A DNA stretch of 64,000 nt from Panorpa germanica (lineage: Eukaryota > Arthropoda > Insecta > Mecoptera > Panorpidae), in NCBI GenBank assembly GCA_963678705.1, contig OY783220.1, positions 9,879,001-9,943,000 of the forward strand, given 5' to 3'. Positions 1 to 64,000 of this stretch are shown piece after piece. The notes beneath the pieces were generated by a model. The model worked only from the letters and a program-made list of their open reading frames with translations. It was not told where the DNA came from and made no database searches. Every line of letters begins with the position of its first letter. Positions within the stretch are counted from its first letter, which is position 1. Both the position numbers and the translations under genes were made by a program.

Positions 1-232
1 TCAACAGATGTCGCCATCATCGTCGCCAGATGTCATATGTCATATACAGATAATTAATAGACAAATAATTTGCAATAAGATAAATAAATTGAGATGTAAG
101 CTATCCTATCTTTCAAGTTGGATCAAACTGCACACGGTGTACAAATTTGATTAAAATCGGTTAAGTAGTTTAGGAGTCCATCGCGGACAAACACGGACAA
201 ACAACGTGACACGTAATTTATATATATTAAGA
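1..232 (-). mobile_element. Non-autonomous Helitron, 3' part outside the window
   Basis: The minus-strand reading begins TCTTAATATATATAAATTAC at 232, directly after an A (232/233), as Helitrons insert between A and T. It then matches the complete copy at 24450-24777 through the ACGTGTCACGTTG, CGATTTTAATCAAATTTG and GCGACGATGATGGCGAC segments. The window edge cuts the 3' end. Confidence 0.65.
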
Positions 233-1470
233 TGGTTGTTTTTAACGTAGTTTTGTATGTTGATTCGAAATCCGCAATTTATTTTGAAAAAAGTGTCTTG
301 GTTTTCGAGTTTTCAAACCTATTAAACTGAATTTATCAAGGAAGTACTGGTTTCTGTGTTAGGTAATATTTAAAAGTTCTTTTTATGACTCTAATGGTAA
401 TAACAAGGTTACTTATTACGTGTTAGGGACATAACTCATGCAGATATTAAATAGTCCTCGTAATTTTACGAAACGTTCCAAGGAATAAATGAGATAGAAA
501 AACGTTGTGTAAATGGTAAATTACAAAAATTGTTTATGTAAATTAAGTCCGAGATAAAGAAAGATTTAAAACGAGTTTAAACTTGAAATATACTTTAACT
601 GCAGCAATAATTTTAACCTTTAACCCCTGAAAGTTTATAAAAGACTTCTACTCTAACACCTAAGTAATGTATTTTTTATTATTTTTTATAATTTGATCAC
701 GCGGTACATATTATTTTTTGCTTTTTATTGCGACTTCCATTCTTTTTTCTGTCTGACATTTAGAATTTTCTTTACGCTGGAAAAACATAGTTAGTTACTT
801 ACTCTGTTTGACAATTTCATTACAAATTCAAAATGTACGCTGGATATTTGCACATGTGAACATATTTTAGAAAATTTAATTTTGTTTCTGTGTTTTTCTA
901 ATAAAATAAAATCTGGTACACCTGTGTTTTCATTAAAAAAAAGTTAATTGAAAACAGAAAGAAAATTAATTCAGTAATAAAATGAAATACTTTTTATGCA
1001 AGCATCTCTCTCTCTCTCTCTCTCTTTGTAGGTTCGCTTGATATTAAATTTAAATATTTTTACTATGTTTTTGTGTTGGAGTAAGAAATTAATGTAAAAT
1101 CAAACAGATGGACCACGTGATGTGACTTCGCCTTCCCTTGCCTCCCCTCGCCGCCCCTCGTAGTGAATTAGTTATTAAAAAAATGTAAATGTAAATAAAT
1201 TTGAATGAAATGTTTTTAGGTATGAAAGGGCAGTAATTAAATATTTATTTGTATATATTCTTAGACTGTGTTCGTTATTCGTGAACGAATGTGCGTACAC
1301 GATCATTCGGTGAACCATCTAACTCATGTTTTTAAAAACTTTTGATACATTTATTTAAATTAGGTAAAAGTTAGATTATTGTTTACTATAACAAAAATAT
1401 TTGGCAAAAACTATTAATTATGGGCAATAAACCTTCTGATACGTTTATACTAGGCATTATAGGTTGCTAA
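233..1470. other. Intergenic; one partial 266-bp monomer and a (CT)n run
   Basis: 235-320 matches the monomer of the 1471-4030 arrays (GATTCGAAATCCGCAATTTA, then a TGTCTTGGTTTTCGAG segment). A (CT)n run lies at 1005-1026 and a C-rich patch at about 1125-1160. No coding evidence. Confidence 0.5.
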
Positions 1471-2340
1471 AGTTTATCCCGTTGCTAAGCGACGTCTGTT
1501 TTGTGTAGATGATTTGAATTCAATAAAATAATTTAATTTCAAATTTTTATTCCATTTTTAATTGTTAATTTCATAAACATTGACAGTTTTGTTTTGTTTA
1601 TTTTTAATCGTTCTTAACGTAACTTTTTGTTCTGATTTCAAATCTGCAATTTATTTTGAAGTAGATGTCTTGGTTTTCGAGATATCAGCATGTTTTGGGT
1701 AAATAATGCAGATATTCTAAAGCGGTTTCCAATTTTTGAATCAGCGTAAAAAACTACGTTAGAAGTCATGTTTAGTTTGTCAAAATAAAAAGTTGTTTTT
1801 AATTCAAAACTTTAAAGGTTATACTCTTGTTATTTTGATAAAAATAAGAAATGTTGTATCACTTAATTTATAATTGTTCTTAACGTAACTTTTTATGCTC
1901 ATTCCAAATCTGCAATTTATTTTTATATAAGTGTCTTGGTTTTGGAGATATCAGCATGTTGAGACCTAAATAATGCAGATAATTAAAAATGGTTTTCAAT
2001 TTTGGAATCAGCGTGAAAAACTAATATAAATATCATGTTTAATTTGTGAAAATAAAAAGTTGTGTTTAATTCAAAATTTTGAAGGTTATAGTCTTGTTAT
2101 TTTATAAAAATTTAACATTTTGTATCGTTTAATTTGTAATGGTTTTTAACATAACTTTTTTATGCTGTTTTAAAATCTGCAATTTATTTTTAAATACGTT
2201 TTTTGGTTTTCGAGATATCAGCATGTTAAGGCGTGAATAATATAGATATTTAAAAATGGTTTCTAATTTGGGAAACAATGTAAACAAGACTGTCAATAAC
2301 CAACAAAATAAAAATGTTAGTTTTTGTGAATTCATCAAGA
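1471..2340 (-). repeat. 266-bp tandem monomers next to a Helitron-like 3' end
   Basis: Monomers begin at about 1611, 1877 and 2143, a spacing of 266 bases, each carrying CTTAACGTAACTTTTT, AAATCTGCAATTTATTTT, GTCTTGG and GAGATATCAGCATGTT. On the minus strand, GTCGCTTAGCAACGGG near 1480-1496 resembles the hairpin-plus-G-run of the Helitron ends at 39372 and 55462. That suggests the array sits inside a Helitron, though the terminus here is degenerate (CTTTAG for CTAG). Confidence 0.55.
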
Positions 2341-3050
2341 TTTATAACCTTTGAAATTTTTTTGATAATCGTTTCTAGTCCCAGTAGTTACAGAGTCAGA
2401 ATTGTGTATAGCAACATCAGAGATTCAAGGTTATTATGTCCGTCGTAATTACACTCTAGAGAACGCAACCGTTTCAGTAAAACAATGAGAGAGACTTTAT
2501 TGTTCTCTCACAACGCACATGTGTCATGCGCAATTATTAACAAATCTCACGCACACATGAAGCTATATAATTGATTAAGCATGTTTTATCTAAACAATAT
2601 CAAAATTATTTGAATAACAGTGATTTAACAATACTCTAACGCTGAGCTGTAGGATAGGTTGCATGCGGTGAATGGCAGGCGCATTCATCAGCCCAGCCTC
2701 CTGTCATGCTCATAAATCAGTGTAATGAATCCAGCGGTTTTGGAGAATGTTTGAAATACAGTAAAATAATGTAGTATGTAACGAGAGTAATCAGTTGAGT
2801 AATGCGTTTTAAATAACAGCTTAAATACTGGAAATAGTTGATCTACTCTAAATTGACTACATACTTTGTCGTATTAATCAAATTCGAATGATGGGTTTTT
2901 AAATGGAACGATATTGGATCAATGATAAATGATTATTTTTCAACTCATTTACGGTGGTGAACAATATCTTAAATTCTAGAAATGTCACTGCAAAAATTAA
3001 TTGTCAAAATCTCAAATATGATTTTTTTTAAATAGCGGAAATATTATTAA
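2341..3050. other. Unassigned spacer between two monomer arrays
   Basis: No ORF, tandem repeat or TIR of note. 2640-2720 is locally less AT-rich, but I do not recognise it. Confidence 0.4.
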
Positions 3051-4030
3051 AAAAATCGCTAAGCGACGTCTGCTTTTTGTAGATGATTTGAATTCAATTT
3101 GAATTTATATTTCATTTCAAATTTTATAACTGATTTTATAAAAATTAATATTTTTGTTTTGTTTACTTTTTAATGGTTTGTGACGTAGTTCTTAATACTG
3201 ATTCCAAATCTGCAATTCATTTTTAAATAGGTGTCTTTGTTTTCGAGATATCAGCAGGTTGAGGCGTAAATAATGCAGATATTTAAAAATGGTTTCCAAT
3301 TCTGGAATCAGCGTAAAAAACTACTTCAAAAAGCATGTTTTATTTGTAAAAATTAAAAGTTGTTTTTTATTCAGAAATATAAAGGTTATACTCTTGTTAT
3401 TTTAACAAAAATAGAAACTTTTGTACCGCTAATTTGTAATGGTTCTTAACATAATTCTTAATGCTGATTTTAAATCTCTAATTTATTTTTAAATAAGTGT
3501 CTTTGTTTTTGAGATATCAGCATGTTGTTTCGTAAGTAATGCTGACATTTGAAAATGTTAGAAAGCATGTTTAATTTGTAAAAATGAAAAATTGTTTTTT
3601 ATTCAAAGTTTTAAAGGTTATACTCTTGTTATTTTGATAAAAAGTGAAACTTTTTTATCGCTTAAATTGTAACGGTTTTTAACGTAACTTTTTATACTGA
3701 TCCTTAATCTGTAATTCATTTTTAAATAGGTGACTTGGTTTTCGAGATATCAGCAGCTTGAAGCGTAAATAATGCAGATATTTGAAAATGGTTTCCAATT
3801 TTGGAATCAGTGTAAAAAAGTACGCCGGAAAATATATTTACTACATCAAAATAAAAATGTGTTTTTTATTATAAAATTTTAAAGGTTATTACAGCCTTGA
3901 TAATTTCATAAAAAATGCCATTTTTATATTGTCTAATTTTTAATCATTCTTGATGTAGTTTTTTATGCTGATTCCAAAGCTGCAATTTATTTTTAATTAA
4001 GTGTCCTGCTTTTCGAGATACCAGTACGTT
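3051..4030 (-). repeat. Second 266-bp monomer array
   Basis: Begins with ATCGCTAAGCGACGTCTG and GATGATTTGAATTCAA, the same entry sequence as at 1481. Monomers start at about 3177, 3443, 3676 and 3957; the third is shortened. Conserved blocks are the same as in the first array. Confidence 0.55.
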
Positions 4031-4680
4031 TCTATTGGTTATATATCCGTTTACGTTTTGATAATTTTTCTTTTAAATAAAACAATAATACAAAATATTC
4101 AATAAAAATAATAATAACGCGGCACTGACAACTAATGGTAGTCAGTGTACGTGGTGCAACAAAACTCAAACCATTTTCCACATCACAGATGATAACGCGA
4201 GGTGATAGTGGTGCACCAGGGTGCTGTGAAAATGATATTACTGCAGTCGCAGTACCATGAAGTAGTAAATGAAGCATTCTAAACATGTATACGAATTGTT
4301 TATAGCTCGTGTTTCATTTATTAGCTTCGTTTCTGTCCTGTAGAACTATCATCGTTGTATTTAATAATAATTCGGTTAAGCGCCATAACTGAATTCATAT
4401 AAAATTGAATTGTATATTGATAAAGTTGGCTATAAAACCTTAAATATTCAATTCGCCATATTATAGAAGTTATTAACGATTAAAATAATCATTTAATATT
4501 AATAATTAATATTTATAAAAGATGATTGACTGGATTGACATTTTCTTCTTTACCTTCCTTTCAACTACCATTTCCCATCACTATTAAACAAGAGAAGTGT
4601 AAAAGAGATGCAAAATTAAACGTACCAGCAGCAACTGTTGCGAGAACCTATAATGTTTTTATGTAATGTCATGCTATACA
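4031..4680. other. Unassigned AT-rich sequence
   Basis: A minus-strand open stretch at 4032-4286 shows no recognisable family. Nothing else supported. Confidence 0.35.
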
Positions 4681-4955
4681 TCGAGTACTTATTATATTCA
4701 ATGGAGTAAACAATTTGGTGAAGTGTCTTGTTTTGTGACGTTTCTATCACTATTGCACTTCAATTATAGTTCGAATAACCTTATCTTTATTTGTAGTCTG
4801 ACAGGTGGAGTGGTTTCGTCATTTGTAGCTGATAAAACAGACATTTTATATGAATGACTGTGAGAAACTGAACTGTAAATGAACTCTTTCATGACAAAAA
4901 AATCATACGCATCTTCAATATGATGGCAAAGTGACTCCAAAATGTTTATTAGTTA
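4681..4955 (+). repeat. Dispersed repeat R4, copy 1
   Basis: Shares long runs with 11677-11912, including CAATTTGGTGAAGTGT, GACGTTTCTATC/GACGTTTATATC and CTTCAATATGATGGCAAAGT. No TIRs or protein recognised. The short ORF at 4666-4857 lies within it and is not a gene. Confidence 0.6.
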
Positions 4956-6890
4956 AATATTAAGCGGTAAAATGAAATTCAAACTTTAAATAGATATATC
5001 TTCGTCAGTTTTGAGATATTTAATAAAAATAAATTATGTTTACGAAACATTACAGTATACGTAATAAACATTACATCAAATTTACGTTACTTTTTCAGTT
5101 AACAAATAATTTGAGAAACATACTTTCTTTTATAGTACATATATATATATCAAACAATACAGTGGATAATTCTGTTATAATTATTAATAGTAGGATAATA
5201 AATTTAATTAAAAATATCATATTTGTCATTCGTTGTAATTAAAAACGTAAAATGTAGGTCATCACTATGATAAAAGTCACTACAATAAATTAATGACATA
5301 TTCCTCTATGAACACACATTCAAACTATTGCTTTTTGTTGAAATTACTTTTTGAATGAGTTTTGTATATTTAAAAAATATAATTACTTTTATTGTAATGA
5401 AATTTATTCAAATTTTAATTATTGTCAAATAGACATATGTATATTACATCACATTGGAATAGTTGTCACTCTTCTAACGTATTTTTAATTATTCTATTCA
5501 TTATTTTAAGCAGTACATTCACTTAGTGTAAAATCTTTCGACACTCAAAAAACCGACATGATTTATTAATTTATCTTCTATGCATTCTAAACCAATTCGC
5601 TCCGTTTGTTAAGCAAACGTAATATTAAATACTTCTAACTTCTAGAGACTGCTAACTTTTTTACACCACTGGTTTGGATCATATTGCTAACTGCTACAGA
5701 CTGCAAACTTTTTTACACCACTGGTTTGGATCATACTGCTAAATAAGACTGCCAACTTCACTGACGTTTCAAATATTTCGAAACTTCGCAATGTATTAGT
5801 AAACGTTATTCTTACCCTATAAACAAAAATTTAAAAATAAATCTATCGAAAAGTGATTTCACATTGGAAGTACCCCCTTACTAGCAAAGAGGGTTGATTG
5901 AAAATAATTTTTACTAATATTCAATTCGTTATATAATTGCAAAGACTGTATAGATGTCAATGCTGCAATTTGTTTCAAATTATACTTCTCTAGTGTTATA
6001 CATTCATAATCGGTGTCACATATAATTCTAATTCTTACTCAAAATTTAACCTTTGTGCTTTTAGTTTGCAAGTTTGTCGCTTAGCAAGCGCCTGAGGTAT
6101 TCTATAACTAGATCTTAACCATAAGCTGAGGATTATAATAGTCGTTATAACTACAAACATGAACGAATATTTTTAGACACTATGACACCAAAATCCTCTT
6201 AACTGTTACTTTGTTGCATCGTCATGATACGCTACAAAGAAAACACGACGTACGTTTAAAACAGGGCTACCAACTGTTTTCGTTTGAAACGTGTAATTCT
6301 TTTTCATTTTTCTTCTTACTAAACAATTGGTATTAACTAATTTGTGGGATAGATTTAATTTTTAAGTTTAACAAATTTTAGTTCGTGAAGTTGGTAGCCC
6401 TATTGTCTTTTGGAAATGTCGTGTTGGCCTTGTACTTAGTCCTCTTCCGGTTGCTACAGTTGTGAACCCTTTTTTATCTAAACTGCTTTGCATAATGATC
6501 CGTGAATTTCTGTTTCATATCTCTGTATAATCGCTATGTTTACAAATATTCTCTTTACTACCCCCCTCTCCTTCCCTCTCCTCTTCACACTACCAGTAAG
6601 TGACGAATATTTTACACATTACAACGCACTTACACTTCGCTTTATGAAATGATGTAGTGCTATCTCTTTTACTCCAGTGAAAGTTAAGTTCCAGTGAAAT
6701 GTAATATATTTGATTGATATGTTAAATTTTAAATTGATTTTTTTAATATTTATTTTGAAATATGAGGGTAATTTTAATACAGTATCGCTTGAGAGATTGA
6801 ATTTAGAGTGAAGTTAAACAAATAAGTCATTTACGCAAATTTATTATAGCGGAAAGATTTGAAATGTTCAAATATCCCGCCAAAATTTAA
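4956..6890. other. Unassigned AT-rich sequence with a ~52-bp tandem duplication
   Basis: At about 5647-5750 the phrase ACTTTTTTACACCACTGG occurs twice with its flanks GACTGC and TTTGGATCATA, giving a two-copy direct repeat of about 52 bases. Elsewhere I see no gene, TIR or RNA. Confidence 0.45.
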
Positions 6891-6894
6891 AAGA

Positions 6895-7121
6895 GATATT
6901 ATTATATTGTCCGGAATAAAAAGGATTTACAAATTACAAATCATAAACCGGATATAATATTGGTACAACAGTATTTATTAACAAATATAAGAACTGCATA
7001 CAAAGCAAGATGTAGCTCATTCAACGATTATATAACGAATGTCGTCTGTAGTGTAGTAAGGGTTGCACCCTTTCCAAGGTTCAGATTACCTTACTTGGTC
7101 TCCAATGAAGAACTGTTTGTA
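6895..7121 (+). repeat. Dispersed repeat R5, copy 1 left part (split by mariner)
   Basis: Matches 42478-42660 through TTTATTAACAAATATAAGAA, CTGCATACAAAGCAAGATGT and AGTAAGGGTTGC. It resumes after the mariner at 7730 with TTAAGATAATAATGAAG, the counterpart of TTAAGATAAGACTGAAG near 42678. Confidence 0.65.
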
Positions 7122-7729
7122 CGAGCCGTGTTTTTTAAGTAAGTACCGTTTTGGAATTAAAAAAAGACGTGCAAAGATATCGCAATAATTTTATTTTTAC
7201 ATGAAAGCCTGTACCTTAATCTACTTTTCTACATAATTTCCGTGAATATTGAGGCACTTGTCATAACGTGGCACCAGTTTTTGAATACCCTCCTCATAAA
7301 ATTCTGCCGCCTGACTTGTTAACCACTGTATCACAACTGTTTTGACTTCGTTATCGTTCGCCCACTCCGTTCTTCATCATGCACATTTGTGCGGCCATCT
7401 TTAAATGCTCTCACCCATTTCCTTACCATTCCATCACTCATAATGTTTTGTCCGTCAACTTCACAGATCTCACGATGAATATCGATCGGTTTTACGCCTT
7501 TAGCACTAAGAAATCGTATAACAGCCAGTACTTCACATTCGGCGGGACTCACGATTGTCGGAGGCATCTTAAACACTCAGTAAACAACGTATACAATGAA
7601 GAATTAGACTGTAATTACGTAGAAAAGTAGATTAAGGTACAGGCTTTCATGTAAAAATAAAATTATTGCGATATCTTTGCACGTCTTTTTTTAATTCCAA
7701 AACGGTACTTACTTAAAAAACATGCCTCG
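7122..7729 (-). mobile_element. Deleted mariner element, copy 1, 608 bp
   Basis: Near-identical inverted ends of about 112 bp (CGAGCCGTGTTTTTTAAG left, CTTAAAAAACATGCCTCG right) are flanked by TA at 7120-7121 and 7730-7731. The interior is a mariner transposase gene without its catalytic core. It lies inside repeat R5. Confidence 0.88.
7221..7567 (-). pseudogene. Mariner transposase remnant (N- and C-termini only)
   Basis: Reading from the ATG at 7567, the N-terminal DNA-binding domain (MPPTIVSPAECEV, then CEVDGQNIMSDGMVRKWVRA) runs to the linker NVHDEERSGR. It is joined directly to the transposase C-terminus (VIQWLTSQAAEFY, then GIQKLVPRYDKCLNIHGNYVEK-like residues, stop at 7221), which lies in another frame. 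The whole DDD catalytic region is missing, so no active enzyme is encoded. The end of the gene overlaps the long inverted repeat. Confidence 0.82.
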
Positions 7730-7779
7730 TATTAAGATAATAATGAAGTCAGTGTAGCACCAGGGTTGCACTTACGAAG

Positions 7780-8312
7780 ACCTTTCAAACGTATGGCACT
7801 TTTTAATTACTAAACACTATTATTTTCCGCTGACATGCAGTTACAAAAGAATGGATTACTCAGAGTAGGAATGATATAGAAGGCATCAGCATCATTTGTT
7901 AAAAAATTTAAGAAAGAAATCAAGTATATACAGCACTCAAGCATATTTCGTTTTTGAAACACAATCTTACACAATCTCTGCAATAGACATTTACCATTAA
8001 TGTACAAGATAATTAAATATTAATGCATTTGCAATGTCATTAAAAACGCAGTATGAAAGTTAATGGAAAAACAGAATCAATACTCTGCAAACATTTTTTA
8101 TCGCATATGCAGTTAGTTGCAGAACTAATTTCAATGGATATTGTCAACCCTGTTGATTGCATATTATCAGTAGTTGATAGAATTAACTAGTAAAAATACT
8201 ACTCATGAGCGCCCGCAGAAAGCTTTCCAGTAGCGGGAGTAAGTGGGGAGTCATAATGTGAATTACATTTAATTACATACAATTACATTAGCTAGCGACG
8301 TTTATCAAGAAA
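7780..8312. other. Unassigned sequence
   Basis: No feature supported beyond AT-rich sequence. Confidence 0.35.
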
Positions 8313-8800
8313 CTAGTTTTTACTACCCCGTCGCTAAGGGGCGTGTGTTATTTGTGGATGATTTAAATTCAATAAAATAATTTATAAATTTATTTCAAAA
8401 CTTAATTCCGTTTTTAATTGTTAATTTCTTAAAAAATTACATTTTTGTTTTGTTCAATTTTTAATGATTTTTGACGTATATTTTTATACTGACTCCAAAT
8501 CTGCGATTTATTTTTAAATAGGTGTCTTTGTTTTCGATATATCTGCATATTGAGGCATAAATAATGTATAAATTTAAAAACGGTTTGCAGTTTTGAACTC
8601 AGCATAAGAAACTACGCTAGAAAATATATTTAATACGTCAAATTAAAAATGTGATTTTCATTGAAAATTTTAAAGGTTAATATTTTTGTTTATTTTTAAT
8701 TGTTCTTGACGTAATTTTTTAGGCTGATTCTAAGTCTACAATTTATTTTAAAATATGCGTCTTGTTTTTCGAGATATCTGCACGTTAAGACAAAAATGCA
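8313..8800 (-). repeat. Helitron-like 3' end followed by diverged 266-bp monomers
   Basis: On the minus strand the segment ends GCGACGGGGTAGTAAAAACTAG at 8313-8334, followed by T, which fits a Helitron 3' end. Inside it GATGATTTAAATTCAATAAA matches the entry sequence at 1481, and two monomers begin at about 8467 and 8703. The TC 5' end was not located. Confidence 0.5.
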
Positions 8801-8960
8801 ATGATTTTGTTATTGCTTTAAAAATTACAAAAGTTGCGACTCTAAAAGTATTATAACTCACAAAGTAATGATCGGAATATCATGAGATTTTGACATATAT
8901 CGTTTAAAGGTTGGTACTACTTAAATAGCCATCTATATGTCACCCTACGAACTTATTGAG
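8800..8960 (+). repeat. Dispersed repeat R7, copy without array
   Basis: Shares ATCGTTTAAAGGTTGGTACT and CCATCTATATGTCA-type blocks with 43780-44455, and CATCTATATGTCATCCTACGAA-like sequence with 23488-23560. Here the two halves are adjacent, without the 9-bp array found at 43.9 kb. Confidence 0.55.
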
Positions 8961-11676
8961 TGATGTGATATAATATAAATGCTTTTCGGCTCAGACAAAA
9001 ATAATTAAACTTACATTAGATTCAGTGATTCCAAGAAACAAATAATTACTAGTAAAAATAATTAAAAACCAAAACGAAAAAACCCAAACTCATTAAAACT
9101 TCAGTGATTAATGTTACGTATTTAAGAAAAAGCAGCCCCACCCCGCCCCGCCCCCTAAATTCAACGTACTGTTAGTAGGAAAATGGTCACGCCTGTGAAA
9201 ACATTCCATAAAAAGTCTAAGAATGTAATAAACGATGTGGGAAGCGGGAGCGAGGACGCGACGGGGTTAGAAGGGGGAAACGAAGAGCTCACAAATTTAT
9301 GAAGGAGTTTATTTTATTTCACGCATTAAGTTTAGTTGCTCCTGGCTGAAATTCTAGCGTTGTAATAAAACCATCACTTTTATGATTTATAAATTAATAT
9401 CTTACAGCGCTAATAACTTATGAATAAATTTACTGTTTAGTGTGATTACCTCGTAATGTTTCCCTCCGTCTCTATCTGTCTCTTTCACACTTATGTAAAA
9501 CAATATTAAGAATAAATTTATATTATCTTGTATCTCACTCAAACACATTATAATATTGTTATTAACGTAATATGTACGAGTCGTTAGATCAAAGGGCGAA
9601 TTTGTACTTAAGTTTCGTAAAATGATTAGATTGATGATAAAAAGGAAATGCTTTTGTACAGCACACAGCTTAATTTCGTTTTTCATCTTCTAGACAAAAT
9701 CATAAAGGAAAATAGAGATGGAATTTCTTCATATTTGGTGATATTTGAGGTTTTGAATGTTTGAGGAAGGAAAACCCATATAAGACTCTTTTCAAATCTA
9801 AGAGCTTTATCACCAAGCTGTTGATATTGTTGTAAAATAAAAAAGGGGAAAAGATGAGTCTTATTTTTGTGTTGAATACGAAAACAACAGAAAATTTGGA
9901 TAGCACTTCCTTACATTGTGATCGGGTGGTATGCGGATGGGGTATACCCATTGACATTGCATCCCGTGCCAACGGTGAGCAGTGTTCGGTTCACCACCTA
10001 CTTCCTGGTTGAGATGGTTCGTCCCCCCAGCTTCAAACTTAAGTTCCGTCTTCCTGGTACACATTCAGATGCTATTTCTGCACAAAGTCCGCAAGATTAT
10101 GGTCGAATAGACAGGCATCGCAAATCTCCAGGAGTGGAGTGCAATCGACTAAGATTTACTGCACACAGTGGAGTCTATAAGCTCGTACTCCATACATAGA
10201 TAAATGTCTGAGAAGAAGTATTCGTTATCCAGCTAAGTCAGCTGATTTTCAAGGTATTTAAACACTTTGCGGAATATCGCAACGTGCTTCATTTCTTCAT
10301 TAAATATATGTATTTATTTTACAATATATCTTATTTATTTAATCCAGTAAAATGTAAACCAATTTTAAATTATGTAAATTAATACCTTGCTGTACAATAC
10401 GTATATTTTGAAATAATTATTTCCAGGAATAAAATATACCTGTTCAATATACGATTCCAAGAATTCAATAACTAATTTTTTAAAATTTATTTATTTAATT
10501 GGGGTCGTTTTTCAATTCTCAGTTAAACTTTAGTTATGACATGCTAGGGGACAGGTAACTAACGGAAAATATAACCGAGATTCAGATTAATTTCAACCAC
10601 TTCTAAATATAAAAAAATTCAACACGTTATAATAAACTTCAGTTAACTGAGGACTGGAAAAATGGTCCTCAGTAATTTAATATTTAATTAGTCAATGCGA
10701 ACTTATTAGTTAGTACAGCTTTGTTTTAATTCTGACTTGCAATGTTCTAACGAGAGGACCAATATTGATAAGGTAATAGTCCGTCAATAGAGAGTGTAAT
10801 TCTATAGTTTGTTTTACCTGAAGATGAACTTGCATGGTGGGTCAAAAACTGCTAGTATCTTTTTATATTGAAGTTAAGTTTTCTATGATTGAAGGGTTGG
10901 TTTATTGGAGATATACCTAGTAATTGAATGGCGATTCTAAATGCTTACTTATATATCATTACAATTTAAGATGACCACCTTATTGAAATGAGCCTAGGGC
11001 GCCATCTAACTTTAATCCGCTACTGGTAATTACTTCAATTAAAGAAATATAACTGAGCCAGGCTTTATTTGTAGCACATATACTGTTTAAAGACAATATA
11101 CCATCAGCTTAAAAGTATACAAGCAATACTATATTTTGAATAAATATCTGCTTGGGAATTCAAATATTTTTCACTCTGCATTATTTTTATTTTGAATTTT
11201 TCGCATATTTTAATAATTAGCAATGGTAATCATCAGCAGCGTTGTTTAATCAACACAACGCAATGAATTGACAGCAAATAAACTAGAACATCCGATCGGG
11301 TTACATTTTATAAATGTATGTATGTATGAATGTATCCAATATATTGGCAATCGAACGTATTTATAGATAACAAATATGTCAGTCGTTATTTGTATAAACA
11401 ATGAGCAAACAAACATTCAGTTTTTGTAACAATGGTGGCATTAATTATGGCTGCCGTGTTATCAATCCCCATTGTTTGATATTTGCCTCGCACCACTGTG
11501 GCGGATAAACGCGAGATATTGAAGGATAGTTGGGTAGACGAGTAAACGACTTAATTCCAGCCCTATATCATACTCAACGATCATATTGACTGCTCTTTTG
11601 TGTTTTGTGGGCGCAGATATTAAATACAGTCCGCTAAAAAGGTTATAGATTTCTTTATTTATGTTGGAGAAGAATT
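8961..11676. other. Unassigned sequence, no gene recognised
   Basis: Open stretches at 9402-9686, 9700-10064 and 9918-10199 overlap on both strands and match no known family. A C-rich run lies at 9136-9156. 9900-10200 is less AT-rich than its surroundings and might be old exon or repeat sequence, but I cannot support either. Confidence 0.35.
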
Positions 11677-11912
11677 CCAGTAAACAATTTGGTGAAGTGT
11701 TCTGTTTTGTGACGTTTATATCGCTATTGCACTTCAATTATAATTCGCATCAACTTTATCTTCATTTCTATTCAGACAGATGGAGTGGTTTCGCCATTTG
11801 TAGCCGACAAAAGAGACATTTCATATGAACGACTGTGAGAAACTGAACTCTTTCATTACAAAAAATGTATACGCATCTTCAATATGATGGCAAAGTGACT
11901 CCAAAATGTTTA
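11677..11912 (+). repeat. Dispersed repeat R4, copy 2
   Basis: Aligns with 4681-4955 over about 235 bases. Shared blocks include GACGACTGTGAGAAACTGAAC-like sequence and CAAAGTGACTCCAAAATGTT. Confidence 0.6.
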
Positions 11913-14019
11913 CTGTGTTTACAGTTTTACTGCGTATAACTATACGCCCAATTTGTAACCTTTGTCTGTCATTTCCACAGGTTTTTGACATCACACCTCT
12001 AGTCAATGATATTTACCATTGAATAGAAAAATTAACTGTATACATTTGTTTGCTCCCAATAATCACTGTTTAGTTTAACCAGGAGTTAATTAAAATAAAG
12101 AGAAACAGTTGTTTTACTTGAATTCTTGAATGATACCATATAAGTTGTCAGAGCTGAGCAGAGCAGCAAACAAATCTTTTGACAGCGGGAGACGTGACAT
12201 TTCTAGTACATACATTGTTTGTTAAACGGTTGCTAACTAAACTTTACTGATATTTATCCTGAGGGATGAATAATTCTTGTGGGGGTTTGTAACATTGTGC
12301 GAGTGCGAATATGTAGATCTATGTGTAGGTAGGATGTGTTTGTAGGCTTTGTTTCACACACACATGACAGCTATATGGAAACCAGCGCCATTGTTTATTT
12401 ACGCGTATGGGTTCGTTGATTGTTGTTACATACAACTGTAATTGTTTATAAAAATGTAAATAATTAATAGGTAATTAACTATTAAAGTTGTATGGTATTT
12501 ACAGACATTGGACAGCATATTGTGACATCATTGTGGAAGCCTTGATATGTTTCTAAAAATGTGCAAATGTATAAAATAATATTCCATACGTTTTCTAAAA
12601 CGCGTCATAGTTCTGAGGCAGCAGGGGCGAGAGGAATTACTCTATTAATAATTCAAACATTTCCACTGTTAGAATTTATGATAGGAAAACAGAGACTTAG
12701 TGGAGGATTCATTCGAAAAGGTTTCTAAATGCTTTTATGCCCTCCTATATGTTTAAGTCAATACAATATATTCCTAAAAACATTCGTTAGCAGCGCCTAA
12801 CAGCGCGCCTCTTTCTAGAGAGTTCCCTTTTATATTTTTAATATCATAAGTAAACAAAAATCATTCAAAAAATAAATACTTCCTTTGAATGAAAAATAAT
12901 ATTGACTTGTTTGAGAAAACGATACAAAAAGAAATAACAAAAGATTTATATAGTCAAAGCTTAAAAAATATTACCATAAAAAAATAAATACCAATCACGA
13001 ATGTACGAATCCCGAATGGAAATGAAAACGGAATAGTTAGTCGAAGGAATTCGTCATCGAATCGTGCATTTCGGGTAGGAAGTAGTTATCAAATGGAGTC
13101 GAACCCGATATCAATTTCCATTAGTCGCTATTTTGAAAATAAGGTTGTAAATAGTTATTTTAGTTTAGTTCGAAAACTGTAACTGCTACAAAAATTTTGT
13201 GAAGTAACTTTTTGTAGATAATAATATTGACTACAACTTTTATTAATAACTTTTGGTTGTAACTTTTATAACAAAAAAGTTATAAGCATAAGTTTTAAAT
13301 TATATGTACTATAACAGTGCAGTCTGTTCTATTTCTTTACTTATAACTTTTTCAATGTAAAAGCTACAACAAAAAGATGTAAATAAAAGTTGTAGATAAT
13401 ATCATTTATTACAAAATGCTTTTTACAGAATTTATAAATGAGTTTTAGTTTCCAAGATATACAAAAAATACTGTTTTAAATCAAGTTTTGACTAGATGAA
13501 ACAAGATCGATGAATTTCTCGGGCTACGAGAAGGGAACATTTCAACAATACCAGTAACGAGGTTGAATAGGAAAAGAAAAATATTTTTTATTAATTTATT
13601 TATTTACAAATGTGAAAAAGTAAAGAAAAGATATTACAACTGAAATTTAATTATAAATTTTATTTCTCTGAAGCTGAAATTAAAAAAGTCTTGTAAAAAA
13701 AAAAGTTTGATAAAAATGATTTGATATTTTATGGAAAGGTGGTTCTATATTAATAAATGTAAAGTGTAGAGTCAACACTTAGAAACTAAATTAAAGATTC
13801 TAGGTTGTCGAAGATGATTAGTAAAAATTAATTACGATTTTATGAACAATGGCGCTACCTACATATATTCTTTATAGACGAAACTTCTATATTTTTACAT
13901 TTACTGGTCCGTTATTTTGCATAAACTTACCTATTTAAATTATATGAAACGATTATCCTAATGAGGGTCTCTTTCTATTTATATATCTGTCCTTTTTCGA
14001 CGTAATTTTTTCTACGATC
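11913..14019. other. Unassigned AT-rich sequence
   Basis: 13140-13460 is rich in imperfect copies of TACAACTTTT / TGTAGATAAT, similar in wording to the interior of the MITE at 38757-39128, but no ends could be placed. Confidence 0.3.
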
Positions 14020-14290
14020 TCTATTACTCTGGTTTCTTCCTCTTCGGTTATTATCACTTACTCTTATATTACTTCTTCGTTCTACCGCATCATTTTCATT
14101 TCTGTTTCTTCATTCCATTGCTTTCCTACTACTTATAATCTTTACCCTTCTTCCTCTGACTTTATTTTGTGATCTCTTGCTCTGAAAGAACACGTGCTCT
14201 GTTTTTTCTTCATTGTTTTTATCTTCCTTTGGTTACTCTAATTTAAAGTCTCTATTCTTTCTCTCTCTTCTCTAGTTATTCGTCGTATTT
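14020..14290 (-). repeat. Polypyrimidine (minus-strand purine) tract
   Basis: Rich in TTC, CTT and TCT. Probably a diverged reverse-orientation copy of the polypurine family; the GTGG..GCGGA core was not found. Confidence 0.3.
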
Positions 14291-14328
14291 CATCACACAA
14301 GAAAAGGGGGGCAAGTAAAACAAAACTC

Positions 14329-14915
14329 AATGGGCTTGTGTCCTCATTTTTTAATGGTCGATTTTTCAATTGTTGATTGAAATTGATGTTAATAAATGTG
14401 TATTGGCGTGTCTATTTTATTAAATATCTAAATATTGACGGAGATATAGCAATTAAAAGTTTGAATTGTAGTTTTAGCGCTAGAAATGGTCGGCCATATT
14501 TGTATGACGTGAAATGCATTGTATACGTCAGTTATTTGTTGAGTAGGTCAGTGATGTGGTAATGTTTTGTAGCTATTGGTAGTCAAATAATCAAATCAAA
14601 TCAAAGAATAATAAGTTTTTATTTAATTTAACCCTGTTACGGCAGACATAATATTGAAATTTGATTGTTCCTTGAAATAGTTGTGAATAATATTTGAAAT
14701 ATAAATACATATAGCAGAGATTTATGAGCTGTAAAGTTGGCAGCGATTGTGATGTCACATGCATTTGGAATGTATACAACATTTTTTAATTGTTAATATC
14801 TCTTAACATATAAGAAGTTATTAACAAATAATTGAACACTTGAGGTTCTAGTAACCCACTTTATCAATATATAGTACACTTTTATAGAAATTAAGACATA
14901 GAACACAAGGTCATT
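14329..14915 (+). mobile_element. TIR-1 family element, copy 1 (587 bp)
   Basis: Starts AATGGGCTTGTGTCC and ends with the degenerate inverse GAACACAAGGTCATT. The interior shares GCGCTAGAAATGGTCGGCCA, GTTACGGCAGACATAATATT and ACCCACTTTATCAATATATA with five other copies. It lacks the hairpin segment present in some copies. No protein encoded; a short ORF at 14377-14562 is spurious. Confidence 0.75.
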
Positions 14916-15416
14916 CCATACGTTTGCAAGTCTCAACTTGCAGCAGCGATGTATCCCGCTAGCACATGAATTTCATTTATTGCTTAACCTAAAATAATGA
15001 AACGTACTACAGTTGAAATACTTAAACGGGACTACAACAGCTACCTTACACGCGCTAATGGTCTCACCCTGGTCTTATTCAATCTGTTTCCAGCGGTCTT
15101 TTTGTTATCTGATTCGGATCCGTTGCCATCCCATCCCAATGCCATCTAAATTAGTTGGGCTATCTACTTTCATTGGAAACGTAGGCACAAAAACCGTTGA
15201 AACAGTAGGGTTCGTGCCTGCGTCATGTCATTAAGAGTTAATGCCCTTTTTTAACAAACCAATTGTTCTCTTTTTGCCAGTCACACAAACCTGGGAAAAA
15301 ACCCCGTTAACATGTTGAAAGGAAACGAAAACAACAAAGTTTTTGAACAACTATTGATATGGAATGGTTCCCTCAGTTCTGTTAACTTACATATGTGTGT
15401 TTTGCGTTTTATTTAG
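14916..15416. other. Spacer between two direct TIR-1 copies
   Basis: An open stretch at 15013-15234 has no recognisable family. Nothing else supported. Confidence 0.35.
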
Positions 15417-16117
15417 AATGGGCTTGTGTCCTCATTTTTTAGTGCTTGATTTTTCAATTGTTGATTGAAACTGATGTTAATAAATGTATATTGGCATGAC
15501 TATTTTATTAAATATCTAAATGTTGACAGAGATATTGCAATTAAAATTTGAATTTTTAGCGCTAGAAATGGTCGGCCATATTTGTATGACGTGAATGCAT
15601 TTTACCGTCAGTTATTTGTTGAGTAGGTCAGTGCTGTGGTAATGTTTTGTAGCTGTTGGTAGTCGAAATAATCAAATCAAGTCAAAGAATAATAAGTTTT
15701 TATTTTATTTAACCCTGTTACGGCAGACACAATATTGAAATTTTATTATTCCTTGAAATAGCTGTAAATAATATTTAATATTTTGATATATAAATACATG
15801 TACCAGAGATTTATAAGCTGTAAGGTTGGTAACCTGTAAACTTGCTAAAGTTCTATCTTGAATATGCTATCTCTTTTACTCTCTGTTGTATACAAGTTAT
15901 AGCAACTAGCGGTTGTGATGTCACATGCAGTTTGAATGTTGTCCAACGTTAAATCCCTTTAATAATTAAAGAGAAAAAATCAGTTTTTTAATTATTAATA
16001 TCTCCTGAAATATAAAGAGTTATTAAAAATTATTTGCACATTTGAGGTTCTAGTAACCTACTTTATCAATATATAGTACAGTTTTTTAGAAATTTAGACA
16101 TAGGACACAAGCCCATT
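15417..16117 (+). mobile_element. TIR-1 family element, copy 2 (701 bp, both ends)
   Basis: Best-preserved ends: AATGGGCTTGTGTCC at 15417 and GGACACAAGCCCATT ending 16117, a perfect 15-bp inverted repeat. Includes the extra hairpin segment near 15860-15910 with eroded arms. No clear target duplication (flanks ATTTAG and AGAGAG). Confidence 0.8.
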
Positions 16118-16880
16118 AGAGAGGTGCAAGGTGTAACTATGAAATGAGTAAATAAACTGTGTTTTCAACTCTTTCAGGGACCGACAATTCTGGGTTAAAT
16201 ATATCGACAAAGAAGTTATCAAGATTGCATCTACCGTCCGTTATGTTAAAAATATTTCTTTAAATTCAAATACCGTTTAATTCCCAAACGTAGTAAATTT
16301 AAATTTAATTCTGTTTTTCCAAAGTCCCGCTAGATCGCAGCACATTTGGGATTTGGAGAAAGGTTCTTACTTTGTAAATGCATGTAAAATGCATTTGAAT
16401 TCGTTTGCGCCATAAATATTTATATATAAACTCTCTATAAAACGAAAAGATACCATTTTTACTTGAAACTGGTATAAAATATTGGATCGAAACAGAATAA
16501 CCGGAACCGGAACCAATAACTACATTTTCACACAGTACATGTAAAATATTTAAATTTTAGTTTTTATGTTTTGTTGAGGAATACTCTTGTAAGTTTTATC
16601 CTCGATAATAAAAATGAAACAGAATTTGGTTAGTTTTCAGCATGTATGTATTTTTAGTGTTACATACTTACACGATCTTAGATGAAGAAAAATACGCGTA
16701 GCTTTTGAATTCGGAGATGGAAAAATCACACTTGAAGTCTACTTTCAAATATACTGCTATAAGTATATAAAATAGAACTGCTTTATTATATTTTCCCGCT
16801 TTGTTAAAACTGTTTAAATATATAAAACTTATTTGGTGTTCTCCGCTGCTTTATTCCAAAGCTAACAATTGGAGGTGTCG
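16118..16880. other. Unassigned AT-rich sequence
   Basis: A short GGAACCGGAACC repeat lies near 16502-16513. No gene seen. Confidence 0.35.
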
Positions 16881-17440
16881 TTTAATTGAATATGACTATA
16901 GGGGCAACTTATCTTTGAACTTTTTTTAATGAATTTATCAAGAAAATTCCTGTAGCAACAAATAAAATTGTTTTGGCTAAGTGAATATATAAAATGGTGC
17001 AAGTGAGGTAGAGAGTATAGACGAAAGAAGAAGAAAAAGGGATAACAGAAGAAAGGATATGAACATTGAATACAAGAAAGTGTCTTTAAAAGGAGAGACA
17101 TGAATATGAAATAGTGATAGAAATGAGATTGGAAAAGAGAAGTAGGTAAAAGTAAAAAGCGAAGTATGATTGAGTGAGAGGAACAGAGAAGAATGAAGAA
17201 ACGGAATAAGAAAATGAAGGGAATTTGTGTGTAGCAGAAATTAAATCAACAAATGAAAGAAGATTCAGAAGAGAAAATAAAGATATGTAAAGATATTGCA
17301 AGAAAGGAGAAGAATCGTGGAGAAAAATCAAAAGAATTCAAGGTGGGAACTGTAGAAAGAAAAGAAAGAAAGCGGAAAGTAGAATGAAGAAGTAAGAAAC
17401 GTAACCGAAGGGAGAAAAGAACAGAAATTAGTATCAAAAT
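16881..17440 (+). repeat. Polypurine dispersed repeat
   Basis: A GA-rich tract of about 550 bases with elements such as GTGTGTAGCAGAAATTAAATC at the place of the shared GTGG..GCGGA core. It is the longest such tract in the left half. Overlapping minus-strand ORFs rich in F, S and L are explained by base composition. Confidence 0.45.
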
Positions 17441-18522
17441 GTATTATTTTAAGAGTTATGTTGAGAGATTTGTTTTTAGTTTCAGAGAGGATTAAAATAT
17501 GTATGCTGAAATGAAATTATGCATATTTAATGTTTTCTGAAATAGCCTTGGTTACACCTCGACGTTCTGTAAGTTAGTGACAACCAAATAAAAATGTTTA
17601 AGAGTAATTTATGAGATACTAATTCAAAAGATGCTGCTACTACACCAATCATATTTATGAGTAATTTTATATTAGTTGTGCAAAGTTTTAACATTTCTGA
17701 TTTATTATGAAAAATTAGTCGGTAAGAAATTCTTCTGGAAACCATAAATGTGTACCCTTTATCTCAATGCGGTATTTACTTTTCTTATTGAATAAATCTG
17801 TTCAGTAATCGTACAGTATATGTTCTTTTGTTAAACTGACATGTACGTTAACTTGAAAATCGTTCACTGAAAATCCTCCAGAGATTAGTAAGTTAGCGAA
17901 CTTTTCTGATATCTACAATACGTGACGGACTGTGAAGCTGAAACGAAATAGGGGTTTTGTGTTTCCCGGTTTCCCAGTTTCCTCTAACCATCTCCTTGTC
18001 CTTTTCCTTACAATCAGATTTATACTGCTAACTATATACATTTTTATAAACTTTGTGGTAAAGGGTTGTTCCAAAACCACTTCCAAAATAGTTACACAAA
18101 GTTAGGCTATGCTTAGGTTTAGGGTTGGTCTTGCTTGCTAGTCTAAAACTTCTTCAAACATTCTATCTATCTTCCTGCCGGCACGTGTAATATATTATAT
18201 GCTCCAGCGTTATTTCATGCGCTTAGAGATGATAGATAATGTACGAGTACGACTTAGATATTTACCACTACAAAGACTTGAGCTAATTAAGTTTTTATGC
18301 GGAAGTAATTTAGGTTTCATACGTAAGGATTAAATGCTTATAAAGATCTGTAGCAGAACAGATAGTAGCTCAGAGACCGCGGTCTTTTCCAGAAAGCTTT
18401 CAGACGTTAACCCTGCTCCCTCCAAATTTTTCCTGAAATAATAATTATTACATATTTTTTATTATATATACTTCATTACACAAATTTTGTTTTTGTAAAA
18501 GTACACACAGAATTAAATTCTT
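17441..18522. other. Unassigned sequence
   Basis: No gene, TIR or RNA recognised. The minus-strand open stretch at 17527-17745 has no family. Confidence 0.35.
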
Positions 18523-19041
18523 AAGTATCATTTTCACTCAATGCTTTAATTTAATTTTGGATTTTATATTTAATTTAAATTGTTTAGCATATGGCAATAC
18601 GCGTAGTCATTCACAGTACTGTTTTTAATTTAATTTATTTTTTAAGTTTTCTTAGTTTTTTAGAACCTTACAAGGTCCAATGTTTTAACTTATGAAAAAC
18701 TGTATTATATTATAACCTCCAAAATGTAACAATCTGTCAAAATGCAGTAGGATTTACTTTTAAAAGAAGTTTAATGTCAGTTTTTGAAAAATATAGAAGT
18801 GAAAACAATTTCTATTACTAATTGTTATTAAAAATAGCAATTTTAATTATTTCACATACAATTTTGTCGAACTGTCAAAATTTATATTACTAACGATGCA
18901 TACGCACCAACTAAATTAACTAAACTTAAATTAAAACACAAATGTGAAAAGGAATGCTTAAAAGAGAACCTGAAATCTAGATTACAGTATTAAATAAAAA
19001 CAGTAAATTAAATATCAAAACAGTGAGTGGGAATAAGGCTT
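18523..19041 (+). mobile_element. R2 element, copy A (519 bp)
   Basis: Begins AAGTATCATTTTCACTCAAT and ends CAGTGAGTGGGAATAAGGCTT, imperfect inverted ends. Shares TATTATATTATAACCTCC, AATCTGTCAAAATGCAGTAG and ATTTATATTACTAACGATGC with the other copies. No coding capacity. Probably a non-autonomous DNA transposon; superfamily unknown. Confidence 0.7.
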
Positions 19042-20015
19042 CACTCTCTTTGCTCTCGACTACGGTTTTATCAAATAAGTTATTGGTAATGTAATTATTT
19101 TGTTCTAGATTTAAATTTCAGTCAACGAAGTGGTTTAATTTCACTTTTAGCATATTTTCATGAAGTAGGAAGTGTAAGACAGAAATGTCAGAAATGTAGA
19201 AGTGTAAGATAGGTAGTATATAAATATTAAAAACTTTGTTTAATTTTAAATAAAAATAGCGGCAGGTTAAGTATCAGAGAAATGTGTTTTTTAAAAAGTA
19301 CAATGATTTTTTAGTTAATAAATTACTAATAAATATTAATAGATATTATTAACTAAAAATAATTCAAATATTTAATGAAATTAAATTAAACTAGCATGTT
19401 TATTTATTTTGTTGGTGTAAACGCTCTTTATGCAACAGCGGATTATTAAATAATTTATAATATTTACGCAACATTAACTTTCATTCGATCATATGTAAAA
19501 TCATTTATTTAATACATTAAATTTAATTTGAAATGACCATTGTTGTTAGCCATTCCATCTAGTTAAAATTCTAATTACGTAATAGATAATATAGTCCAGT
19601 ACATTTAGAATTTGAACTCATAATGATTTATTACAATAGTTATTTTTTTAGTTAGAAACGTTCGAGTATAATAAAGATACAAATGAATGTAAAAATAAAG
19701 AGTTAAGATAGAGGAGATAATGAGAGGAAGCAACGAACCCTACAAACAATTTGTCGTATCTTAGCAATCTCGTATCAGAGAGCGGTTAGACAGTGTTCGG
19801 GAGAACATATGTGATAGTACTGGGTAGTACCACGACTTGCACCTCGGCAAACCTCGTTTGGAACGTATTAGGAAGACAATCAGAGGGGGTACGGAGCGTT
19901 TCAGCCGGTGCAGACATGCTGATGTAATGTCTCATTGATATCTAATAGGATTCCTATCACCATTCAGAGTGATACGATTCGCATCTAACTGGATTTCGAT
20001 CAAAATTGTTTGTAG
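19042..20015. other. Unassigned sequence
   Basis: 19730-19990 is less AT-rich than its surroundings but shows no ORF or recognisable RNA fold. Nothing supported. Confidence 0.35.
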
Positions 20016-20200
20016 GGAAGGGAAGAGGTGAATGGGGGAGTAGAAAGAAGAAAAAAGGAAATACAGATAAAGGGAATATAGAAGTAAAGTGAGAGACGGA
20101 TGGCACAGTGAAAGAAATGAAGAATGTTTAATTTACCAGGGAAAAGACAATAGAGGAGACGATGAGAGGACAGGAGAAATAAGAAGATGTTCTATTTATT
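20016..20200 (+). repeat. Polypurine dispersed repeat, short copy
   Basis: Purine-rich tract starting GGGAAGGGAAGAGGTGAATG and running through GAAAGAAGAAAAAAGG. It resembles the start of the copies at 21025 and 51475. Confidence 0.4.
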
Positions 20201-20776
20201 TTACGGTTATAAAAGTTATTTAAAAAATTTCACTCTAAAAAATCATGCAATCAGTATATCAGTATGGAACTTTGTCTAGTTATGTAAAACGTTAAAATAA
20301 ACAAGAAAAACAAAGAAAATCTTAAGAATGATTTATTTCTAGGTTCCAGCGTATCTTCTACTAATTTTACTGGACTAATATATAATACTCGTATGATTAA
20401 ACATTTAAATACATGAGGTTATGACGTCACAGTAATTTGCTGCAGTATTGCTTTGGCATATTAATTATAACAAAGTTAATGATACAGACTACGCTACTGA
20501 TAGATTTAAATAAGTAAATGAGGCGTTCCAAAATATAACTTCTACTTTTACTTTTATATTTTTCTTATTTATGTGTATATGTCAGAGAATTCTGTCTTAA
20601 TAACCGGAACGGAATAACCCTCCACTTTGGATGGACAACACTTTTTCCGTATTATGAACCAAGTCTTAATTTCTTTAAAACTACTATCCTAATTAAAATG
20701 TTGGCGACGGGCGTAATTTTTTTATAAAGTTGATAAAGGCAACAACTTTTAAATGTGTTTACATATCGTGACTGTC
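20201..20776. other. Unassigned sequence
   Basis: No gene seen. TGGCGACGGGCGTAATTTT near 20702 precedes the minisatellite and may belong to the same element. Confidence 0.3.
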
Positions 20777-20853
20777 TTTTTTTACCGTGGCGGTACTTTT
20801 TTACCGTGACGTTCCTTTTTTACTGTGCCGATGTTTTTTTATCGTGACGGCCA
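20777..20853 (+). repeat. ~19-bp minisatellite, core TTTTTTACCGTGACG
   Basis: Four variant units: TTTTTTACCGTGGCGGTAC, TTTTTTACCGTGACGTTCC, TTTTTTACTGTGCCGATG and TTTTTTTATCGTGACGGCC. Related units occur at 55083-55150. Confidence 0.75.
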
Positions 20854-21024
20854 GAATTTCCTCAACGCCCCCTTTCCAATTTTTAATTTCTAATTTAAAA
20901 AAGTGTTACTATTAAACAGCGTAATACACCTGCCAAATTTCAACTTTCTATCTTTTACGAATGAAAAGTTATAGAACAATAAGTAAAGATAATTTTTTTA
21001 GTTTTTCCACATATTGGCCAGCTA

Positions 21025-21460
21025 TTAAAGGGAGGCAGTGAAGGAAAGAGGTGGATGGCGGAAATAGTAAGAAGGAAAGAAAAAACAGGAGAAGAAATAA
21101 GTTGATGGCTGGGTTGCACAAGGAACAGGAAGAGAAAGGAAGTACTAAAAGAGGCAATGAAGGGAAGCAGGAGAAAGAAAGAAGTAGCGAGGAAACAGGT
21201 AAACTTCAGCCCAGAAAAATAGACTAGGGAATAGACCAGTACAGAAGGAAGACTAGGAAAAATGAAGGAAGAGAGTCAAGAGAAGAAGAAGCAGAAAGTA
21301 CGTTTGGAGATAAAAAGGTCTAGAATAATGTAAATTTAATTGTCTGCGAAGTGACCGTCGTCCATATATAAAATCCAGTTATCTGGTCCAGCTCGTTATC
21401 TAGTTTGCATGGGGAACATGAAGAGAGAGGGTCAAGAGAAGAAGAAGCAGAAAGCACTTT
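21025..21460 (+). repeat. Polypurine dispersed repeat with an internal duplication
   Basis: Contains GAGGTGGATGGCGGAAATAG near 21048, the clearest core copy. The phrase GAGTCAAGAGAAGAAGAAGC near 21272 recurs as GGTCAAGAGAAGAAGAAGC near 21430, each followed by AGAAAG, so part of the tract is duplicated about 160 bases apart. Minus-strand ORFs here are base-bias artefacts. Confidence 0.5.
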
Positions 21461-22540
21461 TTGGAAGTACTAAAAGTCTAAAATAATTTTTTTTTAGTTT
21501 TAATAAATAAATTAAGTTTAGTTTTAGGAAAATAATTAGCTTTAAATAAAATTAGTAAGTTTAGTTTTAAGGCTGAATTGTTAAGATAGGAATGAAATGT
21601 AATAAGAAATAGAATACGGTAGATTGTAAAGCTGAAAGGCACACACAATTAACAATAAAATAAGTAAAGAATATTTTTTTAGTTTTTCCACAACCAATGG
21701 TTTCCAGGTAATTCAGGAAAAAATCCGAGGACGCCAGAAGTTTCTTTCTTTACATTCCCCAACTTTTATTTAAGTATTTTTTTGTTTAAATATTGTTAAT
21801 GTTAAACAGTTAATAATTTGAAATTTACTTTTAAAAAACTCATTTATTGACTGTATCTATCTCTTCATACTTGATGAGTACAATTTTATAATCAAAGTAA
21901 AACGAACTGCTTTTTTTTACAAAAAATTCAATTTAAAGTTTTCTATTTGAAATACAAAATCACCATTACACATTTAAAATAACAAGTAAAATTTACTTTG
22001 AAAAGAGAAGGTATATATATCAGCCTATCTCCCTCATTTAATGAACATCTCCCAACGAAATTATAAAAGAATTCAATGAGAATTACATATTCTAAAAAGA
22101 ATCCTCTAGATTATCTGAAGTGCTGGTACATACGTAACATTTCCCGTATCCGTAACGACAGATTCAGTGTCATTCTCAGCTGGAATCCTCCCTTATTCCT
22201 TCATCTCTTTAACCTACCTTTTCCATCAGTCTCGTTCCGTTGACAATCATTCTTTTCAGGCTCTGATAGTCGCTATCTGGCTAACGACATCACATTACGC
22301 ACCCGGCCCATTCGCATAGCGCCCACATTAAATGAAATGTTTCCGATCTAATAACAAAAGGTTTTTCGTTGTTTTGGGTTCAGACTTTATATGAAATTTA
22401 CTATGCAATAGGAATATGATGTTTACAATTCATATGCTTTTTAGGTTCATGTTTAATTCATATTTTCTGATAAATAGAATAGTAATAGACCTACTAGTAG
22501 TAATGGAGGTCTAAAAGGTTCCTTAAGGTACACATCCACA
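21461..22540. other. Mostly unassigned; one shared repeat segment at 21690-21740
   Basis: 21699-21737 is the reverse complement of 55190-55226 with few differences (GGTTTCCAGGTAATTCAGG, then AAATCCGAGGACGCC), so part of an element like that at 55 kb lies here in the other orientation. Confidence 0.5.
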
Positions 22541-23560
22541 GATCATAATGGAATTATCCATTGTTTGTAAATTACATAAGTAACGTCACTAAAACTGCTG
22601 TAACTTGTAAAGTACTGGTCGGGATATCACGAAATTTTGACACACTCTGTGTGGACACTACATTTTTCGAGTCATGGTGTGTGCACTAGATCTTTGAGGG
22701 AACAGTTGAGTTTTTCGAGTTTTATAAGCTCTAAAAGAATCTGAAAAAGTACTACATTACTTTTTAAAGTGTCTACTACATGGTCCAGAACTTGCCAAAG
22801 TCCAAAGTTTAAATCCGTTGTTAATAAAAATTCACAAATAGTGAAAAACGCGAAAAAACGGAATATTGTTAAAAAATTCATAACTTTAGAACAAACAAAT
22901 ATTAAGAAAAACGGTTTTAGACTTTTTTATCTTAGACTATAAGCTTTCAAAAGAATGTAGTGTCTTTGGCGTGAGCTCTAAAAAGTTGAACTATTTGTGC
23001 ATCTGAAAGTGTGGAATATTTTACGGATTCAGGCATGTCATAATAAATATGTCAAAATAAGTCTTTATTGATGAAAATACAAAAGTTATGAAATAATAAT
23101 TAATATTAGTTAATTATAATCAGTTTCTAAAAGAGAATTTATGGCGTGTAACCGTTGAATTGTCATCCATCTTCAAAAACTTATTGTAGTAAAAAGATGA
23201 ACTAATAAAAAAAAATCTATGTATATAATCTAAGAAATAATATATTAAATTACATAAAACATTTATTTTAATCATGAAACTGTAAAATAACGAGTCACTA
23301 ACATTGGAAAATAATAACGTCGTTTGTACACTGACCCTTTTAGGGAACTTGCCCTTGCCTGTAAACTGCCAGATCCGGACGCTGCTGGATTTTTTAGAGG
23401 GCATAGGTGAAGCGCGCTCTGTACTCATGAGAGAGAAATAGGAGTTTGAAATGTTCCTTAAAAGACCCAGTGTACACACGCAGGGTTAAAATTGCCAATA
23501 GTGGCGCCATCTATATGTCATCCTACGAACTATTACAGTAGTGTATTCACCATCTAACAT
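22541..23560 (+). repeat. Dispersed repeat R7, diverged halves
   Basis: 22560-22650 matches the R7 left half (GTCACTAAAACTGC, GGTCGGGATATCACG, TTTTGACACA). 23488-23560 matches the right half (GCCAATAGTGGCGCCATCTA, TATGTCATCCTACGAAC). The sequence between is not in the other copies. The 119-codon minus-strand open stretch at 23120-23479 shows no family. Confidence 0.45.
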
Positions 23561-23978
23561 CTACTACAAATTTCTATAGATTTTTATCTGCAAAGTCTCG
23601 CATTGTATTTTGAGTCGTGATATTCCACAGACTCCATCTAGACTAGAGTTATTTAATTATAAAGATCTTTAAAAACAAACATAAATTATTCATAAAATTT
23701 AATTATCTTTAATATTGCATTATAGCTGGCGCCACTAGGGACGAATTGAAAACCTCGTGAAGTTTATTCCGATGTTTTCATTATGAAGAGAAATGAAAAT
23801 AGTTTTCATAGAATTAATTTACAATCATGAAATATTTATAGGAAATTATTGAAACACTTCGTTTTGTAAAAATATTAAAACTTTTATAATTAAATAAAAA
23901 AGTTGTTAAATAGTTTAGAAAATTTACTAAAGTTTTTTTTTGTTTGAATATAAAAGTTTGTTCAAAGTAAAGTTTTTT

Positions 23979-24009
23979 ATTGAATGCACTCTATTTGAGT
24001 GCATTCAAT
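23979..24009. other. Perfect 13-bp stem-loop
   Basis: ATTGAATGCACTC and GAGTGCATTCAAT pair exactly around a TATTT loop. Function unknown; possibly the end of a small inverted-repeat element. Confidence 0.7.
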
Positions 24010-24449
24010 TGTTGAATAAAGTGTACTAGAATCTGCATATGTCATGTTGTAATGGGTTTTATATACGTAGGTAGGTAGTGCTCTTCAAATGCATATAAAT
24101 GAAATTCATGCTTCAATCGGGCAATAAAACTATGAACTTTACTCTTAGCAGATTTTTGAATATGCATTAGAATCTAACTTTGTTAACTTAGATATTGCCT
24201 CAGATGCTAGCTTACCACAAGCAAATTCCAATCATATATTATAATGCTACAAGCGAAAGTTTACATGTTTATTAGTTTGTTTGTTTATATGCTCCAGCGA
24301 TTCTTGAAAATCGCCATTTTCGTAGAGAAAATAATTCTTAATCTTTAAATATAAAAACGTTAATAACTTTGCACAAGATTGAGCTATTTAAACCATTCAA
24401 ACTTTTGTAGTCAGATAAATGTTCAAGCTTTATTTATAAGTGTTTTATA

Positions 24450-24777
24450 TCTTAATATATATAAATTACGTGTCACGTTGTTCCGTTGTACGCGATGGAC
24501 TCCTAAACTACTTAACCGATTTTAATCAAATTTGTACACCGTGTGCAGTTTGATCCTACTTGAAAAATAGGATAGCTTACATCTCAATTTATGATTGCAA
24601 TATTATCTTATTGCAAATTATTTGTCTATTAATTATCTGTTAGCTCCAAACGATGACATCTGGCGACGATGATGGCGACATCTGTTGACTAGATTGAGTA
24701 AATATTCAATAGATGGCGCTATGTAATGTAATATGACAAAAACGTTAGTCACAGCAACGCGTGGCCGGGACAGCTAG
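24450..24777 (+). mobile_element. Complete non-autonomous Helitron, 328 bp
   Basis: Starts with TC at 24450 after an A and ends CTAG at 24774-24777 before a T, the standard Helitron boundaries with no target duplication. The 3' end reads GTGGCCGGGACAGCTAG, with a GC-rich weak hairpin just upstream. It codes for nothing. A second copy, reversed, starts the window. A 3' tail of an RTE-type LINE is an alternative reading, but the TC/CTAG ends favour a Helitron. Confidence 0.65.
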
Positions 24778-25148
24778 TTATTTTATAATTATTGATAAAT
24801 GCGCAATCTTTGTTGAACGTCAATACTAATTTTTAGTACAGTGCGCTACTTCACAGCGGTGCAGCTTAATATCTATCAGATATAAAACAAAATATTATAC
24901 AGACAAGTTGCAGGAAATTGAGTCCTCTATCAGACTGTTGATAACTATTTTTACAATTCCCGAATTATACAAAATTATATACTGACGGCTCAAAAGAAGC
25001 AGATGGAGTGGGTGCAGCAGTAGTAGATATTAACAATAGCAGAATTTACAAGCTTCATAATCAAGCATCCATATATACAGCTGAGTTATGTGCCATAGAT
25101 CTAGCTGTGGATCAAATCATTACTGATGACAGAGACAGCACTTTAATA

Positions 25149-25735
25149 CGAGGCGTGTTTTTTAAGTAAGTACCGTTTTGGAATTAAAAAAAGACGTGCA
25201 AAGATATCGCAATAATTTTATTTTTACATGAAAGCCTGTACCTTAATCTACTTTTCTACAGCCATTACAGTCTGATTCTTCATTGTATACGTAGTTTACT
25301 GAGTGTTTAAGATGCCTCCGACAATCGTGAGTCCCGCCGAGTGTGAAGTACGGGCTGTTATACGATTTCTTAGTGCTAAAGGCGTAAAACCGATCGATAT
25401 TCATCGTGAGATCTGTGAAGTTTACGGACAAAACATTATGAGTGATGGAATGGTAAGGAAATGGGTGAGAGCATTTAAAGATGGCCGCACAAATGTGCAT
25501 GATGAAAAAAGTCAAAACAGTTGTGATACAGTGGTTAACAAGTCAGGCGGCAGAATTTTATGAGGAGGGTATTCAAAAACTGGTGCCACGTTATGACAAG
25601 TGCCTCAATATTCACGGAAATTATGTAAAAAAGTAGATTAAGGTACAGGCTTTCATGTAAAAATAAAATTATTGCGATATCTTTGCACGTCTTTTTTTAA
25701 TTCCAAAACGGTACTTACTTAAAAAACACGCCTCG
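25149..25735 (+). mobile_element. Deleted mariner element, copy 2, 587 bp, inserted in a LINE
   Basis: Inverted ends of about 112 bp with a single visible mismatch are flanked by TA at 25147-25148 and 25736-25737. It has the same type of internal deletion as 7122-7729 and is about 21 bases shorter at the junction. It splits the RNase H region of the LINE at 24945-26490. Confidence 0.9.
25312..25636 (+). pseudogene. Mariner transposase remnant (N- and C-termini only)
   Basis: ATG at 25312 begins MPPTIVSPAECEVRAV. The helix-turn-helix region includes IDIHREICEVYGQNIM and MVRKWVRAFKDGRTNVHDE. The catalytic domain is absent and the C-terminal part (WLTSQAAEFYEEGIQKLV, PRYDKCLNIHGNYV, stop at 25634-25636) follows in a different frame. 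Compared with copy 1, the ERSGR linker is also lost. This copy could move only with a transposase supplied elsewhere. Confidence 0.85.
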
Positions 25736-25737
25736 TA

Positions 25738-26409
25738 TTATCCGACTCGTTATCAGTCATACAGTCGTTAAGCAGTAAGGGAATCAATACAAAATTAGAC
25801 AACAAAATTTATTATGTCAAAGAAAAAATAAATAGGGAAATAGATAAGGGCCGAAATATTAAACTAATTTGGATACCGTCACATAAGGGAATTAAGGGAA
25901 ATGAAAAAGCTGATCAAATGGCCAAGGTAGCTACTTCCTGTGATAAATATATTTCATTTTTTATAAAATCAGACATGAAAGCAGAATTAGAAAAGAATGA
26001 TATGAAAAATTGGCAAGACAAGTGGGATAATTCTGATAAAGGTAGAGAATTTTATACAATACAACCAATACTGAGACGTGAGCCAAGGTTTGCCAAACTA
26101 AAATGGCCAAGAAGATTAATTACAATGACCTCAAGACTAAGAATGAATCATACTGGAGCTCCGAAACATCTAGCAAGAAACAAAATCATTCTAAACTCTA
26201 AATGCGAATGTGGTGAAAAAGAGGCCGACCCTGACCACATTCTGTGGCAATGTAAAAATACAGCAATGGCAAGAAATGGACTTCAAAGGGCGGTGCTACA
26301 GACTTCGCAGACGCTTCCTGTTAACACCGCCTTTTTGATTGAGAAACCGAAATTTTTAACAGCAGTAGCCATGAATAGATCATTCTTGTTGTCGGGATAC
26401 AAAGTATAA
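25738..26409 (+). pseudogene. LINE ORF2 C-terminal part (RNase H end and zinc-binding tail)
   Basis: Open from the mariner junction to the stop. It carries the last RNase H motifs (SDSLSVIQSL, WIPSHKGIKGNEKAD), a basic stretch ending KLKWPRRLITMTSRLRMNH, the CxCG...HxLxxC cluster, and a C-terminus ending FLLSGYKV. An ATG at 25918 opens a 163-codon stretch, but it starts inside the domain and is not an independent gene. Confidence 0.8.
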
Positions 26410-26494
26410 GAAGAAGCAGAATATATTAGGGGCGATAAAAGGCTACGTGCCTATGAAGCCCGAGAAACTATATTAAAAAAAAAATAATAAATAA

Positions 26495-27049
26495 CTATTT
26501 TTATCGTAAGTCGCACTGATAAGGAGATATTTAAACAAGAACAAAACATTATTGGCCGCTATTTTCACATGATGGCGACGTACGCGGATACAAGTAAAAG
26601 CTTGGAATTTTAATTATGAGACTAAGCTTTAAAACTTACCTTGTTCCTGTAGTATATCCTGAGGGACAGATCATATGTAGAAGATTTACAAACAGGAATT
26701 TGGTCATATATTTCATTTTCAGACAAAAGGTTGATTCCATGAAAATAGCTTATTTCAAAGCTAATATAAAATAGAATTAAATGGCGTTTATCACCTTATC
26801 TCAGTTTACATTATTTCAAGAATCTGGCAACACAGAAAAGTAATACTAGCTTGAATGTCTTAGATGTCATGGAGAAATTCTATACGAAGGAATCTCTAAA
26901 TACCTCCAATGTCCTCGGGTGTCACTTATCTTTTTTCTTGAATTGCTTTGCTCTTTTCTTTTTCAGGTGACTGTTTATTTCATTTTATTTATTAACGCCT
27001 CCAAATTCACAGACTTACGTAAAGTTTATATATTTTTCATTTATAACAC
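26495..27049. other. Unassigned sequence
   Basis: Open stretch 26919-27146 has no family and overlaps R4. Nothing else supported. Confidence 0.35.
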
Positions 27050-27225
27050 GTCGTATTTTCTAAGTACTACCATTAAAACCATTCATATTTTTTATCTTCA
27101 TTTGTATTCCGACAAGTGGAGTGGTTGTGCCAATTGTAGCCGATGAAATAGACAGGTCATACGAACAACTATGAGAAACTGAACTTTTAAATGACATAAA
27201 AATCATACAAAAATGTTTACTGGGT
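27050..27225 (+). repeat. Dispersed repeat R4, copy 3 (diverged)
   Basis: Carries GACAAGTGGAGTGGTTGTG, TGTAGCCGATGAAATAGACA and CTATGAGAAACTGAACTTT, matching the right part of the other R4 copies. Confidence 0.5.
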
Positions 27226-27293
27226 AGTATACTTCTTATAAACTATTTTCAAAACTCCTCTCGGTTTACTAATATGGGTAATGAATGGCCTTG

Positions 27294-29122
27294 TGTCCTT
27301 CTTTTTTAGTGGTCGATTTTTCTATTGTTGATTGAAATCTAAATGTTGACGGAGATATAGAATTTAAAAACTTGAATTGTAGTTTTAGCGCTACATATGG
27401 TCGGCCATATTTGTATGACGTGAAATGCATTTTATACGTCAGTTATTTGTCGAATGGAGTAGGTCAGTGCTGTGGTAATGTTTTGTAGCTGTTGGTAGTC
27501 GAAATAATCAAGTCAAGTCAAAAAATAATAAGTTTTTATTTTATTAATCCCTGTTACGGCAGACATAATATTGAAATTTTACTGTTCCTTGAAATAGCTG
27601 TAAATAATATTTGATAATTTGATATATAAATACATATAGGAGAGATTTATGAGCTGTAAGGTTGGTCACCTGTAAACTTGCCAGAGTTCTATTTTCAAAT
27701 AGAAATAGTCAATATGAACCATGTTTGTTTACAAAAATAACTGGTAAAATTAAAGTGATAGTGGCCCTGTATGTGGATGATTTTTTGATTTTTTCAAACA
27801 ATGATTTTGAAACAAATAAATTAAAAAGTGTATTAGGTTCAGAATTTAAGTTAAAAGACTTGGGACCTGTAAGACAATATTTAGGCATGAGAATAAATTT
27901 AGATAAAAATAAAAATGTTATTACTGTAGATCAACAACAATATATTGAACAGTTAGTTTCTAAATTTCAAATGTCTGATTGTAAGACACAAAGTACTCCG
28001 ATTGAGCCTAAATTGAATTTAGATAAGTCATCTGATAAATGTTTACCTGATGTTCCTTATCAAAAACTTATTGGAAGTCTGATGTATCTGGCAGTATTAA
28101 CAAGACCAGATATTGCTTACTGTGTTAGCTATCTCAGTCAATTTAATAGTTGTTATAGTCACATACATTGGAATTATTGTAAACGTGTATTAAGATATTT
28201 ACTGCATACTAAAAGTTATTGTTTAAAATATACCAATAATAACAATAGTAATTTACAAGGTTTTGTAGACAGTGATTGGGCAAGTGATGCTCTAGATAGA
28301 AAATCCTATACTGGATTTTGCTTTATGTTGTCAGGGTCTGCCATTTCCTGGCAAAGTAGGAAGCAGAAAACGGTTTCATTATCCAGTACTGAGGCGGAAT
28401 ACACTGCTCTTTCTGAAGCTTCAAGAGAAGCTATTTATCTAAGAAATTTAATGCATGAAATTACTGATGTATTTAATGTAATTGATTTGTATTGTGATAA
28501 CCAAAGTGCATTGAAGTTAGCCTCGAGTAGTCAGAGTCATAATAGATCCAAGCATATAGATGTGCGTTGTCATTTTATTAGAGATGTTGTAAAGAACAAC
28601 TTTGTAAAAGTTAAGTACATTCCTACTGAAGAAATGCCTGCAGATATTTTAACAAAAGGTCTTTGTCATCTGAAACATTATAAGTTTATGAATTTACTTG
28701 GCATTGTTTCTGTGTAATCATGTGTACTTAGATTATTTTGATAAGTGGGGGTATTGTAATAGGTATCAAAATATCACTACTTAGTAACTAGTAACGCCAT
28801 CTGTAATCTGTTGTGTAAAAACTTTTTCTTATGTAAAATATAGTCTGTTGCGAACTGCTAACGTGTCTTTATAAATATGCTATCTCTTTTACGCTCTATT
28901 GTATAAAAGAGATAGCAACTAGCGCTTGTGATGTCACATGTAGTTGGAATATGTACAACGTTGAATCCCTTTAATAATTAAAGAGACAAAATGACTTTTA
29001 TAATTGTTAATATCTCCTGAAATACAAGTAGTTATTAAAAAATAATTGGATATTTGAGGTTCTAGTAACCCACTTTATCAATATATAGTACAGTTTTATA
29101 GAAATTAAGACACAAGCTCATT
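27294..29122 (+). mobile_element. TIR-1 family element, copy 3, interrupted by copia fossil
   Basis: Starts AATGGCCTTGTGTCC and ends GACACAAGCTCATT. About 650 bp belongs to TIR-1, split at about 27692/28871 by the copia fragment. It carries the clearest version of the internal hairpin: GCTATCTCTTTTA at about 28879 and TAAAAGAGATAGC ending about 28917. Confidence 0.75.
27692..28870 (+). mobile_element. Ty1/copia retrotransposon fossil (3' fragment)
   Basis: Broken Ty1/copia element. The parts present are the end of reverse transcriptase (ALYVDDFLIFSNN, then KDLGPVRQYLGMRI), the RNase H region (VDSDWASDALDRKSYTGF, SLSSTEAEYTALSEA), a purine tract near 28744-28753, and what looks like the start of the 3' LTR at about 28755. 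The upstream portion of a full element is not here. It lies inside TIR-1 copy 3, so it arrived after that element. The long open coding stretch (to 28717) suggests it is not very old. Confidence 0.85.
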
Positions 29123-31185
29123 CAGTCTACTTTAGATTTAATCTAGCTCCCCATTGGTTTAAGATCTTTTGGCTCTTCAAGACACGTTCTATGATTATTC
29201 CATTTATTGTAACCCTTGTCAAATTATGTTTTTCGCACTCTTTAGCCGAATCTGAAGTGTTGCTATCCCCAATAAAATTAGCTGAGGACGCCCATGACTA
29301 TATGTATATAAAATATTAATAAAACAGTTTACCAATTTAACCTTTGTCCCGATTAGCAACGCTCCTCCTTGCATCCTATAAAACACTGTGACGTCACCAC
29401 GAACATAACCTATAAATAATCCGTTAGTAGATATAATGCAGTTTTAGTCGCACACAATAACTTGCAAGAAGTCAGAAACCACGATGTAAACTATAAAACA
29501 ACCGGAAGTGTCGTCTGAGGTAGCAAACTATAAACATAACACATAAAACTGACGGGTAGAATGTTGGTGTAAACTACATCGTACTACTCTACATTTTGTA
29601 GTGAGTGTGAGTATGTGAGTGGGGTTGTAGGTACAACCATAAAATATTTTATGTAATAAATAGATTTTACAACCGATTTTATGAATCTACTTCCATCGTC
29701 GGAAACGTAAATCATGTATTTGTAGAGAATAGCTAGAGTTGGAAATTTGGCCAAGAAGCTAACGCTTGTATAAGTATTTTTACGAGCTTTGGTAACAAGA
29801 AAAATAATGAAGCTATTCCATGAGCTATTGCCATTTACAATTTATTAAATTTTTACGATGTAAATATAATTTAATATAATAATATTCGAGCTGTTTATTT
29901 TGCAAATAGAACGGAGGAGTTTTTCTTTTTAATATTTATTTGAGCGCATTAAATTTTCGATAGTTATTACGACTATAAATATTTGTAAAACATAACTTGT
30001 AGTCTATAAATATAGAGATTCAATTTGTTTCATTGATAAAATCAATAAGTTTTTCTTTGCTTTCAAATATCTTCTTATAGTCTTCAGGAATATTACAGTT
30101 TTGTCTGTGTCTTAAGTAATTGGAACATACAAAAATAATACTGTTTACTGTTAGTGGGCTGTTATATTGTTCACATATTGGTTGTGGTTCTCTTTTAAAT
30201 AAGTAGGAGTGACTAAAATTTAAATTACACAGTTACACTACAATGGTATACTTGTTAAATAACATGTTTTAGGTTAACATAATACCAGCTTTTTTTTGTC
30301 CAAATTTCAATCAATTTCATCACAATTCAACAGAAAATAAACAACAGAATCAATTTTTCATCACTATTAGCTTGATTGGCAATCACCTGTCAAAGGACAT
30401 TTGCGCAAAAGTCTCATAGAAAATGCTCTTTCACTTTCTCCAGAGATTTCTAATTTCTCGAGCAAATTTTTAACATAAATTGGAATCTCGAAAAATATAG
30501 CACTGATCTAAAAATCGAACCCGAATACAAAGCTGTCTAACTTCTGGTACAAGTGCAGTCTGATACTGTGCTATCTCAAATTATTATTAATAATTATTTC
30601 AACTTTTCGTATTTTTAAAATATTAGTCGACTTATAAGATATTTTCTAAGAATTTATAAGTTTTTTAAAAATCTTAATAAATTTATTAAGTAAAACGAAA
30701 GTCACTTAAAGCTCGCTTAACATTTTATATATATTTTTTAATGCTTCTTTGTACCATCAGAGTATTGAATTTTTATATTCTCGTAATCTATAGATATAAA
30801 GCTTTTAAGTTTTCACCACAAGCTTTTTCAGACAAGTTGTGACCTAATCTCATATAAAAGCTCTATCGTGTATTTTTTTTAATAAGTAAAGCATTACTGC
30901 AGTGATTCTCAAACTTTACGAAGATATGTGAACATTAAAATCAGCACTAAAGTAGAATATTATCTTAAGGTGCAAGTTCAAATCTTATTGGCTTAGTATA
31001 AGCTAAATACAAGGTACACTTTTAGCTTTCATATAGAAAATTGTAATGCAAAGCAAATTGAGGCCAGCTACCTACAAGCTAATTCCGAGGTTGAATTTCG
31101 TATATCATATCGGACTTTTAGCGTACTGTTTCGAATGTTTCAGCGAATGTTTCAGCGAATGTTTCCCTGAATTCTCTGGAATCAG
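29123..31185. other. Unassigned sequence
   Basis: No coding evidence. A CRE-like TGACGTCA lies at about 29390-29397. No TIR or tandem repeat was noticed in these 2 kb. Confidence 0.35.
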
Positions 31186-31189
31186 TAAC

Positions 31190-31305
31190 AATATATTGTA
31201 AAAATATATTATTACAATATATTATTACGATATATTATTACGATATATTATTACGATATATTGTTACAATATATTGTTACGATATATTGTTACGATATAT
31301 ATAAA
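31190..31305 (+). repeat. 13-bp tandem repeat, ACGATATATTATT
   Basis: About eight units of ATATATTATTACG / ATATATTGTTACG, with the last units switching from ATTATT to ATTGTT. Confidence 0.85.
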
Positions 31306-31979
31306 TATGTAATCAGATTACTGTAAAGGGCCTTTTACACGATCAGAATCGTGTCGTATATTATTTTTTTTTACAAATATAAAAATTAGTTTTATTATTA
31401 TTTCTATTTAAACAAGTTAATTTAAAAGTTTAAGTGAGATAAGAAGTTAGCAACATTTGCTTGTTAACTGATGGATGGTTCGGTCGTGTACCGGAGCCGA
31501 GCTGAATATATTTGAGAACCACTGCATGCTGCATGACTTAAACGTACCCAACATCGATTTAAAATCAACGTCGCTTTATATTTGGTGCTCAAGATGCAGG
31601 TCGACATCACAACAAATATGTAGGTCATTAAACTGCGAGGGGATCATAAACCGTGGCTTTAACAGCATCCTGGTACTTACCCCTTCTCCTTATTTTGCAT
31701 CCGTGTACAATAAACAGCTGATTTTGAACGCAGATTTAAAATACGTTAAGAATTTTGTTGGTGTGATCATAAATACAGTTAGTTGGCTGTACTGCGAAAT
31801 AGAACAACATTCGCAAAAAGAAGAATATCCTGCAGAACGGAAGGACATGACGCGCATATGGTACATAGCTACAGAAAAACGCTTTTAACGTTAAGAAATA
31901 TGGTAACGCCTGTCGCACATTGCAACCGAATTTCAGCGAATTTTAACCAAGCGTATACATGCTACAACGCTAAACCTAT
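31306..31979. other. Unassigned; 137-codon open stretch of uncertain value
   Basis: 31475-31888 is open from a GTG. The translation has no family I recognise, no splice context and no neighbours to support it. Confidence 0.3.
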
Positions 31980-32560
31980 CCCTACCTTGTGTACTATGTC
32001 TTAATTTCTATAAAAGTGTGCTACATATTGATAAACGTGACTCAAATGTCCAATTATTTTTTAATAACTCCTTATATGTTAGGAGATATTACCAGTTAAA
32101 AAAGTCTTTAATTGTTAAAGGGATTCAACGTTGTACACATTCCAAATGCATGTGACATCACAATCCTTGTGTAAGGTTACCAACCTTACAGCTCATAAAT
32201 CTCTGCTATATGTATTTATATATCAAAATATCAAATATTATTTATAGCTATTTCAATGAACAATAAAATTTCAATATTATGTCTGCCGTAACAGGGTTAT
32301 ATAAAATAAAAACTTATTATTCTTTGACTTGACTTGATTATTTCGACTACCAACAGCTACAAAACATTACCACAGCACTGACCTAATCAACAAATAACTG
32401 ACGTTAAAATGAATTTCACGTCATACAAATATGGCCGACCATTTCTAGCGCTAAAACTACAATTCAAATTTTTAATTGCTATATCTTCGTCAACATTTAG
32501 ATATTTAATAAAATAGACACACCAATACACATTTATTAACATAAATTTTCAAATTCAATT
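31980..32560 (-). mobile_element. TIR-1 family element, copy 4
   Basis: Left end is a degenerate form (CCTTGTGTACTATGTCTTAA). The interior matches the family (AATATTATGTCTGCCGTAAC, TGGCCGACCATTTCTAGCGC). The right side fades after ACACATTTATTAACATAAAT, losing the terminal repeat. Lacks the hairpin segment. Confidence 0.7.
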
Positions 32561-33280
32561 GACAAATTCTCTATTCTAAAATCTCTATTGGTGTCTACAG
32601 AAACTTTGACAGGAGAGAACACAACTTTAGTTATTAATTTAACTAGGGTATCATCTATTTGAAAAACCGAACCAAAAGAATTTTTCTATCACTCCACATA
32701 TGTCATTAAATCAATTCATTAAATGCTCACGTATCATTTCCATTGATAACGACCTCATTTTCATCGGTGCACGCCAACAAAACTGCTCTTTGCAGTCACC
32801 TATATATATCCTTTCCTGCATATGGAACAGTTCCAATTCGTTTTCCATTCTATTCTATTCACAACAGTAAATTTCCTTCTGGTTCCATTATTTTTATTTA
32901 ATTTGACCCTTGTTAAGTTATTGATTAATAACTTAAAATGTTCTGAAAGAGATCTGGGACATTTATTCAACTGTAGTATTGTCTCTGGGCTAGGTCTGTG
33001 TTTGTACGTACGTGGTTTCTAGTTACTACTTCGCTAGTCTGCTCTACATGCTGTAGCCCTCTACATCAGACATTATGAACCTTTTGACATTGCATGTTTA
33101 TATACTTTTATTTTTACAAGTTTGTCTAATTTGTCATAATATAATTTATGCAAATGATTGTTAATTATGTAGGTGAAGGAGGTGATTAGTCATTGCGATT
33201 TATTTATCAGCTATCAGAATTTACGATTTGACACTCACGCTAATGAACAATTTAGGGAGCAAATTTACCACACGACACTT
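32561..33280. other. Unassigned sequence
   Basis: Open stretch 32822-33022 is hydrophobic and short, without family. Nothing supported. Confidence 0.35.
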
Positions 33281-33791
33281 AAGTATCATTCCTACTCACT
33301 GCTTTAGTTTAGTTTTGTGCTTAATTTAAATTGTTTAGCATATGGCAATACGCGTAGTCATTCACAGTATCATTTTTAATTTAATTTATGTGTTAAGCTT
33401 TCTTAGTTTTTTTTTAAATACTTACAAGGTTCCCTAAAATTAGGAAAAACTATATTATATTATAACCTCCAAAATGTGACAATCTGTCAAAATGCAGTAG
33501 GATTTACTTTTAAAAGAAGTTTAAAGTCTGTGTTTGAAAAATATAGAAGTGAAAGCAATTTCTATTACTAATTGTTATTAAAAACAGCAATTATAATTAT
33601 TTAACATACAATTTTGTCGAACTGTCAAAATTTATATTACTAACGATGCACACGCACCAACTAAATTAACTAAACTTAAATTAAAACACAAATGTGAAAA
33701 GGAATGCTTAATCGAAAATCTGGAATCTAGATTACAATATCAAATAAAAACAGTAAATTAAATATCAAAACAGTGAGTGGGAATGAGGCTT
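33281..33791 (+). mobile_element. R2 element, copy B (511 bp)
   Basis: Starts AAGTATCATTCCTACTCACTG; the inverse of its end reads AAGCCTCATTCCCACTCACTG, a 21-bp inverted repeat with three mismatches. Nearly collinear with copy A. Confidence 0.75.
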
Positions 33792-35444
33792 TAAGCTATA
33801 GATTTTATAGAAAATAAAACGAATGATCTTTTAGCAAATCTAGATCTATACTGGATGTAATATAGTTTTTGGAGGGGCACCATGGGGGCCTATGAAAGCA
33901 AACTTCATTAGTAGTTGTAACAATTAACAGTGATATACTGTTTTTTTTTTACGTAGGGTTCACATTCGCGTGTTTGGGGTTGAATAATCGGCTTTTGTAT
34001 ATGAAGACTAATAAGCAATTTAAAATCATAAATTTAAATCACAAAACATTTACAGTATAAAGATCTTGAAAACTAACTGATTCTCATGCTAGTTATATAT
34101 CTACATTTGCTTATTTAATTTGTTATTTCTATATACATGTGTATCACACTATATGTGAACATGACGAAGGTGGAGCCTTCCATTTGGGGACCCGATAATC
34201 GTCTTAAAACGTCAGGTAGATATTGTTCTTCCCAGACAGACAATATCATATTGGAACTGCAAACAATAACACTGCTCGAACGTTCTGTTTAACTATGTTT
34301 TTTCAAACAAAAATGTTTTTGTGTTTCATATTCTTGTATCAAGCCCGTTAAACAAAGGTTCCTTACCACTGTGGCTACTCTTTGGAAATCGTTTGTCGTC
34401 CACTCTTTGTTTTCGTTTGATAATATCGGGCCGAGAGCTCAGCATGCAAATTGAAGTGCTAAACCAACAACCGTGTCTGCTGAAGCGCAGGCACCGGCTA
34501 CTGCTACGGATCAGGTCCGGGTTCGATTCCGGGTAAAGTACGGGATTAGATCTACGATCGCTGCTATATGTAAAGCTTAAAGTTGGATTTACATTGTGGG
34601 TGTCATTTATATTAGTTAAACCCTTTTTCTACATATTTTTTATATTTGGAAATCTATATTTACGATGTAGTATAACACCTACAATAATAAACCCCTATTG
34701 GGACTTGATAGGGGTTGATAATAATACATTGTTTATACGTAAAGCAGTTACTCATACTATATATGAAACATTAGTATTAAATATGAAATATTACTAAAAA
34801 TCATCAATTTCTTAATTTTTAAATAATGAAAAATTGAACAGACTTCTAAAAACTTTCTCGGTCTGCAAGACAAAGCTTTTTTTGATGTAGGTTTCACAAC
34901 GTCTTAACGAAACTCACTGTCAAGCATAATATTACAGCATTAAAACCCCTTACTTTAAACAGAACGCAACACAAATAACATAACACATATATAACAGTCT
35001 GGAACTTTTTTAAATTAACAACTATGCAATCTCTTGGATAACGTAGATGGTAGATAAGAGATTCTTTTGAGAGCTGATACTAGCTTGTAGGCATCCTAAT
35101 ATTATTCTTGACACACCCAGACTTTATTTAGTTAAACCTTAAAATAATAAAGCATAAGATAATATTTTTATTTTTTACTTGCTTTCGCTCTCAGACGGGT
35201 ATATTTTATTCAGACTTCTGAAAATATTTCACAGTGAACAATAAATATGAATTTTAAGTTTTTTTAAAATTATTTATGTACTATATTATGCAATAATATT
35301 GACCGAATGTTACCGAAATTTAACTTAGTTTTATTTTACATATACATCTGCTAAACATAGTTAAATTCATGGTTTATTTAACATAAAAACCGAAGTCAAA
35401 CATTGCGTCGTCGAGTATTGGATTTGTGTTCGATCGACTGACTG
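33792..35444. other. Unassigned apart from a tRNA-like patch
   Basis: Contains the B-box patch listed separately. Short ORFs at 34321-34536 and 34594-34797 are not recognised. Confidence 0.35.
34440..34545 (+). repeat. Possible tRNA-derived SINE or tRNA pseudogene
   Basis: GGTTCGATTCC at 34520-34530 is an exact Pol III B box, inside CCGGGTTCGATTCCGGG, which folds as a T-arm with one central mismatch. CGAGAGCTCAGC near 34431-34442 could be a worn A box/D-arm. No full cloverleaf could be drawn. Confidence 0.35.
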
Positions 35445-37822
35445 TTAACCAAGTTCATTACTAGTTATACCAGTTTTAACCAGTTATATTTTATACAAGT
35501 TATTCCAGTTTTAACTAGTTATTCTTTATACAAGTTATACCAGTTTTAACCAGTTATACTTTATACAAGTTATACCAGTTTTAACCAGTTATTCTTTATA
35601 CAAGTTATACCAGTTTTAATCAGTTATATTTTATACAAATTATATCAGTTTTAACCAGTTATACTTTATACCAGTTTTAACCAGCTATACCAGTTATAGT
35701 TTATACAAGTTATACCAGTTTTAACCAGTTATTCTTTATACAAGTTATACCAGTTTTAACCAGTTATATTTTATACAAATTATATCAGTTTTAACCAGTT
35801 ATACTTTATACCAGTTTTAACCAGCTATACCAGTTATAGTTTATACAAGTTATACCAGTTTTAATCAGTTATATTTTATACAAATTATATCAGTTTTAAC
35901 CAGTTATACTTTATACCAGTTTTAACCAGCTATACCAGTTATAGTTTATACAAGTTATACCAGTTTTAACCAGTTATTCTTTATACAAGTTATACCAGTT
36001 TTAACCAGTTATTCTTTATACAAGTTATACCAGTTTTAACCAGTTATACTTTATACAAATTATACCAGTTTTAACCAGTTATATTTTATACAAGTTATTC
36101 CAGTTTTAACCAGTTATTCTTTATACAAGTTATACCAGTTTTAACCAGTTATACTTTATACAAGTTATACCTGTTTTAACCAGTCATACTTTATATAAGT
36201 TATACGAGTTTTAACCAGTTATACTTTATACAAATTATACCAGTTTTAACCAGTTATATTTTATACAAGTTATTCCAGTTTTAACCAGTTATTCTTTATA
36301 CAAGTTATACCAGTTTTAACCAGTTATACTTTATACAAGTTATACCTGTTTTAACCAGTCATACTTTATATAAGTTATACGAGTTTTAACCAGTTATACT
36401 TTATACAAATTATACCAGTTTTAACCAGTTATATTTTATACAAGTTATTCCAGTTTTAACCAGTTATTCTTTATACAAGTTATACCAGTTTTAACCAGTT
36501 ATACTTTATACAAGTTATACCTGTTTTAACCAGTCATACTTTATATAAGTTATACGAGTTTTAACCAGTTATACTTTATACAAATTATACCAGTTTTAAC
36601 CAGTTATATTTTATACAAGTTATTCCAGTTTTAACCAGTTATTCTTTATACAAGTTATACCAGTTTTAACCAGTTATACTTTATACAAGTTATACCTGTT
36701 TTAACCAGTCATACTTTATATAAGTTATACGAGTTTTAACCAGTTATACTTTATACAAATTATACCAGTTTTAACCAGTTATATTTTATACAAGTTATTC
36801 CAGTTTTAACCAGTTATTCTTTATACAAGTTATACCAGTTTTAACCAGTTATACTTTATACAAGTTATACCTGTTTTAACCAGTCATACTTTATATAAGT
36901 TATACGAGTTTTAACCAGTTATACTTTATACAAATTATACCAGTTTTAACCAGTTATATTTTATACAAGTTATTCCAGTTTTAACCAGTTATTCTTTATA
37001 CAAGTTATACCAGTTTTAACCAGTTATACTTTATACAAGTTATACCTGTTTTAACCAGTCATACTTTATATAAGTTATACGAGTTTTAACCAGTTATACT
37101 TTATACAAATTATACCAGTTTTAACCAGTTATATTTTATACAAGTTATTCCAGTTTTAACCAGTTATTCTTTATACAAGTTATACCAGTTTTAACCAGTT
37201 ATACTTTATACAAGTTATACCTGTTTTAACCAGTCATACTTTATATAAGTTATACGAGTTTTAACCAGTTATACTTTATACAAATTATACCAGTTTTAAC
37301 CAGTTATATTTTATACAAGTTATTCCAGTTTTAACCAGTTATTCTTTATACAAGTTATACCAGTTTTAACCAGTTATACTTTATACAAGTTATACCTGTT
37401 TTAACCAGTCATACTTTATATAAGTTATACGAGTTTTAACCAGTTATACTTTATACAAATTATACCAGTTTTAACCAGTTATATTTTATACAAGTTATTC
37501 CAGTTTTAACCAGTTATTCTTTATACAAGTTATACCAGTTTTAACCAGTTATACTTTATACAAGTTATACCTGTTTTAACCAGTCATACTTTATATAAGT
37601 TATACGAGTTTTAACCAGTTATACTTTATACAAATTATACCAGTTTTAACCAGTTATATTTTATACAAGTTATTCCAGTTTTAACCAGTTATTCTTTATA
37701 CAAGTTATACCAGTTTTAACCAGTTATACTTTATACAAGTTATACCTGTTTTAACCAGTCATACTTTATATAAGTTATACGAGTTTTAACCAGTTATACT
37801 TTATACAAATTATACCAGTTTT
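35445..37822 (+). repeat. 35-bp minisatellite with a 175-bp higher-order repeat
   Basis: Basic unit of 35 bases built from TTTTAACCAGTTATACTTTA plus TACAAGTTATACCAG. From about 36050 on, five variant units form a 175-base block. Its marker CTGTTTTAACCAGTCATAC occurs at 36171, 36346, 36521, 36696, 36871, 37046, 37221, 37396, 37571 and 37746, every 175 bases exactly, with no differences noticed between blocks. The left 600 bases are less regular and include 105-130 base spacings of a CCAGCTATACCAG variant. No unique spacers, so not CRISPR-like. Confidence 0.95.
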
Positions 37823-38756
37823 AACAAAGGTGATATTTGTTAAAAAGGATCGCTTTTCATCTACCATACTAGTTATAATACAAACTACAATTTGAAGAAG
37901 GCTTTCAATTTTAATTTTTCGTGATTTGCTAACGCGGAAGTAAGAGAGCATCAATGTTAATCCCACATTCTTCTCACAATGTAACATACATTAAATTCAA
38001 TAATTGCATATATTTTTTATCAATCTCGAGTACCTGCGAATAGAAAATTCAGTATTTCATCATTAAAATACTGATTTACTACTCGCACTTGTCAAAAGAT
38101 TTCCATCATTATTTATGAACGAAAGTAATCTTCGCGCTTCGCGGCTTCGACTAGCGTGTGGTAGATACAGACGTATCTTTTACGAGTGGTCTTTATAGCC
38201 TATAATGTCGAACCAATCGCATCCTCCTGTCCGCAGATAGTCGTTGTAAATGTAAATGTTGAATGATGGCGATAACCATAACCTAAATTCATATAAAATA
38301 TCTACTATAAAAATGGTATCCTTTTAACACAGATATTTATGTTATTTGTTGAACCCCTGCAGCTCCATCTCTCCTACTCCTGGCTCCTGGAACGAGTCCT
38401 GAGTCCTGTACGTTCACCTATAACTCAGCGAATAAAAGTGATTGACATTAGGAATAATTGCTGACAACACAACGGGGTTTGATTAATGTGAGTCCATTAT
38501 CTGTCAATTGAAGTTTCGACGGTTTTTCCACGGGTTTTTTTGTAACAATATCAATAACATTTACTCACTCCACTAATATGACGTTCGATCCATCTTGATT
38601 TCTAGTTATATCCGACATTTTTATGTTATTAGAGGATAATGCATTGATATGAACAATCTATTAAATTGTTTGGGTAACTAAAATTGAGTTCATGATCAAG
38701 AACATTAATTAATTTAAATATTAAACTAATTAAATATTATTACAACTACTATACTA
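37823..38756. other. Unassigned sequence
   Basis: The minus-strand open stretch at 37775-37987 starts in unique sequence and runs into the satellite; no family. Nothing else supported. Confidence 0.35.
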
Positions 38757-39128
38757 CCCGGTCAAAATAAACATTTCAATTAGCTATATTTCGCATAGTT
38801 CAGCTCAATGCGAAATATATTTTTTCTATCGCAATATCTCAGGAATGGTGATTCTTAGAAAAAAGTATAATAACAATTATTGTAGATAATTTTATGATCT
38901 ACAACTTTTGTCGAATCTAATTTTATGATAAAACTTACCGTTTACCGTAAAAATTGGGAAAAGCATTTTTATTGACTTTTGACCTTTAATAACTTTTTAT
39001 GCAGATGTACGATCGGTGAGGACTTATAGTATTTTATTTGTAATAATGTCCCCAAGGTGTATTCCAACTTTCAGCTCTATGCGAATTATAGCTTATTTAC
39101 CACTATTTTATTGTTTATTTTGACCGGG
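38757..39128. mobile_element. Small TIR element (MITE), 372 bp
   Basis: Ends CCCGGTCAAAATAAACA and TGTTTATTTTGACCGGG minus one base, a near-perfect 16-17 bp inverted repeat. A second inner inverted pair follows (TAGCTATATTTCGCATAG / CTATGCGAATTATAGCT). Flanks are TA on the left and TTA on the right, suggestive of a Tc1/mariner-type TA target but not exact. No protein. Confidence 0.75.
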
Positions 39129-39372
39129 TTATACGTTTAATAATTTCTTTATAAAATGGAATTGTTTAGTGAATATATAAGTTATCCACTTGCGATATCG
39201 CTAATTTACGAAATACAAACTTACAGTACAACCAGTATAATTTAAAAAAAATTTATATTTCAGCGAAAATTAACTAAAACTAACATTTTAGAATAATATC
39301 AATTTAACATCTAACTTACAAATTTAATTACGAATATTATATACGTCGCTGTGCGACGGGGCGAAGCGCTAG
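39129..39372 (+). mobile_element. Helitron 3' end
   Basis: GTCGCTGTGCGAC (39345-39357) forms a hairpin, followed by 11 bases and CTAG at 39369-39372, then T. This is the classical Helitron 3' terminus. The 5' TC end was not located, so the start given is only the edge of the neighbouring MITE. Confidence 0.6.
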
Positions 39373-39902
39373 TTGATATGTAATTAAATTAAAAAAGCAA
39401 ATATAGTGTATACTAGCCGTAAACTTTAAATAGCACAGAAATAAAATTACCATAACGAATCTAATAACGAAAATGAAAAATGAATGAAAGACGAAAAAAG
39501 AAAAAAAAACTATTAATGAAAAATAAAGTTTCTATTGAAATAAAATGCAAAAGTTATTAATATAAAATGAAATTTATTAGTTAAATTAAAAAACTCAATA
39601 TTTTTGTAAGTAAAAGAGAAAAATTATATCTATAGGTAACTAAAGCTTTGATAGGGGTAAGAGAGGGGCTGGAGAACTGCCCTTACAAGGATCGTGGCGC
39701 GGCGTTCAGCAAAGTAGTTTTTAAATGTATTTCCGATCGTTACAAAAAGCTTTTCAATGAAAAGTGCTTTTACGTTTAATTCATCGCCCGAAGGAATTAA
39801 ATTGATTTCAATAAACCATGGCCGAAGTTTTCATCAGGAAAATTTTGATAAATTACAGTTGGTTCTTTTATTTGAAAAGTCGTTATATAAAGTTCCGTCA
39901 AA
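39373..39902. other. Unassigned AT-rich sequence
   Basis: A-rich stretches at 39440-39540; no gene. Confidence 0.35.
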
Positions 39903-39912
39903 TATATATAAC

Positions 39913-39981
<69 letters not shown>
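39903..39981. repeat. (AT)n microsatellite
   Basis: About 60 uninterrupted bases of TA repeats preceded by an imperfect TATATAACTATATATAAA part. Confidence 0.95.
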
Positions 39982-39982
<1 letters not shown>

Positions 39983-40196
39983 AACACATTATAATAATTA
40001 CACAGTTTAACTTAAATCACACTATCTTACCTGAAATCAAAAAAACTACATTTAAAGTTTATTATTTAAATTGTCAATTCCTTTTTATCTAATTTTATAA
40101 TAACTTAACAATATGCACAGAGAGTTCTATTAACTCCAAATATCAACTCTGTTGGCCGTTATTCCTCACATCATCATCTATCCATATAAGTATATA

Positions 40197-40495
40197 GCCA
40201 ACCGATATGCCGACATCGTCAGCACAACAATTTTCTTCACTTCCTCAGCATTTTCATCGGTTGTTGATGTGCTGGGGCGTCCAGGGCGAGCGTCGTCATT
40301 CACATCTTCTCGACCTTCTGTGAAAAGCTTGTACCACTTGTAAACATTTTTTTGGCTTAAAGTAGACTCACCGTATGCCACTTTCAACATTTCAAGTGTT
40401 TTGGAGCACTTGATTCCATTTTTCACACAAAATTTAATGCAAACTCTTTGATCGATGGTTGTCGACAGGAGAAAATCGCCGAACACGCAAAACAC
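40197..40495 (-). pseudogene. Mariner transposase N-terminal remnant
   Basis: Encodes the mariner DNA-binding region: IDQRVCIKFCVKNGIKCSKT, EMLKVAYGESTLSQKNVYKW, YKLFTEGREDVNDDARPGRP and ENAEEVKKIVV. The next residues leave the family, but the alternative frame downstream reads ADDVGISVG, the next conserved mariner block. So about a dozen residues are deleted with a frame change, and the catalytic domain is missing. No ATG precedes the motif; the open frame begins with GTG after a stop. Different lineage from the elements at 7.1 and 25.1 kb. Confidence 0.75.
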
Positions 40496-40674
40496 TTCTA
40501 ACTTTTATGCCTCTCACAAACAAACTAAATGTGCTATATAGCTAAAACTGTGAACATATGTTCGAGACGAGTGTACCAACATAACAAAATACAAAAATCG
40601 ATAATCGAATGTACCTAGCACGCGAAATTTGACCTTTTTCAAAAATTCACCTTATTTTTTGAACAGACGTTGTA
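40197..40674 (-). mobile_element. Second mariner lineage, 5' end fragment
   Basis: The minus strand starts after TATA at about 40674 with CAACGTCTGTTCAAAAAATA and AGGTGAATTTTTG, a mariner-type terminal repeat. A transposase N-terminus follows and the element stops within the transposase gene at a TA-rich junction in R3. The other terminal repeat is absent. Confidence 0.7.
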
Positions 40675-40745
40675 TAATCAACTCCTATAATCACTGTTTT
40701 ATCGGCAGACGAGCTTTGTACCAACTAAAGAAATATTATGTTAAA

Positions 40746-41474
40746 TAAAACTTAAACTTCTGTAGAGGGTATATTACCTGAATATGTAGTCCAATATTAA
40801 AATAGAATACTCAGACTGGTTTTTAATCTTATCAGCTTGTCGTCAGATAAGCAGGTCTGTTTATTTGGCATTCAGCAACCTCAAAGCGAACTTTAATAAT
40901 AACTTGCATATTTCCTACTCTTCTTCTTATTCTTCTTACATATTCATTACATTTCCGGTCTTGGCATGTACTACAAGAGAGACGTTATTACTACTACTTT
41001 GTGAGGTTATGGTGAATACTTTTATTTATGTTCTTCCGGAGATGTTAGATTAGTTTTTGAATGTGACGTCATTCCTTCTCTGAAAGACTTTTTTTATCTT
41101 ATAGTTTCAAGTATGAATGATGGCGGATGCTTTATTTAATAATACATGTAGTAGTCGCTTAAAAATATTTCTTATAAAGAGGAATTTTTTGTCATAGAAA
41201 TTTTTAAAATAAAGTAGAAGTTGATTACATGCTACTGGAACATCCTAAAAGCATTTCACGTTGTTTTAAGAAATACGTTTATTGCATTTAAAAAGTGCAC
41301 TTTATGATTCCGAGTCTGAAATATTCGTAACTTTAATAGAGAATGCAGCGCAGCAGAGATATTCAGCAAAAAGCGTGAAACATGTCACGTTTTTACTCTA
41401 ATGTAGTTAACAAAGTAATGCCGGAACCAAAGCAAGGCCGAAAGAACACGAACCCAGTGCAACGACATTTTAAA
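40746..41474. other. Unassigned sequence
   Basis: Open stretch 40865-41053 is Ser/Tyr-rich and unrecognised. Nothing else supported. Confidence 0.35.
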
Positions 41475-41639
41475 TTTTGTATCATTTTTTAACTGTCATT
41501 GCGGTGATATTTGCCAGATATTGTATTCTATTATCAACCTCAGAGTTTGTTATTTGGATTAATACAAAAATATCATCACTTTTCACAAAAATATTGCGTT
41601 TTTCTGTTGATTTAAAATGATACCTCTTGTTGAAAGACG
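41475..41639 (-). mobile_element. R6 inverted-repeat element, diverged copy
   Basis: Reverse complement of the interior of 59942-60187: CTCAGAGTTTGT, CACTTTTCACAAAAATATT and TACCTCTTGTTGAAAGA match. The other terminal repeat is lost. Confidence 0.55.
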
Positions 41640-41756
41640 CTTTATAATATGAAAGTGATAAATATATAAGACAATATCTGCGGTTTTATTACGAATTGTA
41701 TATTTTAATATACAATATATTGTTGCTTCTGAAATTTAAAGTTCATTTTGGTAATT

Positions 41757-42075
41757 TACACACATATTTTAATAATTACATTACATAACTTAAATCATAC
41801 CTGAAATTTAAAGAAACGACATTTAAAGTTTATTATTTATCAAAAATTGTAAATTCCTTTTTATCTAATTATAACTAAAACCTCACAATGTGCACTTAAG
41901 TAACTAAATAACTAAAAACTTGAGTTCTGTCGACTGCAAATATAAACTGTATTGCCGTTATTCCTAAAGCGATATCTATTGCGTTCGTGAGTATATGTTT
42001 TCATTGAACGGTCACTGTTTTAGCGAGATACGAGCTTAGTACCTACAAAAGAAATATAATTTCTTTACAAATATT
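41757..42075 (+). repeat. Dispersed repeat R3, copy 2 (uninterrupted)
   Basis: Collinear with the flanks of both interrupted R3 copies, through GAGTTCTGTCGACT, GCCGTTATTCCTAAAGCG, GAGTATATGTTTTCA and AAAAGAAATATAATTTCTT. Serves as the empty-site reference. Confidence 0.65.
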
Positions 42076-42477
42076 TAAAATAATATTAAATATTAATTAA
42101 TAAGTATTACTAATAACCAAAATTCATTTTCTAATAGGTAATAATATTGTTTAAATATAAAGTAACATGTAATAAAGTAATTTCTATCGGCAATAAATAT
42201 TTCCGTGAAAATAAAGTATTACCAGTTTTCCAAGCAGTACTTTAGATTCTACTTACAGCTAGAGGATAGAGAATTTTGTTATTATGAATGTTGTGAACAA
42301 GGAAAAATGAAATCGATTACTTATTATTCTACAAACTACAATACGAATCACTTAACGACTTAATATGATTAAAAATAAAGCTATTAATTTAAGTTTTAAT
42401 TAGCTATATCTCCATTATTATATCTTAACTAGCATCTAATTTAATAAAATTTAGAATATTTCGACGTTCGTCAAGAA
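42076..42477. other. Unassigned AT-rich sequence
   Basis: Nothing recognised. Confidence 0.35.
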
Positions 42478-42722
42478 TAATTAGGATTTACTAATTACAA
42501 ATCATAAGCCGAATATAATATTGGTACAGTAGTATTTATTAACAAATATAAGAACTGCATACAAAGCAAGATGTAGCTCAATTAACGATTATATATCGAA
42601 TGTCGTCTGCAGTGCAGTAAGGGTTGCTTACCAAGGTTCAGGTGACGTCCCTCTCCTGCATTCCAGTGTTGTTTATGTTAAGATAAGACTGAAGCAGCAC
42701 CAGAGTCGCACTGGGAGTCTTA
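42478..42722 (+). repeat. Dispersed repeat R5, copy 2 (no mariner; empty site)
   Basis: About 245 bases collinear with 6895-7121 plus 7730-7780. It lacks the mariner and so shows the pre-insertion arrangement around TATGTTAAGATAAG. Confidence 0.6.
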
Positions 42723-43350
42723 GAGTTCGATATCGTTATCAATTTAAATGAAGACATTAATAACTTCTAACCTCTAGTAAAGTTTGGTAGTTAACGTGTT
42801 AAGTTTCATACAGTTGCATTCAATTTGTAAATAAAACAGCACGCTATAAGTAGGATCACGTCATATGTGTATACAATACAGTAGATAACACATTTAACAA
42901 CTTAAACACAATAACTCATGGGCATGACAGGAATACCCGTAAAGTTCTACAGACTCGTATCGCATCATACCTCTATCCATTCACAAAGCTACATTTGTCG
43001 TGTTCTACTATAACTTCAATTAGGTTAAAGCAATATATATGTACACAAAGCCGTGCTCCACACACACAAACGCATACTACATTACGTATACCAACATTCC
43101 ATACCATAGGTTGAGATAGTTTTTTCTTTGCTGAAAGCTTTCACCGTTCTACTACCACACTGGCATTAGGAACAAGGATGCCAAACGAAATAGGCGGTCA
43201 AAAAAAGAACTAGATTGCTAAGCTATTTTCAAAGCAATTTAAAAGCCAGTAGTTTTTCTTTTATTCTGTTTTGTTTGTTGTGTTATGAACTATGTTATGA
43301 ACACCGGATGTTAAATATTTTTTACGTGTTTCACTAGATTTTAGGTTAGT
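42723..43350. other. Unassigned sequence
   Basis: Nothing recognised; a short CA-rich run near 43060. Confidence 0.35.
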
Positions 43351-43640
43351 TATTCCTCGTCACATTCGTGTTTTAATTTGAGGTTAGTTAATTTAGTTGG
43401 GGCGCATGCGTCGTTAGTAGTATAAATTTTGATAATTCGACAGTTGGACGAAATTGAATGTGGCATTATTAAAATTGTTGTTTTTAATATCAATTAGTAA
43501 TAGAAATTGTTAATACTTCTTTATTTTTGACAAACTGATATTAAACCTCTTTTTGAAAAGTAAATCCTACTGCATTTTGACAGATTGTCACATTTTAGAG
43601 GTTATAATATAATATAGTTTTTTTAATTTAGAAATATTGT
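43351..43640 (-). mobile_element. R2 element, copy C (partial, reversed)
   Basis: Plus-strand text includes GTCACATTCGTGTTTTAATT, CCTACTGCATTTTGACAGAT and GGTTATAATATAATATAG, the reverse complement of the R2 core. Confidence 0.65.
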
Positions 43641-43779
43641 ACCTTATGAGGTTCTCAAAAAAGGTTCTTGACTATCACAATAAACAATATCTCATTATCT
43701 GGGTTTTCCCATTAAAAGACAATGCTTAATCAACACACGAAATTCATATTTTATCATAGTTGAGAAAATGAAAAAAGTA

Positions 43780-44455
43780 GCGTCACTATAATCACAGTAA
43801 ATCGAAAACTAATGGTCGGAATATCTTAAAATTTTGACACATATCGTTTAAAGGTTGGTACTATCTAAAAATCATATAAATTGGTCAACAGTGCGAATAG
43901 TGCAAATAGAGCGAATAGTGTGAATAGTGCAAATAGTGCAAATAGTGCAAATAGTGCGAATAGTGTAAATAGTGCAAATTGTGCGAATAGTGCAAATAGT
44001 GCGAATAGTGCGAATAGTGCGAATAGTGCGAATAGTGCAAATTGTGCGAATAGTGCAAATAGTGCGAATAGTGCGAATAGAGCGAATAGTGCGATTAGTG
44101 CAAATTGTGCGATTAGTGCAAATTGTGCGAATAGTGCGAATGGTGCAAATAGTGCGAATATTGCAAATAGTGCAAATTGTGCAAATAGTGCGAATAGTGC
44201 AAATAGTGCAAATAGTGCGAATAGTGCGAATAGTGCAAATTGTGCGAATAGTGCAAATAGTGCGAATAGTGCGAATAGAGCGAATAGTGCGATTAGTGCA
44301 AATTGTGCGAATAGTGCGAATGGTGCAAATAGAGCGAATAGTGCGAATAGTTCGAATAGTACGATCAGTGCGAATAACGCGAATAATGCAAATTTGTCAA
44401 TAGTGACGTCATCTATATGGTTCTATCCAAAAAATTTATTGAATGATGTTTTAAA
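43780..44455 (+). repeat. Dispersed repeat R7 carrying a 9-bp minisatellite
   Basis: The left half (GTCGGAATATC, ATCGTTTAAAGGTTGGTACT) and right half (GTCAATAGTGACGTCATCTA, TTATTGAATGATG) match 8800-8960, separated here by the 9-bp array. Confidence 0.6.
43886..44395 (+). repeat. 9-bp minisatellite, unit AATAGTGCG/AATAGTGCA
   Basis: About 56 units of AATAGTGCR with scattered variants (AATAGAGCG, ATTAGTGCG, AATTGTGCG, AATGGTGCR). Because the unit length is a multiple of three, two frames stay open and read as Asn-Ser-Ala and Ile-Val-Arg repeats; these are not genes. Confidence 0.95.
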
Positions 44456-46653
44456 ATAGTTAAATGAATACTTTTCTTCACCATCTTACTTGTGAAAATC
44501 TTCTTAGTCAAGTGCCATGTTGCAAATGATAGACCAATAGTCTTTGAGCACTTAACCGTGTCGTATTTATGGTTTGTAAATGGTAAAGGGTCAAAATGTC
44601 TCTGAATCACGTGATTCAACGGTTTTCTTACATCTTGTACTATCGCGTGATGTACGAGTATGTTATGTGTGTAAATGTTGTAAATTTATCGTCTTGAATA
44701 CTGTACAACTATTATTAAGCAACTCAACAGTTCGTTGTGTAGAACACTTCTAATATAACATTCCCTTGGTTGGTAGTACAAGTGGTACCCTTGTTGTGGT
44801 CAACACTTTGCATACTATTTAGGAATTTCTAAGATGGAAACAGTGGTGGTGGTGGTGTCTTTGAAACTTTGAAACATTTAACCAGATTTCTATCAAAGTC
44901 GTTGTGCGTTTTACAGATGGAGTAGACAGTTACAAAACAATATAATTGATATGGTCGTCTGTTTTTAATTGATTTACGTATAGTGTTACAATAAAACATG
45001 CTTGCAATTGGAATATTTCTAATAGGGGCGGGACGATGTTGTTTTGACTGTATCTGTACTACTAATAACGAAAAATACCGTTGTATAACGTGTAATTTGT
45101 AGCCTAATATAATTTGTAATTAATCAAACAATAAGTAAAGTTTTATTAAAATATAAATTCCATGGATGGACCGCATCTGATAAATATTATCTCCAACACA
45201 AATATGGTAGTGACATTAGAGAATGTTAAATTTCCCTAAAATCCATTTTAAATTACAGTTTGGTGTTATCTTAATGGAATTTGAATATGTTACGTTTAGC
45301 ATACCGGAATCATCTATGCAATTAAGGGTCATATCGGTCTATAATAACTAACATACCGCTGCGATGATGAAGCACACAGGATTCTGGGTTGCTGATATAC
45401 CTAGTCCATAGCGAGAGAGAAGGAGAAATTGAATCTGAATATTGCATACCTTGATTTAACAATGATTTAATATTATAATGCGGTCAATGAGCTTCTTAAC
45501 GGATGGTGCATGTGTAGGTACATGAATGATTGCACATAGTAAGGTCTTTTTAGATGATCAGATCAGATGCGAAATCGTAGATAGATACAATATCGTGGGT
45601 AGATATGATACTACTATTATAATGTTGACTGCAGATTACCCTACGTCGTATTTTTATATATTAAGTAGGTGTATATACTGGCACAATTTATGCGAACGGT
45701 GCGAATAGTGCAAATAGTGCAAATAGTGCGAATAGTGAGAATGGTGCGAATAGTGCGAATACACAATTATTAATATTCAAACATTACTCTTTGATTGCGC
45801 AATTTTTTTTTTAAATTAGTAAATAAAAATTAGATTTGTAAATTTTGTACCAAAGATAATAAGAAACATAATAAGTTGCGTGTTAAGTATTTGAATATGA
45901 AGGGTTAGCTAACTAACCCATATTATGATTGTAATCCAATATAGGAGTATACTACAACCCTTAATTAATCGGATTGTATCCCTGTCCGACATATAATGTT
46001 GTTAAAGCTGTAACTTCTGTCGTATCTGTACGAAACGCATCGTACGAAGTAAGTAAGACCATCCCACACTTGACATTTCTAAAAGTAATTGGAACAATCG
46101 ACAGTTAACTTAATTGCGCTTGAGTTCTGTAGGTTCCTTTAATTAAATGGTACGTGTTTTTAATTAAAATTAAAGACCCGCATAGAATAGGGGACACACT
46201 TCGTTTCCTGGATGAGCAGATGATTTATACAGCGTGGGAACACCTTGGTGAAATTAATGGGCTTCGTCTGATTAGCGTAATTAGAAAAATTAAGTAGTTA
46301 AAAATGAGAAATAAATGTTTTATCAAAATGATATTTCAAGGAAACATGGATTGCTAAAATTAACATTCTAATTTAAGTTCATTTATTTAATATTTACGTG
46401 GGCAGTGAAAATATATTCAAAACAAGATCTTACTCGAATTATCTTGAGAATTGAATCTTTGCAGAAGTCTCTGGATGAATACAAATCTTAAGCAGTTCAT
46501 CTTATTTAATATTCACTGGTGAAGAAGTTTGTTTATATCAAGAAATTCGTTATGACTCACTGTATGCCATACTTGAACAAAATTCCACGTTAAATAAAAC
46601 AGAAATTTGCATAAGATTACTTCTGGAAGTTTTTCTTATAATTATATGTAAGA
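44456..46653. other. Unassigned sequence apart from the short 9-bp array
   Basis: Short open stretches at 44413-44619 (-) and 45526-45708 (+) are unrecognised; the latter runs into the 9-bp array. Confidence 0.35.
45691..45761 (+). repeat. Short satellite array of the same 9-bp unit
   Basis: About seven to eight units of GCGAATAGT/GCAAATAGT, 1.3 kb downstream of the main array, without the R7 flanks. Confidence 0.85.
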
Positions 46654-47290
46654 ATGGGTTACTAGAACCTCAAATGTTCAATTATTTTTTAATAACTCGT
46701 TGTATTTCAGGTGATATTAACAATTAAAAATGTCATTTTTTCTCTTTAATTATTAAAGAGATTCAACGTTGGACAACAATCCAACTGCATGTAACATCAC
46801 AGCCGCTAGTTGCTATCTCTTTTATACAACAGAGCATTATTCAAGATAGAACTCTGGTAAGTTTACAGGTTACCAACCTTACAGCTCATAAATCTCTGCT
46901 ATATGTATTTATATATCAAAATATCAAATATTATTAACAGCTATTTCAAGGAACAATAAAATTTCAATATTATGTCTGCCTTAGCAAATTTAAATAAAAT
47001 AAAAACTTATTATTCTTTGACTTGACTTATTGTTTGACTACCAAGAGCTACAAAACATTACCACAGCACTGACCTACTCAACAAATAACTGACGTTAAAA
47101 TGCAATTCACGTCATACAAATATGTCCGACCATTTCTAGCGCTAAAACTACAATTCAAATTTTTAATTGCTATATCTCCGTCAACATTTAGATATTTAAT
47201 AAAATAGACACGCCAATACACATTTATTAACATCAATTTCAACCAACAATCGAAAATTCGACCACTAAAAAATGAGGACACAAGCCCATT
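46654..47290 (-). mobile_element. TIR-1 family element, copy 5
   Basis: Right end GGACACAAGCCCATT is intact at 47290. The left end begins at GGGTTACTAGAACCTC, so about 65 terminal bases are lost. The hairpin segment is present in shortened form near 46810-46840. Confidence 0.75.
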
Positions 47291-47870
47291 GCTTACAAGT
47301 CTTAACACTTTTACTGGATCCTAATTTTAATACAGATTTGTCTATTAAAATTGTATTAAAGTCAAGAACATTTTTAGAAGTGTAACTTGCTGTTATAATG
47401 ATAAATAGGAGAAGTTATTTTCAACTGAAATCTATGGTGTATTTGGGGGGTTATAGTCAATATGCAGAGAAGTGTCGCGAAGCCTCGTGTCAACAACAGG
47501 TAACAGGTTAACGACGTGCCATTATCTGACGGTTCAAAATGCTTCAGATGTTATCTTTAGGTCACATGAACAACGTAAACCATTTGACCAATTCAACAAG
47601 CGTTAAACTGTTGAATAATTACTCTCACGTTTGCTAAATTCATGGAATGGAATTATTACAACCAGATAAACGCTATAGAAGACTATAGCTATACAACCTT
47701 CTTAAAAACCAAGAAACGTTAAAATACCATACCAATGACAAGTAACCTATAAATCAATCTACCACAAAATAATTATCATGTATTAGAACATACATTACCT
47801 CAAATATCATCTATGACAGCAAAATTATAAGTTAATAAATTACTGATGGTCATTCCTATCTGACCACCTA
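47291..47870. other. Upstream region of the Gr gene
   Basis: 580 bases between TIR-1 copy 5 and the TATA-like box. No repeat recognised; any receptor promoter would lie here. Confidence 0.4.
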
Positions 47871-47880
47871 GGTATATAAG
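47871..47880 (+). promoter_or_regulatory. TATA-like box upstream of the Gr gene
   Basis: GGTATATAAG lies about 37-46 bases before the chosen ATG. It would suit a core promoter with a very short 5' leader, but the window is AT-rich and chance TATA matches are common. Confidence 0.25.
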
Positions 47881-47916
47881 TAAAACTAAAAGCCTTGGGT
47901 GGTCTATTTACTCAAA

Positions 47917-50900
47917 ATGTCAGACATAAACTTAAATATTCTCTTTGAAGTCTCTCCAATAATATTAGCAACAAACATTTTCGGATTTCTTCCATTTTCC
48001 TACGAGAAAAGATTAAATAATTTTCGTTTATCAAGATTCTATCTTTTGACAATGATCTTCTGGTATTCTTACTACTACTGTTGCTTCTATTTCTTCTTGC
48101 AGAATATTCTAAGCATAGACGGGGAAGATATTTACATGATCGGGTTGTGGATACAACACATGTCTAGATTTTCCTTAATGTCCGCATCGTTATTCTACAC
48201 AATTTTGGGCAGAAAACAAAAAGGAAGAACAGTTGCCTTAATGGCTGATGTTGACAGCAAATTTAAAGAACTTGGGATCAAGATTCCTTACAACGAGAAC
48301 AAGAAGAAATGTTTTATCCAGTTAAGTGTTCTGTTAGCAACATACTTCACATTCGCCAGTTGCGATTGGATTGTTTTTTATCAAGTCTCAAGATCTATCT
48401 CTTCTTCTTTGATTTGTGGATTCTATCTGCTACCATATCTCCATATACTTCTAACAAAACTTAAATTTCTAAACATCATGCATTTATTGAAGCAACGATA
48501 TAGACTTCTGAGTGATCTACTAATGGAAATAGGAAGAGAATCAATCAATGGAAGTTTGAATTTGGAAGAACTGCAGCGGCTTAAGTCTCTGTGTAAAGTG
48601 TTTGACCTTCTGAACGAACTTTGTGGGGAGATTAATAAGATGTATTCCTTGCAACTCTTCCTTGGGATTGTCGTTATTTTTACGTTACTTCTGTTTGACA
48701 CGAATGGGAACATTAAGAGGTTAGCTCTGACGAAACAGTCGGCTTTTTCACTTAGCCAGTTGATTAGTATTTCTGCGCTGGTTTGGGAAATATTTATAGC
48801 AGCATCCCTTGTCTGCGTTGTCTTTATAACGGAACGAACAGTGGAACAGGTTTGAATACTTTGCTAATAATACTTAGGATGTTAAGAAATAAATATAAAG
48901 GATCTTGCAAGACCTAAGACCTAATATTCGTATATACTTATGTAACGAGAACTAATGCTAAAACGTAGATAGAAATTCGATAATCAATTTTAAAATGTCA
49001 AGACTAAATGCAAATAGATTGGTGAACAGTGGAATTAAATTAGACTTAGTTGGAGGTTTTGTAGTAAAGAAAAATACATTTCTTTTTGGACTGTTTCATA
49101 AAATAACCTTATAGAGTAAGATTAAGTTACTAATTACTTTCAAATAAAATTCTACATTTTATATACACATTTACTAATATCTTAAGAAATATAACCCACC
49201 TTCTGAAAAGTAACGATGCGCCACTGGATTGACCATATCAATTAGATACTCTACTCTACTTTTTGTTTTTAATTTCCGTGTCAGCGATTTTAACGAAATT
49301 AACTAACAGTATCAAAAACTATTTTTAAAATCCCAAAGCAACTGACGACAGTTTAAAGACATCTTGACCCACTGCTCAAACCACTCAAAAGTTAACTAAA
49401 CTACAAATTGTATAGAAAAATACATTACTAGATCCATTAGATCCTTTTGGCATGATATCCAACCTGTTTACGAGCCAAAAACTTTTTAATTGATGATCGA
49501 GGTTCTCTCTGCAAAGTTTCAATTGGATTATGATATATATGTATGTAACGTAATGACATTTAAACTTTGCAAACAGATAAACAGAAACGTAATAAACATC
49601 AAACGGTTTAATTTGTTGTGTTAAAAGACAAGATTGCTAATTATTTTATTATTTAATTTTGGTTTTAATGTTTGCAAAAACATTTCCAAAATCTATTACA
49701 TGATGTATAGTGAAATGAAAAGTACTTATTATTATTTTATTGTAATGTTTTTGCCATTAGGTACTCCTCCTGCTATTCTCTCTCCTTTTCTACTCTGCCC
49801 TTCATTCTTTTTCCTCGCTCCTTCTCTCTATATCCGCCATCCACCGTTATCCTTCACTGCCTCCCTTTAATAACTGCACAATCTTCTTTTAATTTTTTTA
49901 CTTTTTTCTCACATCAATACTTAATTTGCTCCTTCGTTTCTATCTCTCTCTAGCACACCCTACATAACCTATTCTCTCTATTTTCTCAGTATCTGCTGTC
50001 TTTCTCTTCGTTTCACAATCTAAATCTTGCGTTTCTGTTAATGTTCCTTCCCTCTTTTTCCCCTATGTATTACGGTATCTCTCTTTCTCCTAAATGATCT
50101 TGTATTTCCTATTATGATTTTTTTTCCATTCTTTCCTGCTGCTGTATCTCTCTGTCTATACTCCTTGGCTCCTCTTCCACACTTTTGCCTACTTCTCTTC
50201 TCTGTCGCAATTCCGTTCCTTTCAAAGTACTCCTCCCTCTTTTTTGTTCATCCTTTTCCTCCCTCCTTGAATTAAAAAGTATTCAATATGGAAAGTGAAG
50301 GCACCAATATAGATAATTGTTTCAAGCTTGCTACAAGCTAATTTCGAAGTTCATTTTCTGCCTCACATAGAAATTAGTACACGTAAAAGTATAGTTATCC
50401 CTTTCCGTCATTGTCCTTGATGGTTTGACAGCTGCATAATTAATATTTTCGTTTTTAAGTCTAACTTTACATATGTAAATTTAATTCAACAGAACAGCTA
50501 AGCCACTGGTTACATTTATAGTTATGTTTTAACTTCCAGGCTCGTCGAACCGCCATCTTTCTGCATCGTTTCATGAGACAAGTTCAACTGGACACGGCAA
50601 CGCTGGATAATCTCAAAGGAATTTCATTAAAATTTCATCGACATCCGGTTCAGTTTTCAGTGTGTGGTTTGTTCCCTTTGAACTACACGTTACTGCAAGC
50701 TGTAAGTTTTAACTTTTAACTGATGGTGAATATGCATACCGTCCGTACTAACGGGTTGTTAACTAAATGGAACTTTGAATTCATTTGGAACGTTCGAAAA
50801 ATTAATTTGTCACTATTTGAGAAACAAAAGCGTTTAAAACATAAATATTGACTTAAGGTAGTTATCGTGCTGTAAGGTAATATATTTTTGTACAATTATA

Positions 50901-51436
50901 AAGGAAATCATTACCTAATTAATCTGAAATTCAATAAGGTATACATTGAGCTTATTTTAAGTATTTTATTTTTACAAGAGCTATATAGTTATATACATAC
51001 AAATTAATAACAAGAGGTATAAAAAAAACAAGATTTCAGCTTAAAGTCTACAAGTATTTTATGTTATAAATACTTCAAAATATGTTGTTATAAAAACTTT
51101 TAATGAGCAGTTTGTAATTTCATTGAAACAAAGGAAATGTAAGATGCATAAATTCTTGCTGTACATACAGGGTGTAACAGTTATCGGTTTCATTTTTATA
51201 TAGGGTGATGAAAGATAAGGAAAAAATGTAATTTTAAGTAAACTAGCCAGTGTGAAACTGCACAGCAAAATAATTTTCTACCTTGGTATATGTCAAGTGT
51301 TACGGTTATTAAGATATCAGTTTCTTGACATTTTTAGAATACATATTATAACATTACTTCATTTTAATTTCAGATTAGTGGCGCACTGACTTCCTACGTT
51401 GTAATTCTTGTCAACTTTGATATGATGAATGTTTAA
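47917..51436 (+). CDS. Insect gustatory receptor (Gr, 7tm_7 family), three exons
   Basis: Predicted chemosensory receptor, a seven-transmembrane ligand-gated channel family acting in the dendritic membrane of sensory neurons. Exons: 47917-48849, 50540-50701 and 51374-51436. Both introns are phase 0, with donors CAG|GT and GCT|GTAAGT and acceptors TTCCAG and TTTCAG. Together they give about 385 residues, the usual Gr length. Hydrophobic segments lie near residues 41-62, 76-97, 131-152, 158-182, 245-262, 282-306 and 362-380. Family hallmarks are LCGEINKMYSLQLFLG near 235-250, VCGLFPLNYTLLQA at the end of exon 2, and TSYVVILVNF in the last exon, matching the TYhhhhhQF signature with N in place of Q. 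The ATG at 47917 is chosen; a GTG 18 bases upstream is in frame but not a likely eukaryotic start. No frame breaks were seen. Ligand class cannot be told from sequence. Identification is from family knowledge; splice sites are read directly. Confidence 0.88.
49745..50275 (-). repeat. Polypyrimidine copy of the dispersed polypurine repeat, inside Gr intron 1
   Basis: About 530 bases of strongly pyrimidine-biased sequence. Read on the minus strand it contains GTGGATGGCGGATATAGAG followed by AGAAGGAGCGAGG, close to the core of the copies at 21025-21320 and 51475-52000. Short ORFs crossing it are low-complexity and not genes. Confidence 0.6.
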
Positions 51437-51474
51437 AAGTTTAATTGCTAATTAACAAAACTAGAATCGAAGCA

Positions 51475-52000
51475 GAAAAGGGGCTATTAGGAGGGAGAGA
51501 TCCTAAGATAAATAAGGGAGGAGAGTAGAAAGGAGTGTAGAAGAGGAGCAAGGAAAGGGAGAAAGAAGAACTTTGAAAGGTGCGGAATGGCGACAGAAGA
51601 GCCATAGAGAAGAAAGCACAAGTGTGAAGAGAAGCAAAGGAGCAGAAACAGAAGCAAGAAAGAATGGTTGATATAATAAAGAAAATAGATAATAATAGAT
51701 AAAAGATATAAAGAAAAGTTGATATATAATGAAAGATATAAGAGGATTTGGGAGAGAGACAAACGATTGTGAAACGAAGACAAAGGGAGCAGATACTGTG
51801 AAAATAGAGAGAAAAGCTGGAGAGAGATAGAAACACTGATTCAGTATGCATGTGAGAAAAGAGAAAAAACTGAAAAGAAGATTGTGCAGGTATTAAAGGG
51901 TGGTGGTGTGTGGCGGAGATAGAGAGAAGGAACGAGGAAAGAGAAGGAAAGGCAGAGTTGAAACAGGAGGTAGAGTGAAGCAGTAGGGCTTTGGGAAAAT
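51475..52000 (+). repeat. Polypurine dispersed repeat just 3' of the Gr stop codon
   Basis: About 525 bases rich in GA, GAA and GGA, with the shared core TGTGGCGGAGATAGAGAG at about 51909-51926. It lies in the opposite orientation to the copy in Gr intron 1, so the two form an inverted pair around exons 2 and 3. The long minus-strand ORFs here are Ser/Phe/Leu-rich products of base bias. Confidence 0.6.
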
Positions 52001-52940
52001 TTATCTCTTTTGTGTGTATTTTTATTTCCTTCCTTCTTTTGGAAGGAATGAAACTGGGTACATAGTACATAACTAAACACAATGATATGTAATTTAATGA
52101 TTTAATTCTAAAGAATAAATAGTGCCTAGTGGCAAAACCATTACAATAAAGTTATAATAATAATACTAGTTGAAGGAAGTGTTTCCCAACTAGAAATTTC
52201 TTAATTTCTAAAAGAATTATATTAAAAAAGAATTATTATAAAAGAAGGCATAGTAACTTAAGTCAAATGAATAAAGCTTCGATTTATATTTAAGCGAAAC
52301 TCTTACATTATTAATAAAAATAAAACAACATCTAATTAAAAATAATTCTACAGCAGAGTACTTACAATATTTACTTACAATTTAGGAAAAACAAAAAAGT
52401 GGCTAAATATAAACCCACCCTATAAGAGATACCCCTCGCTGACTTAATTATTTGCAACAGAGGTTTCTTTACAATAATCTTCCGCCATTACCACCACCAA
52501 CAACAACAATAGAAAGCACCGGATGTGGGAGTAGGAGTAAGAGCGGGAGGAGGAACATTACGAGTATCTGGAGGTGGTAAATTTAAATGGAATAAAATGA
52601 ACATGATGAAAACACCTTCGCTAAAACAACATTATTTAGATATTTATAATTAATTCGTAAATTAGAGAAGGCACAGTGTGGTGGTGTGATATAATTATGT
52701 TTACAGTGGTGGTGTGATACATGAAGGGTGGAGGGTGAAGGGGAGGTACATTCCTGTTTTGACGTCTTCATTTCTCATCTCAGAATTTAATCTTATTACT
52801 GTTGAAGATGTTTTGTAATTTTATATCTCTAAATGTTCAACGGTTGAACAAAGGGTTAGTATCATTGGAACATAGTTACAAATATCGCCACAGTGGCGCC
52901 ACATCAACAGGATTACATTTAATACTTTCTACATAAATTT
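52001..52940. other. Unassigned 3' flank of the Gr gene
   Basis: The first AATAAA downstream of the Gr stop that I noticed is at about 52114, so a 3' UTR could extend that far through the purine tract; this is inference only. A G/T-rich patch lies at 52675-52750. Confidence 0.3.
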
Positions 52941-53130
52941 AAGAACACTAACACACGGGTCGGAAAGCATCAAGCAAAAACTACGCTCGGTATGCGTATA
53001 ATATGTCGATCGGTTGCTGCTCAATACATTTTGCATCAAGGTCACACACGGGTCGGTGCGTAGCAGTGCGATGCGGCTTGTACGCGGTATGCTGGCATGC
53101 AGCAATCGCATCCAGCGAAGTCTCGACATT
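52941..53130. repeat. GC-rich block with direct repeats of ACACACGGGTCGG
   Basis: ACACACGGGTCGG occurs at about 52950 and 53043, each followed by sequence rich in GCRTAG/GCATCA. The block is much less AT-rich than its surroundings. Probably part of a DNA transposon with GC-rich subterminal repeats, but no ends were found. Confidence 0.4.
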
Positions 53131-53789
53131 TGTGAGATGCAGACTGGTTTTCTAAAACTAATAAAAGACTAATAAAAGAAATAGAGGAATATCCTTTGAT
53201 ATGTAATTTTAAATTGACAGATAATTTAAATATATTATCTATTCCTAGTAGAAGTATGCACGCATAATGACAAAATCATTTTTACAATAACAAGAAATTA
53301 GAAATAAATAAAACTAATTTAGTAAGCAACGGTAATTCATATTGAACCCCATATTTTAAATTAATTACATTAAAACCGTAAAAATTAAAATAAATCAAGG
53401 AGAGTAGATAATTACTGTGTAATTAATTTTAATTACTTAATCATTTAAAAGGAAAAATTGAAATACAATTAGAGGTCTCGAAATTTAAAATTCAAAGGGA
53501 ATAAAATTAGGTTTTATTTATTTAATTTAACCCTCGCTCTTGTCGTTTTTTAGGTCCGATGGAAAATCCCAAGCTAAGGGTTGCTAACCAAAATAATATC
53601 ATTTATTTATGCGGTGTTACGACTACAATGAATTCACTTTATCTGCTTAATTTTATGGTGAGATTTATGCAAATATTTAATTTTAGTTTTTTAATTATTT
53701 GAGAATCAAGAATGACGTCACAGAAGTCGTTTTTTAAAATATATGACACGTTCGATGACGTATATTGTCTTCGTTAAATATTTTAATTT
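53131..53789. other. Unassigned AT-rich sequence
   Basis: Nothing recognised. Confidence 0.35.
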
Positions 53790-53918
53790 GGTATTTAATT
53801 TAAATAGTATGATATAGAAATATGCGTAGTTTTTTTAGAACCAGGGAAAGTCCAATGTTTCCAAATTTAAAAAAATATATATTATATTATAACCTCCAAA
53901 ATGTGACAATCTGTAAAG
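53790..53918 (+). mobile_element. R2 element, copy D (fragment)
   Basis: Contains TATTTAATTTAAATAGTATG, AAAGTCCAATGTTTC and TATTATATTATAACCTCC, ending at GACAATCTGTAAA where similarity stops. Confidence 0.6.
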
Positions 53919-54959
53919 GGGATTGAGGGAGATAGCGTCTGTCTATTACCATTAAAGAAATATTTGTTGAAAAAGGATAGCATATACTTTAAGCATACTG
54001 TACTGAACAAAATACTATACAAGTACACAAGTGTAACGGTGAAAAATATATTTTACTTGTCTAACCGCATCTCGTTTCTCTCTTACTTTGGAATAAATGA
54101 GATGAAAGTGAACTTAAAAAAAATATATCCATGTGGGAAAGAAACAGAAATACTTAATGAATGATGTTGGAAAAAGAAAGAATATTATTATGAAAAATTA
54201 ACACAAAATCTGTGACAGGTAGAGAACTTGTAAAGCGTTAGAATAGAATTGTACGAGTGACTCGAACTTCACTAAATAGGGCACTTCACCAAATTGTTTA
54301 CAGGGCACCATCATTACCATTTAAATACGTTTATAATTTTGAGCAAATAATCAGTTCTAAAGTTTGTCCTTTGTCGTAAGGGTAACTAGTCCTAGAAATT
54401 CTCAACAAATATCATTGTTTTCCTTTAGCATGTTAAACTACGAATTGTATAGAAGTGAACTAAGTTGCAGACAAGACACCATTCTCCTCCATTTAATAAT
54501 AATAGTACATTGAACCAAGTGCATTGAAGTGCAATGTGCAGTTACTGTACCACCGCACCGCACCGTACGCCAGTCACCTACTCGACAAGTACGCCGCTAA
54601 TTGCATTGATTGTGTAAGTAATTAGGGAAGATATAACCGAACGGCTTATGCTGGTGATTATCTCCTTTGTGTTTCATTAATTACAGACAATAAACTCTCG
54701 TAACTTGTTAATTATGTTTCAGTGACGCATATCATAATAATGAGGATTATCTGTAAAGGTATTTACGTCATCTTTAAGACGATTATGGTAGTTACGAAAT
54801 AGTTTAACTTTAAAACTTGAAAATTACCTTATAGCTTAATACTCGCAGTTTAGCTTACGGTTGTATAATACATAGTGTCATTAAAATTTATAATTGAATG
54901 ATAAAAAAGCATATTTTCTAAGATAAAGTTTTTTGACGACACAGATAATATATAATTTA
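53919..54959. other. Unassigned sequence
   Basis: A short reversed R4 fragment (CACTTCACCAAATTGTTTAC) lies at about 54284-54303. Open stretch 53964-54164 is unrecognised. Confidence 0.35.
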
Positions 54960-55462
54960 AGATTAATAATTAAGATTTTAATACCATGACGAGATTTCTT
55001 TTATCGTGACGAGATTTTTATACGAAATGTGATAGAAAGTTGAAATTTTGTATAAAGGGTAATTTACAAATCGAAAAAAAGATTGACGATATTTCTTTTA
55101 TCGCGACGAAATTTTTTTACCGTGATGAAATTTTTTTAACGAGATGAAAACGGCTCCATACATCTTTTTGAAAATTTCCTATTTCAATTGGCGTCCTCGG
55201 ATTTTTCCCTGAATTTCCTGGAAACCCGTATATACAAATCGAAAAAAAATCCTAAATTTTGAAAGGAAGTTGGTCAAATAATGAATAAATTGAAAAAAAT
55301 ATATTTTTTTAGTCAGTTTCTATGAAAAATTATTTGTTTTTATATGTAAAATAAATATGGAACTTGTTTAATATTTCTATTTAAAAATTGAATTAAAATT
55401 TGAAATGAAATTCAATTCACACACAAAAGACAGTCGTCGTTTGCGACGGGGGTAAACTCTAG
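54960..55462 (+). mobile_element. Helitron 3' part with internal minisatellite
   Basis: The 3' end has a GTCG...CGAC hairpin (55436-55447), an 11-base spacer and CTAG at 55459-55462, then T. Inside lie TTTTATCGTGACGA / TTTTACCGTGATGA repeats (55083-55150) and the segment shared with 21699-21737. The start is approximate; the TC end was not found. Confidence 0.55.
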
Positions 55463-55883
55463 TAAACTTAAAATGTTGTACAATAATTTATATAAATAAA
55501 AAGTAATAAAAAAAATAAAACCTTGCCTATCTAATGCATAGGCAGGCATATGAGGCACCTTTAAGTATCAACGGTATCTTATAAGGATCCCAAGACATGT
55601 ACCGTACTATGCGAAGACATATCAACCCCATTAATAACTCGGAACCAGTGTCTAAACGAATTGTTGTTGGGGTGTTACATCAGTCGTACACTTGTTTACT
55701 ATTTCTGTATCCGGTTGCTATGCCGGAAGCTAGTTATTTATTTTAACGGACAAAGAAATACGATCTGATAAAATAGGACGACATTCAAAGCTTCTTATAG
55801 TTTTATATGAAATATTAGAAGTCACTGGTTGTTTGTTGTAGTTTTACTTGTTTAATAAATTTATTGCGAACAGAAAATATACC
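55463..55883. other. Unassigned sequence
   Basis: Nothing recognised. Confidence 0.35.
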
Positions 55884-55887
55884 TTAA

Positions 55888-56565
55888 GGCCTGTCTCAGT
55901 ATGGGACCGTATTTAAGCGACGGCGTATTCGGACGTAAATCGGCGGATTGGATGAGCTACAAAGCAAACCGCCTATGTGTGTCACAGATGTCTGTAGTCG
56001 TGTATTAGGGGGTGTATGGGAGTTCTTTAGCACTTATATAATTTATCATGAGAGCAAACTTTAACTTTAATTTTTATCGATACACTACTGGTATAAAAGG
56101 GACTTTAGCATTTATTATATATCTGAGTTCTGGTTGGCGTGAATTTAATCTCTCTTTCTTGAATTAATTTTTCGGTGTCCATGATTCACTGAAATACAAA
56201 CATAAACTGAAGCATGCTGAACATACTCGTCACAAGCGATGTCGCCGATAGGTCCGAAAAGATCCGTATTGCAGCGAAAGAACAAGCGATCTTAGGTATC
56301 CCCTCCAGTCTGAGGCGGCTGTTTGCATTTACAAAGGTTCGGATAGGATATCGTTGTAGTAGTGGTAACGCTTGGATAACATTCGCCTTTATACGGTTCT
56401 AATGTGCGAGGTAGTGCCGCCCGTATTCGGACGGCTTTGTAGCTTGAAGTCTGAGAGGTCCAGAGAGATCTCATTACATTTACATGGTTCGGATAGGTAA
56501 AGCATAGTAGCCCGTATACGTCCGGCGTAAATTCGCTTAAATACGGTGCCATACTGAGACAGGCC
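55888..56565. mobile_element. TIR element of 678 bp with TTAA flanks
   Basis: Ends GGCCTGTCTCAGTATGG and its inverse CCATACTGAGACAGGCC; the inverted repeat extends to about 33 bp through ACCGTATTTAAGCGA with one mismatch. TTAA lies at 55884-55887 and 56566-56569. Inner subterminal repeats (GTATTCGGACG; GAGCTACAAAGC / GGCTTTGTAGCTTG) are also inverted. Short ORFs inside are not recognised as transposase. TTAA fits piggyBac-type or similar DNA transposons; superfamily is open. Confidence 0.8.
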
Positions 56566-56569
56566 TTAA

Positions 56570-57146
56570 GGTCCAATACTTAACCGAATATTTTGGACAC
56601 GGTTCTGGGGCCCTATTCCTGACTTTCGATCACAAGTAATGTAATAGAAAAATCATATAGAAGTTCTAGGTCACTTTATTGTTATAAAAAATACAATTCA
56701 TAAGTTGATTTTGTGTATTTAAACAATAAGAAAGTAACAAGTTATTAGAGAAATTCATTAAAAAGTTATAATTCAGTATAATAGAGTTACCAGATACAAA
56801 ACTTTTATTAGTTGTGTTGCGAAGCAGCAGGAGAGTATAACATATGCAGCATTTCAACAGCGTGAGAGCAAATACCATATTGAAATAAATATGTAGTTAC
56901 AAAAATGAATGAAATACCTCCCAGCGATCAAACATTCAACATTTATTTTGTGTAGCTTGCAGCAAAGTGCATGTGCTACAGAAAATATCAATATATTTAT
57001 GATGTATCGTCGATATATCGATGTTTCAACTTGGGGACTTGTTTTGTATCTTTAAATAATGACTTCTTCTGATGACGATTTCCTTTGGTCTCTGGAAATA
57101 TTTGCTGTTTCCTAATTACGGCACTAAAGCGCATAATGCGGTATTT
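56570..57146. other. Unassigned sequence
   Basis: Nothing recognised; the minus-strand open stretch 56666-56878 has no family. Confidence 0.35.
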
Positions 57147-57627
57147 AGTATTATTTCCATTCACTGTTTGTAATATTGTATTTAATTTAAATTGTATACC
57201 ATGTAAGAATATGCGAATTTAAATTGCGTTTTCTTTGTTTTCTTAAAACGTTACAAGGTACAACGTTTCTAAATTAAAAATACTAAATTGAGAAAAACTA
57301 TATCATATTATAACCTCCAAAATGTGACAATCTGTCAAAATGCAGTAGGATTTATTATTAAAATAAGTCCAATGTTAGTTTGTCAAAAATAAAGAAATAA
57401 AAACAATTTATGTTACTAATTGTTATTAAAAACATCAATTCAAATTTGTCCAACTATCGAACTGTCAAAATTTATATTACTAACAAATGGGCACCAACTA
57501 AATTAACTAAACTCAAATTAAAACCCGAATGTGACAAGGAATGCCTATTTTGAAAACCTGAAATCTAGATTAAAATATTAAAGCAAAACGTAAATGTAAT
57601 ATCAAAACAGTGAGTGGGAATGAGGAT
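57147..57627 (+). mobile_element. R2 element, copy E (about 480 bp)
   Basis: Starts AGTATTATTTCCATTCACTG and ends CAGTGAGTGGGAATGAGGAT, inverse of each other with mismatches. Interior core blocks as in copies A and B, more diverged. Confidence 0.7.
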
Positions 57628-58356
57628 ATTTTAAAATTGCATTTGTTTGTTTCCATTATTTGAAAGTGAGGTTATGTTATCTGTCAATTTATAAATGCAG
57701 TTATACTTTAAGATAACTGAATGACGATTTGAGCAAATTAATTTTATACTGAAAGATAAAAAAAGCAATGCTGCGATTAGCTTGAAACCGAATAGAAAGA
57801 ATCAAGAAGAAATGCTATATACAATAACTATTTTTCCAATGACGGTTTCATTTTCCTTTTTACTATCTTTGGCTCCCTCCTCTCCTTATTTCTACATTTA
57901 ATAATATAATCCAATACGTGTGCTTTTACCTTTATTTTTTTATACCAGTCGATGATTTCGATTAATTAATTATCGTCTGTGTCACACCACTATTCAAAGC
58001 TTCTGAATTATACAATTGTTGTTTACTACATCAATTATAAAAACATCATATGGATGGAAAAAGTAACATGAACAGGAAAAACATGGAAACATTATTTAAA
58101 TTACACAGTATGCATTTTTTATTTATGTTACTCATAAGATAACATTTTAGTACAATAATGCAAATGCAGCCAGGCAGTAACAGACCACTATGAGTACAAA
58201 GCGACTACTAGAAAGAGACAGAGATAGACAGAGGGACAGGGACAGTGTTCTCTTATTTCATCTCAGTGTATGAGTATGGTTTAAATGTACATTTTATATT
58301 ATTTTTAAGGGTGTAAATGTAATAATTAGAAACTCTTTGTTACACATGCATTACTG
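57628..58356. other. Unassigned sequence; left hAT target duplication at its end
   Basis: Nothing recognised except CATTACTG at 58349-58356. Confidence 0.4.
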
Positions 58357-59394
58357 CAGCGGTTCTCAAACTTTTTACTTCGAGCCCCCCTGCATAATCC
58401 AGCTGTAAGCCGGGCCCCCCTACATGTAAGCGTACTATATGTTATATTATAAGGGAGTCGCATTTGACATTTTACTGTCAATTTTTATTTAGTTAAGTTT
58501 TGCACATTCTATGCATACTGTAATGGGGCAATAGATTTAATCGTAATCAACAACAAATTCTATACAAAGAATTACAATTTATGTAGGTATTTTAGCTACT
58601 ATTTTACATAATTGTTATTTGTAACTAAAAGCAATAATAATAAAAAGAGCTTCAGTGTGAAAGATGTGCTTATTTTTTTCTGCGCATAGTTTCTTGAAAC
58701 GCGGTGTTAGTTCTGATAACGCTACTCTGAGTTCCTTGGTCACATCCAGTCTTGAGCGATATTTACTCTTCATGGCAGCTAGAACAGAAAATCCTGTTTC
58801 ACAAGAGTGAGTGAGTATTGCGAATGGAGTGAGTATTTTCAATGCCCTTTCACTCAAAATTGGGTGTTCCTTTTGTACACCAATCCAGAAGGATGTGAGA
58901 GAAGATTCTTTAAACTTCATTTCAAGCCCAGTGTCACCTTGGAGGTCAATGAAATTTTTTTTTTCCTTCATGTTGAGGGAGCACTCATCGACTGATGGTT
59001 TGAACGGGTTTTGAATACATGCCAGACCATCCAAGTTCTCATTAAAATATTTTTTAAAACGAGATTTGAGGATTTCTAAGTGTTTAAGAAACTGTCACTT
59101 TTCAGACCGCCCTCGTACAAACTTAGCTTCATTACAAAGCTTTTCACCTTTTCAGTCTTGCAGAAGGTTTGCAACTTATTTTTGTATTTTCTGATAAACT
59201 AAAAAAAATAAAATGTTCGGCGCTCTTACGACGTTGACTAAAAATTATAAACTTGTTGTAATTTCAAAAAATAAAAAGTTTGCTTTATTATTTTGTAAGT
59301 AAATTTAATTAATTTTTCTACCAAGCTTTGGGCCCCCCCTGAGCCTTCATTGCGCCCCCCTTAGGGGTCGCGCCCCACACTTTGAGAATCGCTG
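58357..59394 (-). mobile_element. hAT transposon deletion derivative, 1038 bp
   Basis: Terminal repeats CAGCGGTTCTCAAA and TTTGAGAATCGCTG (inverse with one mismatch) are flanked by an exact 8-bp duplication CATTACTG at 58349-58356 and 59395-59402, diagnostic of hAT. Subterminal G/C-rich runs (GGGCCCCCCT type) are present at both ends. Only the transposase C-terminus remains inside. Confidence 0.9.
58615..59095 (-). pseudogene. hAT transposase C-terminal dimerisation domain remnant
   Basis: About 160 residues continuing from QFLKHLEILKSRFKKYF through ENLDGLACIQNPFKPSV, SSLTSFWIGVQKEHPIL, LKILTPFAILTHSCETGFSV and LAAMKSKYRSRLDVTKEL to a stop at 58615. This is the hAT C-terminal region seen in SCAND3/ZBED5-like transposase-derived proteins (the CE-GFS, K-K-RSRL pattern). 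BED finger and catalytic core are absent, so it cannot encode a working transposase. A host-domesticated gene is unlikely because it sits between intact TIRs with a target duplication. Confidence 0.85.
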
Positions 59395-59402
59395 CATTAC
59401 TG

Positions 59403-59941
59403 TATAATCGTGAAATAGTTTCAAATGTAATCCACGCTGTTTACACTATATAAAGTTTTTATTCGAAATGTTTAAGAGATGAAATTAAAAATTAAAGCGA
59501 TTACACTACTAATTTAATGGTATTTAATATATTTCTTTATATATCTTAAGCTAAAATTTATATTTAAGGTTAAAACTTTAAAATAATACTAAAACTCAAT
59601 GAGTCGGAATGGGGCTTAACTGCGAGAGATAATTTTAATAGTATCGTAGAATTACGTTAATGCATCATAGAATTATTTATTTATTTTAATGTATTGACTG
59701 TTATCAATAGCGTACCGAGACTTAAGGGGGCCCATTTTAACTTTAACACAAAATCAGTTGCATCTACTAGAGTCTCAATTACTTTTAAAGGGTATTCAGG
59801 GAGCTTTTTAGCTCCCAGCTTGAAAAATTAATTATATCTAGGCTTAATTGAACAAAGTTTTAGGTGCCTTCTAGCGGAATTATTTGTATATAGTTATAAT
59901 TAACTTTCAGTCTATCTGTTATTACCTTCATACATATATGT
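59403..59941. other. Unassigned; possible R2 tail
   Basis: CAATGAGTCGGAATGGGGCTT at about 59598-59618 resembles the R2 right end. Nothing else supported. Confidence 0.4.
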
Positions 59942-60187
59942 TCTTTCAACAAGAGCGGTTATTTTATGGATGTTTCAACAAGAGCGGTTATTTTATGGAT
60001 GTTTTAACAAGAGCGGTCGTTTAAAATCAAAAGAAAAACGTAATATTTCCGTAAAAAGTGATGTTACTTTTATTTGAATCTAAAGTACAAACTCTGAGGT
60101 TATAATTAAACTCAATATTTGCCAAATGTCACCGAAATATTGTGTTTCTTTTTCTTTTTATTTAAAATGACCGCTCTTGTTGAAAGA
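59942..60187 (+). mobile_element. R6 inverted-repeat element with a 29-bp duplication
   Basis: Left end TCTTTCAACAAGAGCGGT and right end ACCGCTCTTGTTGAAAGA are exact inverses. The left end is followed by tandem copies of a 29-base unit starting at 59944, 59973 and 60002, so the terminal motif is present three times. No protein. Confidence 0.75.
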
Positions 60188-62580
60188 CGGTTTTTTGGGG
60201 CCTATGTCGGGTATGTCGGTACGCTCTTGACTGCTATACATTAAATATTTTTAATTCTCTAAATAGTACACTGAATAATTTCGAGTCTCATTTGAATATT
60301 ATGAATAAACTATATCAATATGTATCCCACTCGAAATGTAGTAGTTATTTTCATTATTAATAAACAATCACGAAATTTGTACATCCATTTCCACTTCCAT
60401 GTTACACGATATTCATAAAACACACACACACACTAAACCGGAACTAACAACAGAAAATATTTCCATCATTAAATGTTACAAATTTTAATTGAAAACATGA
60501 AATTGATTTATTCTCCGAGTATAATGATTTTCTTCATTTTTATTTCGAGAAATATATTTTTTATGTTTTATAATATTTACATTTCTCATAAATTTTAATT
60601 AGCTTGAACAGCAGATTGTATTTCATCATAATATATAATTTTTAAGGCCCCTTGAGCATTAAAAAGGAACAAGCTTGTACGGGTATAAATAAAATGATGA
60701 CATGGGTAATAATTTTTGAAGTGTAATATCCTTCTTTTGTACTTTATAGGATTTGGAGAGCAACATTATATATAACGGCATAATAATTTATTTTTTGTTT
60801 TATATTTTAACCCTTCATTATTCACTGATGGATATTTATACCGAAGGGAAGGAATGTCCTTTATAAAATGAATAATATGTTTAACATATTTGGTTTTTAT
60901 TCCTTGCATAACACATGAGATAAGTACGAAATTTGTAGAGGGTTGAAACCCCGAGTGATGGAGTGATTCAACCAGTTGCTGGAAATAAACAGGTTGACCG
61001 ATCTAGCTCATATTTGGCATAGTAATTTAGTACTTACAGAACTTACAGAAAAAAGTTTTTTTATTAAATAATTACCGCGGGCGTTTCTAAATTGTAAATT
61101 CTCGACATGTTTTCTTTTTACCAATTTGACTAATTATTAAACATATTTAAAAGAAAATAATTAAATGATTATTGAACTTATTATTAGGTTTGGTACTCTG
61201 CGAATACAAAAATACATATTTTGGATAAGTTTCACCTTTATATGGGATCACCTGAGCTTATTGAAAAAGTGTCCAAAAAATGCCTCTTTTTCATTTGAAA
61301 AATAATTAAATAAATAAGAATAAAAATTCAGATATTTGTTATAGCGTGTGTTGGCAAAACTCCAAATATAATTTTAAAAATATTTTATGGCATCAAAGTT
61401 AATCCCTACCACCGTATCGGCGAAGAATGGCGTGTGAAGACCCTATATAAAGTGATAATAATTTATTAGCTTACCTAGATGCAAATAAAACCCATTAATT
61501 CTATGCAACAAGTATAATGTGACATTTTTTTATCGCTAGAGTCGATTTGATAAAAACAATTCACTAGTGTAGATGTTCCTTTATGTAACCTATTTAGCAT
61601 CAGCCCATTTCCGATGCCGAGATGTTCCTTTACATCCATCTGTTTTATATCAACGTTTAAATTGTCTTAAATATCGTTAACACGTATTTTTTGAAGTTGA
61701 TTCGCAAAGTATGTTAACGGGGAATCTTTTCCATCACATTAGACAGTAGCTCTGTTATTTTCGCGCTCTAACTGACTATCTGGTTCGTTACACGACAAAA
61801 TAATGTTGCTGTATTTTAAATTTAATAATAATATCAATATTTCCGTACCCACAAAACCTGGCAAACCTTTTTCTTTTATTATTTCGAAATCTTCAGAGAT
61901 AACTACTACCGGAGATCCACTTAGTTTTATAAAAATAACATCAATGAAGATATTTGGTCTTCTGCACGGCTAAACAACTGGGAAAGCATTACGAGAACGA
62001 AAACCATTTCCTCATCCCTCTCAAAAGTCCCCTCTCCACTCTCCCGTTCGCATGACCTATTCCACTCCTTTAAATATAAGAACAAAATGTTTATTACAAT
62101 TATCGTTATCTTCAGTTTTCAGTTTTCCTTTTATTCAAAGCGGGGGGAGCAGGGAACGAAAGGAGGAAGACACCAGAGAGGGCTAAAGTTATTTACCGTG
62201 AAAAAATAATGAAGATTATACGACAAACGCAAGAAGGGTGCGGTGTGGGCAGGGGGGATGTTGGTGGAGAAAGAGCGGTACTTGTTATGATGCCATTATG
62301 TTTAAATGTTTGTTGTAATTAATTAAAAACTCGTACCGAATGCTGAAACCGTACCAAGACAACAGCAGAGTGGTTCATTACTAATTGCTTGTTTTAATTT
62401 CGTTCTATGCCTAAATCAATACCTTTTTTTTAAGTGTACCTTGCATAAACCATGTTGGCATATATATAATCTACACAGCTACGTAATAAGCTTATAATAC
62501 ACTATCTCCAGTTTTGTTAGGAATTGTAAATTTTTAATCAAACACTTTTTCTTTCTGCGATCAAAGACTTTTATTTTGTA
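60188..62580. other. Unassigned sequence, no gene recognised
   Basis: A (CA)n run of about 14 bases near 60421-60434 and purine-rich patches at 62135-62190 and 62240-62275. No ORF worth calling in 2.4 kb. Confidence 0.4.
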
Positions 62581-63460
62581 ATTTACATACACATTATAAT
62601 AATTACACTGTTTAACTTAAGTCATACTATCCTACCTGAAAACAAAGAAACGACATTCAAAGTTTATTATTTAAATTGTCAATTCCTTTTTATTTAATTT
62701 TGTTATAACCTAACAATATGCAGAGTGAGTTCTGTCGACTCCAAATATCAATAAGCTTGTGTCCTATGTCTTAATTTCTATAAAAGTGTACTATATATTG
62801 ATAAAGTTGATTACTAGAACCTCAAATGTCGAATTATTTTTTAATAATTAAAAAAGTCATTTTTTCTCTTTAATTATTAAAGGAATTCAACGTTGTACAC
62901 ATTCCAAATGCATGTGATATCTCAACCGCTATGTTGCTATATCTTTTATACAACAGAGCGTAAAAGAGATAGCATATTCAAGATAGAACTCTAGCCAGTT
63001 TACAGGTTACCAACCTTACAGCTCTTAAATCTCTGCTTATATATCAAAATATCAAATATTATTTACAGCTATCTCCAGGAACAATAAAATTTCAATATTA
63101 TGTCTACGGTAACATGGTTAAATAAAATAAAAACTTATTATTCATTGACTTGACTTGATTATTTCGACTACCAACCAACAGCTACAAAACATTACCACAG
63201 CAGGTCAGTGCTCAACAAATAACTGACGTATACAATGCATTTCACGTCATACAAATATGGCCGACCATTTCTAGCGCTAAAACTACAATTCAAATTTTTA
63301 ATTTATATATCTCCGTCAACATTTAGATATTTAATAAAATAGACACGCCAATACACATTTATTTTGTGTATTTGCATTTTCATTGTGTTGTTCATTATTC
63401 CTAAAACGTCATCTATGGCGTCCATGAGTGTATGTTTTCACTAGAAATATAATTTCTTAA
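62581..63460 (+). repeat. Dispersed repeat R3, copy 3, split by TIR-1
   Basis: Left part 62581-62751 (GAGTTCTGTCGACTCCAAAT) and right part 63364-63460 (TTATTCCTAAAACGTCATCT, GAGTGTATGTTTTCACT, AATATAATTTCTTA) flank the TIR-1 copy at 62752-63363. Confidence 0.65.
62752..63363 (-). mobile_element. TIR-1 family element, copy 6, inside repeat R3
   Basis: Begins AAGCTTGTGTCCTATGTC and ends at CACATTTATT without the other terminal repeat. The hairpin is present near 62930-62985 (CTATATCTTTTATACAACAG, then GTAAAAGAGATAGC). R3 sequence continues on both sides. Confidence 0.7.
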
Positions 63461-64000
63461 CAAGCTTATAATCAAATTATTATATTATAATCTCATTTTT
63501 ACAAAAGATACTTAATCTCTCATATACTCGTATGTTTAATTTGAATTAGCTACAAGTACGTTTTATGACCTATTAAAGCAGTTTTTATTCCATCTCTTGA
63601 TAATATGTTAGTATCATTCTCTACCAACCACGTAGTATATTCTTTTTAGTCATAAATGTGTAATAGAACAAGATCCCAGGACCGGCAGACATCACTTATT
63701 TTCTGGTAAACAAAATGTGTAACATTGAGTTGTGTTAGTATGTACAATGATCGTATGCCTACCTGCTAGCTTGACCAGGTGGCCACTCTCATGCGCACAG
63801 ATAATGCTGTCTCGCTCCTACTCATAGCGGAATTAAAATTAGGTCTAGAGGATGTTTGGACCCTTGGATCAATCTGTCCTATTGTAAAACGTTTTAAAAC
63901 AGTTGTCTTGTAATACCTTGTATTACCTTGCAGATTTAAAGTTGACAAAAAAATTACTTAAACTTACTTATTTTCTGATGGTCCATTTTTATATATGTTA
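63461..64000. other. Unassigned right edge
   Basis: The minus-strand open stretch 63766-63948 is unrecognised. Nothing else supported. Confidence 0.35.

What the first reader, a model, noticed from the sequence alone, without database searches (positions are those of the whole stretch)
35445..37822. Satellite with an exact 175-bp (5 x 35 bp) higher-order repeat grown from an irregular flank
The marker CTGTTTTAACCAGTCATAC recurs ten times at exactly 175-base steps with no differences noticed between blocks, while the left ~600 bases show the same 35-bp unit in irregular order. This looks like a small-scale version of centromere-style higher-order repeats, with an older disordered edge and a recently homogenised core. 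The 35-bp unit itself contains shorter AGTTNTAC sub-repeats.
Basis: seen in the sequence. Interest (0 to 1): 0.72.

Follow-up and report, generated by a model that had tools for sequence, protein, structure and literature searches.

The report
Single-locus minisatellite with five-unit blocks
A 2.4-kb stretch of DNA in what looks like an insect chromosome is a run of 35-base repeats, the right three quarters of which is one five-unit block repeated about ten times almost letter for letter; it is a tidy but ordinary local repeat, with nothing that points to a centromere.

Summary
Window 35459-37825 is a tandem array of about 67.6 copies of a 35-bp unit. From 36032 to 37825 it repeats every 175 bp without a mismatch (run of 1619 lag-175 identities), while the five units of a block differ from each other by 1-5 of 35 bases (mean 9.1%). 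That is a real higher-order repeat (HOR). In the 464-Mb assembly the unit was found at this locus only: 67 of 82 pattern hits lie here, and the other 15 equal chance (reversed-pattern control 16). The locus is interstitial (9.91 of 14.1 Mb) with near-single-copy flanks. It is best called a minisatellite, not a satellite family or small centromere. The "irregular, older" left edge is not disordered: it holds a second small HOR (140-105-140 bp, units of 35/26/44 bp) whose 105-bp parts differ by 0-1 base, so divergence does not show it to be older. Most likely this is neutral local amplification in three tiers (about 9, 35, and 105/140/175 bp) by slippage or unequal exchange. Known kind, low interest.

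The parts
35459..37825 (.). whole tandem array of a 35-bp unit, about 67.6 copies
   Evidence: TRF; 68 anchors / 67 intervals
35459..35610. leftmost partial unit and four 35-bp units (kinds 0,1,2,3)
   Evidence: unit decomposition
35611..35995 (.). second, smaller higher-order repeat: blocks of 140, 105 and 140 bp made of 35-, 26- and 44-bp units (kinds 4-5-6-3, 7-5-6, 4-5-6-3); the 105-bp parts differ by 0-1 bases
35996..36030 (.). one further unit of kind 3 between the two higher-order domains
36031..36205 (.). first 175-bp block (kinds 8-0-3-2-9); differs from the others only at its first base
36032..37825 (.). exact 175-bp higher-order repeat, five 35-bp units per block, no mismatch
   Evidence: 1619 lag-175 identities
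37781..37825 (.). partial 45-bp terminal block; sharp right edge
   Evidence: flank alignments no better than Markov-simulated sequence

Best explanation
A single-locus, non-coding minisatellite that grew in place in three steps: a motif of about 9 bp was duplicated and diverged into a 35-bp unit; the unit was multiplied and its copies acquired point differences and 9-bp losses or gains (26- and 44-bp units); then runs of neighbouring units were copied as blocks, giving a small 105/140-bp HOR on the left and a 175-bp HOR on the right, the latter amplified to about ten near-identical copies recently. Copying is by out-of-register exchange between sister chromatids or by replication slippage, with gene conversion as a possible homogeniser. 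The layout of the units is shown; the order of the steps, the recency and the enzymatic mechanism are inferred. No function is needed to explain it.
For: Block identity against 9.1% mean unit divergence. The 26- and 44-bp units are 35 minus and plus 9 (lengths; that the 9 bp are one subunit is read by eye). Unit found at one locus. Each ~500-bp flank has no second match longer than 84 bp (the tool calls its counts lower bounds), so no repeated element that carries the array was recognised. No ORF of 50 or more codons, stop to stop, lies inside the array; the one that touches it overlaps its last 48 bp. One block folded as single-stranded DNA shows no special structure (z 0.88; 163 of 200 shuffles fold as well). 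The first block differs only at its left-most base, as expected of an array edge. Longer units born from shorter ones, and HORs as monomers amplified together, are described in PMC5615363 and PMC8122249 (passages seen).
Against: No population, read or outgroup data: recent growth rests on identity within one assembly. Slippage, unequal exchange, gene conversion and rolling-circle re-insertion cannot be told apart from one allele. The number of blocks may be an assembly estimate. Whether the locus is intergenic or intronic was not settled.
Confidence: 0.85

Rival explanations
1. A small satellite of centromeric or heterochromatic type, or an outlier of a larger satellite family whose main arrays are elsewhere.
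For: The HOR architecture (identical blocks, diverged subunits) is like that of alpha satellite; sequence missing from the assembly cannot be searched; short satellite arrays in euchromatin are known (PMC5615363, passage seen).
Against: No second array in 464 Mb: 15 pattern hits outside (the closest with 1 mismatch) against 16 for the reversed pattern; the 175-mer matched only here (which scores best candidates only). Ten of the 15 outside hits were fetched and score 18-29 against 99 for a stretch of the array; the best, L059 at 29, is reached by 5 of 400 implanted controls, not remarkable for the best of ten. The other five were not read. The locus is interstitial, 9.91 of 14.1 Mb.
Confidence: 0.04
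2. Assembly artefact: the ten identical blocks are a mis-expanded or collapsed version of a more variable array.
For: Tandem repeats are a known source of assembly error (review PMC6868369, abstract and outline seen); raw reads are not available here.
Against: The 1.8-kb core lies inside a 14.1-Mb contig and is short enough for one long read (general knowledge; the read type is unknown). An artefact could change the number of blocks but would hardly create five distinct subunits or the separate left HOR.
Confidence: 0.06
3. The array has a function, for example as a regulatory or small-RNA-producing locus, and is kept homogeneous by selection.
For: Some insect satellites make small RNAs (recalled, no call); the core is strictly homogeneous.
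Against: Homogeneity alone is expected of recent amplification. No Rfam match at gathering score in the window, no special fold of one block, no long ORF within it. No expression or conservation data either way.
Confidence: 0.04
4. The array is the internal tandem repeat of a transposable element.
For: Short bits of both flanks recur elsewhere: right flank on C9 (84 bp, 77%) and C19 (54 bp, 83%), left flank on C12 (62 bp, 82%).
Against: TRF lists no 35-bp array at these three places (L010/L048 overlap on C9, L011, L013). Inverted-repeat pairs that span the array are weak (28 nt at 71%, 22 nt at 73%, 18 nt at 78%) and do not sit at its edges.
Confidence: 0.03

Closest known systems
Minisatellites / VNTRs (10-100 bp units in PMC5615363; arrays 0.5-30 kb, euchromatic, in PMC8122249; passages seen)
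   Same: 35-bp unit, 2.4 kb, interstitial single locus, internal variant units
   Different: A strict 175-bp higher-order period and a second 105/140-bp one; whether that is unusual for minisatellites was not measured. Length variation between individuals not tested.
Alpha-satellite type higher-order repeats
   Same: Blocks of several diverged monomers amplified together (97-100% between blocks in PMC8122249, passage seen; 100% here apart from one edge base)
   Different: No CENP-A evidence, one 2.4-kb locus, 35-bp unit, subunits about 91% alike instead of about 70%
Insect satellites with HORs (Drosophila ananassae subgroup, monomers 99-411 bp, stretches up to 2 Mb; PMC11917152, passages seen)
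   Same: HOR organisation in an insect genome
   Different: Those are large pericentromeric domains; this is one short interstitial array

Membership tests
Minisatellite / VNTR | tandem unit of roughly 10-100 bp, array 0.5-30 kb | tested here: met
   35 bp, 2367 bp
Minisatellite / VNTR | euchromatic location | tested here: inconclusive
   Interstitial in a 14.1-Mb contig with near-single-copy flanks and a receptor ORF about 10 kb away; chromatin state not testable
Minisatellite / VNTR | length variation between individuals | not testable with these tools
   only one assembly held
Higher-order repeat organisation | multi-monomer block far more alike between blocks than monomers within a block | tested here: met
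   run of 1619 lag-175 identities against 9.1% between monomers
Satellite DNA family / centromeric satellite | hundreds to thousands of units in long arrays, usually in heterochromatin | tested here: not met
   one array of about 68 units found in 464 Mb; unassembled sequence not covered
Centromeric satellite | CENP-A or kinetochore association | not testable with these tools
   no ChIP data
Transposable element with internal tandem repeats | dispersed copies sharing flanks or termini | tested here: not met
   flanks without a second match longer than 84 bp (lower-bound search); only weak inverted repeats across the array

The most novel reading that the evidence does not exclude
A satellite caught at birth: one locus that still holds all its steps (9-bp motif, 35-bp unit, variant units, a first small HOR, and an exact ten-copy HOR with a sharp edge), in which the 175-bp block has become the favoured unit of amplification, perhaps because it is near the DNA length of one nucleosome repeat (recalled), and may spread later.
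Probability: 0.08. Interest if true: 0.4.

Novelty: new member of a known kind. Interest (0 to 1): 0.18.

Why it matters
It is a clean, readable example of higher-order repeats arising by what looks like ordinary local turnover at a 2-kb locus, with nothing that points to a centromere. This fits Smith's argument, as told in PMC8122249 (passage seen), that unconstrained DNA tends to become repetitive by unequal exchange. By itself it changes nothing; it would probably serve as a polymorphic marker (inference).

Tried and rejected
Coding repeat: rejected, no ORF of at least 50 codons runs inside the array. Structured RNA or hairpin: not supported, no Rfam match in the window, fold z-score 0.88 for one block. 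Virus: the 20-base core has no exact match in viral contigs (weak test, and records near the window's own genome may be left out there). Dispersed family or lone ancestral unit: two-mismatch pattern gives chance-level hits outside (15 against 16); 10 of the 15 were read, 5 were not; the best, L059, scores 29, above the 95% point (26) of 400 implanted controls, 5 of which reach it. Decayed units in the flanks: none; in 8 tests (two lengths, two flanks, two strands) 56 to 209 of 300 Markov-simulated sequences score as high. Taxon clue: six-copy exact TTAGG and TCAGG have no match in the assembly, so the order of insect stays unknown. Gene context: Pfam scan of 7 chosen ORFs only, of 260 ORFs of 50 or more codons in the window; an intron around the array is not excluded. 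How common such arrays are: TRF on 18 sampled 10-kb stretches (15 chosen without regard to content, 2 near the window, 1 for a flank match) found one array of at least 300 bp with period 7 or more, and none of 1 kb; too small a sample for a rate. An idea that the founder block carries five clustered changes (one search shows five differences in the phase starting at 35996) was dropped: that phase takes in a unit outside the exact period; in phase 36031 one difference remains. A literature search on variant repeat mapping gave nothing used.

Full report
The observation. TRF finds one array at 35459-37825 with period 35 (67.6 copies, 89% matches) and 175 (13.5 copies, 96% matches). Cutting it at the conserved CAGTTTTAA-type anchor gives 68 anchors and 67 units of 11 kinds. 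From the left the kinds are 0-1-2-3, then 4-5-6-3, 7-5-6, 4-5-6-3, 3, then 8-0-3-2-9 and nine times 10-0-3-2-9, then 10 and a partial unit. The period of 175 is exact from 36032 to 37825: 1619 successive identities. In phase 36031 there are ten blocks plus 45 bp, and the single difference is the first base of the first block. The five units of a block differ from one another by 1 to 5 of 35 bases, mean 9.1%.

The left part. It is not disordered. Units of 26 and 44 bp, 35 minus and plus 9, stand side by side, and 35+26+44 = 105 bp. Blocks of 140, 105 and 140 bp follow each other at 35611-35995, and their 105-bp parts differ by 0 or 1 base. So a second, smaller higher-order repeat lies there, nearly as homogeneous as the core. 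Divergence does not show this edge to be older. What is shown is that unit kinds 0, 2 and 3 of the core also occur on the left, while kinds 9 and 10 occur only in the core, with kind 8 (one base from kind 10) at its left edge. The natural reading is that the core grew from a run of flank-like units (inference).

The unit. It divides into CAGTTTTAAC, CAGTTATAC, TTTATAC and AAGTTATAC (my split; the 9-mer CAGTTATAC matches 7, 9 and 8 of 9 at unit positions 1, 11 and 27). The 26- and 44-bp units appear to have lost or gained one such 9-bp piece (lengths; assignment by eye). Three tiers are thus visible: about 9, 35 and 105/140/175 bp.

The genome. The window is C17:9879001-9943000 of an assembly of 464,208,970 bp in 249 contigs; C17 is 14,118,734 bp. 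The 175-mer matched only at this locus, 15 matches, all in the array (that search scores the best candidates and skips very common words). A 19-base core with up to two mismatches gives 82 hits, of which I count 67 in the array and 15 elsewhere, against 16 for the reversed pattern; the closest outside hit has one mismatch. Ten of these 15 were read and score 18-29 against the unit, an array stretch 99. Both flanks of about 500 bp match only themselves plus pieces of 54-84 bp at 77-83% identity on three other contigs. Of seven ORFs scanned against Pfam, those at 47890-48855 (7tm_7 chemosensory receptor, E 1.6e-13), 27653-28717 (RVT_2, 1.2e-22) and 25723-26409 (RNase H, 1.5e-6) pass the curated cut-off. 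The 7tm_7 family points to an insect or other arthropod (recalled). No gene was found across the array, but exons were not searched for thoroughly, so an intron is not excluded. Exact six-copy TTAGG and TCAGG are absent.

Age. With no difference in about 1795 bp, a mutation rate of 2.9e-9 per generation (recalled, an insect value) and independent copies since amplification, the 95% upper bound is about 580,000 generations. This is a bound under a crude model; continuing homogenisation would hide any age.

Mechanism. The best reading is neutral local growth: duplication of a short motif, divergence, then block copying by out-of-register exchange or slippage. HORs as co-amplified blocks of monomers, and longer units born from shorter ones, are described in PMC5615363 and PMC8122249 (passages seen). 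Which process made it cannot be told from one allele. Nothing seen points to a function: no ORF of at least 50 codons inside it, no Rfam family, no fold beyond shuffles for one block.

How usual. In 18 sampled 10-kb stretches of the same genome TRF finds one array of at least 300 bp (period 7 or more) and none of 1 kb, so a 2.4-kb array is not common in such a sample, but the sample is small and says nothing on how often long arrays have HORs.

Verdict. By the definitions in those reviews (unit 10-100 bp, array 0.5-30 kb) this is a minisatellite with a higher-order organisation that is neat but of a known kind. The centromere analogy holds for the pattern only. Papers were searched five times (listings); I saw passages of three papers and the abstract and outline of one. 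I make no claim that this locus is or is not in print. Interest is low.

Noticed in passing
window 43890-44393 (and 45691-45761): A second tandem array, 9-bp unit AGTGCGAAT with point variants; best higher-order lag tested is 63 bp (88.9% identity; other multiples of 9 up to 126 give 84-87%). Unlike the 35-bp array its triple unit is dispersed: 23 exact hits on 7 contigs, 2 of them in this array, reversed-pattern control 0.
   Followed up: partly
window 1562-2274: Tandem duplication of a 267-bp unit, 2.7 copies, 81% matches.
   Followed up: no
window 31188-31300: Array of the palindrome-like 13-mer ACAATATATTGTT, 8.7 copies, 92% matches.
   Followed up: no
whole assembly G000: No exact (TTAGG)6 or (TCAGG)6, although contigs reach 48 Mb: another telomere repeat, or chromosome ends not assembled.
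   Followed up: no
window 58615-59094 (-): ORF with a match to the hAT dimerisation domain just under the curated cut-off (E 0.00028, 21.1 bits against 21.4).
   Followed up: no
window 31472-31888 (+): ORF of 138 aa with a weak Ski/Sno/Dac domain match below the curated cut-off (E 0.0043, 17.2 bits against 24.5), likely chance.
   Followed up: no
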